A stretch of DNA of 64,000 bases from Chloroflexota bacterium (GTDB taxonomy: Bacteria > Chloroflexota > Anaerolineae > Promineifilales > Promineifilaceae): assembly GCA_013112725.1 (NCBI GenBank), contig JABFFZ010000021.1, positions 1 through 64,000 on the forward strand, read 5' to 3'. The notes beneath the pieces were generated by a model that ran no database searches, was not told the origin of the DNA, and was given only the letters and a program-made list of their open reading frames with translations. This document shows, one piece after another, positions 1 through 64,000 of this stretch. Positions within the stretch are counted from its first letter, which is position 1, and each line of letters starts with the position of its first letter. Position numbers and translations under genes: made by a program.

Positions 1-1070
1 TGGTGCTGGCCGGTGAATGTTACGCCGGCCAGCACCATCGCGCCGGAGACTTCGGCCAGTGTGCGAATCTCGCGCATCAGCGGCGTTTTACCCACGCCCG
101 GTTCGCCGCTGATGAGCAGTACGTGCCGGTCGCCGGGGTCATGGGTGGCCTGTTTCCAGAGTGTCTTTGCCTCGGCCAGTTCCTTTTCGCGCCCCACCAG
201 CCGCCCCTGGGCCAGCCGTTCCAGGGGTGAGGGGGGTGGTTCGGCGGCGCTGACGGCCGTAGGCGATAACAACGCCTGCCGGATGTGGGTCAATTTTTGG
301 CGAACGACGGTGGCCGACGCCGGGCGGTCGTCCGGGTTCTTTTGCAATAATTTCATGATCAACACATCCAGGGCGGGCGGCAGGTCGCTCTTATGGTTGC
401 TGGGGGGGAGGGGCGGGGCGTAAAGATGCTGTGAAATGACGGTCAGGGCATCGTCGGCGTTGAAGGGAAGCTGCCCGGTAACGAGTTCATACAACATGAC
501 GCCAAAGGCATAGAGGTCGGTACGGCCGTCAATGGCTTGCCCCAACGCCTGTTCCGGGGGTAAATAGAAGACGGTGCCGATGAAGGCGCCCTCGACGGTG
601 AGGCGGCTGGCAACGGAACGGGCCAGGCCAAAGTCAGTTAGTTTGGCCGTGCCGTCGTGGGTGATAATGACGTTTTCCGGCTTCAGGTCGCGGTGGATGA
701 CGCCGTTGGTATGGGCGTGTTCCAGAGCGGTGCTGATTTGGATGGCAATTTGCAGGGTTTCGGACAGGTCTTGTGGGCGGCGGTCATAGAGCGATTCACC
801 TTCTAGCATTTCCATGATGATATAGGACGCGCCTTCAAACTCACCGGCGTCGTAGATGGTGATGATGTTGGGGTGATTGAGCCGGGCGGCGGCCTGCGCT
901 TCATGCAGCAGACGGGCGCGGCCTTCGGTGCCCAACGTATCGGCGGAGAGCAGTTTCACGGCCACGCTGCGGTTGAGCAAGGTGTCCTGGGCGCGGTAGA
1001 CAACGCCCATGCCGCCCCGGCCGATTTCGGCTTCTAGATGATAGCGGTTGTTTAAGAGTGTGTTGATCAT
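1..1070 (-). CDS. Serine/threonine protein kinase with C-terminal ATPase domain (partial)
   Basis: Only about 356 N-terminal codons are present; the C-terminus lies beyond base 1. Residues 1-260 form a Hanks-type kinase: glycine loop GRGGMGVVYRA (residues 17-27), ATP lysine in VAVKLL, catalytic loop HRDLKPEN and metal motif DFGLA. After a short linker a second nucleotide-binding domain begins with Walker A GEPGVGKT, as in kinase-AAA/STAND regulators of the bacterial PknB superfamily. The start is the ATG at 1068-1070. The gene follows a SpoIIE-type phosphatase on the same strand, separated by a tandem-word spacer, so a kinase/phosphatase signalling pair is plausible (inference). What follows the ATPase domain cannot be seen. 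Confidence 0.9.
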   Translation of the reverse strand, partial: MINTLLNNRYHLEAEIGRGGMGVVYRAQDTLLNRSVAVKLLSADTLGTEGRARLLHEAQAAARLNHPNIITIYDAGEFEGASYIIMEMLEGESLYDRRPQDLSETLQIAIQISTALEHAHTNGVIHRDLKPENVIITHDGTAKLTDFGLARSVASRLTVEGAFIGTVFYLPPEQALGQAIDGRTDLYAFGVMLYELVTGQLPFNADDALTVISQHLYAPPLPPSNHKSDLPPALDVLIMKLLQKNPDDRPASATVVRQKLTHIRQALLSPTAVSAAEPPPSPLERLAQGRLVGREKELAEAKTLWKQATHDPGDRHVLLISGEPGVGKTPLMREIRTLAEVSGAMVLAGVTFTGQH

Positions 1071-1083
1071 CTACCTTCATGAA

Positions 1084-1157
1084 ATTGGAGATTAGAGATT
1101 AGAGATTGATCGAGCATCCAATCTCCAATCTCCAATCTCCTAATCTCCAATCTCTGC
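1084..1157. repeat. Tandem-word inverted spacer (word GGAGATT)
   Basis: The left arm repeats GGAGATT/AGAGATT three times and the right arm repeats AATCTCC about five times, so the spacer can fold into a long, slipping hairpin. It lies between the phosphatase and kinase genes. It is one of a window-wide class of spacers with this architecture but different words. Confidence 0.85.
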
Positions 1158-1178
1158 TAATTTACTTGAATTGTTGCC

Positions 1179-2456
1179 TTATCCCACCAGGTTGTCAATG
1201 ACAAGTCGTTTGATGAGGAGGATGGTCACATCGTCGAAGGGTTCGCTGCCACCGACGAAGTTGTGGAAGGTTTGCTCGATCGTTTCCATGAGGGTTACGG
1301 CCGTCGCCCGGCGTTCAGCGGCGACGATCTGATGCAGGCGGGTGCGGCCAAATTCTTGCTGCTGGCTGTTGAGGGCGTCGGTGACGCCATCAGTGTAGAG
1401 CAGGAGGAAGTCATTGGGATGCAGCCGGATGGTGTGCTGTTCGTAGCGCATGGTCTCGCTGATGCCCAGGACGGGGCCGGTGGGCGCCAGCGATTGCCAC
1501 CGGTCGGCGGCGGCCTGGTAAAACAGGGGCGGGTCGTGCCCGGCGTTGACGTAGGTCAGGTCGCCGGAAGCCGGGTCGAGCAGGCCGTAAAAGAGGGTGA
1601 CAAACATGCCGTTGGCGGCGTCGGCGCAGATGAGGCGGTTGGCCTGGCTGATGCCGTCGGCGGGGGCGGCCTGGGTCAGGCTGGCGCGCAGAATGCTGCG
1701 GCTGAGGGCCATGAAGAGGGCGGCAGCCATGCCTTTGTCGGAAACGTCGGCGATGAGCAGGCCAAGTTGGTCGCCGGCGGGCAGGAAGTCATAGAAGTCG
1801 CCGGCGACCTGGCGGGCGGGCTGCCAGCGGGCGATGAACTGCCAGCCGGGAAGCCGGGGCGCGTACTGGGGGAGCAGGCTGCGTTGCAGGTCGCGGGCCA
1901 TTTGCAGTTCCCGTTCCAGGCGCCCTTTTTCGATGGCGAGTTGGTAGAGGCGGGCGTTGTCAATGGCGATGGCGGCGCTGGCGGCGACGGCCGTTAACAA
2001 CTCCAAATCTGCCTTTGTAAAAATACCTGCTTGCAGCCGGTTGTCCACGTAGAGAACGCCGACGAGTTTATCCCGAAATTGCAGGGGTACGCAGAGGATG
2101 GAGCGCAGTCCCAGGCTCATCACGCTCTGGCGCAACCTGAGGCGGTCATCGCTTTGGGCGTCGCTGGTGAGCAGGGGTTGGCCCTCTTCGGCCACGCGGG
2201 CCACCAGGCCGCGCGAGATGTGGAATTCAGGAGTGTCTATGGTTTGTTGGTCAATACCCCGCGCCGCGTGGAAGTGCAGTTTACCATCGCCTTCTTTCAG
2301 CATGACAAAACCGCGTTCGGCGCGGGTGACGGCAATAACCTCATCCATGACCCGGTTGAGAACTTCGTCCAGGTCAAGCGAGGAGTTGAAGGTCTGGGAC
2401 AGGCGGTAAAGCAGCGCCAGCCGTTCCGTGGAGAGTTGGCTTTGGTCGGTGGTCAT
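1179..2456 (-). CDS. GAF domain-containing SpoIIE/RsbU-type PP2C phosphatase
   Basis: This 425-aa cytosolic protein has an N-terminal GAF sensor (about residues 10-180), a short coiled linker and a C-terminal SpoIIE/PP2C phosphatase domain (about 195-415). Metal-binding motifs are visible: VAGDFYDF, IADVSDKGM, NAGHDPPL, YTDGVTDALN and the terminal DDVTILL. The family dephosphorylates serine on anti-sigma antagonist proteins or other kinase targets. The start overlaps the stop of the BrnA-like antitoxin by 4 bases (ATGA), so the two are translationally linked. No STAS or anti-sigma partner lies nearby; the partial Ser/Thr kinase downstream is a candidate counterpart (inference). Confidence 0.92.
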   Translation of the reverse strand: MTTDQSQLSTERLALLYRLSQTFNSSLDLDEVLNRVMDEVIAVTRAERGFVMLKEGDGKLHFHAARGIDQQTIDTPEFHISRGLVARVAEEGQPLLTSDAQSDDRLRLRQSVMSLGLRSILCVPLQFRDKLVGVLYVDNRLQAGIFTKADLELLTAVAASAAIAIDNARLYQLAIEKGRLERELQMARDLQRSLLPQYAPRLPGWQFIARWQPARQVAGDFYDFLPAGDQLGLLIADVSDKGMAAALFMALSRSILRASLTQAAPADGISQANRLICADAANGMFVTLFYGLLDPASGDLTYVNAGHDPPLFYQAAADRWQSLAPTGPVLGISETMRYEQHTIRLHPNDFLLLYTDGVTDALNSQQQEFGRTRLHQIVAAERRATAVTLMETIEQTFHNFVGGSEPFDDVTILLIKRLVIDNLVG

Positions 2457-2755
2457 TGTTGCACGTTCTTGTTGGCGGTGACATCATACAGACTGCCAGA
2501 GACGTATTTATGCAAAATACTAGACACCAATGTCTGGTAAGGGATGCCTTCTTCTAGCGCCCGTCGTTGAATCGCTGTTAAATCACGACTGGAAATCCGT
2601 ATGTTGATGCGTTTGTCTTTTTTACCACTGGCTTCGGCCAACCGGGCAATATGGGCTTTGCGTTCTGGAGTCATTTCCGACTCAAATTCGCCAGCTTCAA
2701 ATGCTTCTAATATCTCTTTCTCTTCCTGGTCTAACGCGAATTCAATTTCATTCAT
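2453..2755 (-). CDS. BrnA/CopG-like ribbon-helix-helix antitoxin
   Basis: This 100-aa protein has an acidic N-terminal half and a C-terminal RHH-like segment: KRINIRISSRDLTAIQRRA, then GIPYQTLVSSILHKY. That is the pattern of BrnA/CopG-type antitoxins that bind DNA and neutralise a BrnT toxin. It overlaps the toxin gene upstream by 4 bases (2752-2755) and the phosphatase gene downstream by 4 bases. Toxin-first order with overlap is normal for brnTA. It probably autoregulates the operon, but I see no clear operator. Family assignment rests on motif and context. Confidence 0.82.
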   Translation of the reverse strand: MNEIEFALDQEEKEILEAFEAGEFESEMTPERKAHIARLAEASGKKDKRINIRISSRDLTAIQRRALEEGIPYQTLVSSILHKYVSGSLYDVTANKNVQQ

Positions 2756-3030
2756 GTATTGCCTCCGAGGTATCGTTTGGTCGCTTGCCGGCTGGGAATG
2801 ATCGTTTTTAAGAATATCTCCTCTTCGTTTTCGACATAAGGAACAAGATAAACATAGGCGTCAATGGCAACCACAAGAATGCGTTGGTGAGGGTAAGCCT
2901 CCCGATTTGGATGAACTATGTCATCTAAAAGACCATCACCTTGCAAACTGAAAATAACATCTTCAAAAGAAACGCCCCGTTCCTGGATGAGTTGGTAGTT
3001 TTTTGTGGCATTCCAATTGATGGCTTTCAT
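2752..3030 (-). CDS. BrnT-family toxin (DUF497)
   Basis: This 92-aa protein matches the DUF497/BrnT RNase-toxin pattern: an N-terminal WNATKNYQLIQERGVSFEDV segment, a strand pair around PHQRILVVAIDAYVYLVPYV, and the terminal KTIIPSRQATKRYLG. BrnT toxins are RelE-fold ribonucleases that inhibit translation. The gene directly precedes and overlaps its RHH antitoxin. The start is the ATG at 3028-3030. Confidence 0.88.
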   Translation of the reverse strand: MKAINWNATKNYQLIQERGVSFEDVIFSLQGDGLLDDIVHPNREAYPHQRILVVAIDAYVYLVPYVENEEEIFLKTIIPSRQATKRYLGGNT

Positions 3031-3086
3031 AACGGCATGATTATAGCAGAGTAGTGTGCCTTATGGCATCACCCGGTGTGGTTGGA

Positions 3087-3120
3087 AGACCTAAAGGGTT
3101 TCATAAAACCCTTAGGGTCT
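3087..3120 (-). terminator. Palindrome GACC(T)AAGGGTTT, terminator-like
   Basis: An inverted repeat (AGACCTAAAGGGTTT, short loop, AAACCCTTAGGGTCT) overlaps the TAA stop of the Mut7-C gene and lies upstream of brnT. It could end the Mut7-C transcript, although no clear T tract follows. Almost the same palindrome recurs at 37372-37403. Confidence 0.6.
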
Positions 3121-3864
3121 TAGGCGTTCTATGAATTGTTGCAGGGTGGTGAAGTGGGAGCCTTTCCAATAAATCTGGTTGCAATCCTGGCAGAGGCGGA
3201 ATTCGTCGAAGTAGAGGCGGGTTTTGGGTTGCAGGCGGTGTTCGATTTCGCTTTTGGGGACGGGGTGGAGACGGCCGTTGCAATTCAAACAGCGCGTCCA
3301 GGGTTGGATGTGGTCGTGGAGGTGGTAGCGGTGGAGTACGGCCGTGACCTGTTCTGCGGTGTTGGTGGTGCGCAGGCAGTAGCCATGCGTGATGAGGCTG
3401 CGCATGAGCAGGCCGCGGTCGCGGCTGAGCATGACGCGGTTTTCGTCGTGGGCCATTTGGGCCAGTTCGCTGTCATCCAGATGGGCGCGGGGGTAGAGGG
3501 TGTCGAAGCCGAGCAGGCGCAGCAGGCGGGCCAGTTTGCCCAGGTGATTATCCAGGATGAAACGGGGCGGATAGGCCCGCGACGGGCGTAAAGCGGGCAA
3601 TGGGGAGATGTCCAATTCGTGGAAGACGGGGTAGACGCTGACGTGATCGTGGGGGTGGACGACGGCCGTGAAATCCACCGGCTGGCTGTTGATGAGGATC
3701 AGTTCCACTTCGGTGTGCGGGATGCGCAGCGCCTCGATGAGGTGTTTGACGGTTTGTGGTTCGGTGAAGGGGTAGGCCAGAGTGTGCTGCCGCATCTTCG
3801 GCGGCAGAAAGTCGTTTAACTCCCCGTAAAAACGAAAGGTAGCTTCGGCCATAGATGACTTCAT
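3112..3864 (-). CDS. Ubiquitin-like/Mut7-C RNase domain protein
   Basis: This 250-aa protein has an N-terminal beta-grasp (ubiquitin-like) domain (residues 5-80, ending VYPVFHELD) and a Mut7-C PIN-fold RNase domain. The RNase domain shows FILDNHLGKLARLLRLLGFD, conserved acidic residues (DDSE, MLSRDRGLL) and a zinc ribbon with CLNCNGR and CQDCNQIYWKGSH. The order matches the known prokaryotic Ub-Mut7-C family, predicted to be a small-RNA endonuclease. The gene overlaps the upstream HEPN-like gene by 4 bases, so they are probably coexpressed. The ATG at residue 5 (3852) is an alternative start. Confidence 0.88.
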   Translation of the reverse strand: MKSSMAEATFRFYGELNDFLPPKMRQHTLAYPFTEPQTVKHLIEALRIPHTEVELILINSQPVDFTAVVHPHDHVSVYPVFHELDISPLPALRPSRAYPPRFILDNHLGKLARLLRLLGFDTLYPRAHLDDSELAQMAHDENRVMLSRDRGLLMRSLITHGYCLRTTNTAEQVTAVLHRYHLHDHIQPWTRCLNCNGRLHPVPKSEIEHRLQPKTRLYFDEFRLCQDCNQIYWKGSHFTTLQQFIERLRP

Positions 3865-4913
3865 CTTTGAGAAGGCGTGACTAACGTCACCCGACTGGAC
3901 CCAATCCAGCCTTCCTGCCCGCTGCTGAGGCGGATTTTATACCAGGTGTTTCCCTGGCTCGCTGCCAGAATATCGTATAGTTCTCCGTCTGGCGCAACCC
4001 CTATGATATCAGCATTGGTATTTGGTTCAGCGCGCACGTTGGAGTTGCCAACGACCTCCAGTTGTTGAGGGGTGTTGGCGTTGCGTGGAGGCGTTACGGC
4101 CGTTGCTGGTCTTTCCTCCGGTCTTTCTCCTTCTACCAGAGGCAATGGGCGTATCTTATTCTGGTCCTCATTTACTGCGAATGATTCAAGTAGAATAGCC
4201 GGATCAAAATCATCTGTTCCCGGGTTAAGCAAATAAATCGCACCCCAAGTGACCGGCCAGCATAATGCGCCGGCTATAGCGATCATTAGAGAGAAGCCCA
4301 TCACCGTTTGCACAAAACCAAAGGTCATCCCTCCCAAATAGGCGTATGTTGTTCGTAACCACTGACGCCGCCACAAAGGCAGGAAAACGACGCCGGTTAA
4401 TATGAGGCTTGTTAGCCAACCATTCCAGATTAGAAAAGAGATAAACGTTATTATCAAACCCACAGCCACAAAAATGATCCAGCCGATGGGACGTTTTGTA
4501 GATTCCGGTGTTGGCAGAGGGTTATCAAACGTTGGTGATGCTGTTCTGCGGGATGGTGCCAAACGGATACCGATGAAATCCTGTACAAAACGGGCATACT
4601 GCTCTATTTCTGTACGATTGATGGTATATGGTTGCGCATGAGCCACTTTATTGCGCAAGGTGTTTTTAGAAAGTATGGTATTCTTATCGTTTTGAGATAG
4701 GGGGTGGTGTTTGCTTTCCCATAATTCTATCAGGTCTTGCCAACCACTTCTTTTCCCTGTCCGGTTTTCATAGTGAGCAATCTCTGTTGATAGTTGTTCG
4801 CGGAAAAACCCCTCTAGTGCACCATGCAGGGATATTAAGGCCATACCGAGTATTTGTTTATCGTGGCCTGCCTTTTCTAATAAGTCAATTCCATCCTGAA
4901 GTGCTGTGCTCAT
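3861..4913 (-). CDS. HEPN-like, multi-pass membrane protein with C-terminal SH3b domain
   Basis: This 350-aa protein is modular. Residues 1-115 are helical and contain RNKVAH, which fits the Rx4-6H signature of HEPN domains. Residues 145-240 hold about four hydrophobic segments. Residues 280-345 form a bacterial SH3 domain (NSNVRAEPNTNADIIGV, then WYKIRLSSGQEGWIGSS). HEPN domains are often RNases or their accessory modules; an SH3b domain usually lies outside the membrane and binds wall or peptide ligands. Stop and start overlap with the Mut7-C gene. The HEPN assignment rests on one motif and helix content and could be a non-catalytic relative. Confidence 0.6.
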   Translation of the reverse strand: MSTALQDGIDLLEKAGHDKQILGMALISLHGALEGFFREQLSTEIAHYENRTGKRSGWQDLIELWESKHHPLSQNDKNTILSKNTLRNKVAHAQPYTINRTEIEQYARFVQDFIGIRLAPSRRTASPTFDNPLPTPESTKRPIGWIIFVAVGLIITFISFLIWNGWLTSLILTGVVFLPLWRRQWLRTTYAYLGGMTFGFVQTVMGFSLMIAIAGALCWPVTWGAIYLLNPGTDDFDPAILLESFAVNEDQNKIRPLPLVEGERPEERPATAVTPPRNANTPQQLEVVGNSNVRAEPNTNADIIGVAPDGELYDILAASQGNTWYKIRLSSGQEGWIGSSRVTLVTPSQR

Positions 4914-4933
4914 TTCTTATCAAGAATATAACC

Positions 4934-4974
4934 ATTCAGACCTGACAGATTTTGGAAACCTGTCAGGTTTGAAT
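4934..4974. repeat. Palindrome with ACCTGTCAGGT arms
   Basis: An imperfect inverted repeat (ATTCAGACCTGACAG and CTGTCAGGTTTGAAT around a short loop) lies upstream of the HEPN-like gene. A perfect version of the same core occurs at 42673-42705 between the two permease genes, so it is a dispersed intergenic palindrome. Confidence 0.7.
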
Positions 4975-5002
4975 GGGGATGGGGTGAAGGTCTGCATGGA
5001 TT

Positions 5003-5401
5003 TTAGGGATATATACCTGTCTGTGCTAACAATTGGCGTACCATGATGCGACCAGGACGATTGATTTGTAACACGAAAATGGTGACGCGGGCAACGGCCG
5101 TGAGCGGCATAATTGCGCCCGATTCAACTAAAAAATGCTCATGCCATTGTTGGGTGCGCGGGTTGAACAAAGCGATTAACTGGCCGGTTTCGGGGTCATA
5201 GGCCGCTACTTCACTACCTTTGTAACGGTTACACTGAAAGCACGTCCAGGCCAGATTGTCTGTGTCATCGCTCCCCCCATGTTTGCGCGGAACAATATGG
5301 TCAAGTTCATGCTTTTTAGCGCCATGTTCCTGGTGTAACAAGCAATGTTCACAACGATAGTTGGCTCATTCGGCGACATATTGCTGTTGGGCTTTGGAAA
5401 T
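5003..5401 (-). pseudogene. HNH endonuclease, N-terminal nonsense mutation and lost start
   Basis: The reading frame encodes an HNH nuclease: ANYRCEHCLLHQ, then ELDHIVPRKHGGSDDTDNLA and WTCFQCNRYKG, giving the two CxxC pairs and the DH of the ββα-metal fold. At 5366-5368 the frame carries TGA between Glu and Ala, where relatives have Arg (ERANYRCEYC-type N-termini); a single C-to-T change of CGA would explain it. Upstream the frame stays open to about 5401 (ISKAQQQYVAE) without an ATG, and a 115-bp inverted-repeat element begins at 5419. A TTG at 5341 could start a shortened protein lacking the first CxxC, so residual expression cannot be excluded. Confidence 0.8.
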
Positions 5402-5418
5402 AGCTATGATCCTTAGAG

Positions 5419-5533
5419 AGTGTCTAAAAAGTCTTTTTCAGGTCATGCCCGCGCAGGCGGGCATCCAGCCTCCCGATGTATGGATTCCCGCTTTCGCGGG
5501 AATGACAGGTCGAAATTGTCGTTTTTAGACACT
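5419..5533. mobile_element. 115-bp MITE-like element with 12-bp terminal inverted repeats
   Basis: The ends are perfect 12-bp inverted repeats, AGTGTCTAAAAA at 5419-5430 and its complement at 5522-5533. The interior contains two further palindromes (GCCCGCGCAGGCGGGC and CCCGCTTTCGCGGG). There is no coding capacity. The right end provides the last codons and the TAA stop of the 115-aa gene, and the left end abuts the decayed start of the HNH gene. No clear target duplication is visible. Confidence 0.75.
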
Positions 5534-5872
5534 ATTTGTTATTGCACGGGCTTTGGCAAGTTGTAACTGCTCTTCAAGCTGGCTCAGCCTATCCAGTTCC
5601 ACTTCTTCCGCTTTATTCAACTGGTCTGACCTGTTCTTTTCCAAAAGATCATGGATACGATTTTCCACTTCGTCAGAAAAGCGAAAAGCGATGACTTCAT
5701 CAGGGGTTGGATTTTGAGTCAGCAGATCAAGCGCTTCCATATATGCCTGAGTGGATACGGGGGCGAGGCGGCTCATGCCCATTTCCAACACCAGGGGCAG
5801 TTGATCGCCAACAGTATGTAGCAGAGAAACTAAATGATCGGGCACGTCCAGGGTAATGGTTGTCATTGCCAT
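5525..5872 (-). CDS. Hypothetical helical protein, partner of HNH gene
   Basis: This 115-aa protein begins MTTITLDVPDHL and is helical and acidic in its second half, with LLEKNRSDQLNKAEEVELD followed by a Leu/Glu-rich helix and KARA. Similar small proteins commonly precede HNH or PIN genes in cyanobacteria and Chloroflexota and may be an antitoxin or accessory factor (recalled from context, not proven here). The last two codons and the stop come from the terminal repeat of the adjacent MITE-like element, so the native C-terminus was probably replaced. The start ATG at 5872 sits 20 bases from the next gene upstream. Confidence 0.7.
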   Translation of the reverse strand: MAMTTITLDVPDHLVSLLHTVGDQLPLVLEMGMSRLAPVSTQAYMEALDLLTQNPTPDEVIAFRFSDEVENRIHDLLEKNRSDQLNKAEEVELDRLSQLEEQLQLAKARAITNSV

Positions 5873-5891
5873 GTTTGTCTCCTTCGTTAGA

Positions 5892-7646
5892 TTATAACGG
5901 AGAGGGTGGGGAATGGGTAACGGCCGTTACCAACAGGTGGGTGGGTTCTTGCTTGAGCAGATGGTGGCCCAGGCGCAGCAGACGGGCGGGTGGGGTGTAA
6001 TCGGCGGGTAACGGAGCGACGGGGTAGGTGGCAACGGCCGTTTCCCATACATCTTCTTCTTCTTCGACACTGTGCTGCCGTTGGCCGGTGAAAGAATAGA
6101 CGTGTGTGAGGGTGCGGACAAGGTCGCGTCCTGCCGCCTGCACCATCACCGCCACCGTGTCCGCCCCAAAAGCTACGCCCGCCCTGGCCATATGAGTACC
6201 GGGCGGCAGCGGCGGCACTATCAGGTCATAACTGCCCGCACCCGTCTGCACAAAAAAGCGGTATTCCGCAAACACGCGGTGGTATCCGGCAATGGCATCG
6301 TTATACGGTGACGCCTGAAACCAGGTCTGCTGTTTGTGCGCAGTGGCGATAGCGTCCTCCACATACTGGCCGTTCTGTACCTGCCCGCGCATGATCCAGT
6401 TTCCGGCAATGCGGTAGAGGTGCTGCGGGGTGGCGGCGAACATGGCCGTGTCCCGGAAGACGGCTGTTTCAATCAGACCCACTTTTTGTGGGGCGCTACC
6501 GCCCACATCCAGCAGCAATAAATGAGGGCGTTGTGGTGGGTTGACGGCCAAAAATTTGCCGCCGAAGTGGGCAAATTGATACCCGGCTGAGCCGTCAAAC
6601 AAGGCCATCTCCTCCCACTTGCCGCCCATGCCCAGCCGCACCAGTTTGTAACTCTGCCCGGTGTGCAAGATGACGACGATACGGCCGTTGGGCAGCAGCG
6701 CCAGATGTTCAATAAACCCTTCATCTGCCAGCAGTGTGCGCCAGGAACCGGTGGGGATGGGCTGGCGGGTGGGGATGTGTTTGGGTACGGCCGTGCGCAG
6801 GGTATTGGTGAGGAGAGCGGCGGGGAAGGACGGCCGTTCTCCTTGTTCAAACACGCGCTGGAGAAAATGTTGGCACTCGTCGCTGAGTGTGTCCAGCGGC
6901 AGGCTGTTGGTGGGCCGGGTCACGGCCGTCTGCCAGATGCTCACCCGTGCCTGGGCACGGGCCATGATCGTCTTGTGCTGCGGATGCACCCCGCCATAGG
7001 GGTGTACACCCAACAAAGTTTTGACCAGCAACACGGCAAAGGCATACCAATCGGTGCGCGGGGTGAAGGACGGCCGTGCCCCTAAATCGGCCACGCCATA
7101 CAAGTCCGGGTCTAAAAAAGCAGGCATCGCCACCGGGCAGGGGAAGTTGGCAAACTGGTAGCTGTCGGCGTCAATAAGAGAAGGGGTGAACGGGTGACCT
7201 GGTGAAGGGGTGAAAAAGATGTTCGTATCATTCAGATCGCCGATGATGATGTGGTGCTGGTGCAGGTGGGTGAGGATGGCGTGGATTTGGGCCAGCAGGT
7301 TGACAATAGCCGGGAGGGGGATATTGTTTTTTTGGCCAAAGAGGGGGTTACTCAGGGCTTTGAGCGGCTGGCTGCCGGGGGGCAGCAGCGGCATTTGGAA
7401 ACCGATCAGGCTGCCGCCGCTGTCTGTCACCGGGGCGCACGGGGCGAGTACGGCCGTAGGGAACTGCTGCGCCAACCCCGACCCGAACAGGTAAGCCAAC
7501 TTGGCCTGGTGTTGGGAGGTGGGGTGGTGGTAGAGTTTGACGGCCGTGTCCTGCCACCGAAACACCATACCTTCTCCGCCGGATTGAATAAGCTGCGCGG
7601 CGTCTAGTTTGACGGGTTGTTGATTGAGGAAAATAATCTGATTCAT
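5892..7646 (-). CDS. Atypical protein kinase (YegI/TerY-triad type) with C-terminal propeller-like region
   Basis: This 584-aa protein has an N-terminal kinase fold with unusual motifs. The glycine loop is GGEGMVFR and the ATP lysine is in TAVKLYH. The catalytic loop reads IIIGDLNDTNIFF instead of HRDLKPEN, and the metal motif reads IDADSYQF instead of DFG. This is the signature of YegI-like kinases seen with PP2C and vWA partners in TerY-P triads. Residues 310-560 are strand-rich with repeated short motifs (EHLALLPNGRIVVIL, AHFGGKFLAV), suggesting a beta-propeller-like sensor. No PP2C or vWA partner is adjacent. The catalytic Asp and Asn are retained, so it may be active. Confidence 0.78.
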   Translation of the reverse strand: MNQIIFLNQQPVKLDAAQLIQSGGEGMVFRWQDTAVKLYHHPTSQHQAKLAYLFGSGLAQQFPTAVLAPCAPVTDSGGSLIGFQMPLLPPGSQPLKALSNPLFGQKNNIPLPAIVNLLAQIHAILTHLHQHHIIIGDLNDTNIFFTPSPGHPFTPSLIDADSYQFANFPCPVAMPAFLDPDLYGVADLGARPSFTPRTDWYAFAVLLVKTLLGVHPYGGVHPQHKTIMARAQARVSIWQTAVTRPTNSLPLDTLSDECQHFLQRVFEQGERPSFPAALLTNTLRTAVPKHIPTRQPIPTGSWRTLLADEGFIEHLALLPNGRIVVILHTGQSYKLVRLGMGGKWEEMALFDGSAGYQFAHFGGKFLAVNPPQRPHLLLLDVGGSAPQKVGLIETAVFRDTAMFAATPQHLYRIAGNWIMRGQVQNGQYVEDAIATAHKQQTWFQASPYNDAIAGYHRVFAEYRFFVQTGAGSYDLIVPPLPPGTHMARAGVAFGADTVAVMVQAAGRDLVRTLTHVYSFTGQRQHSVEEEEDVWETAVATYPVAPLPADYTPPARLLRLGHHLLKQEPTHLLVTAVTHSPPSPL

Positions 7647-7755
7647 GTACGCGCCCTTTTAGTGTGCAAGATACACGAACCATATTAGTTTCTCAATCAC
7701 ACTTTGTCAAGGTGGCAAAAAGAGATATAGTCCTATCACAAAGGACATATGACCA

Positions 7756-8250
7756 ATGACCAAAACCCTTCTCATCATGCGACACGCCAAATCAGATTGG
7801 GACAATACGCGGCTGAGTGATCATGCACGGCCGTTAAACAAACGTGGCAAACAAGACGCCCCCCTCATGGGTAAGCTGCTGAAAGATGAAGATCTCACGC
7901 CTGACCTCATCATCACCTCTACGGCCGAACGCGCCCTGACCACAGCCGAACTGGTCGCCCTGGCCTGCGACTATGGCGGCGAACTGGTGACGACGGGCCG
8001 TTTTTACCACGCCGACCCGGCTACCTATCTGGAACTACTGCAGGGGGTGGATGACCAATACAACCGGGTGATGATTGTGGGGCACAATCCGGGCATGGAG
8101 GAGTTGCTGTACGATCTGACCGATCAGGCGGAACATTTCACTACCGCCAACATCGCCCACGTGGAACTGCCCATTAGCAGTTGGGCGCAGCTAAACGAAG
8201 ATACCACCGGCAACCTGCTCAACCTGTGGCGTCCGAAAGAGCAAATTTAG
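7756..8250 (+). CDS. sixA: SixA-family phosphohistidine phosphatase
   Basis: This 164-aa histidine-phosphatase-superfamily enzyme has the phosphoacceptor histidine in LIMRHAKSDWDN at residues 6-17, a second catalytic histidine in MIVGHNPGMEEL, and the DLIITSTAERALTTAE segment. The RHAKS motif marks the SixA subgroup, which removes phosphate from histidine in phosphorelay or PTS proteins. It stands alone, transcribed away from the atypical kinase with about 110 bp between starts. It carries the last ACGGCCGT octamer before a 4.3-kb octamer-free stretch. Confidence 0.92.
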   Translation: MTKTLLIMRHAKSDWDNTRLSDHARPLNKRGKQDAPLMGKLLKDEDLTPDLIITSTAERALTTAELVALACDYGGELVTTGRFYHADPATYLELLQGVDDQYNRVMIVGHNPGMEELLYDLTDQAEHFTTANIAHVELPISSWAQLNEDTTGNLLNLWRPKEQI

Positions 8251-8486
8251 GTGCAGTCTTCGTAATATGACCCTTAGCAAGAACAAATCGTGACAGAAGT
8301 CACCCATGAAGGGTGATAATTGTTACTTTCACCCCATTCTGAAGAGAAGTATCGTGTTTCGTGAGCCACATTTGCTTAACCAGTTTTAGCCCAACCCCTT
8401 TGCTGAACTCTATCCGTGCAACAATGATTGTTGGGCAGGTTAAGGCTGCTGTAGGATAGACAGCAACCAGCAAGGGAGCCCTAAAA

Positions 8487-9584
8487 ATGTGTAAGAAAAT
8501 ATTTATACTGATACTCCTTGTCTTGTTGAGTATCGGTTTAGGTATGACTACATCACCGGAGCCGCTATTTTCGGCAAGCACTTTGTTAACTGAAACAAAC
8601 TTGAGCGAACAACAGGCTATTCCCCTATCGGACGGTGCTTTGCCTGCTGGCTCTCGCTGCAATACCCCAAAGCTCTCCATGAGTTCAGATCCCCAGCCTC
8701 GCGTTAATTGGCAAACTTATCAGGATTCTGAGTACGATTTTGTACTGGAGTTCCCCGTGGAGTGGGAGGTAGAAACAACTATTCACCAGTCAATGCCATT
8801 TTCCGATTCCTCTGCTATCGTCAAGCGTTTAAGCTTTAGAGGAAATGAGGGTGCAATCGACTTAGACTTGTGGCTTGCCAACGGATACAACCTGGAAGAG
8901 TGGTTGACTTGGTATATGGAGACGCGCAGGGAGCTACCAGTAGACGAATTAAATTCTAGTGTAGCTGGTCAATCAGCCGTAGTGTTTGTGGAGAGCAACG
9001 TCACGGTTGACTTATTGACCACATTTTTTAGTGATGGAAAATACGTTTATCGTTTGTGGTACACCATAACTCAAAACCCTCAAGGTGTGTACGTTTACTG
9101 GCATATGCTAGATACGTTTACTCTTTCCAGACATGAGGCCAGTGCAGCCGAAATTCCCAAAGACATCAAACAAATTGCTGAAGAGGCAGTCGGAATCTCA
9201 GGCGTAGAGGCCGGTAACTATTGTTGCAACAACTATTCCCCCTACTGCTCTCTTTACTTTACATGCTGTAATGATCAAGGTAACTGCACTTGGTGGGTTT
9301 GTTACAGGTTTGGAGTGGTACCTTTCCGTGGTGATGCGGTAACCTGGTGGGGACAAGTGCCAGACTATCCCGACTGGACTCGCCACACCGCTGCACCAAA
9401 GCAAAATCAGGAGAATATTGCCTATTGGAGTGCTGGTCATGTGGCATATATTGCTAACTACACGGGTGGCCCCAATGTAAACATTACCGAAATGTCCAAT
9501 TGCGCAAGCTGCTTCAATGCCAGGCAAATTTCTATTGACGACCCGTATGGGTTCATTTATGAAAAGTATCCTCCACCCCCGTAA
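8487..9584 (+). CDS. Secreted protein with PsbP-like region and Cys-rich CHAP-type amidase domain
   Basis: This 365-aa protein has an N-terminal signal peptide (KKIFILILLVLLSIGLG), a PsbP/DcrB-like region (about 75-215, with YDFVLEFPVEWEVE), a cysteine-rich stretch (CCNN, CSLYFTCCND) and a C-terminal CHAP-like domain (about 265-360). In the last, GNCTWWVCYRFG supplies the candidate catalytic Cys, AGHVAYIANY the His and NITEMSN the acidic/Asn position. CHAP domains cleave peptidoglycan amide bonds, so a wall hydrolase outside the cell is likely. A GGGAG ribosome site precedes the ATG. The gene is AT-richer than its neighbours, lacks ACGGCCGT, and shares its PsbP-like region with the next gene. 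Confidence 0.75.
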   Translation: MCKKIFILILLVLLSIGLGMTTSPEPLFSASTLLTETNLSEQQAIPLSDGALPAGSRCNTPKLSMSSDPQPRVNWQTYQDSEYDFVLEFPVEWEVETTIHQSMPFSDSSAIVKRLSFRGNEGAIDLDLWLANGYNLEEWLTWYMETRRELPVDELNSSVAGQSAVVFVESNVTVDLLTTFFSDGKYVYRLWYTITQNPQGVYVYWHMLDTFTLSRHEASAAEIPKDIKQIAEEAVGISGVEAGNYCCNNYSPYCSLYFTCCNDQGNCTWWVCYRFGVVPFRGDAVTWWGQVPDYPDWTRHTAAPKQNQENIAYWSAGHVAYIANYTGGPNVNITEMSNCASCFNARQISIDDPYGFIYEKYPPPP

Positions 9585-9604
9585 AATTAACCAAAGCATA
9601 AAGT

Positions 9605-9660
9605 GGGCGGGTTTTGTTTAGTGGCTTGGAAACTGGTGAGTTTTCAAACAAAACCCGCCC
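9605..9660 (+). terminator. 15-bp perfect inverted repeat after CHAP gene
   Basis: GGGCGGGTTTTGTTT at 9605-9619 is exactly complementary to 9646-9660, with a 26-nt loop. No T tract follows. It separates two rightward genes and may act as a terminator or mRNA-stabilising hairpin. Confidence 0.6.
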
Positions 9661-9728
9661 GACATAAATTGGCGGAACATCCCCTCCAATACCAGAGTAA
9701 ATAATATTGCCTTTACAGGATAAGTTAA

Positions 9729-11444
9729 ATGATGGATAAAGATTGTTCCAATAATCCTATCCCCGGACTATCGTGGATAGGATTAAAAGTTGGCCTCCTA
9801 TTGGGGCTACTGGTGTTGAACGCCTGTGGGTATCAAGATAGTTTTAGCCCTCATTTTATGCCCTCTCCTACTACGGCTAATATGCCCCCCGATAATAATG
9901 TGGTTCCCCAGGTGATCCCCGCTGACTTGCTCGGCTATGCTTCTCCGACCTCTATGCCAGCTGCTAGCGTTGAACTCTCCCAAACACCTACCCTTACGCC
10001 TGCTGCCAATGCCTTTCCTGATTCACTGCCTCTCCCACCGGGATGGATTTGGTACCGAAGCCCTGACCTGCCCTATCTTATGGCTTACCCTCAATCCTGG
10101 ATGCTGCAAAGAAACCCAAGAGAAACTGGAGTGGGAGTCAGAGAGCGAGTCAGTTTTCGATCACCAGAGACTGGCTCTGAAGTGAATGTGGATATATGGG
10201 AAGTAACCACATCGGATTTCGACCTGTTAGATTGGATAAATTCAAACCCGGAAAGGGTACTTTATGACGTTTTGGAAGAGCCTGTTAGTTATAATGCTAC
10301 CATCTTAGGGCAGCCGGCAGTCTTCCATTCCCATCCGGCCGGATGGGGCACAAGAGATATGGCTTTCCTTCTCTTCGCCGTTGCTGAATACCGTTTCCGT
10401 ATCTTCTTTAATAGCGCCACAACCCCCGTGACCGAGGCTGAGCCTTACGTCTATCTATACATGTTGGAAAGCCTGTCTTTGTCTGGACACGCAGCGAACG
10501 GGATTTCTATTCCTACCGGGTGGGAAAAGGGCGCTGGCCTGATCACTATCATTGACCCTCCAAAACCTGCTCCGGCCGATCTGCCTCTGGATGAACAACA
10601 AACGTATCAACATGGATTAACAGGAACAGTAGAGAATTGGAATGACACACCTGGAGTCATTCACTTTACCCTGATCACTAACGGAGGAAACAATTACGCT
10701 ATTTATGCGGAACCTTTCCGCGTTCACTTTCACGGCCTGCCGATTGACTACAAATATAATGTTTACATACCACGGCCGCGTGATGGGGATCGGGTGTGGG
10801 TAGCCGGCCAGCCTCTGGCCAGTGGTGAAATGCTGGCCGAGTATATTGCCGTCGAGGTAAATGGCGAATGGCAAACCTGGTTTCACAAATCACTTTTCAA
10901 TGTTTTTGCCAATGAGTTTAATCCGGTGTTTCTAGCAAATTACAGCGGTGATGAATCGTTTAATGTATGGTTACAGGGGCAATTTGAGGCAGTTTTGCCG
11001 TTTTTGGTAGATGAAACAGGTAGTCCTATTGAACCTGATGACTGGTCACAATATCTAAAGCAGGAGTCCCTTGCCTTCGGAGTACTCCAGGTAAATCAAG
11101 AAATGAAAGTCGAATTACACAACCTCTATGTGCAAGATGGCGGTTGCACCCTTTCCCACACAAGGGAATACTGCGATTCCTGGCAGCAACTTTACCCTCC
11201 TATCCCCATGCAGAAATTGATTACGGCTACCGTTTTGGAGAGCATACCCGAAACACAAACTATTGTGCTTCAACAGCCTGTGAAAGGCATCATAAGTATT
11301 ACCCTGTCCCCAAATGGGCATCTCCTGGCTGGGAGTGGCGAAACAATTGCCTGGGAAAGTCTGACTACTGGGATGACAATCCAGGCGAGCGGTGAAATCG
11401 GGGCCGGAGGAACATTCATTGCAGAAGAAATACGCGTTCAGTAG
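9729..11444 (+). CDS. Lipoprotein with PsbP-like domain, function unknown
   Basis: This 571-aa protein has a lipoprotein signal (hydrophobic segment then LVLNAC, Cys near residue 33). A Pro/Thr-rich linker follows, then a PsbP/DcrB-like region (about 100-265: WYRSPDLPYLMAYPQSWML), resembling the upstream CHAP protein. The remainder is beta-rich, including a segment at 295-375 (TGTVENWNDTPGVIHF). The stop at 11442-11444 is immediately followed by the IS3 remnant. Low GC and absence of ACGGCCGT suggest acquisition together with the preceding gene. The function is not recognised. Confidence 0.7.
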   Translation: MMDKDCSNNPIPGLSWIGLKVGLLLGLLVLNACGYQDSFSPHFMPSPTTANMPPDNNVVPQVIPADLLGYASPTSMPAASVELSQTPTLTPAANAFPDSLPLPPGWIWYRSPDLPYLMAYPQSWMLQRNPRETGVGVRERVSFRSPETGSEVNVDIWEVTTSDFDLLDWINSNPERVLYDVLEEPVSYNATILGQPAVFHSHPAGWGTRDMAFLLFAVAEYRFRIFFNSATTPVTEAEPYVYLYMLESLSLSGHAANGISIPTGWEKGAGLITIIDPPKPAPADLPLDEQQTYQHGLTGTVENWNDTPGVIHFTLITNGGNNYAIYAEPFRVHFHGLPIDYKYNVYIPRPRDGDRVWVAGQPLASGEMLAEYIAVEVNGEWQTWFHKSLFNVFANEFNPVFLANYSGDESFNVWLQGQFEAVLPFLVDETGSPIEPDDWSQYLKQESLAFGVLQVNQEMKVELHNLYVQDGGCTLSHTREYCDSWQQLYPPIPMQKLITATVLESIPETQTIVLQQPVKGIISITLSPNGHLLAGSGETIAWESLTTGMTIQASGEIGAGGTFIAEEIRVQ

Positions 11445-11445
11445 T

Positions 11446-11836
11446 TGACCCCACGGCTGTCAAACCTAAGGTGAAACCCATTGTCAAGACCACAAATCAG
11501 GGAAAATAAGGTGGATAGTTTGACATTAAACTATTTTTACGGACACGTTGACACCCATCATATGAAAAGACGAGCCGCATGGCGAACATGCTGCCCGTTG
11601 AACAGGGTTGGCCCTTCGTCGAGCAGTTGCTTTTTCCATTGGCTGACCTGGTTGGGATGCAAGCTGTTTTCGCTGGCAATCTGGTTGATCGTTTTGACTC
11701 CCTTGGCTGCTTCCAGGGCAATCTTGAACTTGAATTGTTGGTTATATTGCTTTCGTTTTTGCATCATTTTGCCTCCACAAGCTGTTGAAATTATACTTTT
11801 TTCCACCTTAGCTTGTGGTCTGGTTTTTGGGGGTCA
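11446..11836 (-). mobile_element. IS3-family insertion sequence remnant
   Basis: Both edges carry TGACCCC pointing inward (11446-11452 and the complement of 11830-11836). Between them lies a decayed orfA and no orfB, so this is an internally deleted IS3-type element. The arms match for only 7 bases, so the exact boundaries are tentative. Confidence 0.65.
11558..11767 (-). pseudogene. IS3-family transposase OrfA, truncated
   Basis: The start ATG at 11767 has a GGAGG ribosome site (TGGAGGCAAA). The product begins MMQKRKQYNQQFKFKIALEA and continues with a helix-turn-helix Tnp_1 domain (TINQIASENSLHPNQVSQWK). After LLDEGPTLFNG the frame runs into unrelated residues and stops. Intact OrfA proteins are about 90-100 residues and are followed by a DDE-domain OrfB, absent here. 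It is non-functional for transposition. Confidence 0.85.
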
Positions 11837-11907
11837 GTATAGGCTACATGGCTGCGATTTTTCGGGTTAAAATCACCAATAATCCCTACTTTCCAGGAAT
11901 GTTTCAT

Positions 11908-13584
11908 TTAGCCCTCCGCCATAACTTTTACCCCAGGCGCTTTCCCATTTTTGCCCGCTTTTTGCCGTGCGTTCTGGGATGCTTCCTGTCGTTTGACCGC
12001 CGCCGCCACAAATGCTTTGAACAACGGGTGGGGGCGGTTGGGGCGGCTCTTAAATTCGGGGTGGAACTGGCTGCCCAACATGAAGGGGTGGTCGCGCAGT
12101 TCGGCAATTTCTACCAGACGGCCGTCGGGCGATAATCCACTCAACACCAGCCCATTTTTCTGCATAATCTCCCGATACTTATTGTTAAACTCCCAGCGGT
12201 GGCGGTGCCGCTCATCTACCCGTTCCACCCGGTATGCCTCATATGCCTTTGTGCCCGGCTTTAGCACACACGGGTACGCCCCTAACCGCATCGTGCCGCC
12301 CATGTTAGACAGGTCATGCTGGTCAGCCATCAGGCTGATAATGGGCATCTCTGTCTGGCTGTCAAACTCTGTGCTGTTGGCCTCGTCGCTGCCAATGATC
12401 TGCCGCGCCAGGTCAATACACATCACCTGCATCCCCAGGCACAGCCCCAGATACGGCACCTTATTTTCCCGCGCCCACCGTGCCGTTTTGATCTTGCCCT
12501 CAATACCCCGCTCACCAAAACCACCGGGTACCACCACGCCGTCCAACCCTTCAAACTGCTCCCACCCTTTTCCCTTTTCCAGATCGCCGGAATGAATCCA
12601 TTCAATCTCCACCTGGCGATTATTGGCCACACCCGCATGGTACAACGCCTCGCGCACACTCATGTAAGCGTCGTGCAATTCCACATATTTGCCCACAATG
12701 CCCAGGCGAATGGTCGGTTTGGGCTGGCGGATTTCCTCAATCATCTGCTGCCATTCCAACATATCCGGGCGTGTCACCGTCTCCAGTTTCAGCCGCTCTA
12801 CCACAAAACTGTCCAGCCCGGCTTGATGCAGCAGCAGCGGGATGCTGTATAAAATATCGCTGGTCGGCGCGGGAATAACCGCCCGCTCTTCTACATTGCA
12901 AAACAAGGCAATCTTTTGCAAATGCTCATGGGGAATAGGGTGATCGGCGCGGGCGATAATCACGTCTGGCTGGATGCCAATGCCGCGCAGTTCGCGGACG
13001 CTGTGCTGCGTGGGCTTCGTTTTCAATTCACTGCTGGCTCCTACATGCGGCAAGAAGGTAACATGCACATAAAGCGTGTTATCCTGCCCCACGTCAGAGC
13101 GCATCTGGCGCAGCGCTTCCATAAAGGGCAGGCTTTCAATATCGCCCACCGTGCCACCCACTTCCACCAGCACCACGTCTGCCTCGCTCTGCCGGGCAAT
13201 CAGGTGGATGTACCGTTTGATTTCATCGGTGATGTGGGGAATGACCTGAATGGTGCCGCCCAGGTAGTCGCCGCGCCGTTCGCGGGCAATCACTTCGGCA
13301 TAGACTCGCCCGGTAGTCACGTTGGACGCCTGGCTCAGATTAATGTCAATGAAGCGCTCATAGTGACCCAAGTCCAAATCTGTTTCGGCGCCATCCTCGG
13401 TCACAAATACTTCGCCATGTTGGTAGGGGGACATGGTGCCGGGGTCTACATTGATGTAAGGGTCAAGTTTTTGCACGGCCACTTGCAGGCCACGCGCTTT
13501 GAGCAAACGGCCGAGGGCCGCAGCCGTCACCCCTTTGCCCACCGAACTGACAACACCACCTGTGAAAAAGATAAATTTGGTCAT
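11908..13584 (-). CDS. pyrG: CTP synthase
   Basis: This 558-aa full-length enzyme makes CTP from UTP, ATP and glutamine. The N-terminal amidoligase domain starts MTKFIFFTGGVVSSVGKGVT and shows DPYINVDPGTMSPYQHGEVF. The C-terminal class I glutamine amidotransferase has its nucleophile Cys in LGLCLGMQVM and the His-Glu pair in SQFHPEF. It is transcribed alone, with a terminator upstream that closes the roadblock gene. Only one ACGGCCGT lies within 1.7 kb, in keeping with strong protein constraint. Confidence 0.98.
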   Translation of the reverse strand: MTKFIFFTGGVVSSVGKGVTAAALGRLLKARGLQVAVQKLDPYINVDPGTMSPYQHGEVFVTEDGAETDLDLGHYERFIDINLSQASNVTTGRVYAEVIARERRGDYLGGTIQVIPHITDEIKRYIHLIARQSEADVVLVEVGGTVGDIESLPFMEALRQMRSDVGQDNTLYVHVTFLPHVGASSELKTKPTQHSVRELRGIGIQPDVIIARADHPIPHEHLQKIALFCNVEERAVIPAPTSDILYSIPLLLHQAGLDSFVVERLKLETVTRPDMLEWQQMIEEIRQPKPTIRLGIVGKYVELHDAYMSVREALYHAGVANNRQVEIEWIHSGDLEKGKGWEQFEGLDGVVVPGGFGERGIEGKIKTARWARENKVPYLGLCLGMQVMCIDLARQIIGSDEANSTEFDSQTEMPIISLMADQHDLSNMGGTMRLGAYPCVLKPGTKAYEAYRVERVDERHRHRWEFNNKYREIMQKNGLVLSGLSPDGRLVEIAELRDHPFMLGSQFHPEFKSRPNRPHPLFKAFVAAAVKRQEASQNARQKAGKNGKAPGVKVMAEG

Positions 13585-13606
13585 GGGTTCCTCTTTCTTT
13601 GAAAAA

Positions 13607-13672
13607 GTTAGCAGTAAGCGGTTAGCAGTAAGCAGTAAGCAGTAAGCACTCTCTTAAACCGCTCACTGCCCA
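13607..13672. repeat. Tandem-word spacer (word GCAGTAA)
   Basis: GCAGTAAGCGGTTA is followed by three more 7-nt GCAGTAA units, and a partial complementary arm (TTAAACCGCTCACTGC) follows. It sits upstream of pyrG. Confidence 0.75.
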
Positions 13673-13683
13673 CCAAAAATAAA

Positions 13684-13716
13684 GAGGGGCATGTCACTTT
13701 GGGCGACATGCCCCTC
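13684..13716 (-). terminator. Rho-independent terminator of roadblock gene
   Basis: A 12-bp perfect stem (GAGGGGCATGTC with GACATGCCCCTC) is followed on the minus strand by TTTATTTTT. It ends transcription from the roadblock/LC7 gene before pyrG. Confidence 0.88.
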
Positions 13717-13765
13717 CCTAGATTAAAATCTTGCGGGCGAATGGTGGATTCGCTTTTGTTTGTGC

Positions 13766-14134
13766 CTACAGCAATCTTTCCAGATCATCGGCGGCTCGCT
13801 GCATATCCAGGAAAATGAGGCCCAACTTGGCCTGCGCCCGCGCCAACACAGTAAGCACGGCATCTTCACCAATAGCGCGGAGGACAATAATACCGGCACT
13901 GCCTTTGATGTGTACCTGTTCCAGGTCACCACGCGCCAGTTCGCTAGCAATCCGGTCACCAAGAGAGAGCATGGCGGCGGACATAGCGGAGATACGGTCT
14001 TCGTCTACCCCGGCGGGCAGCGATGAGGCCATAATGAGGCCGTCTACACTGACGACGGCGGATGCTTCAATATCTGGTGTGCCAGCTTGCAAGTCTCGCA
14101 AACGGTCAACCATCATCTCTGTACGCGATCTCAT
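13766..14134 (-). CDS. Roadblock/LC7 domain protein
   Basis: This 122-aa protein has the full roadblock/LC7 fold: ASAVVSVDGLIMASSLPAG, then DRISAMSAAMLSLGDRIAS and GSAGIIVLRAIGEDAVLTVLA. Such proteins dimerise and regulate small Ras-like GTPases (MglB-type GAPs) or act as scaffolds. An AAGGAG ribosome site precedes the ATG at 14132-14134. No small GTPase gene is adjacent, so the partner is unknown. A strong terminator follows, making it a single-gene transcript. Confidence 0.92.
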   Translation of the reverse strand: MRSRTEMMVDRLRDLQAGTPDIEASAVVSVDGLIMASSLPAGVDEDRISAMSAAMLSLGDRIASELARGDLEQVHIKGSAGIIVLRAIGEDAVLTVLARAQAKLGLIFLDMQRAADDLERLL

Positions 14135-14336
14135 CCAGACTCTCCTTCTCTGTGATTAGTTGGGGACAATTTTCCTAAACACCTGCTTGAGAAAGTTATT
14201 GTGAATTGGGTAATTTTACACATCTTATGTTAGGAAAGAACGAGGGGATAATACCATAAGGGTTAGGGGCTGTCAAACAATGGTAAGGTGGTAAATGGGT
14301 AGGAAAAAGGGGGGATGAAGCCGTGAAGAGGGTAAA

Positions 14337-14424
14337 CCGTAAATCGTAATCCTTAATCTGAAGTCCGCTGTTTAATGCCCAACTTCGGGTCATGAATCGC
14401 AGATTACGGGTCACGAATCACCGG
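14337..14424. repeat. Tandem-word spacer (GATTACGG/GTCACGAATC words)
   Basis: Degenerate copies of GTAATCC/GATTACG-type words (CGTAATCCTTAATC, then GATTACGGGTCACGAATCAC) fill the spacer. The TGA stop of the DUF4129 gene lies within it. The rest of 14135-14336 holds no gene that I can support. Confidence 0.55.
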
Positions 14425-15904
14425 CGGAGGGGGTGGCCTGCTGTAACTGCCGCCACGCCTGGTGAATGGCTTCCAGTTCAGCCTTGGTTTCGGGAAGTTC
14501 GCCGTAGCGCACTTTGATGTAGGCGTCGGTGATGAGGCGGGCTTCGGGGCGGTTTTGTGGCCAGGCCTGGCCCAGTGTAGCCAGGTATTCGTAAGGGGTT
14601 TCGGTTTCTAGTTTGGGGTAGCCGTGGGCTTCGGCGAGTTCCATCATTTGTTTGTAGATGCGGCGGATGGACACGGCCGTGTGCCACCCGCGCCACACCC
14701 CTAACCGCCCCAACACCTTTTGCAGCAGCCCCATTTCTTCTTCTTTGCCGGCGGTGGTATGCCCAAAGGTGGCCCGCCGGCCAGACACGGTTGGCGGCCG
14801 GTAGAGCCGGTACAGCAGCAGCGCCACCACCAGTATCACCGCCACTGCCAGCAAAATGATGATAATCTGTGCGCCGGTACTCATTCCCCCTTCAATGATG
14901 ACCTCTTCTTCAGGGATTGGGAATAGTTCTTCTGGCTGCCTGATCCCCCGCGCCGCCTGTGATAGCGCCGCCATGAGATTGGTCAACCATTGCCATTCAA
15001 AGGGGATGCGGGCCGCCGCCCACTGTATGGCCAGGATAAAGGGTTGCAACATATAGCCAATGGCGGCCACGGCCGTGACCATCGTAGCCACCAATGATAT
15101 CCACAGCGGCGACAGCAGCCCCACGACTGACGAGGCTGCCTCGCCGCTAACCAAAATGGCAATGACCCCGGTAATAAACACGATCAACAAACCAGCGCAC
15201 ACAATGAGCAGCAGCCAACGCGGCGTGAGCGAGGCGCTGTGCCCTGTTTCATCCTGGGCAATTTCCTCGGCGCGGGTGAGGGCAACGGCCGTTAACCCGG
15301 CCAGCAAAAAGAGGAGAATGAAAGGCGTTACACTGTTATAGGTATTGCGGATGCTGATCCAGATCACCAATGGCGCAATGATCAGACCGCCCACCCGCAG
15401 GCGCAGCCCAATGCGGTTGATCGTCATTTCTTTATCCACTAACTGAGTGCCACGCGCCCACATCAGTACCACCAGAAAAAAGATGGTCACATCACGTAAC
15501 CAGAGCAGGTTGCCCGCCTCATTCATGTATTGGAAGAACAAACCGACCCAGCTGATGTCCCACAATGATTGGGGTTCATGCACCAACGTGCGCAGTGAAA
15601 AGAAAATGAGCAGCGCCAGCCCCGCCGCCATCACCACCTGCTGGTATTGCGTGGGCACAAACAGGGCGCCCATCAGCCGCGCCAGGTTAAATGCCAGCAG
15701 CATGATGAGCAGCAGCCACAGGAAAAAGACGCCAGGCGGCCACAACTGCGCCCAATCCATTATCGCCAGGGCAAAGGGCGCCAGCAGCGCTACATCCATA
15801 ACCGCCCAACACAAAAACAACAGCTCACGCTGGCACATGGCCCAAATCTTCAGGAGTTTCTCCTGACGTTCCGGGGTGGATGGTGTAAGGATATTGAAAC
15901 GCAT
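14411..15904 (-). CDS. DUF4129-domain membrane protein
   Basis: This 497-aa integral membrane protein has about ten hydrophobic segments in the first 360 residues and a cytosolic C-terminal DUF4129 domain (about 400-485: IRRIYKQMMELAEAHGYPK, ETPYEYLATL). DUF4129 proteins accompany MoxR ATPases, DUF58 proteins and transglutaminases, and are thought to act in cofactor insertion or cell-surface maturation. Here it is the last gene of a leftward MoxR-DUF58-DUF4129 cluster. The last codons and TGA fall in a tandem-word spacer. Confidence 0.85.
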   Translation of the reverse strand: MRFNILTPSTPERQEKLLKIWAMCQRELLFLCWAVMDVALLAPFALAIMDWAQLWPPGVFFLWLLLIMLLAFNLARLMGALFVPTQYQQVVMAAGLALLIFFSLRTLVHEPQSLWDISWVGLFFQYMNEAGNLLWLRDVTIFFLVVLMWARGTQLVDKEMTINRIGLRLRVGGLIIAPLVIWISIRNTYNSVTPFILLFLLAGLTAVALTRAEEIAQDETGHSASLTPRWLLLIVCAGLLIVFITGVIAILVSGEAASSVVGLLSPLWISLVATMVTAVAAIGYMLQPFILAIQWAAARIPFEWQWLTNLMAALSQAARGIRQPEELFPIPEEEVIIEGGMSTGAQIIIILLAVAVILVVALLLYRLYRPPTVSGRRATFGHTTAGKEEEMGLLQKVLGRLGVWRGWHTAVSIRRIYKQMMELAEAHGYPKLETETPYEYLATLGQAWPQNRPEARLITDAYIKVRYGELPETKAELEAIHQAWRQLQQATPSAGDS

Positions 15905-15906
15905 CT

Positions 15907-15966
15907 CTTTTTGGAGATTGAGAGATCGGGAGATTGAATCTCTTAATCTCCCGATCTCTCAATCTC
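15907..15966. repeat. Tandem-word inverted spacer (word GGAGATTGA)
   Basis: GGAGATTGAGAGATCGGGAG is mirrored by CTCCCGATCTCTCAATCTC. It separates the DUF4129 and DUF58 genes and includes the TGA stop of DUF58 (15959-15961). Confidence 0.85.
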
Positions 15967-17407
15967 GTTCAAACGATATTTCCACCGGCTCTGGGGCGGG
16001 AATCTGGCTCAGGGCGGCGGCGGTGGCGGTGAAGTGTTTCACCCCTTTTTGGAAGGCGGGCGCATTGGCAGGAATGTGATACGTCAGAAGGCTTCCCAAC
16101 TCTTTAGGGGGGGGATCGGTAGCCAGTGACACCAGCGTCACCCGCCGCCCGGCCTCTTTCAGCCGGACTAGCGTCACCACGATCTCTTCGGTGACAACGG
16201 CCGTGACCAGCACCATCGTACTTGCCCAGGGCAGCCGGGCGCTTTCGCGCAGCATCATCCTGTCAATGGCCGCTGTGCCAAATTCGGTGACGGCAGCTAA
16301 CGCTTCCAGCACATGCCCCAGTTGGTCAGGCGAACGCCCTGGCGCTACCCGGATCGGTTGGTCAGAGTTGGGCACGGAGCCGTTGGCATAGATGCCTACC
16401 CCCCAACCCTGCTGAATGCCATAATTGGCGATGGAGCCGGCGACGCTGACGGCCCGTTCCAGTTGTTCCGGGTCAAAACCCATCCAATGTTTGGCATAGG
16501 TCGCCACGTTCAAAAAGATGGCAATCGTCATGCCGGTCGAGGGATCATACACTTTGGTTTGCAGGTGGCCGCGCACGGCCGTAGCCTTCCAATGCACATC
16601 CCGAAAGCGGTCGCCCGGCTGGTAATCCCGAATTCCCTGCGTCTTAACGGGGTCAGTGAACAAGCTGCGCCACACCTTTACCTCGCCAAATGGTTCTTTG
16701 GGTGGCAGCCCCAATTCTGCCAGTGGGTAAATTTGCGGGTATACCACCAATTGATCCCGGTAATCATGGTCGCGGGTAAGGGTGAACAGCGTAAAAATAT
16801 CGCCGGAGGCATAAGACACAGGGCCGAGTTTATAAAAGCCCCGCTTAGGAAAACGCAGCGTCACCTCCCGGTCAATTGTTTCATGCCCGGCCATGGAGAG
16901 GGTGATCTGCCAGGTGTATTGGCCGATAATCTCGCTGGTGGTTTGCGCCAGCCGGCTTTCTTGTTCAATCGCCACCGGCAGCGTATCCCGAATTTGCACC
17001 CAGGTCAGCGGCAGCGGTTTATCATTGATGATGTACATGTGCATTTGCACCGGCTCGCCGGGGAAAACGCGAGTACGGTCAAAACTGCGTTCGTAGGCCA
17101 CACCCAGCAGGGCCACATCTTTCCAGTAGCGGCTGATACCGGCAATGAGCAGCAGCGCCACCCCCAACGCGATCAGGGGCGCGGAGCGCCCGGCGATCAA
17201 ACCGACAATGATAAAAAAGACAGCCAGCGGCACCCAGGCGTCGCTGAAAATGCTGTGTTCCCGCTCACGGAAAACCAGGCCGCGCGCCTGGGCAATGGCA
17301 GCCACATCCTGCCCTCCGCTGCGCCACATATTGCGCCGCGCTTCCTTTTGAATATCTTTCTGCGTTTCCCGCGCCAGCAGTTGGATATGGTAAAAGTTTT
17401 CGGACAT
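15959..17407 (-). CDS. DUF58-domain membrane protein
   Basis: The protein is about 482 aa from the ATG at 17407. Two adjacent hydrophobic segments (about 60-105) are followed by a beta-rich region and the DUF58 core with IRDYQPGDRFRDVHWKATA, the family hallmark, then a vWA-like C-terminal half. DUF58 proteins work with MoxR ATPases in assembly of surface or redox complexes. An in-frame ATG at 17458 lies inside the palindromic spacer and is less likely. The gene is between MoxR (upstream) and DUF4129 (downstream). Confidence 0.9.
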   Translation of the reverse strand: MSENFYHIQLLARETQKDIQKEARRNMWRSGGQDVAAIAQARGLVFREREHSIFSDAWVPLAVFFIIVGLIAGRSAPLIALGVALLLIAGISRYWKDVALLGVAYERSFDRTRVFPGEPVQMHMYIINDKPLPLTWVQIRDTLPVAIEQESRLAQTTSEIIGQYTWQITLSMAGHETIDREVTLRFPKRGFYKLGPVSYASGDIFTLFTLTRDHDYRDQLVVYPQIYPLAELGLPPKEPFGEVKVWRSLFTDPVKTQGIRDYQPGDRFRDVHWKATAVRGHLQTKVYDPSTGMTIAIFLNVATYAKHWMGFDPEQLERAVSVAGSIANYGIQQGWGVGIYANGSVPNSDQPIRVAPGRSPDQLGHVLEALAAVTEFGTAAIDRMMLRESARLPWASTMVLVTAVVTEEIVVTLVRLKEAGRRVTLVSLATDPPPKELGSLLTYHIPANAPAFQKGVKHFTATAAALSQIPAPEPVEISFERD

Positions 17408-17417
17408 GGATTTTAGG

Positions 17418-17463
17418 GGTCGCAGGTAGCAAGTGGCAGGTGACTTGCTACTTGCCACTTGCT
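17418..17463. repeat. Tandem-word inverted spacer (word AGCAAGT)
   Basis: GTAGCAAGTGGCAGGTGAC is mirrored by GTAGCAAGTGGCAAGTAGC on the opposite strand. The TAG stop of the MoxR gene is the first part of a word (TAGCAAG). Confidence 0.85.
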
Positions 17464-18400
17464 ACCGATTTTCCACCGGCACCGCCACCGTGTTCACCAC
17501 ATCGTGGATGATGTCGGCGGGTTGGCGGCCGCGCAGGCGGGTTTGTGGGTTGACGACCAGGCGGTGGGTGAGGACATAAGGTGCTAATTGTTTGACATCA
17601 TCGGGAATGACGAAGTCACGGCCGTGAATGGCCGCCCGCGCTTTGCTGGTGTGGTACAGCGCCATGGTGGCGCGCGGGCTGGCCCCCAGGTCTATATCTT
17701 CGTGGCTGCGTGTGGTTCGGCAGATGTTGACCACGTACTGGCGCACGCTTTCTTCCACGCGCACCGCCCGCACCTCTGTTTGCATCGCCATGACCTCTTC
17801 TGGCTCCACCACTTTTTCCAGCGAGTCCAGTGGGTCTTGCTGCTCAAAACGCAGCAGCAGGTCATTTTCTTCGCGGGCTGAGGGGTAGCCGATGGCAATT
17901 TTCATCAAGAAGCGATCAAGCTGCGCTTCGGGCAGGGGAAAGGTGCCTTCCAGTTCGATGGGATTTTGCGTGGCCAGAACGAGAAACGGCCGTGGCAGCG
18001 CATGGGTAGCAATATCCACCGTCACCTGCCGCTCCTGCATCGCTTCCAGCAGCGCCGATTGGGTGCGCGGCGTGGCCCGGTTGATCTCATCTGCCAGCAA
18101 AATCTGGGCAAAAATGGGGCCGGGCCGGAATTCAAAAAGCTGCTCTTTCTGGTTGTAAAAGTAGATGCCGGTCACATCAGAAGGCAGCAGGTCGGGCGTA
18201 AACTGGACGCGGTGAAAGGTGCAGCCCAGCGAGGCGGCAATCGTTTTGGCCAGCGTTGTCTTGCCCGTGCCGGGCACATCTTCCAACAGCAGATGGCCGT
18301 TGGTGAGCATGGCAATCAGGGCCAGGTCAATCACTTCGTCTTTACCGACGATCACTTTTTGGATATTTTGGCGTAAGCGGGTAGCAATTTCAGCAATCAT
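17462..18400 (-). CDS. MoxR-family AAA+ ATPase
   Basis: This 312-aa protein has Walker A LLEDVPGTGKTTLAK, Walker B LLADEINRATPRTQSALLEAM, sensor I LATQNPIELEGTFPLPEAQ and the arginine-containing LDRF. MoxR ATPases remodel client proteins, typically delivering cofactors together with vWA proteins. It is the first gene of the leftward MoxR-DUF58-DUF4129 cluster and its stop falls in the palindromic spacer between it and DUF58. Confidence 0.95.
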   Translation of the reverse strand: MIAEIATRLRQNIQKVIVGKDEVIDLALIAMLTNGHLLLEDVPGTGKTTLAKTIAASLGCTFHRVQFTPDLLPSDVTGIYFYNQKEQLFEFRPGPIFAQILLADEINRATPRTQSALLEAMQERQVTVDIATHALPRPFLVLATQNPIELEGTFPLPEAQLDRFLMKIAIGYPSAREENDLLLRFEQQDPLDSLEKVVEPEEVMAMQTEVRAVRVEESVRQYVVNICRTTRSHEDIDLGASPRATMALYHTSKARAAIHGRDFVIPDDVKQLAPYVLTHRLVVNPQTRLRGRQPADIIHDVVNTVAVPVENR

Positions 18401-18502
18401 AGTTTTTTTGTGTTCGGTTTCAGGTTTCAGGTGTCCGGTATAAAGTGTCAGGTGGTGTGTTTTGTTGTACGTTTGTGGCGCTCAATGTTATGAATCAGTG
18501 GT

Positions 18503-18551
18503 CTCACGCATCACGGATTACCGATAACCAATTACGGATTACCGATTACTT
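18503..18551. repeat. Tandem-word spacer (word GGATTACC)
   Basis: It contains repeated GGATTACC/GATTAC words (CACGGATTACCGATAACC, then ACGGATTACCGATTAC). It encodes the last residues (VIGNP) and stop of the downstream-reading J-like gene on the minus strand. Confidence 0.75.
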
Positions 18552-19359
18552 CTCCCAACCGGGCCACGGCCGTTTCCAATTCCCCAATCTCGGCGCGGCG
18601 GCGTTGGATGAGGGCGGTCAGGTCATCGCGCACTTCTTCCCACCAGACACGGCCGTCCGCTTCCAATTGTCCCGCTTTGCGCCAGAGACGGGTGGTGTTT
18701 TCCTGTTGTAAGGCGGCCAACTGCTGCCGGGCGCGCCGTTTGCGCCGTTGCAGCTTCAAAATTTGCTCGCGTAGGCGGCGCAGTTCGCTGCCGTCCAATG
18801 TCGCCAGTTCGCGCACGGCCGTGGGGTCCAGTTCATCGGCCAGGTCACGCAAGGCGGCCACGTCCTGCTGCTGGTAGGCCACATTGACGGCCGACATCAT
18901 GGCCGTCATGTAGGCGCGTTCGATGCCGTTGGCGGCCCGGTCGGGGTGAAAACGGCGTGCCAGCTCGCGGTAGAGCCGCTTTTCGGCGGCGCGGTCGCGG
19001 GGGCTGCCCAGGTCGGGCAGGTCGGCGTCGGCGGGCAGGTCATCGTGCAGGGGGATGTCGTCACGGCCGTGCCAAAAAGGATCATCTGGATCATACGGGA
19101 TGCCAAACTCCTCGGCTTGTTGCAGCAGTTGCAGCCGCGTCCATAGCGCCTGTTTACGGGCGCGCAGTTCCAGGTAATCATCCACCAGATGGCCGATTTT
19201 CAGGCGGCACTGCATCCGAAAGGCATTGACCGCCGCCTGTGCCTGGGACAGTTCGGCTTCGGCGGCCAACAATTCCGCCTGAGCGTTTTCCCATTCCATC
19301 TGCAACCGGTGGCGTTGTTCGTGGCTGGTGGCGGCTTTTTGTAGGGCCAGTTCGGTCAT
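18532..19359 (-). CDS. J-domain-like coiled-coil protein
   Basis: This 275-aa, mostly helical protein has a long N-terminal coiled coil (residues 10-85), then KRLYRELARRFHPDRA (about 128-143), which matches helix II and the HPD loop of DnaJ domains, and a second Arg/Gln-rich coiled coil (190-265). J domains stimulate DnaK/Hsp70 ATPase activity. Helices III/IV are degenerate and no Gly/Phe or zinc domain is present, so it is a specialised J-like protein. The last five residues come from the spacer repeat. Confidence 0.72.
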   Translation of the reverse strand: MTELALQKAATSHEQRHRLQMEWENAQAELLAAEAELSQAQAAVNAFRMQCRLKIGHLVDDYLELRARKQALWTRLQLLQQAEEFGIPYDPDDPFWHGRDDIPLHDDLPADADLPDLGSPRDRAAEKRLYRELARRFHPDRAANGIERAYMTAMMSAVNVAYQQQDVAALRDLADELDPTAVRELATLDGSELRRLREQILKLQRRKRRARQQLAALQQENTTRLWRKAGQLEADGRVWWEEVRDDLTALIQRRRAEIGELETAVARLGEVIGNP

Positions 19360-19391
19360 GGCGGGGAAGTATAAGGGAAGACGGCCGTTTC

Positions 19392-19497
19392 GTCACCCGA
19401 CGTCCGTCATCCGTCATTCGTAATCCGACTACGGGTGACGGGTGACGAGTGACGAGTGACGGGTGACGCATCACGGGTCACTCGTCACTCGTCACGG
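19392..19497. repeat. Tandem-word inverted spacer (word GTGACGG/GTGACGA)
   Basis: Five 7-nt units of GGTGACG/AGTGACG are followed by complementary CGTCACT units. The final RDE and TGA stop of the ADP-ribosylglycohydrolase are encoded by the word. A related CCGTCAT/CCGTAAT stretch precedes it. Confidence 0.85.
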
Positions 19498-20393
19498 CTC
19501 AAGGCCAACAACTGCAAAGCCAGCGCCTCGATCTCGCTGCGCATAGCCAGTTTGTCTAACCAGGTAGAGGGTATCCTCGACTGACCATAAAACGCGCCTG
19601 CTAGTTGGCCACAGACGGCGGCGGTGGTGTCGGCGTCGTCACCCAGGTTAGCGGCCATGAGTACGGCCGTGTCAAACGCATCGGTCTGGACAAAACAAAA
19701 CAGCGCCGCTTCCAAAGAATCCACCACGTACCCGGAGCCGCGAATTTGCGCCGCCGTTTTGTGCTGGTAGTCGCCATCGGCGATGGCCTGAATTTTAGGC
19801 AGGGTGGGCTGGTAGAGCGCCTGGCGCAGGATGCTTTCTTTGCTGCTGCCGTTAAGGGCCAGATGGAGCATGACGCCAAAGAGACGGCACGCTTCAATAC
19901 ATTCCGCTGCGCCGTGGGTGGTGCGGGAACTTTCGGCGGCGTAGTGGAGTACGGCCGTGACATCCGGGCTGTAAGCCATAGGGATGGGGGCCAGCCGCAT
20001 AATGGAACCATTCCCGGCGCTGTACGGGTCGGTGGAACCGCTAAAGGGGTTGCCATCGCGTGCAAAGGTGTGTAGTGCATTACGCACGGTGATACCAATG
20101 TCAAAGCAACGGCCGTTGCTGCTCATGTAACCGTGATTCATCCAGTCACAGTACCGCTGCATCTGGTCGGCAGCGTCAAAGCCTCGGCAATGCACCAGGC
20201 TGTGCGCCAGGCACAGCGCCATCGAGGTGTCGTCCGTCCACTGACCTGCTTCCAACCCAAACGGCCCGCCGCCCACCATATCCGTCAGCGGCGCAAACGA
20301 TCCGCGCGGCTTAAACTCCACCGTCGTGCCCACCGCATCGCCGACGGCCAACCCCAACAAACAACCGGCATATTTGTCTTGTAAAAATAGCAT
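19485..20393 (-). CDS. ADP-ribosylglycohydrolase family protein
   Basis: This 302-aa protein is of the DraG/ARH fold. Metal-coordinating motifs are present: GLAVGDAVGTTVEF at the N-terminus, GQWTDDTSMALCLA (two Asp ligands) and NLGDDADTTAAVCGQLAGA near the C-terminus. NGSIMRLAPIPM is a further family signature. These enzymes remove ADP-ribose from proteins or small molecules. No ADP-ribosyltransferase is adjacent. A tiny gene ending at 20398 lies just upstream on the same strand. Confidence 0.93.
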   Translation of the reverse strand: MLFLQDKYAGCLLGLAVGDAVGTTVEFKPRGSFAPLTDMVGGGPFGLEAGQWTDDTSMALCLAHSLVHCRGFDAADQMQRYCDWMNHGYMSSNGRCFDIGITVRNALHTFARDGNPFSGSTDPYSAGNGSIMRLAPIPMAYSPDVTAVLHYAAESSRTTHGAAECIEACRLFGVMLHLALNGSSKESILRQALYQPTLPKIQAIADGDYQHKTAAQIRGSGYVVDSLEAALFCFVQTDAFDTAVLMAANLGDDADTTAAVCGQLAGAFYGQSRIPSTWLDKLAMRSEIEALALQLLALSRDE

Positions 20394-20397
20394 CGTC

Positions 20398-20676
20398 TCA
20401 CTGCCTGGATAGCATACGCTGTAAAAGCATTTGCATCAAATGTTCGTCACTTATGCCAGGGAAGTTTTCGATAATGGCGGTATACGCATCCATCGTAATG
20501 ATTATAGCTACAGCAACTTCAAAGGTTGCCTGCTCCTCTTTGAGAGGGTAACCGTTCAGTTCCTCTAGAGACTTGACAAGTTTTTGTGCCTGAATAGCGG
20601 CAACCGCCTCTGGTAATAAACTTGTCAAGTCTGAACGCGCTGTTACGTTTGATCTGATTTCAGCGGTAAAAGTCAA
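20398..20676 (-). CDS. Hypothetical protein containing palindromic-element sequence
   Basis: The C-terminal 45 residues (KEEQATFEVAVAIIITMDAY to MLLQRMLSRQ) look like real protein. The middle (SDLTSLLPEAVAAIQAQKLV) is the in-frame translation of the 95-bp palindromic element found at two other loci. No convincing start is visible: a TTG at 20676 is possible, and the upstream frame overlaps the lipoprotein gene. It may be the 3' part of a gene whose start was lost, or a protein that has absorbed the element. The stop lies 4 bases from the ADP-ribosylglycohydrolase start. Confidence 0.4.
   Translation of the reverse strand: MTFTAEIRSNVTARSDLTSLLPEAVAAIQAQKLVKSLEELNGYPLKEEQATFEVAVAIIITMDAYTAIIENFPGISDEHLMQMLLQRMLSRQ
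20548..20646. mobile_element. Palindromic element, copy A
   Basis: It starts GTAACCGTTCAG and ends CTGAACGC followed by a 4-base insertion and TTAC; internal arms are GACTTGACAAGTTT and AAACTTGTCAAGTC. It is close to identical with the copies at 35953-36047 and 55879-55973, with the same orientation in the window. No target duplication is visible here. Confidence 0.85.
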
Positions 20677-21169
20677 TCCAATTGATGTGAAAGCTATCCG
20701 GGTCTTGGGTGTGGAAGTCGGGGGGCAGGGTGACTTCAATTGTGCCGTTTTCCAGCGGAATTTGCCCGGCGCTGCCATCTTCATTTTTCAGGGAAACGTT
20801 CATCCAGTGGGGGCTGCTGCTGTCAATGGGCGCGTCGTTAACGCTCTGGCGAATCTGGCTGTCTGTGCTGCTGATGTTGACGGCCGTAGTCGTCTCTCCA
20901 TACGTCAGCGTCATCTCTTCCAACCCGCTCAGGTGGAAACGCAATCTCATAGTCCGCCGCCACTCACCGGACGACAACTGCACATTCGCGCCACCGATGC
21001 CGCTGGGGCTGGTGATGTCGAAAACGGCCGTGTCCCCTGCCAGCCGCATCACCACTTTTGTCTGCACCCCTTCGGTGGTAATCACCGTTAAAGATGGCAG
21101 CGGCGGCGTTTGCGGCTGGCAGCTAACCATGAGGAACGTGATCAATAAAGATAATCCAAGACGAATCAT
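20660..21169 (-). CDS. Small lipoprotein, function unknown
   Basis: This 169-aa protein has a lipoprotein signal peptide (LGLSLLITFLMVSC, lipobox VSC with Cys at 17). The mature part is beta-rich with DITSPSGIGGANVQ and a terminal TLPPDFHTQDPDSFHINWID. An AGGAGAT ribosome site precedes the ATG. No family is recognised. It is probably anchored on the outer face of the membrane. Confidence 0.75.
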   Translation of the reverse strand: MIRLGLSLLITFLMVSCQPQTPPLPSLTVITTEGVQTKVVMRLAGDTAVFDITSPSGIGGANVQLSSGEWRRTMRLRFHLSGLEEMTLTYGETTTAVNISSTDSQIRQSVNDAPIDSSSPHWMNVSLKNEDGSAGQIPLENGTIEVTLPPDFHTQDPDSFHINWIDFYR

Positions 21170-21366
21170 AAATCTCCTGGTGAAGATGGACCCATCTCCA
21201 AGATGGAACCAATCTCAAAACCGCTTGCTTACAAGATTATTATAGTTCGCCAAAACCAGTAAAAGATCCGCTACTTTAGCATGTCTACATGCAAAATTCA
21301 CAATCTTTTGTGGCGGCTGGTTTATAATAGCCAATCATTACCGCTGAAACAAACCTTATGCCATAA

Positions 21367-21422
21367 TCCGTGACCCGTATACCGTTGTCCGATGACGGAT
21401 TACGGATAACGGATAACGGATG
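21367..21422. repeat. Tandem-word spacer (word GGATAAC/GGATGAC)
   Basis: CCGTGACCCGTATACCGTTG is followed by repeated GGATTAC/GGATAAC units. The cyclase ATG at 21420 is part of the last word (GGATGAC). Confidence 0.75.
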
Positions 21423-23270
21423 ACAAAACGAATGCCCACCAAAGAACTCTACTATAAATGGGAATGGAATTTACAGGCTGAACCACAGGCCATCTGGCCC
21501 TTTTTCGCTGATACCAACCGGGTGAACCGGGACACCGGTCTGTTTCCGCTGGCGCAGCTAGACCGGCAGAAAGGCGAACGGCTGCCCGGCGGGCAGCGGC
21601 GCTTGCGTTACCATCTGCCCGTGCCTTACCTGTATCTGGATTATGAAGAAGAGCCGTTTGAATGGATTTTCCCACACCGCTACGGCGTGGTGCGCCATTT
21701 TCATAATAAGCTGGTTTCCACCTTTCGCGTCAGCGCGGAGATGAATCCCCGGCCCGGCGGCGGCACTCACCTGGTTTATGAGTCGTGGATTCAGCCGCGC
21801 AATGTGTTGGGGGCGTGGGGCACGGCCGTAGCCATTGGCAAAATTGCGCCGCGCCGTTTTGATAAGGCCATTCGCGCCTATGACCGGCTGGCCGTGGCTG
21901 CGGCCTTGCCCGTGTTTGCAAAGACGGCGCAGTTGGCGGCGGGTGGCTCTGAACGGCTGGCGCAAATGCAGGCGGCGCTGGCGGCCCGGGGCATGGAACC
22001 AGACCTGGTGGCGCGGCTGGCGAAATTGATCCAGTGGGGAGATGAGTTTACGCTTTCCCGGCTACGGCCGTACCAGTTTGCCGACCTCTGGAGCGCAGAA
22101 CGTAAAAAAGTGTTGGAACTCTTTTTAGAAGCCACCCGCATCGGCCTGCTTGATTTTCAATGGGAAGTGCTTTGCCCCATGTGCCGGGGGGCGGAAGACC
22201 GTGTCAGCGCCCACCTATCGGACGTGCATACCGAGGCGCATTGCTTCACCTGTAACATTGATTTTCGGGCTAATTTTGAAAACGCGGTGGAACTGACCTT
22301 TACCCCCAACCCGGCCATCCGCGATGTGCCCGGGCTGGATTTCTGTGTGGCCGGGCCAGAGGTGACGCCGCATATTGTGATGCAGCAAACCTTACCGCCC
22401 GATCACCATCGCCTGGTGATGCCGCTGTTGGAACCGGGGCGGTACCGCCTGCGCACCATGGCCCAGCCGGGCGGCCAATATCTGCGGGTGGTTGACAACG
22501 GCCGTGACCAGATCCCCATTGTCCTGGACGGCCGTGGCTGGCCCACTGACGAACTTCCCCTGGCCCCCATGCCCCGCTTAGAACTGGCAAACCGGACGCC
22601 AGAAGCCCAAACGGTGATTTTGGAACGCACCACCTGGAGCGACCAGGCCACCACCGCCGCCGAGGTGTTCGCCTTACAGCGTTTCCGCGATCTGTTCGCC
22701 AACGAAGCCCTGCGTCCCGGCGAACAGATTGGCGTGGGCAGCCTGACAGTGCTGTTCACCGACCTGGTAGATTCCACCCGCATGTACCGCGAAATTGGCG
22801 ACGCGCCCGCATTTGGCCTGGTGATGAATCACTTTGACGTACTGCGGGCGGCCATTGATGCGGAGCAGGGCGCTATTGTCAAGACCATTGGCGACGCGGT
22901 GATGGCCGTTTTTCGGCGGCCCATTGCCGCTCTACGCGCCATGCAGACGGCCCAGGCGCAGTTATCGAATCCGCCAGAGGGGTTACGGCCGTTGCAGCTC
23001 AAAGCCGCCGCCCATACCGGCCATTCTATTGCCGTCACCCTCAACGAACGCCTTGACTATTTTGGCACCACCATCAATATCGCCTCCCGCCTGGAAAAAT
23101 TCGCCCGCGCCAATGAAATCATCATTTCCGATAACCTGTACCACGACCCCGAAGTGCAGGCGTATTTACAGAACGCGGGCAGCGCCCTGGCAATTGAAGA
23201 ATTTGACGAGATGCTCAAAGGGTTTGATAATGAAAACTTCCACCTCTGGCGTATAACGGCTAGAGTTTGA
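21420..23270 (+). CDS. Class III adenylate/guanylate cyclase with N-terminal DUF5939-like domain
   Basis: This 616-aa cytosolic protein has three parts. Residues 1-170 resemble an SRPBCC/MxaD-like fold. Residues 235-270 hold a zinc-ribbon-like segment (CPMCRG and CFTCN), within a DUF5939-type region reaching about 430. Residues 435-610 are a class III cyclase: LFTDLVDSTRMY (metal Asp), KTIGDAVMAVF (second metal Asp) and YFGTTINIASRLEK (transition-state Asn/Arg). It makes cyclic AMP or GMP; specificity cannot be read safely. The first ATG lies in the spacer repeat, and the ATG at 21432 is an alternative. Confidence 0.9.
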   Translation: MTKRMPTKELYYKWEWNLQAEPQAIWPFFADTNRVNRDTGLFPLAQLDRQKGERLPGGQRRLRYHLPVPYLYLDYEEEPFEWIFPHRYGVVRHFHNKLVSTFRVSAEMNPRPGGGTHLVYESWIQPRNVLGAWGTAVAIGKIAPRRFDKAIRAYDRLAVAAALPVFAKTAQLAAGGSERLAQMQAALAARGMEPDLVARLAKLIQWGDEFTLSRLRPYQFADLWSAERKKVLELFLEATRIGLLDFQWEVLCPMCRGAEDRVSAHLSDVHTEAHCFTCNIDFRANFENAVELTFTPNPAIRDVPGLDFCVAGPEVTPHIVMQQTLPPDHHRLVMPLLEPGRYRLRTMAQPGGQYLRVVDNGRDQIPIVLDGRGWPTDELPLAPMPRLELANRTPEAQTVILERTTWSDQATTAAEVFALQRFRDLFANEALRPGEQIGVGSLTVLFTDLVDSTRMYREIGDAPAFGLVMNHFDVLRAAIDAEQGAIVKTIGDAVMAVFRRPIAALRAMQTAQAQLSNPPEGLRPLQLKAAAHTGHSIAVTLNERLDYFGTTINIASRLEKFARANEIIISDNLYHDPEVQAYLQNAGSALAIEEFDEMLKGFDNENFHLWRITARV

Positions 23271-23307
23271 TTGTTTTGGGTCTTCAGGAATTCAGGGGGT
23301 TGACAAC

Positions 23308-23370
23308 CCGTGAAATGTGAAACGTGACCAGAGAGACATCACGTTTCACGCCTCACGTTTCACGCCAAAC
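23308..23370. repeat. Tandem-word inverted spacer (word GTGAAAC/CACGTTT)
   Basis: GTGAAATGTGAAACGTGA is mirrored by CACGTTTCACGCCTCACG and another CGTTTCACG. It sits between the cyclase and the ATP-grasp-like gene. Confidence 0.8.
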
Positions 23371-23407
23371 CCCACGAAATCCCAAAGAGCCATTGTTTTC
23401 AGGACAG

Positions 23408-24490
23408 ATGATGGCGCAAGTATACGGCCGTGTAGCCATTTTGTATCCCGCAACCCAGACCACCGGGCAAAAAGCAAAGGTTGATAACGATCTATTTGCC
23501 GGACTGTTTCGCGCCCTGGCTGATAGCGGGTTACAGGCTGAACCAACCGCCTACCACGATGATTTTTCCGCCGCAGTGCAGGAACAACTCTTACAAGCAG
23601 ATGTTGTTCTGGTGTGGGTAAACCCCATTGAAGCCGGGCGCGACCGAACCACGTTGGACGCCTTGCTGCGCGAAGTGGCCGGCGCCGGTATTTTTGTCAG
23701 CACCCACCCCGACATTATTTTGAAGATGGGCACAAAGGAAGTGTTGTACCAGACCCGCGCTATGGGATGGGGCTGTGACACCCATCTTTACCACACGGCG
23801 GCGCAGATGGACCAGGAACTCCCGTCACGATTGGCTTCCGGGCAGGCGCGGGTATTGAAGCAGTACCGGGGCAACGGCGGGTTGGGCGTCTGGAAAGTGC
23901 AGCTTCTTCCGGGCGACTTCTCCCCGCCAAAGCCTGATACCCTCATTCGCGCCCGCCACGCCCTACGCGGCGCGGTGGAAGAAGAGGTCACCTGGGGAGA
24001 ATTTCTTGGCCACTGCCGGGACTATTTTGTGGGCGACGGCCGTATCATTGACCAGGCGTATCAAGAACGACTGCCCGAAGGCATGATCCGCTGTTATCTG
24101 GTACACGACCGGGTGGCCGGTTTTGGGCATCAGGCGATTAATGCTCTCTTTCCCGCTCCGCCTGGCGCACCGCCAACCGAAGCGCCACAGCCAGGGCCGC
24201 GTTTATATCATCCCCCGACCAAACCAGAGTTTCAGGCGCTAAAGGGCAAGTTGGAGCAGGAATGGGTACCGGCTATGCAAAAGATTTTGGAAATTGAGAC
24301 CGGCAGCCTGCCCATCTTGTGGGATTGTGACTTTTTACTTGGCCCCAAAGATGTGACCGGCGAAGATACGTATGTGCTGTGTGAAATCAACGTCAGCAGC
24401 GTCTCTCCGTTTCCTGAATCGGCCATCCCTTACATTGCGGAGGCGACGGTCGTGCAGAAAACAAACACGATTACGCCTCAACCGGTCTAG
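23408..24490 (+). CDS. Cj0069-like, ATP-grasp-type protein
   Basis: The protein is about 360 aa from the ATG at 23408, which has AGGACAG upstream; an earlier in-frame ATG at 23324 would add residues encoded by the palindromic spacer. It has RVAILYPATQTTGQKAKVDN, then VLKQYRGNGGLGVWKVQ (ATP-grasp lysine and glycine loop), and YVLCEINVSSVSPFPESA (metal-binding acidic and Asn positions). I recognise the Cj0069 family, which has no assigned substrate. An ATP-dependent carboxylate ligase activity is inferred. The neighbouring genes give no clear pathway. Confidence 0.75.
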   Translation: MMAQVYGRVAILYPATQTTGQKAKVDNDLFAGLFRALADSGLQAEPTAYHDDFSAAVQEQLLQADVVLVWVNPIEAGRDRTTLDALLREVAGAGIFVSTHPDIILKMGTKEVLYQTRAMGWGCDTHLYHTAAQMDQELPSRLASGQARVLKQYRGNGGLGVWKVQLLPGDFSPPKPDTLIRARHALRGAVEEEVTWGEFLGHCRDYFVGDGRIIDQAYQERLPEGMIRCYLVHDRVAGFGHQAINALFPAPPGAPPTEAPQPGPRLYHPPTKPEFQALKGKLEQEWVPAMQKILEIETGSLPILWDCDFLLGPKDVTGEDTYVLCEINVSSVSPFPESAIPYIAEATVVQKTNTITPQPV

Positions 24491-24501
24491 CAGGCTGTCG
24501 G

Positions 24502-24603
24502 AAAAGTAGAAATAGATACACGGATGACGCGGATTTAACAGATTTACACTGATTTTCTACTGATTTATCCGTGAGAATCCGTCTAATCCGTTTAATCCGT
24601 GTA
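24502..24603. repeat. Degenerate CGGATTTA/ATCCGT repeat spacer
   Basis: It carries words such as CACGGATGACGCGGATTTAA, GATTTACACTGATTTTCTAC and ATCCGTCTAATCCGTTTAATC, with inward-complementary ends. It lies between the ATP-grasp-like and DinB-like genes and resembles dispersed intergenic repeats known from environmental bacteria. Confidence 0.65.
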
Positions 24604-24651
24604 CCGATCCGGTGTTCTCCAACAAGCTCATAGGCGATGCAGGAGTAAAAG

Positions 24652-25677
24652 ATGTCAGGTGAAATGACAAGTGAGTGGCGAGTGCATTATCTGGCACGAT
24701 TACATGCGGAGCGGGCCGACCTGCTCTGGCAGTTACGCGGCCTGAGCGCAGAGACGGTGAGCAGCGCCGAGGTGATGCCCGGCTGGACAGTGAAAGACAT
24801 CCTGGCGCACATCCCCTATTACGATGCCGCTTATGCCGGGCGCATTCAGATGGCGCTAGACGGCCGTACCGCCGCCATTCCCCCCCTGAATGATGACAGC
24901 GGCCTGGCCAACCGCAACGGCGGGCTGCTGGCCCAAAACCGGCACATCCCCTACGAGCAAGTCATCGCCATGCTGCTGAAGGAGCGCAGTGGCTTCCTGG
25001 CGGCCCTGAATCGTGCGCCGGATGATTTGTTGGCCCGCCGCCTGAAGATGCCCTGGGGCGGGCGCACCAGCATCCAGGTGTGGGCCAACTGGCGCTTTAG
25101 ACATGATGCCGATCACGGCCGTCAACTGGCAGCCTGGCGCGCCACCTTACCCCGCGGAACCTTGCGCCGCGCCACCCCTGTTTACGTGCTGCGGGCGCTG
25201 CTGCACAGCAGCCGTAAGGCGTTTCAGGCGTTATTGCCCCTCATCCCCCAAACAGAATGGAGCACCCGCCCGGTGTGCGGCGTGTGGACAATGAAGGACC
25301 TGCTCGGCCATCTAACGGATTGGGAAAAAGTGGCGGTGGAGGGGTTACGGCCGTTGGCCGCCGGCCAGACCCCCGAATTTGACTACACCATAGACGGATT
25401 TGATACCTTCAACAACCGGAACGCCGCTGCCCGCGCCGGCCAGAGTTGGGACCAGGTATGGGCCGATTATGAATCCACCCGCGCTACCTTGCTCGACCTG
25501 TTGGCGCAGACTCCATCTGCCAACTTGCAGCGTGTGTTTGCCGTGCCCTGGGGCGGTGAATTGCCCGGTTACGTCTGGCTGCTCATCTGGCCGGGACACG
25601 AAATGGAACACGCCATTGACGCGCGGGCGGCGCTGGGGCTGCGCCGCTGGCCACCGCGCTTTGTGAAACATGCCTAG
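24652..25677 (+). CDS. Tandem DinB-superfamily protein
   Basis: This 341-aa protein contains two consecutive DinB/maleylpyruvate-isomerase-like four-helix domains (about 10-165 and 180-335). Each starts with a Leu-rich helix and a VMPGWTVKDILAHIPYYD or VCGVWTMKDLLGHLTDWE segment, where Trp and His are typical of the metal site. Later histidines occur in RHDADHGRQLAAW and PGHEMEHAID. Members are metal-dependent thiol transferases or damage-inducible proteins of unknown chemistry. Duplication in one chain is uncommon but known. Confidence 0.82.
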   Translation: MSGEMTSEWRVHYLARLHAERADLLWQLRGLSAETVSSAEVMPGWTVKDILAHIPYYDAAYAGRIQMALDGRTAAIPPLNDDSGLANRNGGLLAQNRHIPYEQVIAMLLKERSGFLAALNRAPDDLLARRLKMPWGGRTSIQVWANWRFRHDADHGRQLAAWRATLPRGTLRRATPVYVLRALLHSSRKAFQALLPLIPQTEWSTRPVCGVWTMKDLLGHLTDWEKVAVEGLRPLAAGQTPEFDYTIDGFDTFNNRNAAARAGQSWDQVWADYESTRATLLDLLAQTPSANLQRVFAVPWGGELPGYVWLLIWPGHEMEHAIDARAALGLRRWPPRFVKHA

Positions 25678-25686
25678 AGAGCGCAT

Positions 25687-25750
25687 ATCAGGATATTGAG
25701 ATATTGGGATATTGTTCGTTCAATATCCCAATATCCTATTATCCCAATAG
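25687..25750. repeat. Tandem-word inverted spacer (word GGGATATT)
   Basis: GGATATTGAGATATTGGGAT is mirrored by AATATCCCAATATCC. It lies 12 bases before the GNAT start codon. Confidence 0.88.
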
Positions 25751-25761
25751 CAACGACCACA

Positions 25762-26523
25762 ATGGCGCTGTTATCCCCACTCCAATGCCAACAACTGGCC
25801 GAAACATTGCCGGATACGCCGGAGACGGTCATTGCCATTTCGCAGTTGCGGCGGGGGTTGGCGCGGGCGTGGGTGGTGGGGGAGATAACAGAGGGGGGTA
25901 CGGCCGTTTCCCAAACGGCCATCGTCGAAGATACCGGCCAACCGGGTGAACCACTGGTTTTTGGGCATGACGTGGCCCAAATGGCCGGCCTGCTGCGGCA
26001 AATTCCCGGCTGGTTTTGTGTCAATGTCAGCCGTGACAGTGCCCCAGGTCTGGTTCCCTTGATCGAGCAAATGATGGGCTGCCCGGTGCGGCTGCTGGAA
26101 GATGTGTATCACACGCTCACCCAACCCGCACCTGCCGTCACGCATCCCCACGTGCGCCTGTTGACCCCGGCTGATCTGTCGCTGCTAGAAGCCGCCCCGT
26201 TTGAATTGCAAGGGACACAGCCGCGCCGTACCCTGCTGGAAATGGTGGCTGCGGGCGCCGTGGTGGATGGCCAGTTGGTGGCCATTGCCCAAAACTACGC
26301 CCGCACCGACCGGTACGGCGAAATTGGGGTACATACTCTACCCGCTTACCGGCAGCAAGGTTACGCGCTGGCCACTGCTGCCGCCGTTGCCCGGTATATC
26401 CAGTCTTTGGGGTTGACCCCCGTGTGGAGCTGCGGCGCACACAACCAGGCATCTTTGCGCACGGCCGTGCGGCTCGGTTTTGTGGGGGTTTCCCGGCGGG
26501 TGTACCTCATTTTGGATAGATGA
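25762..26523 (+). CDS. GNAT-family acetyltransferase
   Basis: The protein is about 253 aa from the ATG at 25762; an earlier in-frame ATG at 25696 lies in the spacer repeat. The C-terminal half has the acetyl-CoA loop GVHTLPAYRQQGYALATAAA and GAHNQASLRTAVRLGF, typical of GNAT enzymes. The N-terminal half is a divergent second domain, as in the GNAT_acetyltran (PF12746) group. The substrate is unknown. Confidence 0.88.
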   Translation: MALLSPLQCQQLAETLPDTPETVIAISQLRRGLARAWVVGEITEGGTAVSQTAIVEDTGQPGEPLVFGHDVAQMAGLLRQIPGWFCVNVSRDSAPGLVPLIEQMMGCPVRLLEDVYHTLTQPAPAVTHPHVRLLTPADLSLLEAAPFELQGTQPRRTLLEMVAAGAVVDGQLVAIAQNYARTDRYGEIGVHTLPAYRQQGYALATAAAVARYIQSLGLTPVWSCGAHNQASLRTAVRLGFVGVSRRVYLILDR

Positions 26524-26529
26524 TTGGGT

Positions 26530-26566
26530 AGAGATCTGATTTCTCGAAGAAATCGGCTCTCTTTTT
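26530..26566 (+). terminator. Rho-independent terminator of GNAT gene
   Basis: A near-perfect stem (AGAGATCTGATTTCT with AGAAATCGGCTCTCT) around CGA is followed by TTTTT. It sits between the convergent GNAT and antiporter genes. Confidence 0.85.
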
Positions 26567-26567
26567 G

Positions 26568-27650
26568 TTAAAGGAAGAAAAAGCCCACGCCCAAAATCAC
26601 ATACACCGTCAGCAGCATAGCCCCTTCCAGCCAGTTGCTTTCGCCATCCAGCGACACCAGCGCGGCCACAAATGCCGCCGCGACCATGGCCGCCACCTCA
26701 AACTGGTTAAACTCCAAGGGCATCGGATTGCCCAACAGCAGGCTGATGAAGACCAACAAAGGGGCGACAAAGAGGGCGACTTGCAGGCTGGAACCGATGG
26801 CAATGCTCAGGCTCAAATCCATCTTGTTTTTGATGGCTACCTGCACCGCTACCAAATGTTCGGCTACGTTACCTACCAGGGGGATGAGGATGATGCCCAG
26901 GAAAAACTCGCTTAACCCCAACTCTTGCGTAACCGGTTCTACCGCCCCTACCAGCACTTCACTGAGATAGACGATCAAAGCGACGGCGATGACCAGGATG
27001 ATGAGGGCATGGCGGATGCTCCACCCTTCCGGGGCGTGGGCCTCACGAATCAGGGGGTCTCCTTCTTCGCTGGGGGTGGTGAAAGAGTAAATGACGGAAA
27101 GCGTATAAACTACCAGCATGGCAACCGCTGCGCCAATGCTCAACCCTTCCACGGCGTAGAAGTCCGGCTCAAGCGACCAGTTGAAAAGCGAGGGGATGCC
27201 GATGGCGACGACAGCCAGGATGAGCATGGTGGCGTCTATATTGGCGCTGCGCCGGTTAAATTTCTGCGGGCCGTTTTTCAGGCCCCCTGCCAGCAGGGAA
27301 ACGCCCAATACCAGCAAGATATTACCCAGAATGGAGCCGGTAATGGATGCCAATACCAGACTGATCAAGCCGGCGCGCAAGGCGGAAAAAGCGATGATGA
27401 GTTCGGCCGCGTTACCCAGGGTGGCGTTGAGCAGCCCACCGGCGCGTTGCCCTACTTTGTCGGCCAGGGCTTCGGTGGCGTGCCCGATCATGCCGGCTAA
27501 TGGAATGATGCCGATGGCGGCCATTAGAAAAACAGCGATGGCATTGCCATGCGTTAATTCCAGAAAAACAGCAATAGGAATGCCTAAACTGAGCAGCAGG
27601 AGAACCGGGCCAAGACCCACTGTATGTTGTATTCGTGTAAATGTGTTCAA
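26568..27650 (-). CDS. cax: Calcium/proton antiporter
   Basis: This 360-aa protein has about eleven membrane segments and is of the Ca2+:cation antiporter superfamily. The two alpha repeats are clear: LGNAAELIIAFSALRAG with SITGSILGN in the first half, and GNVAEHLVAVQVAIKNKMDL with SIAIGSSLQVALF in the second. Glu in each GNxAE motif binds calcium. It exports Ca2+ in exchange for protons across the cytoplasmic membrane. It is divergent from the HtrA-type protease gene, about 60 bp between starts. Confidence 0.95.
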   Translation of the reverse strand: MNTFTRIQHTVGLGPVLLLLSLGIPIAVFLELTHGNAIAVFLMAAIGIIPLAGMIGHATEALADKVGQRAGGLLNATLGNAAELIIAFSALRAGLISLVLASITGSILGNILLVLGVSLLAGGLKNGPQKFNRRSANIDATMLILAVVAIGIPSLFNWSLEPDFYAVEGLSIGAAVAMLVVYTLSVIYSFTTPSEEGDPLIREAHAPEGWSIRHALIILVIAVALIVYLSEVLVGAVEPVTQELGLSEFFLGIILIPLVGNVAEHLVAVQVAIKNKMDLSLSIAIGSSLQVALFVAPLLVFISLLLGNPMPLEFNQFEVAAMVAAAFVAALVSLDGESNWLEGAMLLTVYVILGVGFFFL

Positions 27651-27711
27651 CTTTCCCTTCCTGATTTTTGAGATTTGCTTATTGCCGGATGGGGATTATA
27701 AACTTGGTGGA

Positions 27712-28866
27712 ATGGTTAGAAAAATAGCAATTTTTATGGTTTTTTGGTTGTTGGTGGGATGTGGGGCATCCAGGGGCACGGCCGTGCCCCTACCCTTACC
27801 CACCCCCACCCCCACAACGCCCCCGCTGCCTGCTGACAGCCCGGCTCTGCCCACCGCTTTGCCGGATGATCTGTTGGCGCCCATTGACGTGGAGGAGCAG
27901 TTGGTGACAAACCTGTATGGGCGGGTAGGGCCGTCGGTGGTGCATATTACGGCGCAGGTGGTGACGATGAACTTCTTCTTTGGCCCTATGCCCAGTGAAG
28001 GTACCGGTTCGGGGTTTGTGTACGATGAGGCGGGGCACATTATTACCAATTATCATGTCATTCAGGGGGCGACCGGGCTGACGGTGCGCTTTTCGGATGA
28101 ACGGAGTGTGCCGGCGCAGGTGGTGGGGGTTGACCCGGCTAATGATCTGGCGGTGCTTCAGGTGGATGTGCCGCCGGCGGAGTTGACGCCGCTGGAATTG
28201 GGTGATTCGGCCAGTTTGCAGGTAGGGATGCGGGCGGTGGCCATTGGCAATCCGTTTGGCCTCGACCGCACCTTGACGATGGGGGTGATCAGTGCGTTGG
28301 GACGGCCGTTGGAAACCGACAACAACAATACCATCTTCAACGTCATCCAGACCGACGCCGCCATCAACCCCGGTAATTCTGGCGGGCCGCTGCTGGATTC
28401 ACGCGGGCTGGTTATTGGCGTCAATACCGCTATCCGCGAAGGGGCGCAGGGCATTGGTTTTGCCGTGCCGGTAAACACCGTGAAGCGGATCGTCCCAGTG
28501 CTGATTGAAAAGGGCGCCTATCCCCACCCCTGGTTAGGGTTTCTGGGCTACGATATTTCGCCGGAACTGGCCCAGGCGTTGGGGCTGCCGGTGACGCGGG
28601 GTATTCTGATTGCGCAGTTATACCGGGAGGGGCCGGCCTTGCCGGCAGGCATTCGCGGCGCACAGCAGCAGGTGATTGTGGGTAACCGGCGCTATCTGGT
28701 GGGTGGGGATGTGTTGACGGCCGTGAACGATACCCCCGTCACCAGTTGGATGCGCTTGCATGAATACCTGGAGTTGAATACGCAGGCCGGCGAAATGGTT
28801 ACCCTGACGCTACTGCGGGATAACCAGGAAATCCGTGTAGAACTCATTTTAGGCGTGCAACCCTGA
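27712..28866 (+). CDS. HtrA/DegP-type serine protease lipoprotein with PDZ domain
   Basis: The protein is 384 aa from the ATG at 27712, where a lipoprotein signal begins (IAIFMVFWLLVGC, Cys near 17). A Pro/Thr-rich linker (20-45) leads to an S1C trypsin fold with catalytic His in ITNYHVIQGA, Asp in ANDLAVLQV and Ser in NPGNSGGPLLD. A C-terminal PDZ domain (about 285-380) includes LVGGDVLTAVNDTPV. It degrades or refolds damaged envelope proteins. The frame is open further upstream, but that part is antisense to cax and lacks a signal. Confidence 0.93.
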   Translation: MVRKIAIFMVFWLLVGCGASRGTAVPLPLPTPTPTTPPLPADSPALPTALPDDLLAPIDVEEQLVTNLYGRVGPSVVHITAQVVTMNFFFGPMPSEGTGSGFVYDEAGHIITNYHVIQGATGLTVRFSDERSVPAQVVGVDPANDLAVLQVDVPPAELTPLELGDSASLQVGMRAVAIGNPFGLDRTLTMGVISALGRPLETDNNNTIFNVIQTDAAINPGNSGGPLLDSRGLVIGVNTAIREGAQGIGFAVPVNTVKRIVPVLIEKGAYPHPWLGFLGYDISPELAQALGLPVTRGILIAQLYREGPALPAGIRGAQQQVIVGNRRYLVGGDVLTAVNDTPVTSWMRLHEYLELNTQAGEMVTLTLLRDNQEIRVELILGVQP

Positions 28867-28937
28867 GCCACAAACAGCCATCCTGGCGTTAGCCGCTTCT
28901 TAACTGGCCCAGGCTACACTTTCGGAAAAGAAGTAAT

Positions 28938-29009
28938 TGCGTAATTGGGGTAATTGCGTTATGGAGTCACCAATTACCCAATTACCAAATTACCAAATTA
29001 CCAAATTAC
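28938..29009. repeat. Tandem-word inverted spacer (word TAATTGGG)
   Basis: GTAATTGCGTAATTGGGG is mirrored by CAATTACCCAATTACCAAAT and further AATTACC units. It lies upstream of galE. The same word recurs at 30327, 32283 and 48100. Confidence 0.88.
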
Positions 29010-29031
29010 TCCCTAAAAAAGGTATATATTT

Positions 29032-30015
29032 ATGAAAATTCTGGTAACTGGCGGCGCCGGGTATATCGGCAGTATTGCGGTGGAATGTTTGATCAAGGCG
29101 GGTGAAGAGGTGGTTGTCTTTGACAATCTTTACCAGGGGCATCGGGATGCCGTTCACCCGGAGGCGGTGTTTGTGGAAGGGGATCTGGCGGACAAAACGG
29201 CCGTCGAAAACACCATTGCCACCCACAAACCGGACGGCATCATGCACTTTGCCTCCTACACCCTGGTAGGCGAATCCATGGAACGGCCGTTTCTCTACCT
29301 GCGTGATAACATTGTCAACGGCCTCAACCTGCTGGAAAGCGCCGTGCAGCATGGCGTGAAGGGATTCATCCTCTCCTCCACCGCTAACTTGTTTGACGAC
29401 CCGGAGCGGATGCCCATTGACGAAAACGAGCGTATTGTGCCCGGCAGTCCCTATGGCGAATCGAAAAATATCATCGAACGTTACCTGTACTGGATGGATC
29501 GGCTGTATGGGATGCGCTACACCTGCCTGCGCTACTTCAACGCCTGCGGCGCCACCGAAGAGCGCGGCGAAGACCATGACCCGGAAACCCACCTGATTCC
29601 GCTGGTGCTGGAAGTGGCCCTGGGCAAACGGGACAATATCACCATTTTTGGCGACGATTACAATACCCCCGATGGCTCTTGTGTGCGCGACTACATTCAT
29701 GTGGTGGATCTGGCTGAGGCACACATTCTGGCCATGCGCGCCTTGCTCAATGGGGGGCCAAGCGGCAAGTATAATCTGGGCAACGGCCGTGGCTACAGCG
29801 TCAAAGATGTCATCCAGACTGCCCGCGATGTGACCGGGCATCCCATTCCCGCCGTCGTCGGCGCCCGCCGCCCCGGCGACCCGGACGTGCTGATCGCCAG
29901 CAGTGAAAGCATCAATCATGATCTGAACTGGCAGCCTCGCTACGCCAATCTGCGCACCATCATCGAAACCGCCTGGAACTGGCACGTGGCGCACCCGGAT
30001 GGGTACGGCCGTTAA
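29032..30015 (+). CDS. galE: UDP-glucose 4-epimerase
   Basis: This 327-aa extended SDR enzyme has an NAD-binding TGGAGYIGS at the N-terminus, the GDLADK acidic site, [11 protein letters not shown] at the position of the usual SS-A-VYG motif, and the catalytic YGESK (Y...K). [20 protein letters not shown] and [12 protein letters not shown] are GalE signatures. It interconverts UDP-glucose and UDP-galactose for surface sugars. It stands alone between two spacers of the TAATTGGG class. A specific relative acting on another UDP-sugar is possible. Confidence 0.92.
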
Positions 30016-30063
30016 GTAGATTGGTTCAATCTTTGAGATTGAACCAATCTTCCCCCCCCCTCC

Positions 30064-30091
30064 TTGACACGGCCGTCCAATTGCATAAAAT
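30064..30091 (+). promoter_or_regulatory. Sigma-70-type promoter, probably leaderless
   Basis: TTGACA (30064-30069), a 16-nt spacer containing CGGCCGT of an octamer, and TAAAAT (30086-30091). The ATG at 30100 is 8 bases after the -10 box, so transcription would start at or within two bases of the start codon. Confidence 0.65.
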
Positions 30092-30099
30092 TAGAACAT

Positions 30100-30339
30100 A
30101 TGAGCGACAATTGGATTCGGGCAAGCGAAATTTCCACCTATCTCTACTGCCGCCGCGCCTGGTGGCTGAAACGCAAACAGGGCGCACAGCCGCAAAACGT
30201 CCACGAGTTACAAAAAGGGACGGCGTATCATCGGCAACACGGCCGTGTCGTCGTCCAATCTATCTGGGCGCGGCGCGTGGCATACCTGCTGCTATTTGTC
30301 ACGATAGCCCTTTTTGTCTATCAGTTGGTAATTGGGTAA
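30100..30339 (+). CDS. Cas4-like PD-(D/E)XK nuclease, N-terminal part
   Basis: This 79-aa product has SEISTYLYCRRAWWLKRKQG, the N-terminal cysteine helix of Cas4-type nucleases, then an HRQHGR segment and a transmembrane helix (VAYLLLFVTIALFVYQLVI). The stop is supplied by a TAATTGGG-type spacer. The catalytic acidic residues and the other three cluster cysteines are in the next frame, at 30387-30923. The two pieces look like one iron-sulfur nuclease gene split by a repeat. It is not adjacent to cas genes or a CRISPR array. Confidence 0.72.
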   Translation: MSDNWIRASEISTYLYCRRAWWLKRKQGAQPQNVHELQKGTAYHRQHGRVVVQSIWARRVAYLLLFVTIALFVYQLVIG

Positions 30340-30375
30340 TTGGGTAACTAAGTAATTACCCAATTACCCAATTAC
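30327..30375. repeat. Tandem-word inverted spacer splitting the Cas4-like gene
   Basis: TAATTGGGTAATTGGGTAAC is mirrored by TAATTACCCAATTACCCAAT. It lies exactly between the two halves of the Cas4-like nuclease. Confidence 0.88.
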
Positions 30376-30386
30376 TTTCTTCTAAA

Positions 30387-30923
30387 ATGGCAATCGGCGT
30401 TTTCTCCCTTGCTATTGGTTTACTCCTGCTGGCCCTGGCCTTAGGGCTGTGGCTCTGGTCGCGCAACCTGGAGGAGGAAGCCGGGCTGCCAGATGGCAAC
30501 GTCATTTACACCGACGCCGGGAGCACCTGGTTTAGCAACAATGACGCCCTGGTCTCCACTCATCTGCGCCTGACGGGGAAGCCGGATTATCTGGTGGAAG
30601 AGTCCAACGGCATGATAGTGCCGGTGGAGCTAAAATCCAGCGCCGCTCCCGCCGAACCGCACGAAGGCCACATCCTGCAACTGGCTGCCTACTGCCTGCT
30701 GGTGGAAGAAAACTATGGCATCCGCCCCACCTATGGCATTATCCAATACAACGATAAGTCGTTTGCGGTGGATTACACGCCAGAGCTAGAGGATGATTTG
30801 CTTGACCTGCTGGCCGATATGCGCGCCGACCTGTTCGCCCCGGACGTAGATCGCGACCACAACGACTGGATACGCTGCACCCGCTGTGGTGTGCGCGGCG
30901 CATGTGTGCAGCGGCTTGGGTAA
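30387..30923 (+). CDS. Cas4-like PD-(D/E)XK nuclease, C-terminal part
   Basis: This 178-aa product begins with a hydrophobic helix (residues 3-25). The nuclease core follows: LTGKPDYLVEE (metal Asp), MIVPVELKSS (E-x-K) and HILQLAAYCLLVEENYG (QxxxY). A terminal CTRCGVRGAC supplies three cysteines. Together with the single N-terminal Cys in the preceding frame they complete the four-Cys 4Fe-4S pattern of Cas4/AddB-like nucleases. The stop is again within a tandem-word spacer. The frame differs from that of the N-terminal part. Confidence 0.8.
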   Translation: MAIGVFSLAIGLLLLALALGLWLWSRNLEEEAGLPDGNVIYTDAGSTWFSNNDALVSTHLRLTGKPDYLVEESNGMIVPVELKSSAAPAEPHEGHILQLAAYCLLVEENYGIRPTYGIIQYNDKSFAVDYTPELEDDLLDLLADMRADLFAPDVDRDHNDWIRCTRCGVRGACVQRLG

Positions 30924-30985
30924 TCCGTGATCTGTAATCCGAAGATGGACCGATTACGAATTACGTTTTACGGATTACGAAGTAT
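30922..30985. repeat. Tandem-word inverted spacer (word GTAATCC)
   Basis: TAATCCGTGATCTGTAATCC is followed by complementary CGATTACGAATTACG and ACGGATTACG units. It lies between the Cas4-like gene and hisS. Confidence 0.8.
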
Positions 30986-31019
30986 AATCATCCGCATCCT
31001 TAAACCTTTGGAGGGTAGT

Positions 31020-32285
31020 GTGACCACCATACAACGGGCGAAGGGGATGCAGGATGTTCTCCCCGCTGATCGCCGCTATTGGGATTTAGTGATAGACACG
31101 GCCGTGACCCTGGCACAACGGTACGGCTTCCAACGCATAGATTTACCCATTCTGGAATACACCGAACTGTATCACCGGGGGGTGGGTGATGCCTCTGACT
31201 TTTTTGTCAAAAAAGAGACCTACGAAGTAGAAGAATCCGAAGGCGTCAGCCTGACACTGCGGCCAGAATTTACGGCCGGTTTTATGCGCGCCTACATTCA
31301 AAATGGGATGGCCAGTTGGCCGCAGCCGGTGAAGCTTTACACCATCGGCCCTGCCTTTCGCCGCGAACGGCAGCAGGCCGGCCGTTACCGCCAGCACAGC
31401 CAGTTCAACTGCGAAATTTTGGGCGAAATTGATCCCGCCGCTGACCTGGAAGTGATGCTGTTAGCCATGAATTTGTATCGGGAATTGGGTTATAAAGGGT
31501 TGACCTTCCAGCTCAACAGCACCGGCTGCCCCACATGCAAACCGGTCTACGTGGACGCGCTCAAAACGTACCTCACCGACTACCTGCCCAACCTGGCCCC
31601 CATTGACCAGGAACGGCTGCGGCGCAATCCGCTGCGCATCCTGGATAGCAAAGAGCCGGGCATGGATGAACTTCTGGCAAACGCGCCGCACATTATTGAT
31701 TACCTGTGTGACGATTGCGAAGATCACTTCAACGAACTGCGTGGGCTGCTGGATGACCTGGATCAGAGCTACACCATCAATTTCCGGCTGGTGCGGGGGA
31801 TTGATTATTACACCAAGACGGTGTTTGAGGTGTGGGCGGAAGGCATTGGGGCGCAGGCGGCCGTGTGCGGCGGGGGGCGGTATGATGGGCTGGCGGAAAG
31901 CATTGGCGGCCCGGCTACGCCTGGCGTCGGTTTTGGCAGCGGCATTGAGCGCATCATTCTCGGTTTGCAGGAGGCCGGCATTGAGCCGCCCACCATACCG
32001 GAGCCGGAAATCCTGGTGGCCCATTTTGGCGGCGTCACCAAAACGGTCGCGGTGCAACTGACATTCCGTTTGCGTTCAGCCGGTATTGGCGCCCGGCTGG
32101 CCTTTGCCCGTGAGCGGCGCAGCCTGAAAAGCCAGATGCGCGAGGCCAATAAACACAACATCAAGACCGTCCTCATCCTGGGCGAAGAAGAAGTGGCGCA
32201 AGGGCTGGTGGTAGTACGGCCGTTAGACGGCGACGAGCAGCATTCCATTCCTTTGGATGAGGTGGTTTCTTTGTTGAAGAAGTAA
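31020..32285 (+). CDS. hisS: Histidyl-tRNA synthetase
   Basis: The protein is 421 aa from the GTG at 31020, which follows a strong GGAGGG site; upstream in-frame codons come from the spacer repeat. Class II motifs are present: RAKGMQDVLPADRRYW, GPAFRRERQQAGRYRQHSQ (motif 2), LVRGIDYYTKTVFE and GFGSGIERI (motif 3), plus a C-terminal anticodon-binding domain. It charges tRNA-His. The length is normal. The TAA stop starts a TAATTGGG-word spacer before nadK. Confidence 0.97.
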   Translation: MTTIQRAKGMQDVLPADRRYWDLVIDTAVTLAQRYGFQRIDLPILEYTELYHRGVGDASDFFVKKETYEVEESEGVSLTLRPEFTAGFMRAYIQNGMASWPQPVKLYTIGPAFRRERQQAGRYRQHSQFNCEILGEIDPAADLEVMLLAMNLYRELGYKGLTFQLNSTGCPTCKPVYVDALKTYLTDYLPNLAPIDQERLRRNPLRILDSKEPGMDELLANAPHIIDYLCDDCEDHFNELRGLLDDLDQSYTINFRLVRGIDYYTKTVFEVWAEGIGAQAAVCGGGRYDGLAESIGGPATPGVGFGSGIERIILGLQEAGIEPPTIPEPEILVAHFGGVTKTVAVQLTFRLRSAGIGARLAFARERRSLKSQMREANKHNIKTVLILGEEEVAQGLVVVRPLDGDEQHSIPLDEVVSLLKK

Positions 32286-32322
32286 TTGGGTAATTACGTA
32301 ATGACCCAATTATCTAATTACT
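32283..32322. repeat. Tandem-word inverted spacer (word TAATTGGG)
   Basis: TAATTGGGTAATTACGTAAT is mirrored by CCCAATTATCTAATTAC. It includes the hisS stop and ends 6 bases before the nadK start. Confidence 0.82.
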
Positions 32323-32327
32323 CTTCT

Positions 32328-33164
32328 ATGCACACCATCGGCATTCTCCACCACCCACGAATTCCGGCGTCACGGCCGTTGGCCGATGAAGTGTATGGCT
32401 GGCTGGCCGGTCAGGGAGTGCGCGCCTGGATTTCTTCTACCTGGGATATGACCGAGATTCGGCCAGAGGTGAAGGAAAGCCAACTGCTGGTGGTCTTGGG
32501 CGGTGATGGCTCGTTGTTGCAGGCGTCGCGTATTTCTATTGCCTGTGGCGTGCCTCTCTTTGGCATCAATTTGGGTAAGGTGGGCTTTCTCAGTGAAGCG
32601 CAGCCGGAGGAGTGGCAGTCTAAATTGTCACGAGTGTTGGCCGGTGAGTTTTGGATTGAAAAACGATTGATGTTGAATGCGGCGCTGGAGCGCGACGGCC
32701 GTATCACCCACACCTTCACCGCCCTCAATGACGTGGTGGTAGGGCGGGGGGCGCAGGCGCGGGTGGTCAATTTTCAACTATCGGTGGATGGCGATCTGGT
32801 GACGACCTATGCCGCCGACGCCATGATTGTGGCTACCCCCACCGGTTCCACGGCCTATGCCATGGCGGCGGGTGGCCCGCTGCTGCCGCCGCAGTTACCG
32901 AACTTTGTGGTGCTGCCAGTGGCCGCCCATCTCAGTTTTAACCGGGCGCTGATTTTGCATGAAACGGCCGTGATCGCCATTAAAATCAACATGGATCATG
33001 AGGCGTACATTACGCCCGATGGACAGCACGGCATTGTGGCCCACAATGATGATGTAGTTATCATCAAACGGGACGCCAATTTTTGTACCTTTGCCCGTGT
33101 GGAAAGCACCGGCTACTTTTATCGCCGCCTAATGGCCCGGCTGGGGCATATGCGGCAGGAGTAA
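32328..33164 (+). CDS. nadK: NAD kinase
   Basis: The protein is 278 aa from the ATG at 32328 (MHTIGILHHPR); an in-frame ATG at 32286 lies in the spacer. Signature motifs: VVLGGDGSLLQASR (GGDG), GINLGKVGFLSE, LNDVVVGRG, and DAMIVATPTGSTAYAMAAGG. It phosphorylates NAD to NADP. It is followed after 23 bases by a TPR/zinc membrane protein and then recN, a rightward run of housekeeping genes. Confidence 0.96.
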   Translation: MHTIGILHHPRIPASRPLADEVYGWLAGQGVRAWISSTWDMTEIRPEVKESQLLVVLGGDGSLLQASRISIACGVPLFGINLGKVGFLSEAQPEEWQSKLSRVLAGEFWIEKRLMLNAALERDGRITHTFTALNDVVVGRGAQARVVNFQLSVDGDLVTTYAADAMIVATPTGSTAYAMAAGGPLLPPQLPNFVVLPVAAHLSFNRALILHETAVIAIKINMDHEAYITPDGQHGIVAHNDDVVIIKRDANFCTFARVESTGYFYRRLMARLGHMRQE

Positions 33165-33187
33165 CTGCTCACTAACAGGAAACATTT

Positions 33188-34090
33188 ATGGATATAAACC
33201 AACCAAGAATTCGCTCGCTGATGCGGCAGGCAAGCCGGGTAGAAGAAGCGGGCAAACGGGCTGCCGCTGAACAGCTATACCGGCAAATTTTGGATGAAGC
33301 GCCGGAGACGGAGGCGGCCTGGTTAGGGCTGGCGCGCATGGCTGCCAATCCGGCGGCGCAGGCGGAGGCGTATGAGCGGGCGTTGGCACTGAACCCGGAG
33401 AATAAAGAAGCCAAAGTGGGGCTGGCCGATTTGCGCGGCGACCCGGTGCCGGGCGCCTGGCGCAAAGAGGTGGAGGCAGCCCGGCTGCCAGAGCCGGAGC
33501 CCATGCCGGTTGTGAAGAAGGAAGTGGTTGCGGCTACGGCTACGGCCGTTACCGCCCCCGCCGCCGATGACCACACCGAAACCTACGAGTTCACTTGCTA
33601 CCGCCATCCCGACCGGGGTACATCGCTGCGCTGTTACAACTGTCACAACCCCATTTGCGCCAGTTGCACCAACAAAACCTCCGTTGGTTATCTCTGCCCG
33701 GACTGCAAACGGGATTTGGAAGACAAATTTTTCAACGCCTCCGCCACCGATTACATCATTGCCGCCCTGGTCTCTTTGCCCCTGAGTCTGATTGCCGGGT
33801 ATCTGGTCTGGCGTTTAGGTGGCGGCTTCTTTTTCATCTTCATTATGATTTTTATCGGCGGCGCGGTGGGTGGTCTGATTGGTCGCTTGACCAAAAAGGC
33901 GATTGGTGGGCGGCGCGGCCGTTACCTGCCCCATCTCGTGCTGGTTATGATGGTGATGGGGGTGGTGATACCTGGTCTACCCATTTTACTGTCGGCAATG
34001 GCTGGTAGTGGCGGGGCGCTGTTTGCCTTTATTACCCCGGCCGTCTATCTCTTTGTGGCCGGCGGCTCGGCGTTTTATTGGATGAAGTGA
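33188..34090 (+). CDS. TPR-like, zinc-binding membrane protein
   Basis: This 300-aa protein has a TPR-like helical region at 8-85 (AAAEQLYRQILDEAPETEAA). A B-box-like zinc module follows at about 135-180 (CYRHPDRGTSLRCYNCHNPI, CASC, CPDC). The C-terminal half has about four membrane helices, with KKAIGGRRGRY between pairs. Such zinc-TM proteins are common in Chloroflexota and have no known function. It has an AGGAAA ribosome site and is followed 4 bases later by recN, so they are cotranscribed. Confidence 0.82.
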   Translation: MDINQPRIRSLMRQASRVEEAGKRAAAEQLYRQILDEAPETEAAWLGLARMAANPAAQAEAYERALALNPENKEAKVGLADLRGDPVPGAWRKEVEAARLPEPEPMPVVKKEVVAATATAVTAPAADDHTETYEFTCYRHPDRGTSLRCYNCHNPICASCTNKTSVGYLCPDCKRDLEDKFFNASATDYIIAALVSLPLSLIAGYLVWRLGGGFFFIFIMIFIGGAVGGLIGRLTKKAIGGRRGRYLPHLVLVMMVMGVVIPGLPILLSAMAGSGGALFAFITPAVYLFVAGGSAFYWMK

Positions 34091-34094
34091 GAGT

Positions 34095-35858
34095 ATGCTT
34101 ACCGAACTTTCCATCCGCAATTTTGCCATTATTGACGAACTGACCATCTCCTTCCAAAAAGGGTTTCATGTGCTGACCGGAGAGACGGGCGCCGGTAAAT
34201 CCATCATTCTGGACGCGGTGATGCTGGTGCTGGGTGGGCGCGCCGATACGATGATGGTGCGAGCCGGCGCGCCGGAGGCGTATGTGGAGGCTACGTTTAC
34301 GCTGACGCCGCAATTGCACACGGCCGTGACTCCCATCCTGGAAGCCGAAGGATTAGATGATGAACACGGCAACACCCTGGTGCTAGCGCGGGAGATTCGC
34401 AGCAACGGCCGTAACATTTGCCGGGTGAACGGCCGTACCGTCAACCTGGCGATTCTGCGGGACATTGCCGAACCGCTGATTGATATTCACGGGCAGGGTG
34501 AACATCTCTCCCTGCTGCGGCCTAAATCTCACCTGCCGCTGCTGGACAATTACGCCCGGCTGGAAGACGAACGCAAAGCGTTGGGTCGGGAAGTGGCGGC
34601 CCTGCAAAAGATTCGCAGCGAACTGGCCGACCTGCGCCAGAATGAAAAAGCGCTGGCCCAACGCGCCGACATGCTGCAATACCAGATTGAGGAAATTGGC
34701 GCGGCCAAATTGACCTCCGGTGAAGAAGAAGAATTACGCGCCGAACGCACTCGCCTGGCCAATGCCGAACAACTGATGCGGGCGGCCACGGAAGCCGTCG
34801 CTCTGCTCACCGGCATGGACGATGAAATGCGTTCGGCGGCCGATTTGCTGGGCCAGGCGGAACGCGCTCTGGTGCAGCTCACGCGCTATGACGATACGCA
34901 GTCGCCCCGACTGGAAACATTGCAAGGCTTACTTTTCCAACTCAGCGAGCTGTCCTCTGATTTGCAGAGTTATCTGGATGGATTGGAATTTAACCCCAAG
35001 CGGCTTGATTTTTTGGAAGAGCGGTTGGAACTGATCGCCAACCTCAAGCGCAAATATGGCGAGAGCATTGAGGAGATTCTGGCGCTGCGCGAAAAGGCGC
35101 TGACGGAAGTGACCTACATCAGCAACAGCGAGTCACGCATTGCCGAACTGGAACTGGAGCAGGAAAAGTATCTGCGAAAGGTGGGGGAGATGGCGGCCAA
35201 ACTGTCACAAAAACGGCAGGCAGCGGCAGGCAGGCTGGCAACGGCCGTGATCACCCAACTGGCTGACCTGAACATGGAAGGGGCGCAGTTCAGCGTCCAC
35301 TTTGCCACCGAACCGCAGGCGGACGGCGTGTATGTGGGCGAGCAGCGGTTGGCCTTTGACCAGACGGGCATTGACCGGGCTGAGTTTCTCATCTCCACCA
35401 ACCCCGGTGAACCGCTCAAGCCGATGGCCAAGGTGGCTTCCGGCGGCGAGACGGCGCGGCTGATGCTGGCGTTGAAAACGGCGCTGGCGGAAGTGGATGC
35501 CACGCCGACCCTGATTTTTGACGAGATTGACCAGGGCATTGGCGGGCGTATTGGCGATGTGGTGGGGCGCAAATTGTGGGGGCTGACGGCCGTTGCCGAC
35601 CACCAGGTTATCGTTGTCACCCATTTACCGCAGTTGGCCGGGTATGGCGATGTGCATTTTCATGTGAGCAAACAGGTGCAAGACGGCCGTACCCTCACCC
35701 ATGTGGAGAGTTTAGACCGGGACGGCCGTGTGCGGGAACTGGCGGCCATGCTGGGTACACGCGGCGAACATGCTACCGGCGGCGCGGAATCCATTTTACA
35801 GCAGGCAGCCCTGGCGAAGGCGAATTCACTACCGTACACTTTTAAGGGAACGATTTGA
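34095..35858 (+). CDS. recN: DNA repair protein RecN
   Basis: This 587-aa SMC-like ATPase has Walker A LTGETGAGKSIILDA at residues 28-42, a long central coiled coil (about 150-370), the ABC-type signature KVASGGETARLMLALK, Walker B TLIFDEIDQGIGG, and the final VVTHLPQLAGYGDVHF. RecN promotes double-strand break repair by holding DNA ends. Five or more ACGGCCGT copies lie inside, mostly reading as NGR, DGR or TAV in the protein. Confidence 0.97.
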   Translation: MLTELSIRNFAIIDELTISFQKGFHVLTGETGAGKSIILDAVMLVLGGRADTMMVRAGAPEAYVEATFTLTPQLHTAVTPILEAEGLDDEHGNTLVLAREIRSNGRNICRVNGRTVNLAILRDIAEPLIDIHGQGEHLSLLRPKSHLPLLDNYARLEDERKALGREVAALQKIRSELADLRQNEKALAQRADMLQYQIEEIGAAKLTSGEEEELRAERTRLANAEQLMRAATEAVALLTGMDDEMRSAADLLGQAERALVQLTRYDDTQSPRLETLQGLLFQLSELSSDLQSYLDGLEFNPKRLDFLEERLELIANLKRKYGESIEEILALREKALTEVTYISNSESRIAELELEQEKYLRKVGEMAAKLSQKRQAAAGRLATAVITQLADLNMEGAQFSVHFATEPQADGVYVGEQRLAFDQTGIDRAEFLISTNPGEPLKPMAKVASGGETARLMLALKTALAEVDATPTLIFDEIDQGIGGRIGDVVGRKLWGLTAVADHQVIVVTHLPQLAGYGDVHFHVSKQVQDGRTLTHVESLDRDGRVRELAAMLGTRGEHATGGAESILQQAALAKANSLPYTFKGTI

Positions 35859-35882
35859 AATGTGCCACAATAGAAAAAGCAA

Positions 35883-35952
35883 GGGTACACTTCTTGATTC
35901 AGGACAAACCAAAGGAGTGTACCCATGGGTGATAATCACCAAGTCTATCGTC
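35883..35952 (+). other. RBS-sequestering hairpin and decapitated reading frame
   Basis: GGGTACACT (35883-35891) pairs perfectly with AGTGTACCC (35916-35924), and the right arm overlaps an AAAGGAG ribosome site. An ATG follows at 35925 and reads MGDNHQVYR up to base 35951, near the start of the palindromic element at 35953, after which the frame soon stops. It looks like the first nine codons of a gene cut by the element or by deletion. The gene is not recognised. Confidence 0.5.
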
Positions 35953-36047
35953 GTAACCGTTCAGTTCCTCTGGAGACTTGACAAGTTTTTGTGCCTGAAT
36001 AGCGGCAACTGCCTCTGGTAATAAACTTGTCAAGTCTGAACGCTTAC
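35953..36047. mobile_element. Palindromic element, copy B
   Basis: This 95-bp copy starts GTAACCGTTCAG and ends CTGAACGCTTAC. It matches copy C at 55879-55973 at nearly every base. The flanking octamers differ (CTATCGTC and TTCCGGAC), so no target duplication remains. Confidence 0.88.
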
Positions 36048-36062
36048 TTCCGGACAGACACA

Positions 36063-37049
36063 ATGCCGAAAGTAGTAATTACCCAGAGTATTTATGATCA
36101 GACGCTGCAATTGTTAGCACAGGCGGGCATCCCTTATTTCTACCACCAGGGCGATACCTGGTCGCCGGCGGAGTTAAAAGCGCAAATCAGGGGGGCTACG
36201 GCCGTTGTCTGCCTGCTCGCCGACAAAATGACCGCCGAGGTCATGGACGCCGCCCCCCGCCTGAAACTCATCGCCAACGTCGCCGTAGGCTATGACAACA
36301 TAGACATCCCCGCCGCCACCCAACGCGGCATTCTGGTCACCAACACGCCCGACGTCCTCACGGAAACAACAGCCGACCTCGCCTTCGCCCTCATCCTGGC
36401 CGTTGCCCGCCGCATCCCCGAAGCCGACGCCTATATGCGGGCGGGCCAATACACCCGCTTCGCCCTCTTCCCGGACATGATAGGCACAGACGTGCATGGC
36501 AAAACATTGGGCATTGTGGGGTTGGGGCGGATTGGCACGGCCGTCGCCCGCCGCGCTGCCCTGGGGTTCAACATGAAGGTGCTGTATACGGCCGATACCC
36601 CCAAACCCGACGTCGAACGGGAATTGGGCGTCATCCATGTGGCCTTCCCTGACCTGCTGCAAGAATCCGACTTTATCAGCATCCACGTTCCCCTTAGCCC
36701 ACGCACCCGCCACCTCTTCACCATGAACGAATTCCTCCAAATGCGCGGCAGTGCGTATATCATCAACACCGCCCGCGGCCCGATCATCAAGGAAGCCGAC
36801 CTGGTTGAGGCATTGCAAAAAGGAATCATTCGCGGCGCGGCGCTGGACGTATTTGAAGAAGAACCGCAGATGTACCCCGGCCTGGCGGACATCAAAGACC
36901 GCCTGGTCGTCACCCCCCATGTCGGCAGTGCCACTATCCAGACCCGGCAAAAGATGGCGACTCTGGCCGTGCAAAATGTTGTCGCCTTCCTCACCGGGCA
37001 GCCACCCCTCACCCCCGTCAATCCCCAGGTGTACCATTCACGTTCGTAG
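36063..37049 (+). CDS. D-isomer 2-hydroxyacid dehydrogenase (glyoxylate/hydroxypyruvate reductase-like)
   Basis: The protein is 328 aa from the ATG at 36063; an in-frame ATG at 36027 lies inside the palindromic element. NAD(P)-binding GIVGLGRIGTAVARRA, catalytic Arg in INTARGPIIKEADLVEAL, Glu in DVFEEEPQ and His in VTPHVGSATIQTR are all present. The closest pattern is D-glycerate dehydrogenase/glyoxylate reductase. Exact substrate cannot be fixed from sequence. It runs toward xseB. Confidence 0.9.
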   Translation: MPKVVITQSIYDQTLQLLAQAGIPYFYHQGDTWSPAELKAQIRGATAVVCLLADKMTAEVMDAAPRLKLIANVAVGYDNIDIPAATQRGILVTNTPDVLTETTADLAFALILAVARRIPEADAYMRAGQYTRFALFPDMIGTDVHGKTLGIVGLGRIGTAVARRAALGFNMKVLYTADTPKPDVERELGVIHVAFPDLLQESDFISIHVPLSPRTRHLFTMNEFLQMRGSAYIINTARGPIIKEADLVEALQKGIIRGAALDVFEEEPQMYPGLADIKDRLVVTPHVGSATIQTRQKMATLAVQNVVAFLTGQPPLTPVNPQVYHSRS

Positions 37050-37108
37050 TAGGCGATTTATTGTCGTCAGCAGGCGATGAATCGCTTACTACGAGCCAGG
37101 AGATGCAA

Positions 37109-37318
37109 ATGAATCCTGATGACATGAGTTTTGAAGCCGCTTTGCAAGAGTTAGAAAGCATTGTCGCCCAACTGGAAGCGGGCGACCTGACGTTGGAACA
37201 ATCATTGGCGCTGTTTGAACGCGGGCAATTGCTGGCCAAACGCTGCCACACACAGCTAGACGCCGCCAGCCTGCGCGTGGAGCAGCTCACAGCCGACGGG
37301 GAGATTGTGGAATTGTAA
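37109..37318 (+). CDS. xseB: Exodeoxyribonuclease VII small subunit
   Basis: The protein is 69 aa from the ATG at 37109, 6 bases after an AGGAG site; an ATG at 37103 is within range too. MSFEAALQELESIVAQLEAG and LTLEQSLALFERGQLLAKRC are the XseB signature, a two-helix protein that binds several times to XseA in the nuclease. XseA is not adjacent and must lie elsewhere. Two ACGGCCGT copies follow directly after the stop. Confidence 0.95.
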   Translation: MNPDDMSFEAALQELESIVAQLEAGDLTLEQSLALFERGQLLAKRCHTQLDAASLRVEQLTADGEIVEL

Positions 37319-37345
37319 CGGCCGTAAAAATTGTTACGGCCGTAA
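37315..37345. terminator. Hairpin from two ACGGCCGT octamers after xseB
   Basis: ACGGCCGT at 37318-37325 and 37336-37343 are separated by AAAAATTGTT and can pair as one stem. The first overlaps the TAA stop of xseB. It may serve as a terminator, though only a short A-rich tract follows. Confidence 0.5.
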
Positions 37346-37371
37346 AGCCTGATATACTCGAAGCCACAAAA

Positions 37372-37403
37372 GACCCTAAGGGTTTCAGAAAACCCTTAGG
37401 GTC
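37372..37403. repeat. Palindrome GACCCTAAGGGTTT, second copy
   Basis: A perfect 14-bp stem (GACCCTAAGGGTTT with AAACCCTTAGGGTC) lies upstream of ftsY. It is nearly the same as the palindrome at 3087-3120. Confidence 0.8.
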
Positions 37404-37437
37404 AAAACCAATATCCCCATATCAACGAGGTATCATT

Positions 37438-38340
37438 TTGTTTAAAAGCATCCGCGACTCACTCAGCCGTACCCGTAACACCGTTTTTGGGCAAATTGCC
37501 AACGTATTGGGCGCGGGCGACATCACCGACGAAACCTGGGAAGATTTAGAAGCGCTGCTCATTCAAGCCGACGTCGGCGTGCCCACCACCCTGGAAATCG
37601 TCGAAGCCATGCGCGCCCGCGTCAAACGCGACGGGCTGTACAAAGCCGACCAGCTCTTGCAAGCACTCAAAGACGAACTGCGCGCCATCCTGAACATCAA
37701 CCCTACCTTTGAACTGGAACAGCCGCGCCAGCTAACGGTGGTCATGATCGTCGGCGTCAACGGCTCCGGCAAAACCACCTCCATTGGCAAACTGGCTCGC
37801 CACTACCAAAACAAAGGCAAAAAAGTGATCCTGGCGGCCGCCGACACCTTCCGCGCCGCCGCCATTGAGCAGCTTACCATCTGGGGTGAACGGGCCAACG
37901 TGCCCGTGATCGCCGGGCAGCCCGGCGGCGACCCCGGCGCCACCGCCTATGACGGCATCCGGGCGGCGCGAGCGCGTGGTTACAATTTACTCATTGTGGA
38001 TACGGCCGGGCGCCTGCATACTAAATACAATCTGATGAAAGAACTGGAAAAAGTGTACGGGGTCTGCCGCAAAAGCGTACACGCCGCCCCCCATGAAGTG
38101 CTGCTTGTACTCGATGCGCCCACCGGCCAAAATGCGCTCACACAGGCGCAAAAGTTCAAAGAGGCGGTGAAGGTCACCGGCGTCATCCTCACCAAACTAG
38201 ACAGCACCGCCAAAGGCGGCATGGTCTTTGCCATTTACCGCGAACTGGGACTGCCCGTCCGTTTCATCGGCACCGGCGAGAAGATTGAAGATTTGGCCCC
38301 GTTTGATGCGGCGGCCTTTGTGGAGGGATTGTTTGCGTGA
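37438..38340 (+). CDS. ftsY: Signal recognition particle receptor FtsY
   Basis: This 300-aa compact form has a short N domain (residues 1-90) and the SRP GTPase G domain. G1 is [16 protein letters not shown], followed by [41 protein letters not shown] and [16 protein letters not shown]. It receives ribosome-SRP complexes at the membrane. The acidic A domain found in proteobacteria is absent, as in many bacteria. The start is a TTG at 37438; the stop TGA lies at the edge of a GTGACGA-word spacer. Confidence 0.97.
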
Positions 38341-38386
38341 CGAGTGACGAGTGACGAGTGATTTCACGGGTCACGCATCACGAATA
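38338..38386. repeat. Tandem-word spacer (word GTGACGA)
   Basis: TGACGAGTGACGAGTGACGA is mirrored by CACGGGTCACGCATCACG. It includes the ftsY stop. The word is the same as at 19436-19497. Confidence 0.82.
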
Positions 38387-38435
38387 AGGGAACGCTTTGG
38401 GATCGCCACAAAACTATATTAAAAAGAGGATTGAG

Positions 38436-39534
38436 ATGGAAACATTAGCGAATGAATTACACAGCTTACAAGAAACAGTGGAACAGCTGGGGAGGCGTCT
38501 TTGACGTAGCCGCCAAAGCTGACAAAGCGGCGCAGTTGGAAGAGTTAACGGCCGCGCCCGGTTTTTGGGATAACAGCCAGACCGCACAAAAAACGATGCG
38601 GGAATTAAACCGCTTGAGAGAGCAGGTGACGGTGTGGCAGCAGCTTAGCCAACGGCTGGGTGAAACGCTGGAACTGGTGGAACTGGGCGATGCCGAACTG
38701 GAGGATGATTTAACGCAGGAAGTGGAACAACTGCGGCAGGAGATTGACAAACGCGCCTTCCAAACCCTGTTTGCCGGGGAATATGACGATGAGGACGCTA
38801 TCCTGGCGATTCACGCCGGGGCGGGGGGCACGGAAGCGCAGGATTGGGCCTTGATGTTGCAGCGCATGTTTTTACGCTGGGCAGACACGCACCAATTTGT
38901 GGTGGATATTCTGGACGAAAGCCCTGGCGATGAAGCGGGTTTGAAGAGTTGTTTGCTGGCGGTGCGTGGGGATTATGTGTACGGCCGTCTCAAATCCGAG
39001 CGTGGCGTCCACCGGCTGGTGCGCATCTCGCCGTATGACTCTTCCAGCCGCCGCCACACCTCCTTTGCTAAAGTGGAAGTGTGGCCGGACGTGGCCGAGG
39101 AAATTGAGATCGAAATTGATGAGCGTGACCTGCGCATTGACCGGTTTAAGGCTAGCGGCGCCGGCGGGCAGCACGTGCAGAAGAACGAAACGGCCGTGCG
39201 CATCACCCATATCCCCACCGGCATCGTCGTCTCTTGCCAGAACCAACGCTCCCACACCCAGAACAAGGAAACCGCGTTACAAATCCTGAAAGCGCAACTG
39301 TTTGATCTGGAGCGGCGCAAACAAGATGCCGAAATGGCCGCCCTCAAAGGCGAAAACGTAGACGCCGGCTGGGGCAACCAGATCCGCTCCTACGTGCTGC
39401 ACCCTTACAAAATGGTCAAAGACCACCGCACTGATTATGAAGTGGGTAATGCCGAGGCGGTATTAGACGGCCGTCTCGATGATTTTATGGAAGCGTATTT
39501 GAAGTATCGTTTGGGTGAAACAGTCAGCGCCTAA
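38436..39534 (+). CDS. prfB: Peptide chain release factor 2 with programmed +1 frameshift
   Basis: Translation starts at the ATG at 38436 (AAAGAGGA upstream). After 22 codons, ending GGG AGG CGT CTT, it meets an in-frame TGA at 38502-38504. Slipping +1 on CTT TGA C continues as Leu-Asp-Val in the main frame, giving about 365 aa. The preceding GGGGAGG resembles the stimulatory Shine-Dalgarno of E. coli prfB. The catalytic GAGGQHVQKNE (GGQ) is intact. The codon-recognition tripeptide, SPF in E. coli, reads SPY here (ISPYDSSSRRHTSF). It recognises UAA and UGA stops and autoregulates through the UGA. Confidence 0.97.
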
Positions 39535-39559
39535 TCCCTGATTAGGCGCTGACTGTTTC
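39517..39559 (+). terminator. Perfect 19-bp inverted repeat over the prfB stop
   Basis: GAAACAGTCAGCGCCTAAT (39517-39535) is exactly complementary to 39541-39559 with a 5-base loop. The left arm encodes the final ETVSA and the TAA stop. Only TTT CCC follows, so termination efficiency is uncertain. Confidence 0.8.
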
Positions 39560-39577
39560 CCTCCAGGAGGATTCCCG

Positions 39578-41023
39578 ATGACAAATAAAGATGATGACAA
39601 GAAAAAACCGCCCCCGCAACCTGTGAATCGGTACCAGGCAGGTGGGAACAAACCTGAACAGCCGAAACAACCGCCCCAACCGGTGCGACGTGTGGAGGCC
39701 GGTGGCGCTAAACCAGAGCCGCCCAAACAGCCACCCCAACCGGTGCGCACAGTGCAGACCGGTGGGCCAAAACAGCCCACTACGCCGGCCCAACCATCCC
39801 AACCGGTACGCCGGGTGCAGACGGGTGACACGCCTCCCCCGGCCAAAACACCGGGCCATGATCTGCCGAAACCGCCCGAACGCCGGATTGTACGTCCGGG
39901 TACGGCTGTGGCCGGGGCCACGGTAGCCGGCGCGGCGGTGGGGGCGGCTGCCAGTCAGGTTGTGGCCCCAGAAATGCAGGCAAAAGTCACGGCCGTGCAA
40001 AGCAAATATGAACGTCTGGAAACGGCCGCCCAACTGAGCGACATTTACAGCGCCATTGGCCGCATTGACGCCAAACTGACCGAACTGCCCTTTGAACTGG
40101 AAAAACAGCGCAATCGTGGTTACGTGCATGGTGGTCAGTTGGAAAACAAACTGGTAGCGTTAGATGACAAATGGGACAATAACATTCGCCCCCGTGTAGA
40201 AACTACGCTCAAAGAGCAGGTGGCGCGCCTGGACAGTGAATTGAATCAGGCGGAAAGCATGGTCAAGCGTGTCAACCCACGGGTAGAATCAACGGTCAAG
40301 CTGGCGGAAACGGCCGTAGACAGCCTGGAACGCCGTGTCACCGCCGCCCAAGACGCCGTCACCAGCCTCTACCGGCCCATCGAAAACGAAGTCAACGAAG
40401 CCGAACGCCAAGTCAACAACGCCCGCCAAATGCTCGACCTGCTCGACGGCTCCCAGGCGATCCGGCTGCGCAACGCCGAAGGTCCCTTGCTGGCGGTAGA
40501 AACGGAATGGCACCGCAACGGCAAAGAAGGGCCAAAAGGGATTCTTTTCCTCACCGATCAGCGGCTCATCTTTGAACAGCGCGAAGAAGTTGTTACCAAG
40601 AAAAAATTCGGCCTTTTCAAAGCCGATTCCGAGATGATTCAAGAAGTCCATGTAGACGTTGAGGTGCATCAGATTGAAAACGTCAGCCACAAAGAAGAAG
40701 GCGGCTTTATGGGTATGGGCAAAGCGGACATTCTGGAACTGGTCTTTGCCGCCAGCGCCAATATCTCTCGCGCTCGTTTCCACTTGAAAGGCCAAAACTC
40801 TTCCGAATGGGCGGCCATGATCAAACGAGTGCAAACCGGCGATGTGGACAAAGACCGCTCAGGCGCGCATGTGGAAGCCTTAGCTGAGGCCGGAATTACC
40901 AGCGCCTCCTTCCCCACAGCCTGCCCCAACTGCTATGCGCCCATCCCGACCCAACCGCGCGGCGTCACCAGTTACACCTGCGAATTTTGCGGGGCGGTGG
41001 TGGCCCCACAATCCCCAGGGTAA
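39578..41023 (+). CDS. Proline-repeat, coiled-coil protein with PH-like domain and zinc ribbon
   Basis: This 481-aa protein has four segments. Residues 8-95 have about four imperfect repeats of roughly 18-20 residues of the PPQPVRRVEAGG type. Residues 107-130 are Ala/Gly/Val-rich and could insert in the membrane. Residues 135-290 are coiled coil. Residues 295-420 resemble a bacterial PH/GRAM domain (GILFLTDQRLIFEQREEVV). A C-terminal zinc ribbon has CPNCYAP and CEFCGA. An AGGAGG site precedes the ATG. No family name is known to me. Tail and PH-like parts suggest membrane-associated stress or trafficking roles, which is speculative. Confidence 0.75.
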   Translation: MTNKDDDKKKPPPQPVNRYQAGGNKPEQPKQPPQPVRRVEAGGAKPEPPKQPPQPVRTVQTGGPKQPTTPAQPSQPVRRVQTGDTPPPAKTPGHDLPKPPERRIVRPGTAVAGATVAGAAVGAAASQVVAPEMQAKVTAVQSKYERLETAAQLSDIYSAIGRIDAKLTELPFELEKQRNRGYVHGGQLENKLVALDDKWDNNIRPRVETTLKEQVARLDSELNQAESMVKRVNPRVESTVKLAETAVDSLERRVTAAQDAVTSLYRPIENEVNEAERQVNNARQMLDLLDGSQAIRLRNAEGPLLAVETEWHRNGKEGPKGILFLTDQRLIFEQREEVVTKKKFGLFKADSEMIQEVHVDVEVHQIENVSHKEEGGFMGMGKADILELVFAASANISRARFHLKGQNSSEWAAMIKRVQTGDVDKDRSGAHVEALAEAGITSASFPTACPNCYAPIPTQPRGVTSYTCEFCGAVVAPQSPG

Positions 41024-41063
41024 ATTTGCCCTAAACAACCCACCCAACCAAATTAACAAAGAG

Positions 41064-41095
41064 AGTGGCAGATGAAAAATCTGCCACTTTTTTAT
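41064..41095 (+). terminator. Rho-independent terminator
   Basis: AGTGGCAGA pairs with TCTGCCACT around TGAAAAA and is followed by TTTTTTATTTTTC. It ends the proline-repeat gene. The rest of 41024-41274 holds no gene that I can support. Confidence 0.9.
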
Positions 41096-41274
41096 TTTTC
41101 TTTTTCCAGGCCAGAACTCATTACCCTATGTTTTGTAAACCATAGTTCAATTCTTGCATAACCCTTGTTCAGGCGTTTCTGAACGGGCGACAACTCTACG
41201 GTTAACTGTGCCAGTAGATTTGTGCCCGCAGCTTTGTTATCAATGGGCGAAATTCAAGTGACAAGGAAGAGTGC

Positions 41275-41613
41275 ATGAACGACCCTGTTTTATCTTTGGA
41301 AACGCCCCCAACGGCCGTTGCCCTCCACAAAGCCACCGCCCAGGTGGAAACAGCCAAAGCGTCACGCTACCTCAAGGCATTGTGTAACCACTTTGCCCGC
41401 AAAGTGGAGACGCGTTATGACGATAACAACGGCCGTGTCCAATTCCCCTTTGGCAATTGTCAACTACAGGCATCGGCCAACGCTCTGCTGATCACCGTCA
41501 CGGCCGTAGACGAAACGATGTTTGTCACGGCCAAAGCGGTGGTGGCCGATCACCTGGTGCGTTTTGGCGAGAAAGAAGAATTGACCGTGAATTGGGTGGA
41601 TGCCACTCCCTGA
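41275..41613 (+). CDS. DUF2218 protein of iron-siderophore cluster
   Basis: This 112-aa protein matches DUF2218: ATAQVETAKASRYLKALCNH, a central basic/acidic stretch, a VQFPFGNCQL segment, and the terminal VVADHLVRFGEKEELTVNW. DUF2218 genes typically accompany siderophore transporters and reductases; the biochemical role is unknown. An AAGGAAGAG site precedes the ATG. The next gene (FecCD permease) begins 3 bases after its stop, so they form one operon. Confidence 0.9.
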   Translation: MNDPVLSLETPPTAVALHKATAQVETAKASRYLKALCNHFARKVETRYDDNNGRVQFPFGNCQLQASANALLITVTAVDETMFVTAKAVVADHLVRFGEKEELTVNWVDATP

Positions 41614-41615
41614 CC

Positions 41616-42659
41616 ATGACCACACCTGCCGCTTCCGTCTCTCGCTCTGGCAACGGCCGTCTCATTGGCCGCGCTGTCTGGCTACCTGTAGGGCTGTTGG
41701 TTGCCATCATCCTGCTGGTGATGGTGCTGGCGATCAGCATCACCCAGGGCGCGGCCGAATTGCGCCTCAGCACCATCTACGAAGCCCTGTTTGCCTATGA
41801 CGCCACCGTGTTTGACCATCTCATCATCCGCACCGTGCGCCTGCCACGTGTGGTGGCGGGGGTGATTATTGGCGCGGGGCTGGCAGTGGCCGGGGCTCTG
41901 ATGCAAGGGCTGACCACCAACCCATTGGCCTCGCCGGACATTTTGGGCATCAGCGCGGGGGCCGCCTTTGCCGTCGTCTTGGGCACATTCCTCTTTGGCG
42001 GCGCGCCGCTGTTGGTGACGGGGGTTTTAGCGATGAGCGGCGCGGCCGTGGCCGCCATCATCGTTTACGCGCTGGCTTCGGCCGGGCGCGGCGGGGCCAC
42101 GCCGGCCAAATTGACACTCTCGGGGGTTATCTTTGCCATGTTTACCAGCGCGTTTACCACCGCCATCCTCATCCTCGACCGCAATACCTTTGAGCAGATT
42201 CGTTTCTGGACGGTCGGCTCACTGGCCGGGCGGGATTGGGAACAGGTGTTGTGGTTTGGGCCACTTGTGCTGGTTGGGCTAATTGGCGCGCTGTTGCTGA
42301 GTCGGCAAATTACGACCATCAGCCTGGGGCAGGATGTGGCCAAGGGATTAGGGCAGAACACGGCCGTCATCAAAGCCTTTGCCGCGCTCATGGTGATCTT
42401 GTTGGCCGGTGGTTCCGTGGCCATTGCCGGGCCGGTCGCCTTTGTGGGGCTGATTGTGCCCCACGTGGCGCGGGTGGTTTGTGGTGTGGATTATCGCTGG
42501 ATTGTGCCGTTTACGGCCGTGATCGGCGCCATTCTGGTGACAGTGGCGGATACGGTGGGGCGGGTGGTGTTACGGCCGCAAGAAATCCCCGTCGGCGTTA
42601 TGCTCGCCTTTGTTGGCGCGCCCTTTTTCATTTACCTGGCGCGGTGGAAGATAAGATAA
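41616..42659 (+). CDS. Iron-siderophore ABC transporter permease (FecCD family), first
   Basis: The protein is 347 aa from the ATG at 41616, 3 bases after the DUF2218 stop. It has about nine to ten transmembrane helices. FecCD signatures: RLPRVVAGVIIGAGLAVAGA, MQGLTTNPLASPDILGISAG and VAFVGLIVPHVARVVCG. Together with the second permease it forms the channel for ferric-siderophore import across the cytoplasmic membrane. The frame stays open upstream inside DUF2218 but that part has no permease character. Confidence 0.95.
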   Translation: MTTPAASVSRSGNGRLIGRAVWLPVGLLVAIILLVMVLAISITQGAAELRLSTIYEALFAYDATVFDHLIIRTVRLPRVVAGVIIGAGLAVAGALMQGLTTNPLASPDILGISAGAAFAVVLGTFLFGGAPLLVTGVLAMSGAAVAAIIVYALASAGRGGATPAKLTLSGVIFAMFTSAFTTAILILDRNTFEQIRFWTVGSLAGRDWEQVLWFGPLVLVGLIGALLLSRQITTISLGQDVAKGLGQNTAVIKAFAALMVILLAGGSVAIAGPVAFVGLIVPHVARVVCGVDYRWIVPFTAVIGAILVTVADTVGRVVLRPQEIPVGVMLAFVGAPFFIYLARWKIR

Positions 42660-42672
42660 CTTGCGCGCGTTC

Positions 42673-42705
42673 AGACCTGACAGGTTTCCGAAACCTGTCA
42701 GGTCT
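42673..42705. repeat. Perfect 15-bp palindrome between permease genes
   Basis: AGACCTGACAGGTTT and AAACCTGTCAGGTCT flank a CCG loop. It is related to the imperfect copy at 4934-4974. It lies inside a presumed operon, so it may act as an mRNA-processing or stabilising hairpin. Confidence 0.85.
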
Positions 42706-42722
42706 TAAAGGCGTGAACATTC

Positions 42723-43784
42723 ATGCAAACGAACGAATTCCCCAAACCAAACTGGATTGCCCTGCGCCCCCGTTTTTTGCCCTTCTCGGCGCGGGTAGAT
42801 CGGCGCGTCCCAGCCGTATTCCTGGTGTTGTGCGCCGTTTTGCTGCTGGTGCTCGTCCTCAGCGTCAGCTACGGCGCGTACAAAATCGCGCTGCTGGATG
42901 TGCTGCGGGCGGCCGTTGGCCTGGAAACGAGCGACCCCAACCACGCCCTGGTGGTACGCAGTTTCCGCCTGCCGCGCATCCTGCTCGCACTGCTCATTGG
43001 CATGGCGTTAGCCGCTTCCGGGGCCATCATTCAGGGCCTCACCCGCAATGACCTGGCCGACCCCGGTCTGTTGGGGATCAACAGCGGCGCGGGCGTGGCG
43101 GTGGTGGGGTACATCACCTTTGCCGCCATGCCGAACGATGCGCTGCTGCCCTGGCTGGCGCTGGCGGGGGCGTTGGGCGCGTCGGCCGTCATTTATCTGC
43201 TGGCCTGGAAAGGGGGCGTCTCTTCTCTGCGGCTGATTTTGGTCGGTGTGGGGCTGGCTTCGCTGGGTGGCGCGCTCATCAGCTACTTCATTACCCGGCT
43301 GACGCTGGAAAACGCGCAGCGGGCCTATGCCTGGCTGACGGGCAGTGTGTACGCCAGCACATGGCCGGAAGTGCGCTTGATGGCGTTGTGGCTGTTGGTG
43401 CTGCTGCCGCTGGCCTTTTTGTTTGCCCGGCAGTTGAATTTGTTCAACCTGGGCGATGATATTGCTACCAGCCTGGGGACGCGGGTGGAACAGCACCGCC
43501 TGACGCTGATTGCCCTGAGCGCGGCGCTGGCGGCGATTACGGTGACGGTGGCGGGCACGATTGCTTTTGTGGGTTTTGTGGCCCCACACATTGCCCGGCG
43601 GCTGGTGGGGCCAACACACGAAGGACTGCTGATTTCCACGGTCTTTGTGGGCGGGCTGCTGCTGGTGGTGGCCGACCTGGTGGCGCGTTGGGTGATTGCG
43701 CCGGGTGAGCTGCCATTGGGGGTGACAACGGCCGTGATCGGCGCACCCTATTTTGCGTATTTGCTTTATAAGAGAGGGCGGTGA
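42723..43784 (+). CDS. Iron-siderophore ABC transporter permease (FecCD family), second
   Basis: This 353-aa membrane protein has FRLPRILLALLIGMALAASG, IIQGLTRNDLADPGLLGINS and IAFVGFVAPHIARRLVG. It is the heterodimer partner of the preceding permease; the two are diverged paralogues. A positively charged N-terminal loop (RPRFLPFSARVDRR) precedes the first helix. It is followed by a spacer and the ATPase gene. Confidence 0.95.
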   Translation: MQTNEFPKPNWIALRPRFLPFSARVDRRVPAVFLVLCAVLLLVLVLSVSYGAYKIALLDVLRAAVGLETSDPNHALVVRSFRLPRILLALLIGMALAASGAIIQGLTRNDLADPGLLGINSGAGVAVVGYITFAAMPNDALLPWLALAGALGASAVIYLLAWKGGVSSLRLILVGVGLASLGGALISYFITRLTLENAQRAYAWLTGSVYASTWPEVRLMALWLLVLLPLAFLFARQLNLFNLGDDIATSLGTRVEQHRLTLIALSAALAAITVTVAGTIAFVGFVAPHIARRLVGPTHEGLLISTVFVGGLLLVVADLVARWVIAPGELPLGVTTAVIGAPYFAYLLYKRGR

Positions 43785-43788
43785 TTAA

Positions 43789-43863
43789 TTGAGAGATTAA
43801 GAGATTAAGAGATTAAGAGATTGAGGGACTATTAATCTCCTGATCTCTCAATCTCCCAGTCTC
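43789..43863. repeat. Tandem-word inverted spacer (word AGAGATTA)
   Basis: Four 8-nt AGAGATTA units are followed by complementary TTAATCTCC, GATCTCTCAATCTCC units. It lies between permease and ATPase genes of the iron cluster. Confidence 0.88.
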
Positions 43864-43879
43864 ATTCGACTTGAAACAG

Positions 43880-44695
43880 ATGGAAACAAAAAACCTTTCG
43901 CTGGCTTACGATAGAGAGACCATCATCCAGCAACTCAGCCTGTCTATTGTCACTGGCGAGATTACGACGTTGGTGGGGCCAAATGGGTGCGGCAAATCCA
44001 CGCTGCTGCGGGGGTTGGCGCGGCTGCTCAAACCGAAGGCGGGCGAAGTGCTGCTGGATGGCAAGGCGATTCATGCGCTGCCGACCAAACAGCTTGCCAA
44101 ACAGTTGGGCATTTTGCCACAGGGGCCAACCGCGCCGGAAGGTCTCACCGTTTATGAACTGGTGGCGCAGGGGCGATATCCGCACCAGGGGTTTTTCCAG
44201 CAGTGGTCGCCGGAGGATGAGGAAACAACGCGGGAGGCGATTGCCATTACGAATATGGTGGAACTGGCGGATCGGCCGTTGGACACGCTCTCTGGCGGGC
44301 AGCGGCAGCGGGCGTGGATCGCCATGACGCTGGCGCAAAAGACGCCTATTTTGCTGCTGGATGAGCCGACGACGTTTCTGGATATTGGCTATCAGTTGGA
44401 AGTGATGGAGTTGATTGAGCGGTTGAACCGGGAGCGGCAGATGACGATTTTGCTGGTGCTGCATGATTTGAACCAGGCGGCGCGTTATAGCCAGCGAATG
44501 GTGGTGCTGAATCAGGGCCGAATTGTGGCCGATGGCACACCGGGCGCGGTATTGACCAAAGAGTTGCTGGCGAATGTGTTTAAGGTGCAGGCGAATATCG
44601 TCATTGACCCGGATAGTGGGTCGCCGGTTTGTTTGCCGTATCGCACGGCCGTGCCCACCCCACACAGCAATGGCGCAAACGGACACAAGAAATAG
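43880..44695 (+). CDS. Iron-siderophore ABC transporter ATP-binding protein
   Basis: The protein is 271 aa from the ATG at 43880; a TTG at 43871 is also possible. It has Walker [19 protein letters not shown]-loop [20 protein letters not shown], signature [17 protein letters not shown], Walker [15 protein letters not shown] and H-loop [13 protein letters not shown]. This is the FecE/FhuC subgroup (GRYPHQG). It drives the two permeases. The C-terminal tail is longer than usual and low in complexity. Confidence 0.96.
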
Positions 44696-44775
44696 AACAC
44701 GGACAAACAGTCATAACGCGGATTGAATCTGTGAAATCTGCGGAATCTATGGATTATTTTTGAAGGATTCATTTG

Positions 44776-44931
44776 ATGACCCAAGAACTGTGCAAACTCA
44801 AGAAAGAACTCAGGATTGACCTGTCGGCTTACATGCTGTTGGTAAACAAACCAAAACATGTTTGCCAGAAATGTGGCCGGGCCGCTAACGACAAGAAGTT
44901 GTTGTGCAGCCCGGTAAAGATCAAAAGTTAG
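44776..44931 (+). CDS. 51-aa Cys-containing protein in iron cluster
   Basis: A short frame with an AAGGA site 8-12 bases before the ATG encodes 51 residues. It begins MTQELCKLKKELRIDLSAYM, has CQKCGRAANDKKLLC at residues 30-44, and ends PVKIKS. The cysteines at 30, 33 and 44 suggest a small zinc or iron-sulfur site. Similar short CxxCGR proteins occur beside iron transport genes, as far as I recall. A longer frame on the opposite strand (44512-45060) overlaps it and I consider it spurious. Confidence 0.68.
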   Translation: MTQELCKLKKELRIDLSAYMLLVNKPKHVCQKCGRAANDKKLLCSPVKIKS

Positions 44932-45061
44932 CCCGGCCCGCAGCAATTCGCAATTTGAAATCAGATTATCGTAGAGGTGGGACGGCGCGGGTTCCAGTTG
45001 GGCAAACTTGAGTCCCGGCCTCCGCGCTGTCTCACCCAAACCGACCCACCACGAAATCACG

Positions 45062-45091
45062 ATGGCACGGCCGTTTACCCGTCCGTGCCAT
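45062..45091. other. Hairpin upstream of binding-protein gene
   Basis: ATGGCACGG and CCGTGCCAT form a 9-bp stem around a loop containing part of an ACGGCCGT octamer. It lies 35 bases before the start of the triple binding protein and could terminate or regulate the transcript. The stretch 44932-45061 is otherwise unassigned. Confidence 0.5.
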
Positions 45092-45125
45092 GATCAACAA
45101 ACATTACACAAAGAGGAGAATATCT

Positions 45126-48092
45126 ATGTCAATCATTACTGATCTACAAGAAAAAAGGCAGAGCGCGGGTGGCCGCCCGCGCTCTGCCAAAAATGGAAAT
45201 AACCGTCATGGGGTTGCACACCAAAACGTCATTTTCGGGCGTTATTTTACCCTACTTGTGGCCGTTTTTCTTCTGTTTGGGTTCCTGTTGGTTGGATGTA
45301 ATACGGGGGATGCCGCGGCGGCCGTCACCCCCACCCCCGCTGCTGATACCCAACCCAACGAGGAAACGGCGACAGACACGGCCGTTGCCGAATCTGCCAC
45401 CTTTCCCCTCACCATCGAACACAAATTTGGCAGCACCACCATCCCCGCCCCGCCGGAGCGCGTGGTGGTGATTGGCTACAACGACCAGGATGCGGTGGTG
45501 GCTCTGGGCGTCACCCCTCTGGCCGTGCGCTACTGGTTTGGCGACACCGAAGACGCCATCTTCCCCTGGGCCGATGACGACCTGGTGGGCGAAAACCCGG
45601 CCGTGCTGAACATGCCCTTTGGCGAATTGAATTATGAGTTGATTTTGTCGTTCAACCCCGACCTGATCATCGGCGTTTACTCTGGCATCACCGCCGAAGA
45701 GTATGAGTTGCTCACGCAAATTGCCCCCACGCTGGCGCAAACGGCCGACTACAACGATTACGGAATGCCCTGGCAAGAGGCAACCGCGTTGATTGGCGCC
45801 GCTCTGGGCAAAACGGCCGTAGCCGCAGAAGTCATTGCCGGAGTAGAAGCCAGCTTTGCCCAAGCCCGCGCCGCCCATCCCGAATTTGAGGGCAAATCCT
45901 TTGTTGTGGCTGCCGGGCGCGGGAGCAGCGGTAACTACGCCATCTTCTCCACCCAAGATGCGCGCACCCGCTACTTCACCAATCTCGGCTTTGCGCCCCC
46001 CACCGACCTGGATGAGCTAACGGGCGACAGTTTCTACGCGGAATTGAGCCAGGAACGGGTTGATTTGCTCGACCGCGACCTGATCATCTTCACCCAGGCC
46101 AGCTATCTGGAAAACGGCGCGGATTCCATCCTCAGCGACCCCCTGCTGGCGCAACTGAACGCGATGAAAGAGGGGCGTTACGTCATCCTCACCGAAGAGT
46201 TGGACGGCGCGTTCTCCTTTAGCTCCGTGTTAAGCCTGCCGTATGTGACGGAACAATTGGCCCCACAGTTGGCAGCGGCGTTGGGTGGGGGGGATACGGC
46301 CGTGTCCAGCGACACCGCCGACACCCGCACCCTCACCGACGCCCTGGGCCGCGAAGTCACCATCCCCGCCAACCCACAGCGCGTGGTCGCCCTGTCTGAA
46401 ATTGACCTGGATAGCCTGGTGGCGTTGGGCATCATCCCCGTCGGCGCGCCCAACGGCCGTGGCCAGACCACCTTACCCACCTACCTGCTGCCCCAAATTG
46501 AAGGCAAAACCACCTCCATTGGCCCGCTCGGTGAGCCGGATTTTGAGACCATTCTCACCCTCGAACCAGACCTGATCGTCTATTCCGACCCCTATGGCCC
46601 GCTGGCGGAGATGATTCCCGAATTGGAGCAAATCGCTCCCGTTGTCGTGCCCTACGTGGATACCGGCGACTGGCATTGGAAATCGGTCCTCCTGGCCATT
46701 GCCGAGGCCATGGGCAAGGCCGCAGAAGCAGAGGAGTGGATGGCAACGTATGATGCGCAAACGGCCGTACTCGGCGCCCAACTCTCCGCTGACCTGCGCC
46801 AGGTGAGCATTGTGCGCTGGATGGCCGACGGGCCGCGCATTTTGCTCGCTAACGCCTTTTCCAGCCAGGTTTTGTCCGACATTGGTTTTGAACGGCCCGC
46901 TTACCAGCTTGATCTGGCCGGTACGCACCCCGTCCACACCGATGTGATCAGCATGGAACAGGTTGACCTGGTGGACGCAGACATCATCTTTGCCGGTGGG
47001 CTGAACCCGGAAGGGGATGTGGCCATGCAAGAGGCATTGGAAAATCCGCTGGTGCAAACCCTTTCCGCCGTCCAAAATAACCGCCTCTTCACCGTAGACG
47101 GGCTGGCCTGGAGCAGCACCGGCGGGCCAATGGCTGCCATGCAGGTGTTGGCGGATGTGGCTGAGGCGTTGGGAACGGAGACGGCCGTCGCCGAATCTAC
47201 CACCTTCCCCGTCACCATCGAGCACAAATTTGGCAGTACCACCATTCCCGCCGCGCCCGAACGGGTGATCACCATCGGCTACAGCGAGCAAGACCCGGTG
47301 CTGGCGTTAGGCGTGGTACCCATCGCCGTGCGCGACTGGTTCGGCGACCAGCCCTACGGCGTCTGGCCCTGGGGACAAGACGCCCTGGGCAGCGCCACGC
47401 CCGAACTGCTGCAAATGCCCCACGGCGAACTGAACTTTGAACTCATCGCCTCACTCGACCCGGACTTGCTGGTTGCCACCCATTCCGGCATCACCGAAGA
47501 GGAATACAACATGCTCTCCCAAATTGCCCCCACCCTGGCCCAGCCGGGCGAATACCCTGATTTTGGCGTCCCCTGGCAGATACAAACGCAGTTGATCGGC
47601 CGGGCGCTGGGCCGAGAAGAATTGGCAAATGAACTGGTGGCGGCAGTGGAAACACAAATTGCGGCCGCCAATGAAGCCAATGACGGGTTTGGTGGGGCTA
47701 CCGTCGCCTGGGTAACGCCGGCCGAAGAAGCCGGGCAATACTGGGTGGTGGGCGAAAATACGCCGCCGCTCCGCTTCCTGACCGGGCTGGGACTGACTTA
47801 TGACCCGGCCATTTCCGAGGTCGTCGGCGATCTGGATTCAGCGCAAATCAGCAGCGAACGGCTGGATTTGCTGGATGTGGATGTGCTGATTGTGCGCGCA
47901 GACACACCGGGAGAGCTGGCCGCCATTCTGGATGATCCGCTCTTTTCGCAGTTAGCAGTGGTGCAGGACGGCCGTGTCATCCCTTTTGTGGGCAACGATC
48001 CCGTCTACGGCGCGTTGAGCTTTAGCACCGTACTCAGCCTGCCCTATGCGTTGGATGCGTTGGTGGAACAGATAGGGACGGCCGTAAAGTAA
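45126..48092 (+). CDS. Triple-domain iron-siderophore-binding lipoprotein
   Basis: The protein is 988 aa from the ATG at 45126, after an AAGAGGAG site. A long basic N-terminal region precedes the membrane segment YFTLLVAVFLLFGFLLVGC, with lipobox Cys near 58. Three periplasmic-binding domains (FecB/TroA-type) follow at about 92-390, 400-680 and 692-985. Domains 1 and 3 are close paralogues, sharing the TIEHKFGSTTIPA-PPERV entry, YWFGD/DWFGD and the preceding TAVAES linker. Domain 2 is a different subtype (DALGREVTIPANPQRVVAL). Usual binding proteins are about 300-370 aa with one domain. It would present siderophore to the two FecCD permeases. Binding of different ligands by the domains is inference. 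Confidence 0.93.
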   Translation: MSIITDLQEKRQSAGGRPRSAKNGNNRHGVAHQNVIFGRYFTLLVAVFLLFGFLLVGCNTGDAAAAVTPTPAADTQPNEETATDTAVAESATFPLTIEHKFGSTTIPAPPERVVVIGYNDQDAVVALGVTPLAVRYWFGDTEDAIFPWADDDLVGENPAVLNMPFGELNYELILSFNPDLIIGVYSGITAEEYELLTQIAPTLAQTADYNDYGMPWQEATALIGAALGKTAVAAEVIAGVEASFAQARAAHPEFEGKSFVVAAGRGSSGNYAIFSTQDARTRYFTNLGFAPPTDLDELTGDSFYAELSQERVDLLDRDLIIFTQASYLENGADSILSDPLLAQLNAMKEGRYVILTEELDGAFSFSSVLSLPYVTEQLAPQLAAALGGGDTAVSSDTADTRTLTDALGREVTIPANPQRVVALSEIDLDSLVALGIIPVGAPNGRGQTTLPTYLLPQIEGKTTSIGPLGEPDFETILTLEPDLIVYSDPYGPLAEMIPELEQIAPVVVPYVDTGDWHWKSVLLAIAEAMGKAAEAEEWMATYDAQTAVLGAQLSADLRQVSIVRWMADGPRILLANAFSSQVLSDIGFERPAYQLDLAGTHPVHTDVISMEQVDLVDADIIFAGGLNPEGDVAMQEALENPLVQTLSAVQNNRLFTVDGLAWSSTGGPMAAMQVLADVAEALGTETAVAESTTFPVTIEHKFGSTTIPAAPERVITIGYSEQDPVLALGVVPIAVRDWFGDQPYGVWPWGQDALGSATPELLQMPHGELNFELIASLDPDLLVATHSGITEEEYNMLSQIAPTLAQPGEYPDFGVPWQIQTQLIGRALGREELANELVAAVETQIAAANEANDGFGGATVAWVTPAEEAGQYWVVGENTPPLRFLTGLGLTYDPAISEVVGDLDSAQISSERLDLLDVDVLIVRADTPGELAAILDDPLFSQLAVVQDGRVIPFVGNDPVYGALSFSTVLSLPYALDALVEQIGTAVK
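45157..45188 (-). terminator. GC-rich 13-bp hairpin inside the 5' coding region
   Basis: GGCAGAGCGCGGG pairs perfectly with CCCGCGCTCTGCC around TGGCCG, only 31 bases after the binding-protein start. Six A residues precede it, so on the minus strand a T tract follows and it has intrinsic-terminator form there. On the plus strand it could impede translation or transcription of the coding region. Confidence 0.65.
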
Positions 48093-48099
48093 TCAAGAC

Positions 48100-48262
48100 G
48101 TAATTGGGTAATTGGGTAATTGAGTAACTAACTCATGTTACGCACCTGCTCTGGTCGGTGTCCCACCGAGCCAGCGTCGCTCGGTCTGGAAACCGGCGAC
48201 AGCCCGCGTAACATCAGTAACTAAAGGATCAATTACCCAAAATTACCCAATTACTCAATTAC
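48100..48262. repeat. Tandem-word inverted spacer (word TAATTGGG) with nested insertion
   Basis: TAATTGGGTAATTGGGTAAT on the left is mirrored by AATTACCCAAAATTACCC and AATTACTCAATTAC on the right. The apex is interrupted by the element at 48132-48215. Confidence 0.88.
48132..48215. mobile_element. 84-bp nested element flanked by 9-bp direct repeats
   Basis: AGTAACTAA occurs at 48123-48131 and again at 48216-48224. The enclosed 84 bp has near-terminal inverted repeats ATGTTACGC and GCGTAACAT, and the interior is GC-rich. Removing the insert and one direct repeat restores a normal tandem-word hairpin. Confidence 0.7.
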
Positions 48263-48267
48263 AGCTC

Positions 48268-49287
48268 ATGAAAGCATACTGCAACCTCCTGGCATTGGAA
48301 AAAGGGCTGGACCCCGGCGGGCAGGCAACAGCGTTTGAAACGCTGATACTGTTGGAAGCCCCCTTGCCCTGGCGCAGCGACCTGTACACCACCGTTGGCA
48401 CAATGCCCCAGGAGGTGCTAGACCTGTACGCGCTGTATATGCAGCGTTATCACGAAACAGGCGTCTGGCCACCCATCTACCTTTTGCTCATTGCCCCGGA
48501 CGAGGCGTATTCACAACCAGGCTGTCGGCGGGTCATTCGGTTTCAGCGGGAGGGGGCACAAATCGCTCACTTTGCCCGCGCCGAATACTTCGTGCCGGAA
48601 GCGCAAACGGGGCCGCTGATCTGGACATTGGCCGAGGAACCGGGCAGGTTGGGGGAGTTTGCGGGGTGGCAGACGGCCGTGTCTCCCACCCCCCGCGACC
48701 TTCTGGTTTGCACACACGGCACGGTAGACGCCGCCTGCGCCAAATTTGGCTTCCCGCTCTACCACTACCTGCGCCGCCAACATGCCTCAGACCAACTGCG
48801 TGTCTGGCGCGTCAGCCACTTTGGCGGCCATGTCTTTGCTCCCACATTGATGGAATTGCCCTCCGGTCACTTTTGGGCGTATGTGGAAGAAGCCCAGGCC
48901 GACCAGATCGCCCGGCGCGCCGGGCCAGTGGCTGCTTTGCGCGGCCATTATCGGGGTTGGGCCGGGCTGGCAAACGGCTTTTTGCAGGCGACCGAGCGGG
49001 AACTGTGGCTGTGCGCCGGATGGCGTTGGTTTGATTGGCCCAAACGAGGCAAAATTTTAGTGCAAGATGAGGCTGCCCAGCCCACATGGGCTGAGGTTTG
49101 TATAGAATTTGACGATGGTGGTGGCACACAGCTTTACCAGGCGCGGGTGGAGGTGAGCGGCCATGTAGAGATGATTCACACCACTGGCGGCACGGGAACC
49201 TATGCCTATCCTCAGTACAAAATTGTCTCGTTGGCGCCGGGAGTGTGGGAGACGGCCGTTAACAAAACACTTATGTACCAAGCTTGA
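48268..49287 (+). CDS. Sucrase/ferredoxin-like (thioredoxin-fold ferredoxin) protein
   Basis: This 339-aa protein matches the sucrase/ferredoxin-like family: CTHGTVDAACAKFGFPLYHY (candidate 2Fe-2S cysteines), WRVSHFGGHVFAPTLMELPS (His and Gly-rich segment) and a C-terminal beta-rich extension. These proteins have a thioredoxin-like ferredoxin fold. At the end of a siderophore import cluster, electron transfer to ferric siderophore is plausible but is inference. It starts 6 bases after the spacer palindrome, and its stop overlaps the -35 box of the next promoter. Confidence 0.85.
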   Translation: MKAYCNLLALEKGLDPGGQATAFETLILLEAPLPWRSDLYTTVGTMPQEVLDLYALYMQRYHETGVWPPIYLLLIAPDEAYSQPGCRRVIRFQREGAQIAHFARAEYFVPEAQTGPLIWTLAEEPGRLGEFAGWQTAVSPTPRDLLVCTHGTVDAACAKFGFPLYHYLRRQHASDQLRVWRVSHFGGHVFAPTLMELPSGHFWAYVEEAQADQIARRAGPVAALRGHYRGWAGLANGFLQATERELWLCAGWRWFDWPKRGKILVQDEAAQPTWAEVCIEFDDGGGTQLYQARVEVSGHVEMIHTTGGTGTYAYPQYKIVSLAPGVWETAVNKTLMYQA

Positions 49288-49311
49288 CATATTGACGGTT
49301 GCCGATATAAT
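49284..49311 (+). promoter_or_regulatory. Consensus sigma-70 promoter upstream of rpoC
   Basis: TTGACA (49284-49289), 16-nt spacer and TATAAT (49306-49311), a perfect match to both consensus hexamers. The -35 box overlaps the stop of the preceding gene. Transcription should start near 49318. Confidence 0.82.
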
Positions 49312-49348
49312 CGCGGCTACTTATGACATAAACGATTGGCAAAAAAGC

Positions 49349-49385
49349 AAGAGCGTTGGCCTGAAAAGGTCAAACGCTCTTTTTC
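49349..49385 (+). terminator. Intrinsic terminator/attenuator in rpoC leader
   Basis: AAGAGCGTT and AACGCTCTT form a stem with an imperfect inner extension, followed by TTTTT. It lies about 35 bases after the predicted transcription start and about 95 bases before the rpoC start, so it would release a short RNA unless read through. Confidence 0.82.
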
Positions 49386-49479
49386 CGTGTTTATCCCCAT
49401 TGTACAAAAGAGCTGACAGGTTTTTGAAAACTTGTCACCTCTAGATAATAAATACTTTATCTTTTTGGGAGGTCACCTG

Positions 49480-52400
49480 GTGGAGACAACAGAATTCCGC
49501 TCTTTACGTATCAGCTTAGCATCCCCCGACCATATGCGCTCCTGGTCATACGGGGAAGTAACCAAACCAGAAACCATCAACTATCGCCGGTTGCGGCCGG
49601 AAAAAGATGGGTTGTTTTGCGAGGCCATCTTTGGCCCCACGCGTGATTGGCAATGTTATTGTGGCAAATATAAAAACGTGCGTTACAAGGGCATTGTTTG
49701 TGACAAATGTGGCGTAGAAGTTACCCGCTCCTCCGTGCGGCGGGAACGCATGGGACACATTGAACTGGCCGCACCCGTAGCCCACGTCTGGTATACCCGG
49801 CGTGTGCCCAGCCATATGGGGCTGTTGTTGAACGTATCCCGGCGTAATCTGGATCGTGTCCTCTATTTTGCCCAATACGTCATTACCCACGTGGACGAAG
49901 AAGCCCGGCAGCGGGCGCTCAAGCGTTTGCAGGAAGAGTTAGAAGAAGCCGAATTGCGCTTTGAAGAAGATTTGCAGAGCAACATCGGTCAGGCTACTTC
50001 TGATGCCCAGGGGCGTTTGTTAGAGTTGGAAGCGGCGTTGCTGGAGCTAAACGAAACCTTTGATGATCGTTTGTCTGCGGCCACTGACGAGGTGGTGCGC
50101 GAGGCAAAGGCTGTTGAGCAGCGGCTTAAAAACGCCAAAGATAAACCGGCCGCGGAAGATATTATGCTGGCCGGGCAGCTTGTAGTAAGCGCTGGCGAAA
50201 AAGTAGGCCGCGAACATAGTGTGTTGGTGCAAGAAATCACCACTGAGCGCCTGAATGAGGTGCAGCGTGAATATGAAGAAGATCATCAAAGCAAATTGGC
50301 CGCGCTGCAAAAAGAGCTAGACGAACTGCGTGGCGAAACACAGGCGGTGGGCGACGATATGCGTGGTGATTTGTCCGTCAAATTGTCGCGTTTGCGCCAG
50401 CAAGCCCAGGCCAACCGGGAACAGTTGGAAAGCCTGGAGGCGATGGTTTTTCTCAATGAGAATGATTACCGGGAGTTAAAGAGCAAGTTTGGCAACGTCT
50501 TCCGCGCCGACATGGGCGCGGAGGCGCTGTATGACATTTTGCGGCGTATGGACCTGGATAAACTCTCCCGTGAGTTGTGGCGAGAGGTGCGCACGACCCG
50601 CTCCAAGCAGGCAGCCAAACGGGCTACGAAGCGGCTACAAGTGGTGGAGGCGCTGCGCAAGAGCGGCAACCGGCCCGAATGGATGATTTTGACGGTGCTG
50701 CCGGTGATCCCGCCTGATTTACGGCCGATGGTGCAGTTGGACGGCGGTCGTTTTGCCACCTCTGACCTGAATGATTTGTACCGCCGGGTGATCAACCGCA
50801 ACAACCGGTTGAAGCGGCTGCTGGAACTGGGCGCGCCGGATGTCATTGTGCGCAATGAAAAACGTATGTTGCAAGAGGCGGTGGACAGCCTGATTGACAA
50901 CAGCCAGCGTGGTAAGGCGCTCAGCCGCCGCGGCCGCCGCGAACTGAAATCCTTGTCTGATATGCTCAAAGGGAAGAAGGGGCGCTTCCGTCGCAATCTG
51001 TTGGGGAAACGTGTGGACTACTCTGGCCGTTCGGTCATTGTAGTCGGGCCAAACTTGAAGTTGGGCCAATGCGGTTTGCCTAAGACGATGGCGTTGGAAC
51101 TGTTCCGCCCGTTTGTGATTAGTAAGCTGGTGGAATATGGCTATGCCAGCAATGTGAAGGGAGCGCGCCGGGTGATTGAACGGCAGCAGCCGGAGGTTTG
51201 GCAGGTGTTGGAAGAGGTTATTGACGGCCGTCCCATCCTCCTGAACCGCGCGCCCACCCTGCACCGCCTGGGTATTCAGGCGTTTATGCCTATGCTGGTG
51301 GAAGGTAAAGCCATTCAACTGCATCCGCTGGTCTGCTCGGCGTTTAACGCCGACTTTGACGGCGACCAGATGGCGGTCCATGTGCCCCTGTCCCGCCGGG
51401 CAGTGGATGAGGCCATGGATTTGATGATGGCCACCCGCAATTTACTCAAACCGGCCAATGGTGAACCCATTGTGGGGCCGTCTAAAGATATGGTGTTGGG
51501 GGTGTATTACCTGACGTTGATGCGTGACGGCCGTAAAGGAGAAGGCCAGGTCTTTGCCAGTCTGGAAGAAGTAGAGACTGCTTATGAACTAGGCTACCTG
51601 GACATTCACGCCAAAATCAAGGTGCGTACCTATACCGTCAACAAAGAAGACCATTCCCGTTATAAGGATGGTAAGCCGCGCCAGAAGATCATCGAAACCT
51701 CCCCCGGACGTGTCTTGTTTAATCAAGTATTACCGGAGGAATTCCGGTTCGTCAACCAGGTATTGGACAAAGGGGGCGTTACCCGTCTGATCAACCGCGT
51801 TTACCGTCACTTGGGTGACGAAGCGACCATTAACCTGGTAGATGCCGTTAAGGCGATTGGCTTCCGCTATGCGACGGTATCTGGAACCACCATCGCCGTA
51901 TCTGACCTGACCATACCTGAAGAGCGACAGGGTATTTTGGATGGCGCGCTCAAGCGTGTAAACGAAATTGACCGGCAGTATCGCCGCGGTTTGCTCACCG
52001 AAGAAGAGCAGTATATGCGCACCATTGAAACCTGGAATGACGCCAAAGATAAGGTCGAAAAGGCGGTGCGCGATGTAATGGATCCGGCCAGCCCCATTGC
52101 GGTCATGGCTTTGTCTGGCGCGGGTAAGGGTGGGTTTGGGCCTATCACCCAGTTGGCCGGTATGCGTGGTTTGATGGCGGATCCGCAAGGACGCATCATT
52201 CCCGTACCCATTCAGTCCAATTTCCGTCAGGGCCTGGATACCCTGGAGTATTTCATCTCTACGCATGGGGCGCGTAAAGGTCTGGCGGATACGGCTTTGC
52301 GTACAGCTGATGCTGGTTATCTGACCCGCCGTCTGGTGGATATTGCCCAGGATATGATTGTCATGGGCGCAGATTGTGGTACGGATAAGGGTATTCATGT

Positions 52401-53874
52401 GCGGCGTTCCGATAATTTTGGCAAACAAACGTTATCGGAACGGATTCTGGGCCGGGTATCGGCGGAGGAGATTATGGACCCCGACACCAATGAACCGGTG
52501 GTGCGTATTGGTGACTACTTTACCGATACGGCGGCGGAACGTGTTGAGGAGTTGGGCGTCGAAGAAGTATATGTCTTTTCACCCATGACATGTGAACTGC
52601 GACGTGGTATTTGCACCAAATGTTATGGCCTGGACCTGGCACGAGGCAAACCGGTAGAGCGGGGCACGGCTGTTGGCATTGTGGCCGCACAGTCCATTGG
52701 TGAACCTGGTACCCAGTTGACCTTGCGTACTTTCCATACCGGTGGTACCGCTTCGGCTGCTGGTGACATCACCCAGGGTTTGCCTCGTGTGGAAGAACTT
52801 TTTGAAGCGCGCCAGAAGCCTAAAGGTGAGGCTGTTATCACCGAGATTGGCGGCCGCGCTGAAGTGCGTATGGTTGACGGTGTGCGCCATGTGTTTGTAA
52901 CCGACACCAAACTGGTAGACGATGTGTATGAAATCCCCGAAGGCTGGGTGGTAAAAATTGGTGATAATGACACCGTTGAACCAGGTGGGATTTTGGCGGA
53001 GAAAGAGGATGAGGTCATCTCGGCCCGCCATGGTGGCCGCGTATCACGCAATGGTGACCGGGTGACGGTTGTCTGGGAAAGCCGTGATGAGCGAGATTAT
53101 GAAATCCCGGCCGGTATGCGCCTGCTGGTTTCTGATGGCGAGGAAGTGTTTGCCGGTGGCCAGTTAACCGAAGGTTCTAAAAACCCGCACCGCATTCTGG
53201 ATATTTTGGGTCGTGACGCCGTGACCCAATATCTACTGCAAGAAATGCAACAGGTTTACCGGCCACAAGGCCAGAATATCCATGACAAGCATTTTGAGGT
53301 TATCATCCGCAAGATGTTGAGCAAAGTGGTCATTACCAATTCCGGTGATACGGAAATGCTGCCCGGTGAGTTGGTAGAACTGGCGATCTTCATGGAAGCG
53401 AACGAAGAAATCATGGAGGAAGGCGGTGAACCGGCGCAGGCGGAACCGGTGTTGTTAGGGATTACGAAAGCCGCATTGAACACCGATAGTTTCCTGTCGG
53501 CCAGTTCGTTCCAGCATACCATCAAAGTCCTGGCCAGCGCGGCTATTGCCGGCGCTGAAGATAAGCTGATGGGCTTGAAGGAAAATGTTATCATCGGTAA
53601 GCTGATTCCGGCAGGCACGGGATTTGATTTGCACAACCGACCGGCGCCTGAGCCGGCGGATTTGCTGGACGAGGAAGAAGAGGAAGAGACGCCAGCGTTC
53701 GACTTCTCGATTCCGTTGATGATTGATGATAATACCGACCCGGCCATTTTAGAAGCTCTGGCGATGGCTAAAGAAAAGCAGTTGGCGGCTTCGGCAGTGG
53801 AAGAAGAGTATGAAATGGAATATGAGTATGGGCTGGATGATGATGACCTGGAAGGGTTTAGGGACGAAGAGTAG
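49480..53874 (+). CDS. rpoC: DNA-directed RNA polymerase subunit beta'
   Basis: The protein is 1464 aa from a GTG at 49480 with a strong GGGAGGT site. The zinc finger is C59, C61, C74, C77 (CYCGKYKN...CDKC). An about 150-residue coiled-coil insertion follows at roughly 135-320. The catalytic NADFDGDQMAVHVPL is near residue 622. The bridge/trigger region includes GTAVGIVAAQSIGEPGTQLT and TFHTGGTASAAGD. The C-terminus is long and acidic. rpoB, normally directly upstream, is not in this window. Codon-level constraint is visible: only two ACGGCCGT copies in 4.4 kb. Confidence 0.98.
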   Translation: METTEFRSLRISLASPDHMRSWSYGEVTKPETINYRRLRPEKDGLFCEAIFGPTRDWQCYCGKYKNVRYKGIVCDKCGVEVTRSSVRRERMGHIELAAPVAHVWYTRRVPSHMGLLLNVSRRNLDRVLYFAQYVITHVDEEARQRALKRLQEELEEAELRFEEDLQSNIGQATSDAQGRLLELEAALLELNETFDDRLSAATDEVVREAKAVEQRLKNAKDKPAAEDIMLAGQLVVSAGEKVGREHSVLVQEITTERLNEVQREYEEDHQSKLAALQKELDELRGETQAVGDDMRGDLSVKLSRLRQQAQANREQLESLEAMVFLNENDYRELKSKFGNVFRADMGAEALYDILRRMDLDKLSRELWREVRTTRSKQAAKRATKRLQVVEALRKSGNRPEWMILTVLPVIPPDLRPMVQLDGGRFATSDLNDLYRRVINRNNRLKRLLELGAPDVIVRNEKRMLQEAVDSLIDNSQRGKALSRRGRRELKSLSDMLKGKKGRFRRNLLGKRVDYSGRSVIVVGPNLKLGQCGLPKTMALELFRPFVISKLVEYGYASNVKGARRVIERQQPEVWQVLEEVIDGRPILLNRAPTLHRLGIQAFMPMLVEGKAIQLHPLVCSAFNADFDGDQMAVHVPLSRRAVDEAMDLMMATRNLLKPANGEPIVGPSKDMVLGVYYLTLMRDGRKGEGQVFASLEEVETAYELGYLDIHAKIKVRTYTVNKEDHSRYKDGKPRQKIIETSPGRVLFNQVLPEEFRFVNQVLDKGGVTRLINRVYRHLGDEATINLVDAVKAIGFRYATVSGTTIAVSDLTIPEERQGILDGALKRVNEIDRQYRRGLLTEEEQYMRTIETWNDAKDKVEKAVRDVMDPASPIAVMALSGAGKGGFGPITQLAGMRGLMADPQGRIIPVPIQSNFRQGLDTLEYFISTHGARKGLADTALRTADAGYLTRRLVDIAQDMIVMGADCGTDKGIHVRRSDNFGKQTLSERILGRVSAEEIMDPDTNEPVVRIGDYFTDTAAERVEELGVEEVYVFSPMTCELRRGICTKCYGLDLARGKPVERGTAVGIVAAQSIGEPGTQLTLRTFHTGGTASAAGDITQGLPRVEELFEARQKPKGEAVITEIGGRAEVRMVDGVRHVFVTDTKLVDDVYEIPEGWVVKIGDNDTVEPGGILAEKEDEVISARHGGRVSRNGDRVTVVWESRDERDYEIPAGMRLLVSDGEEVFAGGQLTEGSKNPHRILDILGRDAVTQYLLQEMQQVYRPQGQNIHDKHFEVIIRKMLSKVVITNSGDTEMLPGELVELAIFMEANEEIMEEGGEPAQAEPVLLGITKAALNTDSFLSASSFQHTIKVLASAAIAGAEDKLMGLKENVIIGKLIPAGTGFDLHNRPAPEPADLLDEEEEEETPAFDFSIPLMIDDNTDPAILEALAMAKEKQLAASAVEEEYEMEYEYGLDDDDLEGFRDEE

Positions 53875-53895
53875 GCAGTGAGTAGTGAGTAACGG

Positions 53896-53930
53896 AAACG
53901 GCCGTCTGAAATTCCAGACGGCCGTTTTTT
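53896..53930 (+). terminator. rpoC terminator built from two ACGGCCGT octamers
   Basis: AAACGGCCGTCTG pairs with CAGACGGCCGTTT around AAATTC and is followed by TTTT ATTTT. It separates convergent rpoC and polyprenyl synthase genes and may serve both. Confidence 0.92.
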
Positions 53931-53934
53931 ATTT

Positions 53935-54957
53935 TCAATAATCTCTCTTAAGTAGCATATCAGTCAGTTGATTCAGGGCGATATAGGCGGGGCCGCTGGG
54001 ATGGGCGGCTTCTAAATTGCTGAGGGCGCTTTGAGTATAAGCGGTGGCTTTGGTGGTAGCAAAGTCACGAGCGCCGGTCTGGTCGAGTAGTTCCACTGCC
54101 TGATGCACAAACGCGCTGTCGGTTTCTTCCTGGGTGTATAACTGGCGCAAGTCGGCGCTGTGTTCCAGGCCATAGAGGACGGGCAGCGTTTTCTTTTTAG
54201 TGGTGATATCGGTGGAGGCGGATTTGCCGATGAGTGTTTCATCGCCCCAGATGCCCAAGATGTCATCAATAACCTGGAAGGCCAGCCCGGCGTCCAGACC
54301 GTATTGGGCATAGTGGGCGATGGTGTCGTCATCTTGCCCGGCAACCAGGGCGCCTAATTCGGCACACAGGGAGAGGAGTACGGCCGTTTTCCCCGTGATC
54401 ATTTCGATATATTCATCCACATTCACCCGGTCTCGTTTTTCAAAGTCCATATCGGTGTGTTGGCCTTGTGTCAGCCGCACACACGTTTCGTCAAAGCGGC
54501 GCAGGGCGCGCACCACCCGCTCGGCCGGGACGCCCCGATCATAGAGCCGGTTGAGTGCTAGATGGGCCAGGGCAAACATGGCGTCGCCGGCGTTGATGGC
54601 CTGCTCGATGCCCCAAATCTGCCACAGCGTTTCCCGGCCACGCCGGGTGGGGCTGGCGTCTTCAATGTCATCGTGGATGAGTGAGAAGTTGTGCAGCAGT
54701 TCGACGGCGGCAGCGGCGGGCACAGCCTGCCGCCAATCGCCGCCGGCCGCCTGGCAGACCAGCAGTAGCAGCACCGGCCGAATCTGTTTACCGGCGTTGA
54801 CGTCGGCCGGCCGCAAGTCCCGGTCACGCCAGCCCATGTGGTAGTGCATCATGCCGTAATACAGGTCTGGCACTCCCCCATCCGCCTGCAAAACCGCCCG
54901 CATTTCCTCATCCAAGGCGATTCGCATTTCCTTTCCTAAACTTTCTAGCTCTCTCAT
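53935..54957 (-). CDS. Polyprenyl diphosphate synthase
   Basis: This 340-aa all-helical trans-prenyltransferase has the first Asp-rich motif LIHDDIEDASPTRRG, the second FQVIDDILGIWGDE, and GKQIRPVLLLL near the N-terminus. It condenses IPP with allylic diphosphates; chain length cannot be fixed from sequence. An AAGGA site lies 6 bases before the ATG. The type 2 IPP isomerase gene is about 1.1 kb upstream on the same strand, so the isoprenoid genes are clustered but interrupted by accessory genes. Confidence 0.95.
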   Translation of the reverse strand: MRELESLGKEMRIALDEEMRAVLQADGGVPDLYYGMMHYHMGWRDRDLRPADVNAGKQIRPVLLLLVCQAAGGDWRQAVPAAAAVELLHNFSLIHDDIEDASPTRRGRETLWQIWGIEQAINAGDAMFALAHLALNRLYDRGVPAERVVRALRRFDETCVRLTQGQHTDMDFEKRDRVNVDEYIEMITGKTAVLLSLCAELGALVAGQDDDTIAHYAQYGLDAGLAFQVIDDILGIWGDETLIGKSASTDITTKKKTLPVLYGLEHSADLRQLYTQEETDSAFVHQAVELLDQTGARDFATTKATAYTQSALSNLEAAHPSGPAYIALNQLTDMLLKRDY

Positions 54958-55069
54958 TGATTATCCTTCCATAAGTTTCGCCATAAACTTAGCAAGTCAA
55001 GTCAGGCGGCCGCAATATCAATTCGTTCTTGATTTATACCAACAAAGGGCATAATCTGACATTTTAGCC

Positions 55070-55182
55070 GGCGGTTGAAACCGCGCCTACACGTGCAAAG
55101 TCGGCCTTCGCCGACTGGTCTCCAGACCGCGCAGGCGGTCTTTGCCCTTGTTGCCGCGAATTCCATTCGCCGGGCAAAATGA
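55070..55182. repeat. Cluster of GC-rich intergenic palindromes
   Basis: Several short stems occur in a row: GTCGGCCTTCGCCGAC, GACCGCGCAGGCGGTC, and GGCGAATGGAATTCGC on the minus strand. They lie between the polyprenyl synthase and nucleotidyltransferase genes. No gene is seen in 54958-55186. Confidence 0.65.
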
Positions 55183-55186
55183 CACT

Positions 55187-55693
55187 TTATGGCCTTTGAC
55201 AGTATAGCTTGCCCCCTTGAACGCGCACGATCGAGGCAATGTCATCCAGATAGCGCAAGGATTGACTATCTGCATAAGCTCGTAACTTGGCGATCACGGC
55301 CGAATCAGGGGGGGGGATGTAAGCAGCGCGACACATCTCATCAAAAGGTAGATAAGTGCGTTCGGCAATCATAGCGCGAAGTTCTGGCTCAATCGGGATA
55401 TAAAAGTCTATCTTGATATGGTAATACAAGTGAATGACGTTAAAAAAACTGCCACTTAAAGCGCGTTGGACGGCTATTTCATCTACGTGATAATGTGCTT
55501 CTTGCAGGCGACGCACAAATAACGATACAGTAAATTTTTCTGGACTGAGCAAAACATCCATATCCTGCGTAAAACGAGGTTCATCATGGGCGACTACAGC
55601 AATTCCTCCCCATAGAGCATGAACTGCGCCTATAGCTTCCAAAACATCAATAACACCACCAAATGCCTGGATTTGATCGAACTTTGGAGACAT
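55187..55693 (-). CDS. Nucleotidyltransferase-fold protein (AbiEii/DUF6036-like)
   Basis: The protein is 168 aa from the ATG at 55693 (MSPKFDQ). ALWGGIAVVAHDEPRFTQDM followed by DVLL matches the glycine-rich turn and DxD of minimal nucleotidyltransferases of the AbiEii/MNT type. The C-terminal half is helical. Relatives are toxins of bicistronic systems or standalone nucleotidyltransferases. The small interrupted gene upstream on the same strand (55764-56052) could be its partner. Reading upstream to 55828 adds residues without family character. Confidence 0.72.
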   Translation of the reverse strand: MSPKFDQIQAFGGVIDVLEAIGAVHALWGGIAVVAHDEPRFTQDMDVLLSPEKFTVSLFVRRLQEAHYHVDEIAVQRALSGSFFNVIHLYYHIKIDFYIPIEPELRAMIAERTYLPFDEMCRAAYIPPPDSAVIAKLRAYADSQSLRYLDDIASIVRVQGGKLYCQRP

Positions 55694-55763
55694 GGCTGGT
55701 TTATTCGATTCCTTAAACACCAAAAACAAGTCGGTGTGTCTCGCGGTCAACTCTTTCGGCAGG

Positions 55764-56052
55764 TCAGTCGGGGTGGTCTTCAGCCAGTATGAGACGCTTT
55801 TGGCGTAAAGCAAAATCGGCAGCAGCAAAGGCCATTTCGTTTTTTTTAGCTACCGATAGTTTTCGCAATTGTTTAATCGTAACCGTTCAGTTCCTCTGGA
55901 GACTTGACAAGTTTTTGCGCCTGAATAGCGGCAACTGCCTCTGGTAATAAACTTGTCAAGTCTGAACGCTTACGTTCAATCAATCTCCAATTGATGGATT
56001 CATATTTATTTCTATGAGTTTCCATACCTGTTGAAAAAGATGAGTTATTCAT
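55764..56052 (-). pseudogene. Small gene interrupted by palindromic element
   Basis: The 5' part has an AAAGG site and ATG at 56052 and reads to KYESINWRLI before the element. The 3' part (to TGA at 55764) reads QLRKLSVAKKNEMAFAAADF and ends ILAEDHPD. The two are in different frames. Removing the 95-bp element plus one 8-bp target copy joins them in frame as NWRLI-(E/K)-QLRKLSV, giving a protein of about 61 residues. As it stands the frame ends within 59 residues. The gene lies just upstream of the nucleotidyltransferase gene and could have encoded its partner. Family not recognised. Confidence 0.75.
55879..55973. mobile_element. Palindromic element, copy C, with 8-bp target duplication
   Basis: The 95-bp element starts GTAACCGTTCAG and ends CTGAACGCTTAC. 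It is flanked by GTTTAATC (55871-55878) and GTTCAATC (55974-55981), a target duplication with one mismatch. Inner arms are GACTTGACAAGTTT and AAACTTGTCAAGTC. Confidence 0.88.
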
Positions 56053-56074
56053 ATTTTGTTGCCTTTCGCACAGA

Positions 56075-57121
56075 TTAGAATTGGGTGTAGAGCGGTGTTT
56101 GCGCCAGGGTAGCCAGGTCTTGTGCGCCAGCGCAGAACATGGCGACGCGCAGTTCGGCCGTGATCGTTTCGGCCATTTCGATGACGCCGTCTACGCCGTC
56201 TTTATCGGCAGCGCGCAGGAAGTCACCGGCGAAACCAACCAGGTTGGCGCCCAGGGCAATGCACTTGGCCACGTCAATGCCGTTGCGGATGCCGCCGCTG
56301 GCGAAAATGGGTAGATGGGGGGCGGTGCGGCGGCAGTATTGGATGGACACGGCCGTGGGAATTCCCCAATCAATAAACGCGCCGGCTACTCGTGCATGGC
56401 GGGCGGTCGGGGCGCGGTGCATCTCTACCTGGCTCCAACTGGTGCCGCCGGCGCCGGCCACGTCAATGGCGGCTACACCCGCTTCGGCCAACCGCCGCGC
56501 CGTCTCCTCGGCAAAGCCCCAACCTACTTCTTTGGCAATAACGGGCACGGGCAGCTTCTGGCAGATTGCTTCAATTTTGGGCAGCAGGTTGGCAAAGTTA
56601 CCATCGCCTTCTGGCTGTACGGCCTCTTGCAGGGCATTGAAATGCAAGATGAGGGCATCGGCCTGAATCATTTCTACCAGCAGCAGGCACTCATCCAGTC
56701 CGTAGCCATAATTGAACTGCACGGCGCCCAGGTTGGCGAAGAGCAAAATATCGGGGGCTATATCACGCACCCGGTAAGTGTCAGCCAATGATTCGTCTTC
56801 GACGGCGGCGCGCATTGAGCCGAGGCCCATGGCGATGCCCGCCGCCTGCGCTCCGGCGGCCAATGTGCGGTTAATGGCGCGGGCTTCGGCCGTGCCGCCG
56901 GTCATGGAGGAGATGAGCAAAGGGGTTTTAAGCCTTTTGCCGAAGAGGGCGGTGGTGGTGGTGACGTCGGCCAGGTCAATTTCGGGAAGGGCCTGGTGCA
57001 TGAAGAAGTATTTTTCCAGACCGGTCGTCACTTTTTTGAAAGCGACGTCTTCTTCCAGGTTGATGCGAATGTGGTCAGCTTTGCGCCTTTCGGTAAGGTC
57101 TGGGGGAGGGGATAGGGTCAT
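56075..57121 (-). CDS. fni: Type 2 isopentenyl-diphosphate delta-isomerase
   Basis: The protein is about 348 aa from the ATG at 57121, where GGAGA lies at proper distance; an ATG at 57133 is also in frame. This FMN-dependent TIM-barrel enzyme has [48 protein letters not shown] and [13 protein letters not shown]. It interconverts IPP and DMAPP, feeding the nearby polyprenyl synthase. Motif coverage and length are complete. Confidence 0.96.
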
Positions 57122-57228
57122 GTATTTCTCCATTGGTTTGAATTTTACCAGGGGAGTATACCTTACTGCGCCACGCCAGGCACAAGGAACTATTGACGAC
57201 GGCCGTACCCCGCACCCATAATGCCCGT

Positions 57229-57486
57229 ATGTTTCAAGCTATACGTCAGGTGATTTTTGCATTTATGGCTGTTTGCTGTGGCCTGATTGGGTTGTTCTGG
57301 TTCTGGTTTATGTATCAGTTCAGTCTGAAATGGCTGGATGCCGACGGCAACGTTGGGCCAGCGACGGGAGCAACCGTTGTTTTTGGCCGTGAAGGCGCCT
57401 ATTGGATTGGTGCTATCGCCTTGGGCTGGCTGCTGCTGGCGCTCTTTTTCGGCTTTATGCAGTGGCGGGTATCCCGAACTCCGTAA
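57229..57486 (+). CDS. Small two-helix membrane protein
   Basis: The protein is 85 aa from the ATG at 57229 (MFQAIRQ). Two transmembrane helices (about 6-30 and 55-75) flank a short outside loop with [20 protein letters not shown]. No family is recognised. The stop TAA is the first part of a tandem-word spacer. It is divergent from the IPP isomerase gene. Confidence 0.65.
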
Positions 57487-57553
57487 TCCGTGAGGCGTAA
57501 TCCGTGAGCCGTGGTCTGGTTACGGATTACCGATTACGGATTCGGATTACCGT
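57484..57553. repeat. Tandem-word inverted spacer (word TAATCCG)
   Basis: TAATCCGTGAGGCGTAATCC is mirrored by GGTTACGGATTACCGATTAC and more. It holds the stops of both converging genes (57486 and 57534); the last residues NGNPNP of the leftward gene are encoded by it. Confidence 0.85.
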
Positions 57554-58469
57554 TTACCATCCGCTCTGTCCATGTCTGGCGATTGGCGTCGAAGTGGGAA
57601 ACGGCCGTTTCCGCAAACGGCGCCATCTTACGGCTAAAGTAGCTGGGCAGTCCTTCAGCAGATAGATTGTCCAGTGTTTGGGCGTAGCTGCGCAAGATAT
57701 GTTCATCGAGCAGGCCGCCGCCGGTCCGGCCTACGGCCGTGACTGTCTCTACCCCTTTTTTGCCCCATTCCACCAGGTCTAAAGCCATCAGCCCGCTCAC
57801 TTTGGCCGGGCTGGTTTCTTCTTCTTTCGCCATTGTTTCCATTTGCGTCCAGAGCGTTTCCAGGCGGGGAAGGAGATTGGTGGTGTTTTGGAAGAGACGG
57901 CCGTATTGCTGGCGCAGTTCCTCGGCTGTTTGTTTTATATCATCTGCGGAGAGCGGCGGGATATTGACGGTCTGGGCGCTTTTATCAGAGGCGGCATGTA
58001 AGGTATCCAACAATTCATCCAGGCTGTCAATCTGTGTTTCTTCGGCCAGCACACCATTTTCCTTCAATTGGGTCACCAGCCGGTGCAGGAAGACTTTGCT
58101 GCCGTTGGCGGCGTCGCTGGCAATAGCAAACATCCACAGCGGCGAGAAGCGGATCCATAGCAGCCCGGCCATATCAACCACCGACCCAGCCATGCGGCGG
58201 GGCATAAAGTTGCCTTCCAGGTTACGGGTGGGCACGGCCGTCAGTACACTGCGGTCCATTTGCGCTACCTGCTCAATCAAAAACTGTTGCAAGTCGCCAA
58301 TGGTGACGCGGTAAAGAGTGGATTGCTGCAGGGTGGGGGGGATGAGGGTTTCGGTGAGCAGCACGGCCGTGCCGCCCCCTACCGCCGCCAGGGAACGGAT
58401 GGTACGCTCCGGGATGGAAAGCAAAAAGCCAAGCTGTTTACGGGTTTCGGGATTTAGATTGTTGAACAT
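57534..58469 (-). CDS. Conserved hypothetical protein, possibly EcsC-like
   Basis: The protein is 311 aa from the ATG at 58469, with GAGGAG at good spacing. It is mainly helical with an amphipathic/hydrophobic segment near AGSVVDMAGLLWIRFSPLWM. The region TIRSLAAVGGGTAVLLTETL and KGVETVTAVGRTGG recall EcsC-type peripheral membrane proteins, but the match is weak. The C-terminal NGNPNP comes from the spacer repeat. Function unknown. Confidence 0.6.
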   Translation of the reverse strand: MFNNLNPETRKQLGFLLSIPERTIRSLAAVGGGTAVLLTETLIPPTLQQSTLYRVTIGDLQQFLIEQVAQMDRSVLTAVPTRNLEGNFMPRRMAGSVVDMAGLLWIRFSPLWMFAIASDAANGSKVFLHRLVTQLKENGVLAEETQIDSLDELLDTLHAASDKSAQTVNIPPLSADDIKQTAEELRQQYGRLFQNTTNLLPRLETLWTQMETMAKEEETSPAKVSGLMALDLVEWGKKGVETVTAVGRTGGGLLDEHILRSYAQTLDNLSAEGLPSYFSRKMAPFAETAVSHFDANRQTWTERMVNGNPNP

Positions 58470-58606
58470 ACTTCTCCTCATAAATTGGGCATCCTTGCCC
58501 GATTTTGCCATGCCAGGGAGTACGCAGCCAGCAGCCTATGGTTGCACACGGGCCAGAGGTTTCATGTTACAATAACGGCCGTGAAATGTGGTAAAAGAAG
58601 GATTGT

Positions 58607-59275
58607 ATGAGCACCATGATGGCCGCACCCATACCCAGAACCGAAGGAAATCCGCTGATTGTACCGGCGCCGTTGCAGCCTGGTGACAGACTGAGCCGGG
58701 CAGAGTTTGAACGGCGGTATCGCCAACACCTGGAATTGAAAGCCGAATTGATCGCCGGAGTCGTTTACGTGTCTTCGCCTGTCCATTTTCAAAAACATGC
58801 TAATCCACATTTTATTTTTATTGGTTGGTTGGCAGCATATCAGGCGGCGACGCCCGGGGTTATGGGAGCCGATAATGCTGCACTGCGGCTCGATTTCGAG
58901 AATCAGCCACAGCCTGATGTTTTATTGCGGCTGGACCCAAACTGGGCGGCCAATCCTGGGTGACGGAAGATGATTATCTGGAAGGATCGCCGGAGTTAAT
59001 AGTGGAAGTGGCTGCCAGCAGCGCCAATTATGATATACATGACAAGCACAAAGCATACGCTCGCAATGGTGTACGGGAATATCTTGTTTATCTGGCGTAT
59101 GAACAGCAGGCCGTCTGGTTTAGCTTACAAGAGGGGGTGTATGAGCCGCTTGCGCCGGATATTTCCCGGTTTGTGGTTAGATGTAGCGGCGTTATTACAG
59201 GGCAATCTCACGGCCGTCCTCGCCACCTTACAAACCGGCCTCCAATCTCCCGAACACGCTACTTTCCTCAAATGA
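58607..59275 (+). pseudogene. Uma2-family (DUF820) endonuclease, two frameshifts
   Basis: Three overlapping frames are needed to read one Uma2 protein. Part 1 (58607-58963) has LSRAEFERRYRQH and ALRLDFENQPQPDVLLRLDP. Part 2 (from 58960) has YLEGSPELIVEVAASSANYD and KHKAYARNGVREYLV, the nuclease core. Part 3 (to 59275) has FPGLWLDVAALLQGNLTAVL. Frames shift near 58957 and 59165, one minus and one plus. Uma2 proteins are PD-(D/E)XK nucleases spread in many copies in cyanobacteria and Chloroflexota. The two shifts argue for decay, or sequence errors in a metagenome. Confidence 0.82.
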
Positions 59276-59330
59276 GAGATTGGGAGATTAAGAGATTCAA
59301 CCTCCCAATCTTCCAATCTCCCAATTACCG
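59275..59330. repeat. Tandem-word inverted spacer (word GGGAGATT)
   Basis: GAGATTGGGAGATTAAGAGA is mirrored by CCTCCCAATCTTCCAATCTC and CCAATTAC. It includes the stop of the vWA gene on the minus strand. Confidence 0.85.
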
Positions 59331-60974
59331 CCCCACCCCCACGCTGCCGCCAAACGCGGCCGACATTTCCTCGTAAATGGCGGCTATGCTGGCCTCGTCT
59401 CCTGCAAAAAAGTTGCCGTTCGTCTGGCTGGCTAAGGTGCGCATGGTGTTGACATCGGCGTCGTTGCCATAGGCAATGGTGAAAACAGTTAGATTGTTGG
59501 CCTGTACCAAGCCAGTGGCGGAATTGGCGTTGTAGCGATAGCTGCGTGTATCTTGCCCATCGGAAAGGACAACCATGGCGTTGGTGGTTTGTGGCTGCAT
59601 GGTGCTGTATAGCAGCACGGCGCCATCACCAATAGCGTCAAAAAGCGTGGTATCTCCTTCAGCGCGCAAATTGGTGATGGCATTGATGATTTTTTGCCGG
59701 TTGGGGCCAACCTGTACGTGGTTGAGGATCAAATCGGGCTCGGTGCTAAAGGCGATGATGGACAGGTAATCGTCATCGCCCATTTGTTCCACAAACTCGA
59801 TGGCAGCGGCGCGCATACTTTCCATCTTGCTGCCACGCATACTGCCGGAGGTGTCCAACAGCAGCGCCAGGTTGACATCTTTACGCGCCTCTTGCCATAA
59901 CTCTTGGGCGGCATACACGGCAGCAACAGAAGGGGGCGCGAACACGGCCGTTGGCTGAGACGGATCTACGCCATGGGTTTCATCCAGAGGAGAGGCCAGG
60001 GGCACGGCCGTGTGTACCGGCCTCAATCCCCCTGCCAGCGCCAACTGCTGCCCCGCCTCGCTGAGCAAATAATCCCGGAACAGCCGCGCCGCTTCCTGTT
60101 GGGCGGCGCTGGCGGCGCGGTTGATGCAGGCCGGGTGCGTAGCCATAAACGTGCCTTCAAAAGGATAAACAGCCACAAGCTGCCCATTGCCATCGTTCAC
60201 CACATCACTTTCATACATCACACCGCCGCTAAGGTAATTGAGGCCGCGGCTGCTCATGGCCGTGCTGAGGGCGCGGGTATTGGGGCTGAACCAGGTGACG
60301 CCGCCTTCAAAAGCGCTTACCGAAGCCTTGACAATGGGGCGCTGAATGTCTGTTTCCGTGACTGCTTCTGTGGTGGTTTGGGCGGCCTGTACCAGGGAGA
60401 GGAGGGTGCTGACGCCGCTGCCGGAAAGGCCGGGATGGGTATGGCTCAGGCGGAACGCATCGCCTAATTCACCGCCGCTGTAGTAATTCCACAAAGCATC
60501 ATCGGTGGCCAGACTGCCCACGTCCAGCCAACCCAACGGCAGGCCGGGCCAGCCCAACGCTTCAGCCACATCCCGCCACATGCCAATGACTAGTGGGCTT
60601 TGGGCTACGCTGACGCAGTCGCTCTGAAAGCTGTTGTTGCCCTGGTCGGCCAGGATGTTTACCCACACCGTGTCGTCGGGAATCCAGAGGGCTGGCTCAG
60701 CGCCGGCGCTGATGTCGGTAACGGACTGTCCGGCGTCGGCAGCCGTTATCTGGACAAAGATAGATTTGCCGCCGCTGGTTTGGGTTTCGCTGGCGTTGAA
60801 TTGGGTCACGGCCGTACTCAACCACGGCTCCAAACTGGTATTCGCCACCACCAGCGCCACTTCCGCATTACGCGGCGGCTCATTTGCCGCCGAATTCCCC
60901 AGGCTGCAAGCCAGCGTGGCTAACCCCACCAAAATCAAAAAAGCGAAAATACCGCTGTGTCGGTTCTTTTTCAT
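59325..60974 (-). CDS. Solute-binding/vWA fusion lipoprotein
   Basis: This 549-aa protein has a lipoprotein signal (FAFLILVGLATLAC, Cys near 23). A type 2 periplasmic-binding-like domain spans about 35-325 (EVALVVANTSLEPWLSTAVT, SPLVIGMWRDVAEALGWPG). A vWA domain spans 360-545 with complete MIDAS motifs: DTSGSMRGSKM, a central Thr (GDTTLFDAI) and VVLSDGQDT. GGAG lies 6 bases before the ATG. It forms a pair with the next gene upstream, another binding-domain fusion. The arrangement suggests an envelope sensor or adhesin rather than a transporter, since no permease is nearby. Confidence 0.85.
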   Translation of the reverse strand: MKKNRHSGIFAFLILVGLATLACSLGNSAANEPPRNAEVALVVANTSLEPWLSTAVTQFNASETQTSGGKSIFVQITAADAGQSVTDISAGAEPALWIPDDTVWVNILADQGNNSFQSDCVSVAQSPLVIGMWRDVAEALGWPGLPLGWLDVGSLATDDALWNYYSGGELGDAFRLSHTHPGLSGSGVSTLLSLVQAAQTTTEAVTETDIQRPIVKASVSAFEGGVTWFSPNTRALSTAMSSRGLNYLSGGVMYESDVVNDGNGQLVAVYPFEGTFMATHPACINRAASAAQQEAARLFRDYLLSEAGQQLALAGGLRPVHTAVPLASPLDETHGVDPSQPTAVFAPPSVAAVYAAQELWQEARKDVNLALLLDTSGSMRGSKMESMRAAAIEFVEQMGDDDYLSIIAFSTEPDLILNHVQVGPNRQKIINAITNLRAEGDTTLFDAIGDGAVLLYSTMQPQTTNAMVVLSDGQDTRSYRYNANSATGLVQANNLTVFTIAYGNDADVNTMRTLASQTNGNFFAGDEASIAAIYEEMSAAFGGSVGVGR

Positions 60975-61026
60975 CTATCACTCCACTCCGATAACCGGTT
61001 ACCGATTACCGCTCGCTGTTTCCCAC

Positions 61027-62658
61027 TCACCGCCCCGCCGTCACTAACGTCAATTCCACATAGCGGTCCTGCGCCTGCACATTGGGATCATCACTATTGC
61101 GATGATCTGGCGGAGGCAATGTGGCTTCCACCACAAAACGGGCCGGGTCAATGCCCTGCGAGACCAGGTAATCCACCACTGATTGCGCCCGTCCTTCGGC
61201 CACTTCCAGGATGTCCGCTTCTGTCCAGGGGGGATCATTGGCCGGCCAGGCGGAAGAGCCTTTCACGCGCAAAAACAGGCCAATGCTTTGTGACAACGTA
61301 GGCGCCACGCAGTTGTCCAAAATCCGGCGCGATTCCAACGTCAATTCGGTGGATTCGGGCAGGAAGGTAAAGGTGCGGCAGGGCAGCACGGCCAGCGTGG
61401 CCGCGTCGCCGGTGCTGATGGTGCTTAAATCCAATTGGGAAGAAATGGAGAAGGTGTCGTTGACGGGACGGCCGTTGGGCTGCAAACTGGCCTGTTCCGC
61501 GGCGCGAATCACAAAACCGGGGTTGACCAGTTCTTCTACGTTGTCATTAGGCACAGGCACATCAGACGCTGCCCAAACACGGCGGGCGATAGACAGCCGG
61601 TTGACAATGGGGCGGATGTCCCGCATCACAAAGGCATTATCCCCCAGGTCGGCTTGAGCTACGCTCTCCAGCCAGGCGCGCAAATCGTCGCTGGCCGATT
61701 CGGGGTAGACAAAGCTCCAATCGTTGTGGCCCCAATTGGCGATGTGGGTGGCGGCGGTATCAAAATTCTCCACCTGGTCCTTGAGGGTGGCAAACCAGGC
61801 ATTGTGGAAGTTCTGCACCAGATTGGCGTCGTTGGCAATGGTCTCCCGCGAGGTAACAATCACATCCATGACGATGCGCAGTTGGTTGGAACTGAGCAGG
61901 GGTTGGCCGCCGCTCTGTTCAGCGTCGTAGATATCTGGTTCCCAGCCGGAGACCACATCTGCCTGGCCGTTGTTGAAGGCGGCTACGGCTTCAGCCACGC
62001 CATCCTGGGGTACAAGCGTCACCTGGGAACGGGGGCTGAGTTGGGCAATGGAAAGTACATAATAGACAAAGTATTCACCCACGCTGCCCCGTGAGAAGGC
62101 GATCCGTTTGCCTTGCAGATCATTGATGGTAGGTACGTCTCGCCCCCACAACTGATCCGCGCCGGCGCTCTCGTCTACGATCGCCGTAATAACGCCGGGG
62201 CTGGTCAGGGCGACAGAGTCTAGCGTGGTCAACAGGCAATCCCAAATACCGGCGTTAAGCAGCGCCGTGCGCTGCTCTTCGGACACATCATAGGCCGGGT
62301 CTTCGTCCAGGAAAAAGGGGACGATGCCCAGATGGAAACCGTTGGCGATGTCCTGCCCGGACATTTGCATTTGCTGCAAGATGAAGTAGCTGCCAAAGGC
62401 ATCAGCGCCACACACGTAGGTGGGACGGCCGTCGCCGGCGTCATAGTTCGGCCCCCAAATCGGCTCCGGGGACTCCAGGTTGACGGTAACAGTGCGGGTG
62501 TTGGCGGGGGCGGTAGTGGGCTGAGCTACAGCCGGGGTTACTGTTCCGCCCCCTTGCTCTTGCAACGCATTGTTAACCAGGCTAAACGTGACAAAGCCAC
62601 AAACAGCTATCAGGGCTACACCCACAATCGCAATAAAAATCAGGCGTGTTCTGTCCAT
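61027..62658 (-). CDS. Membrane-anchored solute-binding (NMT1-like) protein with OmpA-like domain
   Basis: This 543-aa protein has an uncleaved-type N-terminal membrane anchor (LIFIAIVGVALIAVCGFVTF). A NMT1/SsuA-type binding domain spans about 60-375 (LDSVALTSPGVITAIVDESA, GKRIAFSRGSVGEYFVYYVL). A C-terminal OmpA-like domain spans 415-540 (FLPESTELTLESRRILDNC, then AEGRAQSVVDYLVSQGIDPA and RFVVE). OmpA domains bind peptidoglycan. It lies 52 bases upstream of the vWA fusion gene on the same strand. A binding domain tethered to the wall is unusual for an ABC system. Confidence 0.85.
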   Translation of the reverse strand: MDRTRLIFIAIVGVALIAVCGFVTFSLVNNALQEQGGGTVTPAVAQPTTAPANTRTVTVNLESPEPIWGPNYDAGDGRPTYVCGADAFGSYFILQQMQMSGQDIANGFHLGIVPFFLDEDPAYDVSEEQRTALLNAGIWDCLLTTLDSVALTSPGVITAIVDESAGADQLWGRDVPTINDLQGKRIAFSRGSVGEYFVYYVLSIAQLSPRSQVTLVPQDGVAEAVAAFNNGQADVVSGWEPDIYDAEQSGGQPLLSSNQLRIVMDVIVTSRETIANDANLVQNFHNAWFATLKDQVENFDTAATHIANWGHNDWSFVYPESASDDLRAWLESVAQADLGDNAFVMRDIRPIVNRLSIARRVWAASDVPVPNDNVEELVNPGFVIRAAEQASLQPNGRPVNDTFSISSQLDLSTISTGDAATLAVLPCRTFTFLPESTELTLESRRILDNCVAPTLSQSIGLFLRVKGSSAWPANDPPWTEADILEVAEGRAQSVVDYLVSQGIDPARFVVEATLPPPDHRNSDDPNVQAQDRYVELTLVTAGR

Positions 62659-62702
62659 AATCGCTCTCCACTCCTTTTACGATGGAAAAATGGTTAATGG
62701 GT

Positions 62703-62758
62703 AGTACGAGTGTGGCTGATTGCTGGTTGCTGGTATAAACCACCAGCAATCAGCCACT
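62703..62758. repeat. Tandem-word inverted spacer (GGCTGATTGCTGG)
   Basis: GTGGCTGATTGCTGGTTGCT is mirrored by AGCAATCAGCCAC around TATAAACC. It lies downstream of the radical SAM gene and upstream of the OmpA fusion gene. Confidence 0.8.
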
Positions 62759-62759
62759 A

Positions 62760-64000
62760 TCACGAAATCACACTGAGGGGGATGAAGCCGACGAGACGTT
62801 GATCGCTGTGGGCACGGCCGTCGCCGCCATTCCCACATGCCAATCCCCCCTCGCTTTCCGCAATGCGCACTCCATCCCGCGCTTCCCGTTCAATGCGGCA
62901 GCCGCCGCCACACAGCGGCAGATCGGGGCAGTGATGGCATTTGCCGGGCAGACCGGCCCATACCGGGTCATCTTCGCGCTCGCGGAAACTGCGGAACAGT
63001 TCACTACGCCAGATGCGTTCCCAGGGATCGCGCAAAATGTTTCCGGCGGCCACATAAAACGATTGGCAAGGCAGCACATCCCCATTGGGTTCAATGCAGA
63101 TGGAATATTCGCCTGCGTTGCACCGTTTCGCGCCAATCTCCAGTTCCACCGGCGACATGCGGCAGTATTCGGTGGGCGTATACCAGAGGAAACGCATCCC
63201 CTTTTCCTGGGCATGGTCACGCACGCGGATGAGCAGCGGCGGCATTTCCGCTTCGGAGATGGCGTTGGGGTCGGCAAAACCGCCGCCGCTGTAGATCATG
63301 CCATTCATGGCAAAGGTGCGGATGCCCAGGTCGTAGAGAAAGTCAATAATCTCCTCCACATGATCCATATTGCGGCGCATGAGGGTGGTGTTGGTGATGG
63401 TGTGCAGCTTGCTGGCGACGGCGTTTTCAATGCCGCGCACCGTCTGGTGAAACGATTTGGCGTTCATCACAGCGTCATGCACGTCGGGGCGGTTGGAACC
63501 GAGGGTGATTTGCACGTGGTTCAGCCCCGCGGCTTCCAGTTCTTGCAGGTAGGGGAGGTGGGCCAGGCGACGGCCGTTTGTATTCATCCCCACCACATGC
63601 CCCAGACTATCGGCATACCGGATGATCTCCGGCAAATCCGGGTGCAGCGTCGCCTCACCGCCGGTGATAATTAGATGGGGCACACCCACTTCGTGCAACT
63701 TATCAATCACCCGGAACCACTCCATTTTGCCCAGCGAAGGCATGTCAAAACGGGCCGGTTCATTGTAACAATGATTGCAGCCATTGTTACAGCCATAAGT
63801 GATGGCCAGGTCGGCTTTATAGGGCGCGTCGGCGCGGTGGCTGAACAGGGCCGTGCGCTGCAAATCTTCCACCGCGCAGGTGGGGCAGCCCGTCTCCGGC
63901 TCGCGGAAACGATGCACCATCTCATACATCTGCCCCAACTCTTTGCCCAACTGCGGCCAATCTTCGCGGCGCACCTGGCGGCGCAAATTGGCCTGCACCT
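62760..64000 (-). CDS. Radical SAM/SPASM-domain protein (partial at 5' end)
   Basis: About 412 residues are visible, and the frame remains open at the window edge (a GTG at 63998 is the first possible start). The radical SAM cluster motif is YGCNNGCNHCYNEP (CxxxCxxC), followed by LIITGGEATLHPDLPEI and QITLGSNRPDVHD. The C-terminal SPASM region has RCNAGEYSICIEPNGDVLPC, CHHCPDLPLCGGGC and a final AC. Relatives modify peptides or build cofactors (PQQ-, heme- or mycofactocin-type). No precursor peptide is evident here. It is upstream of the two solute-binding fusion genes on the same strand. Confidence 0.88.
   Translation of the reverse strand, partial: VQANLRRQVRREDWPQLGKELGQMYEMVHRFREPETGCPTCAVEDLQRTALFSHRADAPYKADLAITYGCNNGCNHCYNEPARFDMPSLGKMEWFRVIDKLHEVGVPHLIITGGEATLHPDLPEIIRYADSLGHVVGMNTNGRRLAHLPYLQELEAAGLNHVQITLGSNRPDVHDAVMNAKSFHQTVRGIENAVASKLHTITNTTLMRRNMDHVEEIIDFLYDLGIRTFAMNGMIYSGGGFADPNAISEAEMPPLLIRVRDHAQEKGMRFLWYTPTEYCRMSPVELEIGAKRCNAGEYSICIEPNGDVLPCQSFYVAAGNILRDPWERIWRSELFRSFREREDDPVWAGLPGKCHHCPDLPLCGGGCRIEREARDGVRIAESEGGLACGNGGDGRAHSDQRLVGFIPLSVIS

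Follow-up and report, generated by a model that had tools for sequence, protein, structure and literature searches.

Can a nuclease of the Cas4 family be encoded by two genes, or is a Cas4-like sequence that falls into two reading frames simply broken? The question is raised by a locus in Chloroflexota bacterium GCA_013112725.1 (genome G000), on contig JABFFZ010000021.1, positions 1–64,000 of the forward strand; this whole 64,000-nt stretch is called the window here. A preliminary description had placed two open reading frames at 30100–30923, with the cysteines of a Cas4-like protein split one plus three between them, and its coordinates proved exact. It saw the halves either as a two-subunit membrane nuclease or as the remains of a dead gene. 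The first of these is the most likely, judged by the co-occurrence of the halves, their conserved residues and the Cas4 fold of joined chains from relatives: we estimate a probability of about 0.88 that N and C, as we call them, are two functional genes for the subunits of a membrane-anchored heterodimeric Cas4-type (RecB-family) 4Fe-4S nuclease. That they form a heterodimeric Cas4-type protein is very probable, and the pair is probably an active nuclease in the window's genome.

Subunit N is encoded by ORF 1 (30100–30339, + strand; 79 aa on translation). It carries the first cysteine, C17 (30148–30150, + strand), inside the motif STYLYCRRAWW, and the motif-I histidine H44 (30229–30231, + strand), which together with G40 makes up a GxxxH motif. 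Subunit C is encoded by ORF 2 (30387–30923, + strand; 178 aa on translation), in frame +2 relative to ORF 1, and contains the motifs GKPD, PVELK, QLAAY and CTRCGVRGAC. Its key residues are D67 (30585), E81 (30627), K83 (30633), Q98 (30678) and Y102 (30690), and its cysteines C164 (30876), C167 (30885) and C173 (30903) follow the pattern CxxCx5C, all on the + strand. The Cas4 profile TIGR00372 (180 positions) is matched in consecutive parts, positions 2–47 by N and 61–179 by C, and neither half reaches its equivalog cut-off of 65 bits (N, 25.5 bits; C, 51.9 bits). In the Pfam profile search, subunit C scores above the cut-offs of PF12705 (44.6 bits) and PF01930 (33.9 bits), and subunit N falls below the cut-off for both.

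The residues of the family are divided accordingly. The four conserved cysteines of Cas4 are found only in N and C together, C17 in N and C164, C167 and C173 in C, which agrees with the earlier claim that a full Cas4 Fe-S site needs both pieces. The RecB-type PD-(D/E)xK set (His, Asp, Glu-x-Lys, QxxxY) is likewise complete, with H44 coming from N and the others from C; we take H44, D67, E81, K83, Q98 and Y102 to be the catalytic positions, as in the Cas4 family. Ligand and catalytic residues are thus divided 2 + 8 between N and C, and they do not vary: C17, W21, G40 and H44 are invariant in an alignment of 40 N rows, as are D67, E81, K83, Q98, Y102, C164, C167 and C173 in 45 rows of C. Within the genus, purifying selection acts on both halves. 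Among six congeners, dN/dS ranges from 0.064 to 0.239 for N (11 of 15 pairs; dS was saturated in the other 4) and from 0.033 to 0.103 for C (15 of 15 pairs).

Each half also has a membrane helix next to the break, as the preliminary description recognized: a hydrophobic helix ends N, at about residues 60–78, with the N terminus inside, and another begins C, before the nuclease lobe. One strong hydrophobic 19-residue window is present in every aligned row (40/40 for N, 45/45 for C). In the 12 residues on either side of the helix, K+R fall from 2.92 to 0.35 across the helix of N and rise from 0.07 to 2.73 across that of C. By the positive-inside rule, this bias places both soluble parts inside, in the cytoplasm, and the break outside.

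Between the genes lies an inverted-repeat spacer of TAATTGGG words (30327–30386, + strand) that comprises the last N codons, the stop and the intergenic stretch. The stop codon of N, TAA (30337–30339), falls within the second of two TAATTGGG words. The spacer was correctly described as standing between the halves, holding the N stop and shifting the frame, and its word is above chance in the window (12 matches where 2.5 are expected, a count reached in 0 of 100 shuffles). It forms a perfect hairpin (−31.3 kcal/mol, z −7.6). In the six congeners, where 38–161 bp separate N and C, the spacers all fold better than their own shuffles (z −9.6 to −2.4), and the words that fill them differ, belonging to the TAATTGGG or TAATTGCG class, the CGTAATC class or the CAGTGTTCAGT class. 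In many other genera, the gap is a few bases long and holds no repeat. Since the sequence of the spacer is not conserved between congeners, it is not the cause of the split; it is a later filler of a gap that already existed. The words of the window are also found inside, or bordering on, further gaps between genes (28942–28984, 32283–32312, 48101–48253), and across the genus gene gaps hold short tandem words as inverted repeats, with words that differ between congeners (L002–L006).

We searched 59 relatives with each half separately. C was present in 51 and N in 49, with both in 49, neither in 8 and C only in 2 (G010 and G016), where the C match begins at contig base 2. Most of these relatives keep both halves, in keeping with the two-subunit reading of the preliminary description. 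The two halves are unlinked in 5 of the 49 genomes having both: they lie on different contigs in G021, G041, G044 and G046, and 2.8 Mb apart in the one-contig genome G048. At the loci fetched from this set (L001–L050), N and C are separate reading frames in all 44 pairs; the gap is at most 20 bp, overlaps included, in 25, 21–200 bp in 12 and more than 500 bp in 7. A second, overlapping set consisted of the best 80 of 243 relatives from 84,980 genomes (loci L052–L131). All 80 are Chloroflexota by name or plausibly so, and the set therefore under-samples any spread beyond that phylum. N was in the locus in 57 and never shared a reading frame with C (0/57). The genome was searched for 19 of the 23 loci lacking N, and N was elsewhere in 17; in the other 2 of these 19 genomes (G059 and G074), C was present and no N was found.

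The association holds throughout the phylum. Among 301 genomes drawn evenly, with an N threshold of E ≤ 1e-5, N was present for all 61 strong C matches. Within the class (n = 38), C reached 5e-44 or better in 32 genomes, and N was found in exactly these; neither half was found in 6, including G057, which had a generic Cas4-like match only. Outside the class, N accompanied C in 29 of 29 genomes with C at E ≤ 1e-52. Weaker C matches (E 3e-40 to 8e-22; n = 28) came with N at 1e-5 in 8 genomes and with none at 1e-5 in 20. Of these 20, 17 loci were fetched, and 15 showed N at loose thresholds, two of them as fusions; L199, at a contig end, and L207 showed no N even so. One genome of the draw (G138) had N and no C match. 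The split is old and general, present with or without a repeat.

The two fusions, both in family f44, are natural single reading frames joining N and C (L168, 339 aa; L182, 328 aa), in which two hydrophobic stretches separate the N and C portions. In a maximum-likelihood tree, L168 and L182 are nested in the split clade, in one group of four with the split L167 and L197, and both lack the catalytic Asp. The tree comprises 87 rows, excludes the partial or diverged L172, L174, L199 and L207, and its bootstrap had not settled. With the fusions nested inside a split clade, re-fusion is the simpler reading. GKPD has become ARPA and GKPT in the fusions; the Asp is also lost in the split L167 and L197, and the motif is altered in f33, f53, f61 and f74. 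Some distant members thus do without the catalytic Asp, so that the fold can persist after catalysis is lost. In 6 of 8 cases fetched, generic Cas4 genes of this phylum had both halves in one reading frame, the other two having no N match, so our test is able to see an unsplit gene.

We modeled relatives' N and C as one chain with the stop read as Gln, the window's own pair being out of frame. In L065, N and C share a frame and are separated by no more than a TAG and two further codons, and the TAG-as-Gln chain of 263 residues was predicted with a pLDDT of 94.3 and a pTM of 0.89. Aligned by VIA-align to Cas4 (7mi4_A), it gave a Z of 20.6 over 182 residues at 2.7 Å, with model residues 1..263 on 5..203; further matches were 8d3l (Z 19.3), AdnAB (15.3), SSO0001 (13.4), EXO5 (13.4) and Dna2 (12.5). 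The joined chain of a congener, L054, behaved similarly (pLDDT 92.2, pTM 0.87; Z 20.0 to 7mi4_A over 179 residues at 2.6 Å). Predicted secondary structure has a long helix that contains the GxxxH motif and runs on into the first membrane helix, and the second membrane helix continuing into the beta core; the first structure alignment drew on some of the loci and had 102 rows, made up of 8 joined pairs, 41 N-only rows and 53 C-only rows. The joined pairs of two relatives are thus confidently predicted to adopt a complete Cas4 fold with a two-helix membrane hairpin.

Among known systems, the pair is closest to Cas4 itself (TIGR00372/PF01930; type I-C 8d3l, Cas4/1 fusion 7mi4), which it resembles in fold (joined pairs, VIA Z 19–21), motif order, Cys1 plus CxxCx5C, H/D/E-x-K and QxxxY. 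Cas4 in solved structures is a single-chain nuclease; the pair here consists of two polypeptides, with two membrane helices after the GxxxH helix. CRISPR Cas4 is associated with cas1/cas2, whereas the pair is found without Cas1 in 24 of 51 genomes. The RecB-family nuclease domains of AdnAB, AddB and Dna2, as well as EXO5, are alike in fold (VIA Z 10–15), but these are either parts of large helicase-containing chains or single soluble proteins, while the pair has two tiny membrane subunits and no fused helicase; an Fe-S staple is present in AdnAB, AddB, Dna2 and EXO5-type enzymes. The Argonaute-associated Cas4 family ACE1 (9iab, 9iac) also carries the fold outside CRISPR (VIA Z 11–12), in a single chain of 266–269 residues for which the structure entries note no membrane hairpin. 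With the fold and residues of Cas4 present, and its single chain and CRISPR association absent, we class the pair as a variant of the Cas4 family. Hudaiberdiev et al. (2017; PMC5704561) report that many Chloroflexi have solo-Cas4 and that it is monophyletic there, and that solo-Cas4 is probably our C subunit. In the part of PMC5704561 at hand, “split” has no match and “membrane” occurs once, for another protein. A split or membrane-bound Cas4 did not turn up in our searches of the open-licence PMC literature, and within that scope the two-chain, membrane-bound variant is new.

The same pair occurs on plasmids of Bacillus subtilis and of two Planctomycetota, where records annotate N as “hypothetical protein” and C as “Dna2/Cas4 domain-containing protein” or “PD-(D/E)XK nuclease family protein”. 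C is thus named as a nuclease there although it is without one cysteine and the histidine. In Bacillus, three plasmids carry N, and C occurs on these same three. Over the three phyla, invariant positions include, in Bacillus numbering, C17, W21, G43 and H47 of N and D51, E65, K67, Q83, Y87, C148, C151 and C157 of C. On B. subtilis plasmid NRS6116_2 (L213:7958–11279), a helicase gene, a small ORF, N, C and an hfq gene stand in a row; this plasmid also has pilus-assembly genes. The pair lies near umuDC and a methyltransferase gene on the Paludisphaera plasmid, and near an N-6 methylase gene on that of Singulisphaera. On the plasmid of Planctomyces sp. SH-PL62 (L216), an IS701-family transposase gene stands just upstream, no N is recognized and C is frameshifted; this copy is decayed and shows what a dead pair looks like. 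Phage records contained no match to the pair, and viral contigs one distant single-ORF protein without the two-gene pattern.

A preliminary claim held that the repeat had split the gene, and the corresponding reading, a single cas4-like gene broken by repeat insertion and now a pseudogene or an accidental split, draws on the position of the window's stop and frame change within the repeat and on related words at the same place in congeners L002 and L005. Other words occupy that very spot in other congeners, however, and homologues are naturally two genes without the repeat (those gaps of at most 20 bp in 25 of 44). Two genes are found in every genus with both halves in the fetched locus, except for the two f44 fusions, which nest in the split clade; several genomes have the pair unlinked, and the truly dead copy of SH-PL62 looks different. 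With two genes throughout the relatives, with or without repeats, we rejected a pseudogene by repeat insertion and give this reading almost no weight. Nor is the gene dead, as had been proposed for the case that the halves do not assemble, since both are conserved across the phylum and purifying selection acts on them in the genus. Programmed frameshifting or stop read-through, which would yield one protein across the junction, could appeal to relatives with N and C in one frame and a single stop between, and to the existence of fusions, but it is scarcely more credible. The relative frame is 0, 1 or 2 in 12, 11 and 21 of the 44 pairs, and this variation rejects a programmed frameshift as the general mechanism. 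C has its own start codon, some pairs are unlinked, and in several lineages an L,D-transpeptidase (YkuD) gene stands between N and C, in gaps of up to 800 bp (L091:4465–5223, L127:5286–5936, and L031, L038, L041, L043, L046 and L049; called by Pfam on two proteins and from an SHGCIRL-type motif read by eye in the others).

Two further explanations accept both genes as functional. N might be a membrane adaptor or regulator and C act alone or as a homodimer, with no composite enzyme; the genes are indeed genetically separable, and N adjoins a translin-family gene also where C lies elsewhere (L147, L148). Against this, the Cas4 residues missing from C are exactly those that N keeps, namely Cys1 and the motif-I His, which do not vary in any of the three phyla, co-occurrence is near-perfect, and the read-through models give a whole Cas4 fold, all of which makes separate functions very unlikely. 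The pair could instead be a membrane-bound, Cas4-fold DNA-binding scaffold without catalysis, given the loss of GKPD in part of f44 (L167, L168, L182, L197) and its alteration in the four families named above. Around the window (45 and 40 rows), in Bacillus and in Planctomycetota, D, E, K, Q, Y and the four Cys are nevertheless invariant, and we regard a pseudo-nuclease as improbable. A last alternative keeps the same heterodimer and makes it an anti-phage or anti-plasmid nuclease that attacks incoming DNA at the membrane. Its presence beside DNA methyltransferase genes on Planctomycetota plasmids and weak DruK and Cas4 matches from PADLOC speak for defense; the Chloroflexota copies, however, are chromosomal, widely kept and housekeeping-looking in their surroundings, and on plasmids the pair comes after a helicase gene in Bacillus and close to umuDC in Paludisphaera. 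Defense seems to us an unlikely role, and repair or DNA uptake a tentative one that we prefer to it.

The surroundings of the pair bear on this role. In the window, the neighbors are galE-like, hisS-like and NAD-kinase-like ORFs (read by eye), and no cas genes adjoin; the window gene, away from cas genes and in a genome without Cas1, is a solo-Cas4 by location. G000 lacks Cas1, as do 24 of the 51 C-bearing genomes, absences that are approximate in draft genomes, so CRISPR adaptation is not the general job of the pair and is an unlikely role for it. Outside the window's own family, a translin-family gene often stands directly before N, mostly within 70 bp (L088:5086–5730, L109:5061–5705, L127:4347–5027 and others). 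An assignment of this upstream gene as xseB was discarded, as Pfam places it in the translin family (4 of 4 proteins match, one over the cut-off). The gene is present in 58 of 59 genomes, some of them without N and C, and is therefore a neighbor rather than a partner lost together with them.

Upstream of the N gene, a candidate promoter (30064–30099, + strand) comprises TTGACA (30064–30069), 16 bp and TAAAAT (30086–30091), with AGAACAT directly before the ATG; going by these letters, it is likely to be of the sigma-70 type and leaderless. In own-family genomes (L001–L029), AGAACAT is exact in 24 of 28 N-gene upstreams and ATGAGC in 27 of 28, so that conservation runs through the serine codon. 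The left half of this AGAACAT-ATGAGC element resembles the LexA-type operator of these genomes. Operators of the GAAC-N4-GTTC type stand near lexA in 11 of 12 loci, and the single GAACATATGTTC in G000 precedes a uvrA-like ORF (read by eye). We considered LexA control of the N promoter; the N gene has the left half-site only, the right half being GAGC.

In the mechanism that we propose for the heterodimer, each subunit would be anchored by one transmembrane helix with its soluble part facing the cytoplasm, and the helices of N and C would pack as a hairpin, as in a hypothetical unsplit ancestor. N would supply Cys1 and the motif-I His, and C the Asp, Glu, Lys, Gln/Tyr and three Cys. Because these ligand and catalytic residues are divided between the two, the Fe-S cluster and the metal site would be complete only in the heterodimer, at the inner membrane face; we infer both the binding of the chains and the presence of the cluster. 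The heterodimer would cut DNA ends, most likely single-stranded, the substrate of Cas4, Dna2 and AdnAB nuclease domains. Its presumed task would be housekeeping DNA processing at the membrane, whether repair or clearance of incoming DNA, and not CRISPR adaptation.

More broadly, we lean toward a history in which these are old, obligate heterodimeric Fe-S nucleases: a membrane-hairpin Cas4 would have been cut in its outer loop before the Chloroflexota classes diverged, spread to or from Bacillota and Planctomycetota plasmids, and been re-fused at least once, with a 1 + 3 cluster that could act at the membrane as the switch by which the active nuclease assembles, for DNA entering or leaving the cell. 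If the heterodimer is real, an Fe-S cluster shared 1 + 3 by two membrane proteins would define a previously unrecognized nuclease class, and in many Chloroflexota and on B. subtilis plasmids it would take two membrane proteins to complete the Cas4 cluster and active site. The pair may thus offer a clean test of an Fe-S cluster stapling a heterodimer, and of solo-Cas4 outside CRISPR.

Follow-up and report, generated by a model that had tools for sequence, protein, structure and literature searches.

The 95-bp palindromic element at positions 55879 to 55973 of the window (the whole 64,000-nucleotide stretch of DNA analyzed, from contig C21 of a 5.5-Mb genome that is 83% complete) is, with a probability of roughly 0.92, a non-autonomous MITE of the IS66 family, moved by an IS66 transposase of the genome and inserted at this site with an 8-bp target duplication. 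It has the features that define a MITE, being short and multi-copy, bounded by terminal inverted repeats, accompanied by target-site duplications of fixed length (8 bp) and devoid of a transposase gene. It also has the main features of an IS66 origin, namely, ends of the GTAAGCG/GTAACCG type and the 8-bp duplication.

The element lies on the minus strand, which reads GTAAGCGTTCAG...CTGAACGGTTAC. Its 12-bp terminal inverted repeats, GTAAGCGTTCAG (55962 to 55973, minus strand) and GTAACCGTTCAG (55879 to 55890, plus strand), differ from each other by one mismatch. The flanking octamers, GTTCAATC on the plus strand (GATTGAAC on the minus strand) at 55974 to 55981 and GTTTAATC (GATTAAAC on the minus strand) at 55871 to 55878, match at 7 of 8 bases. 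The element, its ends and its octamers had all been described in the initial annotation and were recovered here. Two further copies occur in the window, both on the minus strand: a second full-length copy at 35953 to 36047, 98.9% identical, and a third at 20548 to 20642, whose GTAAGCG end is disturbed. Neither is flanked by a target duplication, and only the copy at 55879, hereafter copy C, keeps one. The source genome holds dozens of copies, a number to be read as a lower bound, and most of them lie outside long open reading frames (ORFs). The close relatives in which this kind of element occurs are, without exception, metagenome assemblies of Anaerolineae/Chloroflexi.

The initial annotation had taken the octamers as a sign of mobility and proposed examining the flanks of every copy for 8-bp duplications. 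Exact 8-bp flanking repeats are present in 35 of the 60 end-intact copies of this genome, while shuffled pairings of the flanks would yield 0.66; with up to one mismatch allowed, the count rises to 46 of 60 (0.8 in shuffled pairings). In the same set, repeat lengths of 5 to 7 and 9 to 12 give 0 or 1 exact matches. At the level of the family, this excludes a chance origin of the 8-bp repeats and is the mark of transposition with a stagger fixed at 8 bp. Among relatives, exact 8-bp repeats flank 11 of 16 copies; a partly overlapping set, drawn from named assemblies, gives 15 of 32. The same counts bear on the idea that the element is a REP-like or terminator-like extragenic hairpin that spread by other means and lies between octamers by coincidence. 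Its strong fold, its position mostly outside long ORFs and the conservation of its arms through paired changes would suit such a hairpin; against it stand the 35 exact duplications and the precise insertion inside a gene described below, which make it very improbable.

The interrupted gene also bears on the insertion at 55879. Its front part (MNNSSFSTGMETHRNKYESINWRLIE) occupies 55974 to 56052 and its rear part 55713 to 55870, both on the minus strand. Once 103 bp (the element plus one octamer) are taken out, ...NWRLI and EQLRKLSVAKKNEMAFAAADF... lie in a single frame, as the initial annotation had proposed on the basis of a frame shift of one, and the emptied site reads continuously as MNNSSFSTGMETHRNKYESINWRLIEQLRKLSVAKKNEMAFAAADFALRQKRLILAEDHPD. 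At the DNA level, this emptied site can be aligned to intact genes of two related genomes along 137 bp with no gap (73% identity in G003 and 71.5% in G050), whereas the unjoined DNA aligns to them in pieces only. The empty site sought by the initial annotation therefore exists at the level of homologous genes in related genomes. That annotation had also named the situation that would speak against it, relatives in which the element is present and the two halves are never joined; none was found, and in seven related genomes the homologues run uninterrupted across the junction. Together with the family-wide duplications, these uninterrupted homologues bear out the mobility of the element.

The description of the host as a small gene held only in part. 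The two frames do join, but what they form is the remnant of a larger gene rather than an intact small one. The homologues are about 155 to 200 amino acids long and possess a front domain that is missing from the window gene; a search of the rest of this genome did not find it either. Moreover, a conserved tryptophan codon (TGG) of the homologues is a TGA in the window (55764 to 55766), beyond which recognizable in-frame homology (PAERVDRETHRLVFGV) persists down to 55713. The missing front domain and the TGA with homology beyond it identify the window gene as a decayed remnant, and the insertion thus need not have caused the loss of the gene. Downstream lies an AbiEii-like nucleotidyltransferase (55187 to 55693, minus strand), probably shortened at its end. 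The same order, homologue followed by AbiEii-like nucleotidyltransferase, occurs in the related genome G047, where the nucleotidyltransferase gives a weak Pfam match, below the cut-off.

One frame of the MITE stays open over its full length. It is read through in a 59-amino-acid ORF at copy C and likewise in several more copies, as would be expected if the element added a translated segment to proteins in the manner of the Rickettsia palindromic elements, short palindromic inserts in coding sequence that are in frame and translated (PMC10969869). However, the substitutions among copies comprise 20 silent and 40 replacing changes, with about 19 silent changes expected under neutrality, which leaves no trace of coding constraint. 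The open frame contains a stop in 13 of 48 copies, and the 103-bp insertion shifts the host frame. We therefore reject a coding function for this frame and consider a translated segment of the Rickettsia kind the least probable of the alternatives, close to negligible. The element does resemble the Rickettsia elements in being a short palindromic insert found in coding sequence, but it differs from them in shifting the frame and in evolving neutrally. At three loci (L023, L001 and L010, each at 1501 to 1595), copies sit just upstream of genes, with the open frame of the element fused to the downstream frame; the downstream gene in L023 is a glycyl-tRNA synthetase-like ORF.

The link to IS66 comes from the ends of the element. 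Three contigs of this genome break at an identical point, 367 bp inside one IS66, which at each of the three contig ends starts at GTAACCGTTCAG with different flanks; this is how a multi-copy insertion sequence appears in a short-read assembly. A truncated IS66 transposase on contig C6, 55% identical to that of the same-genus genome G002, likewise ends 12 bp from GTAACCGTTCAG, which lies directly past the transposase C terminus. The MITE end GTAACCGTTCAG is identical to that of the multi-copy IS66, an identity that covers one end only. The other end of this IS66, and any complete IS66 with matching ends, were not found in the incomplete assembly, and pairing IS66 left flanks to right ends via duplications gave no match. 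The second MITE end finds its counterpart in G002, which harbors an intact 1,570-bp IS66 (L134) with GTAAGCGTTCAGTTGG at both ends; GTAAGCGTTCAG, identical to the MITE end, forms both of them. Published IS66 ends start with GTAAGCG and are flanked by 8-bp repeats (PMC11946415). Furthermore, the G/C difference between the two MITE ends is that of a published IS66 end pair, GTAAGCGTCCGG / GTAACCGTCCGG (PMC12888890). Other IS66 elements of these genomes (L031, L133 and L138) were set aside; their ends are of the GTAACTA type, and they are less close to the MITE.

The sequence common to the MITE and IS66 amounts to only about 12 to 14 bp per end, less than the 20- to 30-bp ends of typical IS66. 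This short match, and the lack of a readable complete IS66 with matching ends in the genome, would leave room for a transposase from a different family with 8-bp duplications of its own. Such a transposase is nevertheless improbable in view of the 12-bp ends, which recur unchanged on IS66 elements of this genome and of a same-genus genome, and of the GTAAGCG/GTAACCG asymmetry known for IS66. The single mismatch in the duplication of copy C is a further point against the IS66 reading. The absence of a transposase and movement in trans, both claimed in the initial annotation, agree with an IS66 in the genome bearing the same 12-bp end, and we infer that its transposase moves the MITE. In the mechanism that we propose, the DDE transposase of an IS66 located elsewhere in the genome would recognize the common 12-bp ends (GTAAGCGTTCAG / GTAACCGTTCAG), cut the target with a stagger and insert the MITE; repair by the host would then turn the staggered cut into the 8-bp duplication. 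At 55879, the insertion hit the coding frame of a gene, or of an already decaying remnant, beside the AbiEii-like nucleotidyltransferase, and the frame moved by one base as a result (95 + 8 = 103).

Inside the element, two complementary 15-bp arms, AGACTTGACAAGTTT (55900 to 55914, plus strand) and AAACTTGTCAAGTCT (55949 to 55963, plus strand), are separated by 34 nucleotides. Both strands of the MITE fold strongly (z of about -5 to -7), as expected of any inverted repeat. Across 24 diverse copies, 99.7% of the arm pairs are kept, and both-sided changes occur at 4 of the 15 arm positions, with almost none when the partner is slid; these paired-change counts are inflated by relatedness among the copies. 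The subfamily cores ACTTGACAAGT, ACCTGACAGGT or ACCTGCGAGGT are matched between arms except for a few G-U pairs. Since a change in one arm is matched in the other from subfamily to subfamily, the hairpin seems to be maintained, and the pattern suggests a putative maintained hairpin or paired binding site, retained presumably for its importance to the element. It is more doubtful, though conceivable, that the double palindrome, whose half-sites changed in pairs while the loop diverged, is a working part of the element and not filler. If so, the palindrome could form a hairpin, or a site bound by a protein, for transposition or host use, and a functional palindrome may be spreading across Anaerolineae with these MITEs. 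An Rfam search with the element returned no credible match.

Compared with insertion sequences of the IS66 family (single-ORF transposase type, such as the G002 element), the MITE has the same GTAAGCGTTCAG / GTAACCGTTCAG ends and 8-bp duplication but no transposase and an unrelated interior. It is reminiscent of MITEPsy1 of Pseudomonas syringae, a 100-nucleotide element with a 4-bp duplication, tied to the IS5-like ISPsy2 (PMC3189936): both are about 100 bp long with terminal inverted repeats and no gene, enter genes, shift the frame and have ends in common with an insertion sequence of the genome. They differ in the length of the duplication, 8 bp for the present MITE, and in the associated family, here IS66. 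Neither IS66 nor Chloroflexi appears in a 2024 review of prokaryotic MITEs, and we found no description of IS66-derived or Chloroflexota MITEs in the literature searched; this may be the first IS66-derived MITE family described. An abundant repeat of uncultured Anaerolineae is thereby tied to a likely transposase family, a link that would aid genome annotation and account for disrupted genes and gaps in assemblies. The MITE could likewise serve as a small model for studying the recognition of minimal ends by IS66 transposases. No copies were found in viral contigs or plasmids.

Other palindromes and repeats were seen in the window and at further loci. Two hairpins at 42670 to 42708 and 4932 to 4976 share a related AGACCTGACAG core beside degenerate TTCAG-type ends, without duplications, and are probably old, eroded members of the MITE superfamily. 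Stand-alone hairpins AGACCCTTCGGGTTT...AAACCCGAAGGGTCT (L032, 430 to 475 and 955 to 1005) show the AGACC...GGTTT layout of the MITE without GTAAGCG ends, and these genomes may hold a broader palindrome family whose cores vary. In the assemblies of two different species, BJ8 and ACE_CHL11, the same element is found next to the same left octamer, GACCGGCT (L142, 685 to 709, and L152, 5366 to 5390), possibly one insertion inherited by both. Finally, the window contains short-motif repeats arranged in inverted clusters (GTGACGAGTGACGG, GTAATTGGGTAATT and GAGATTGAGAGATT) at 19391 to 19495, 30328 to 30375, 43788 to 43863 and 15914 to 15966, which are unlike the MITE in kind.
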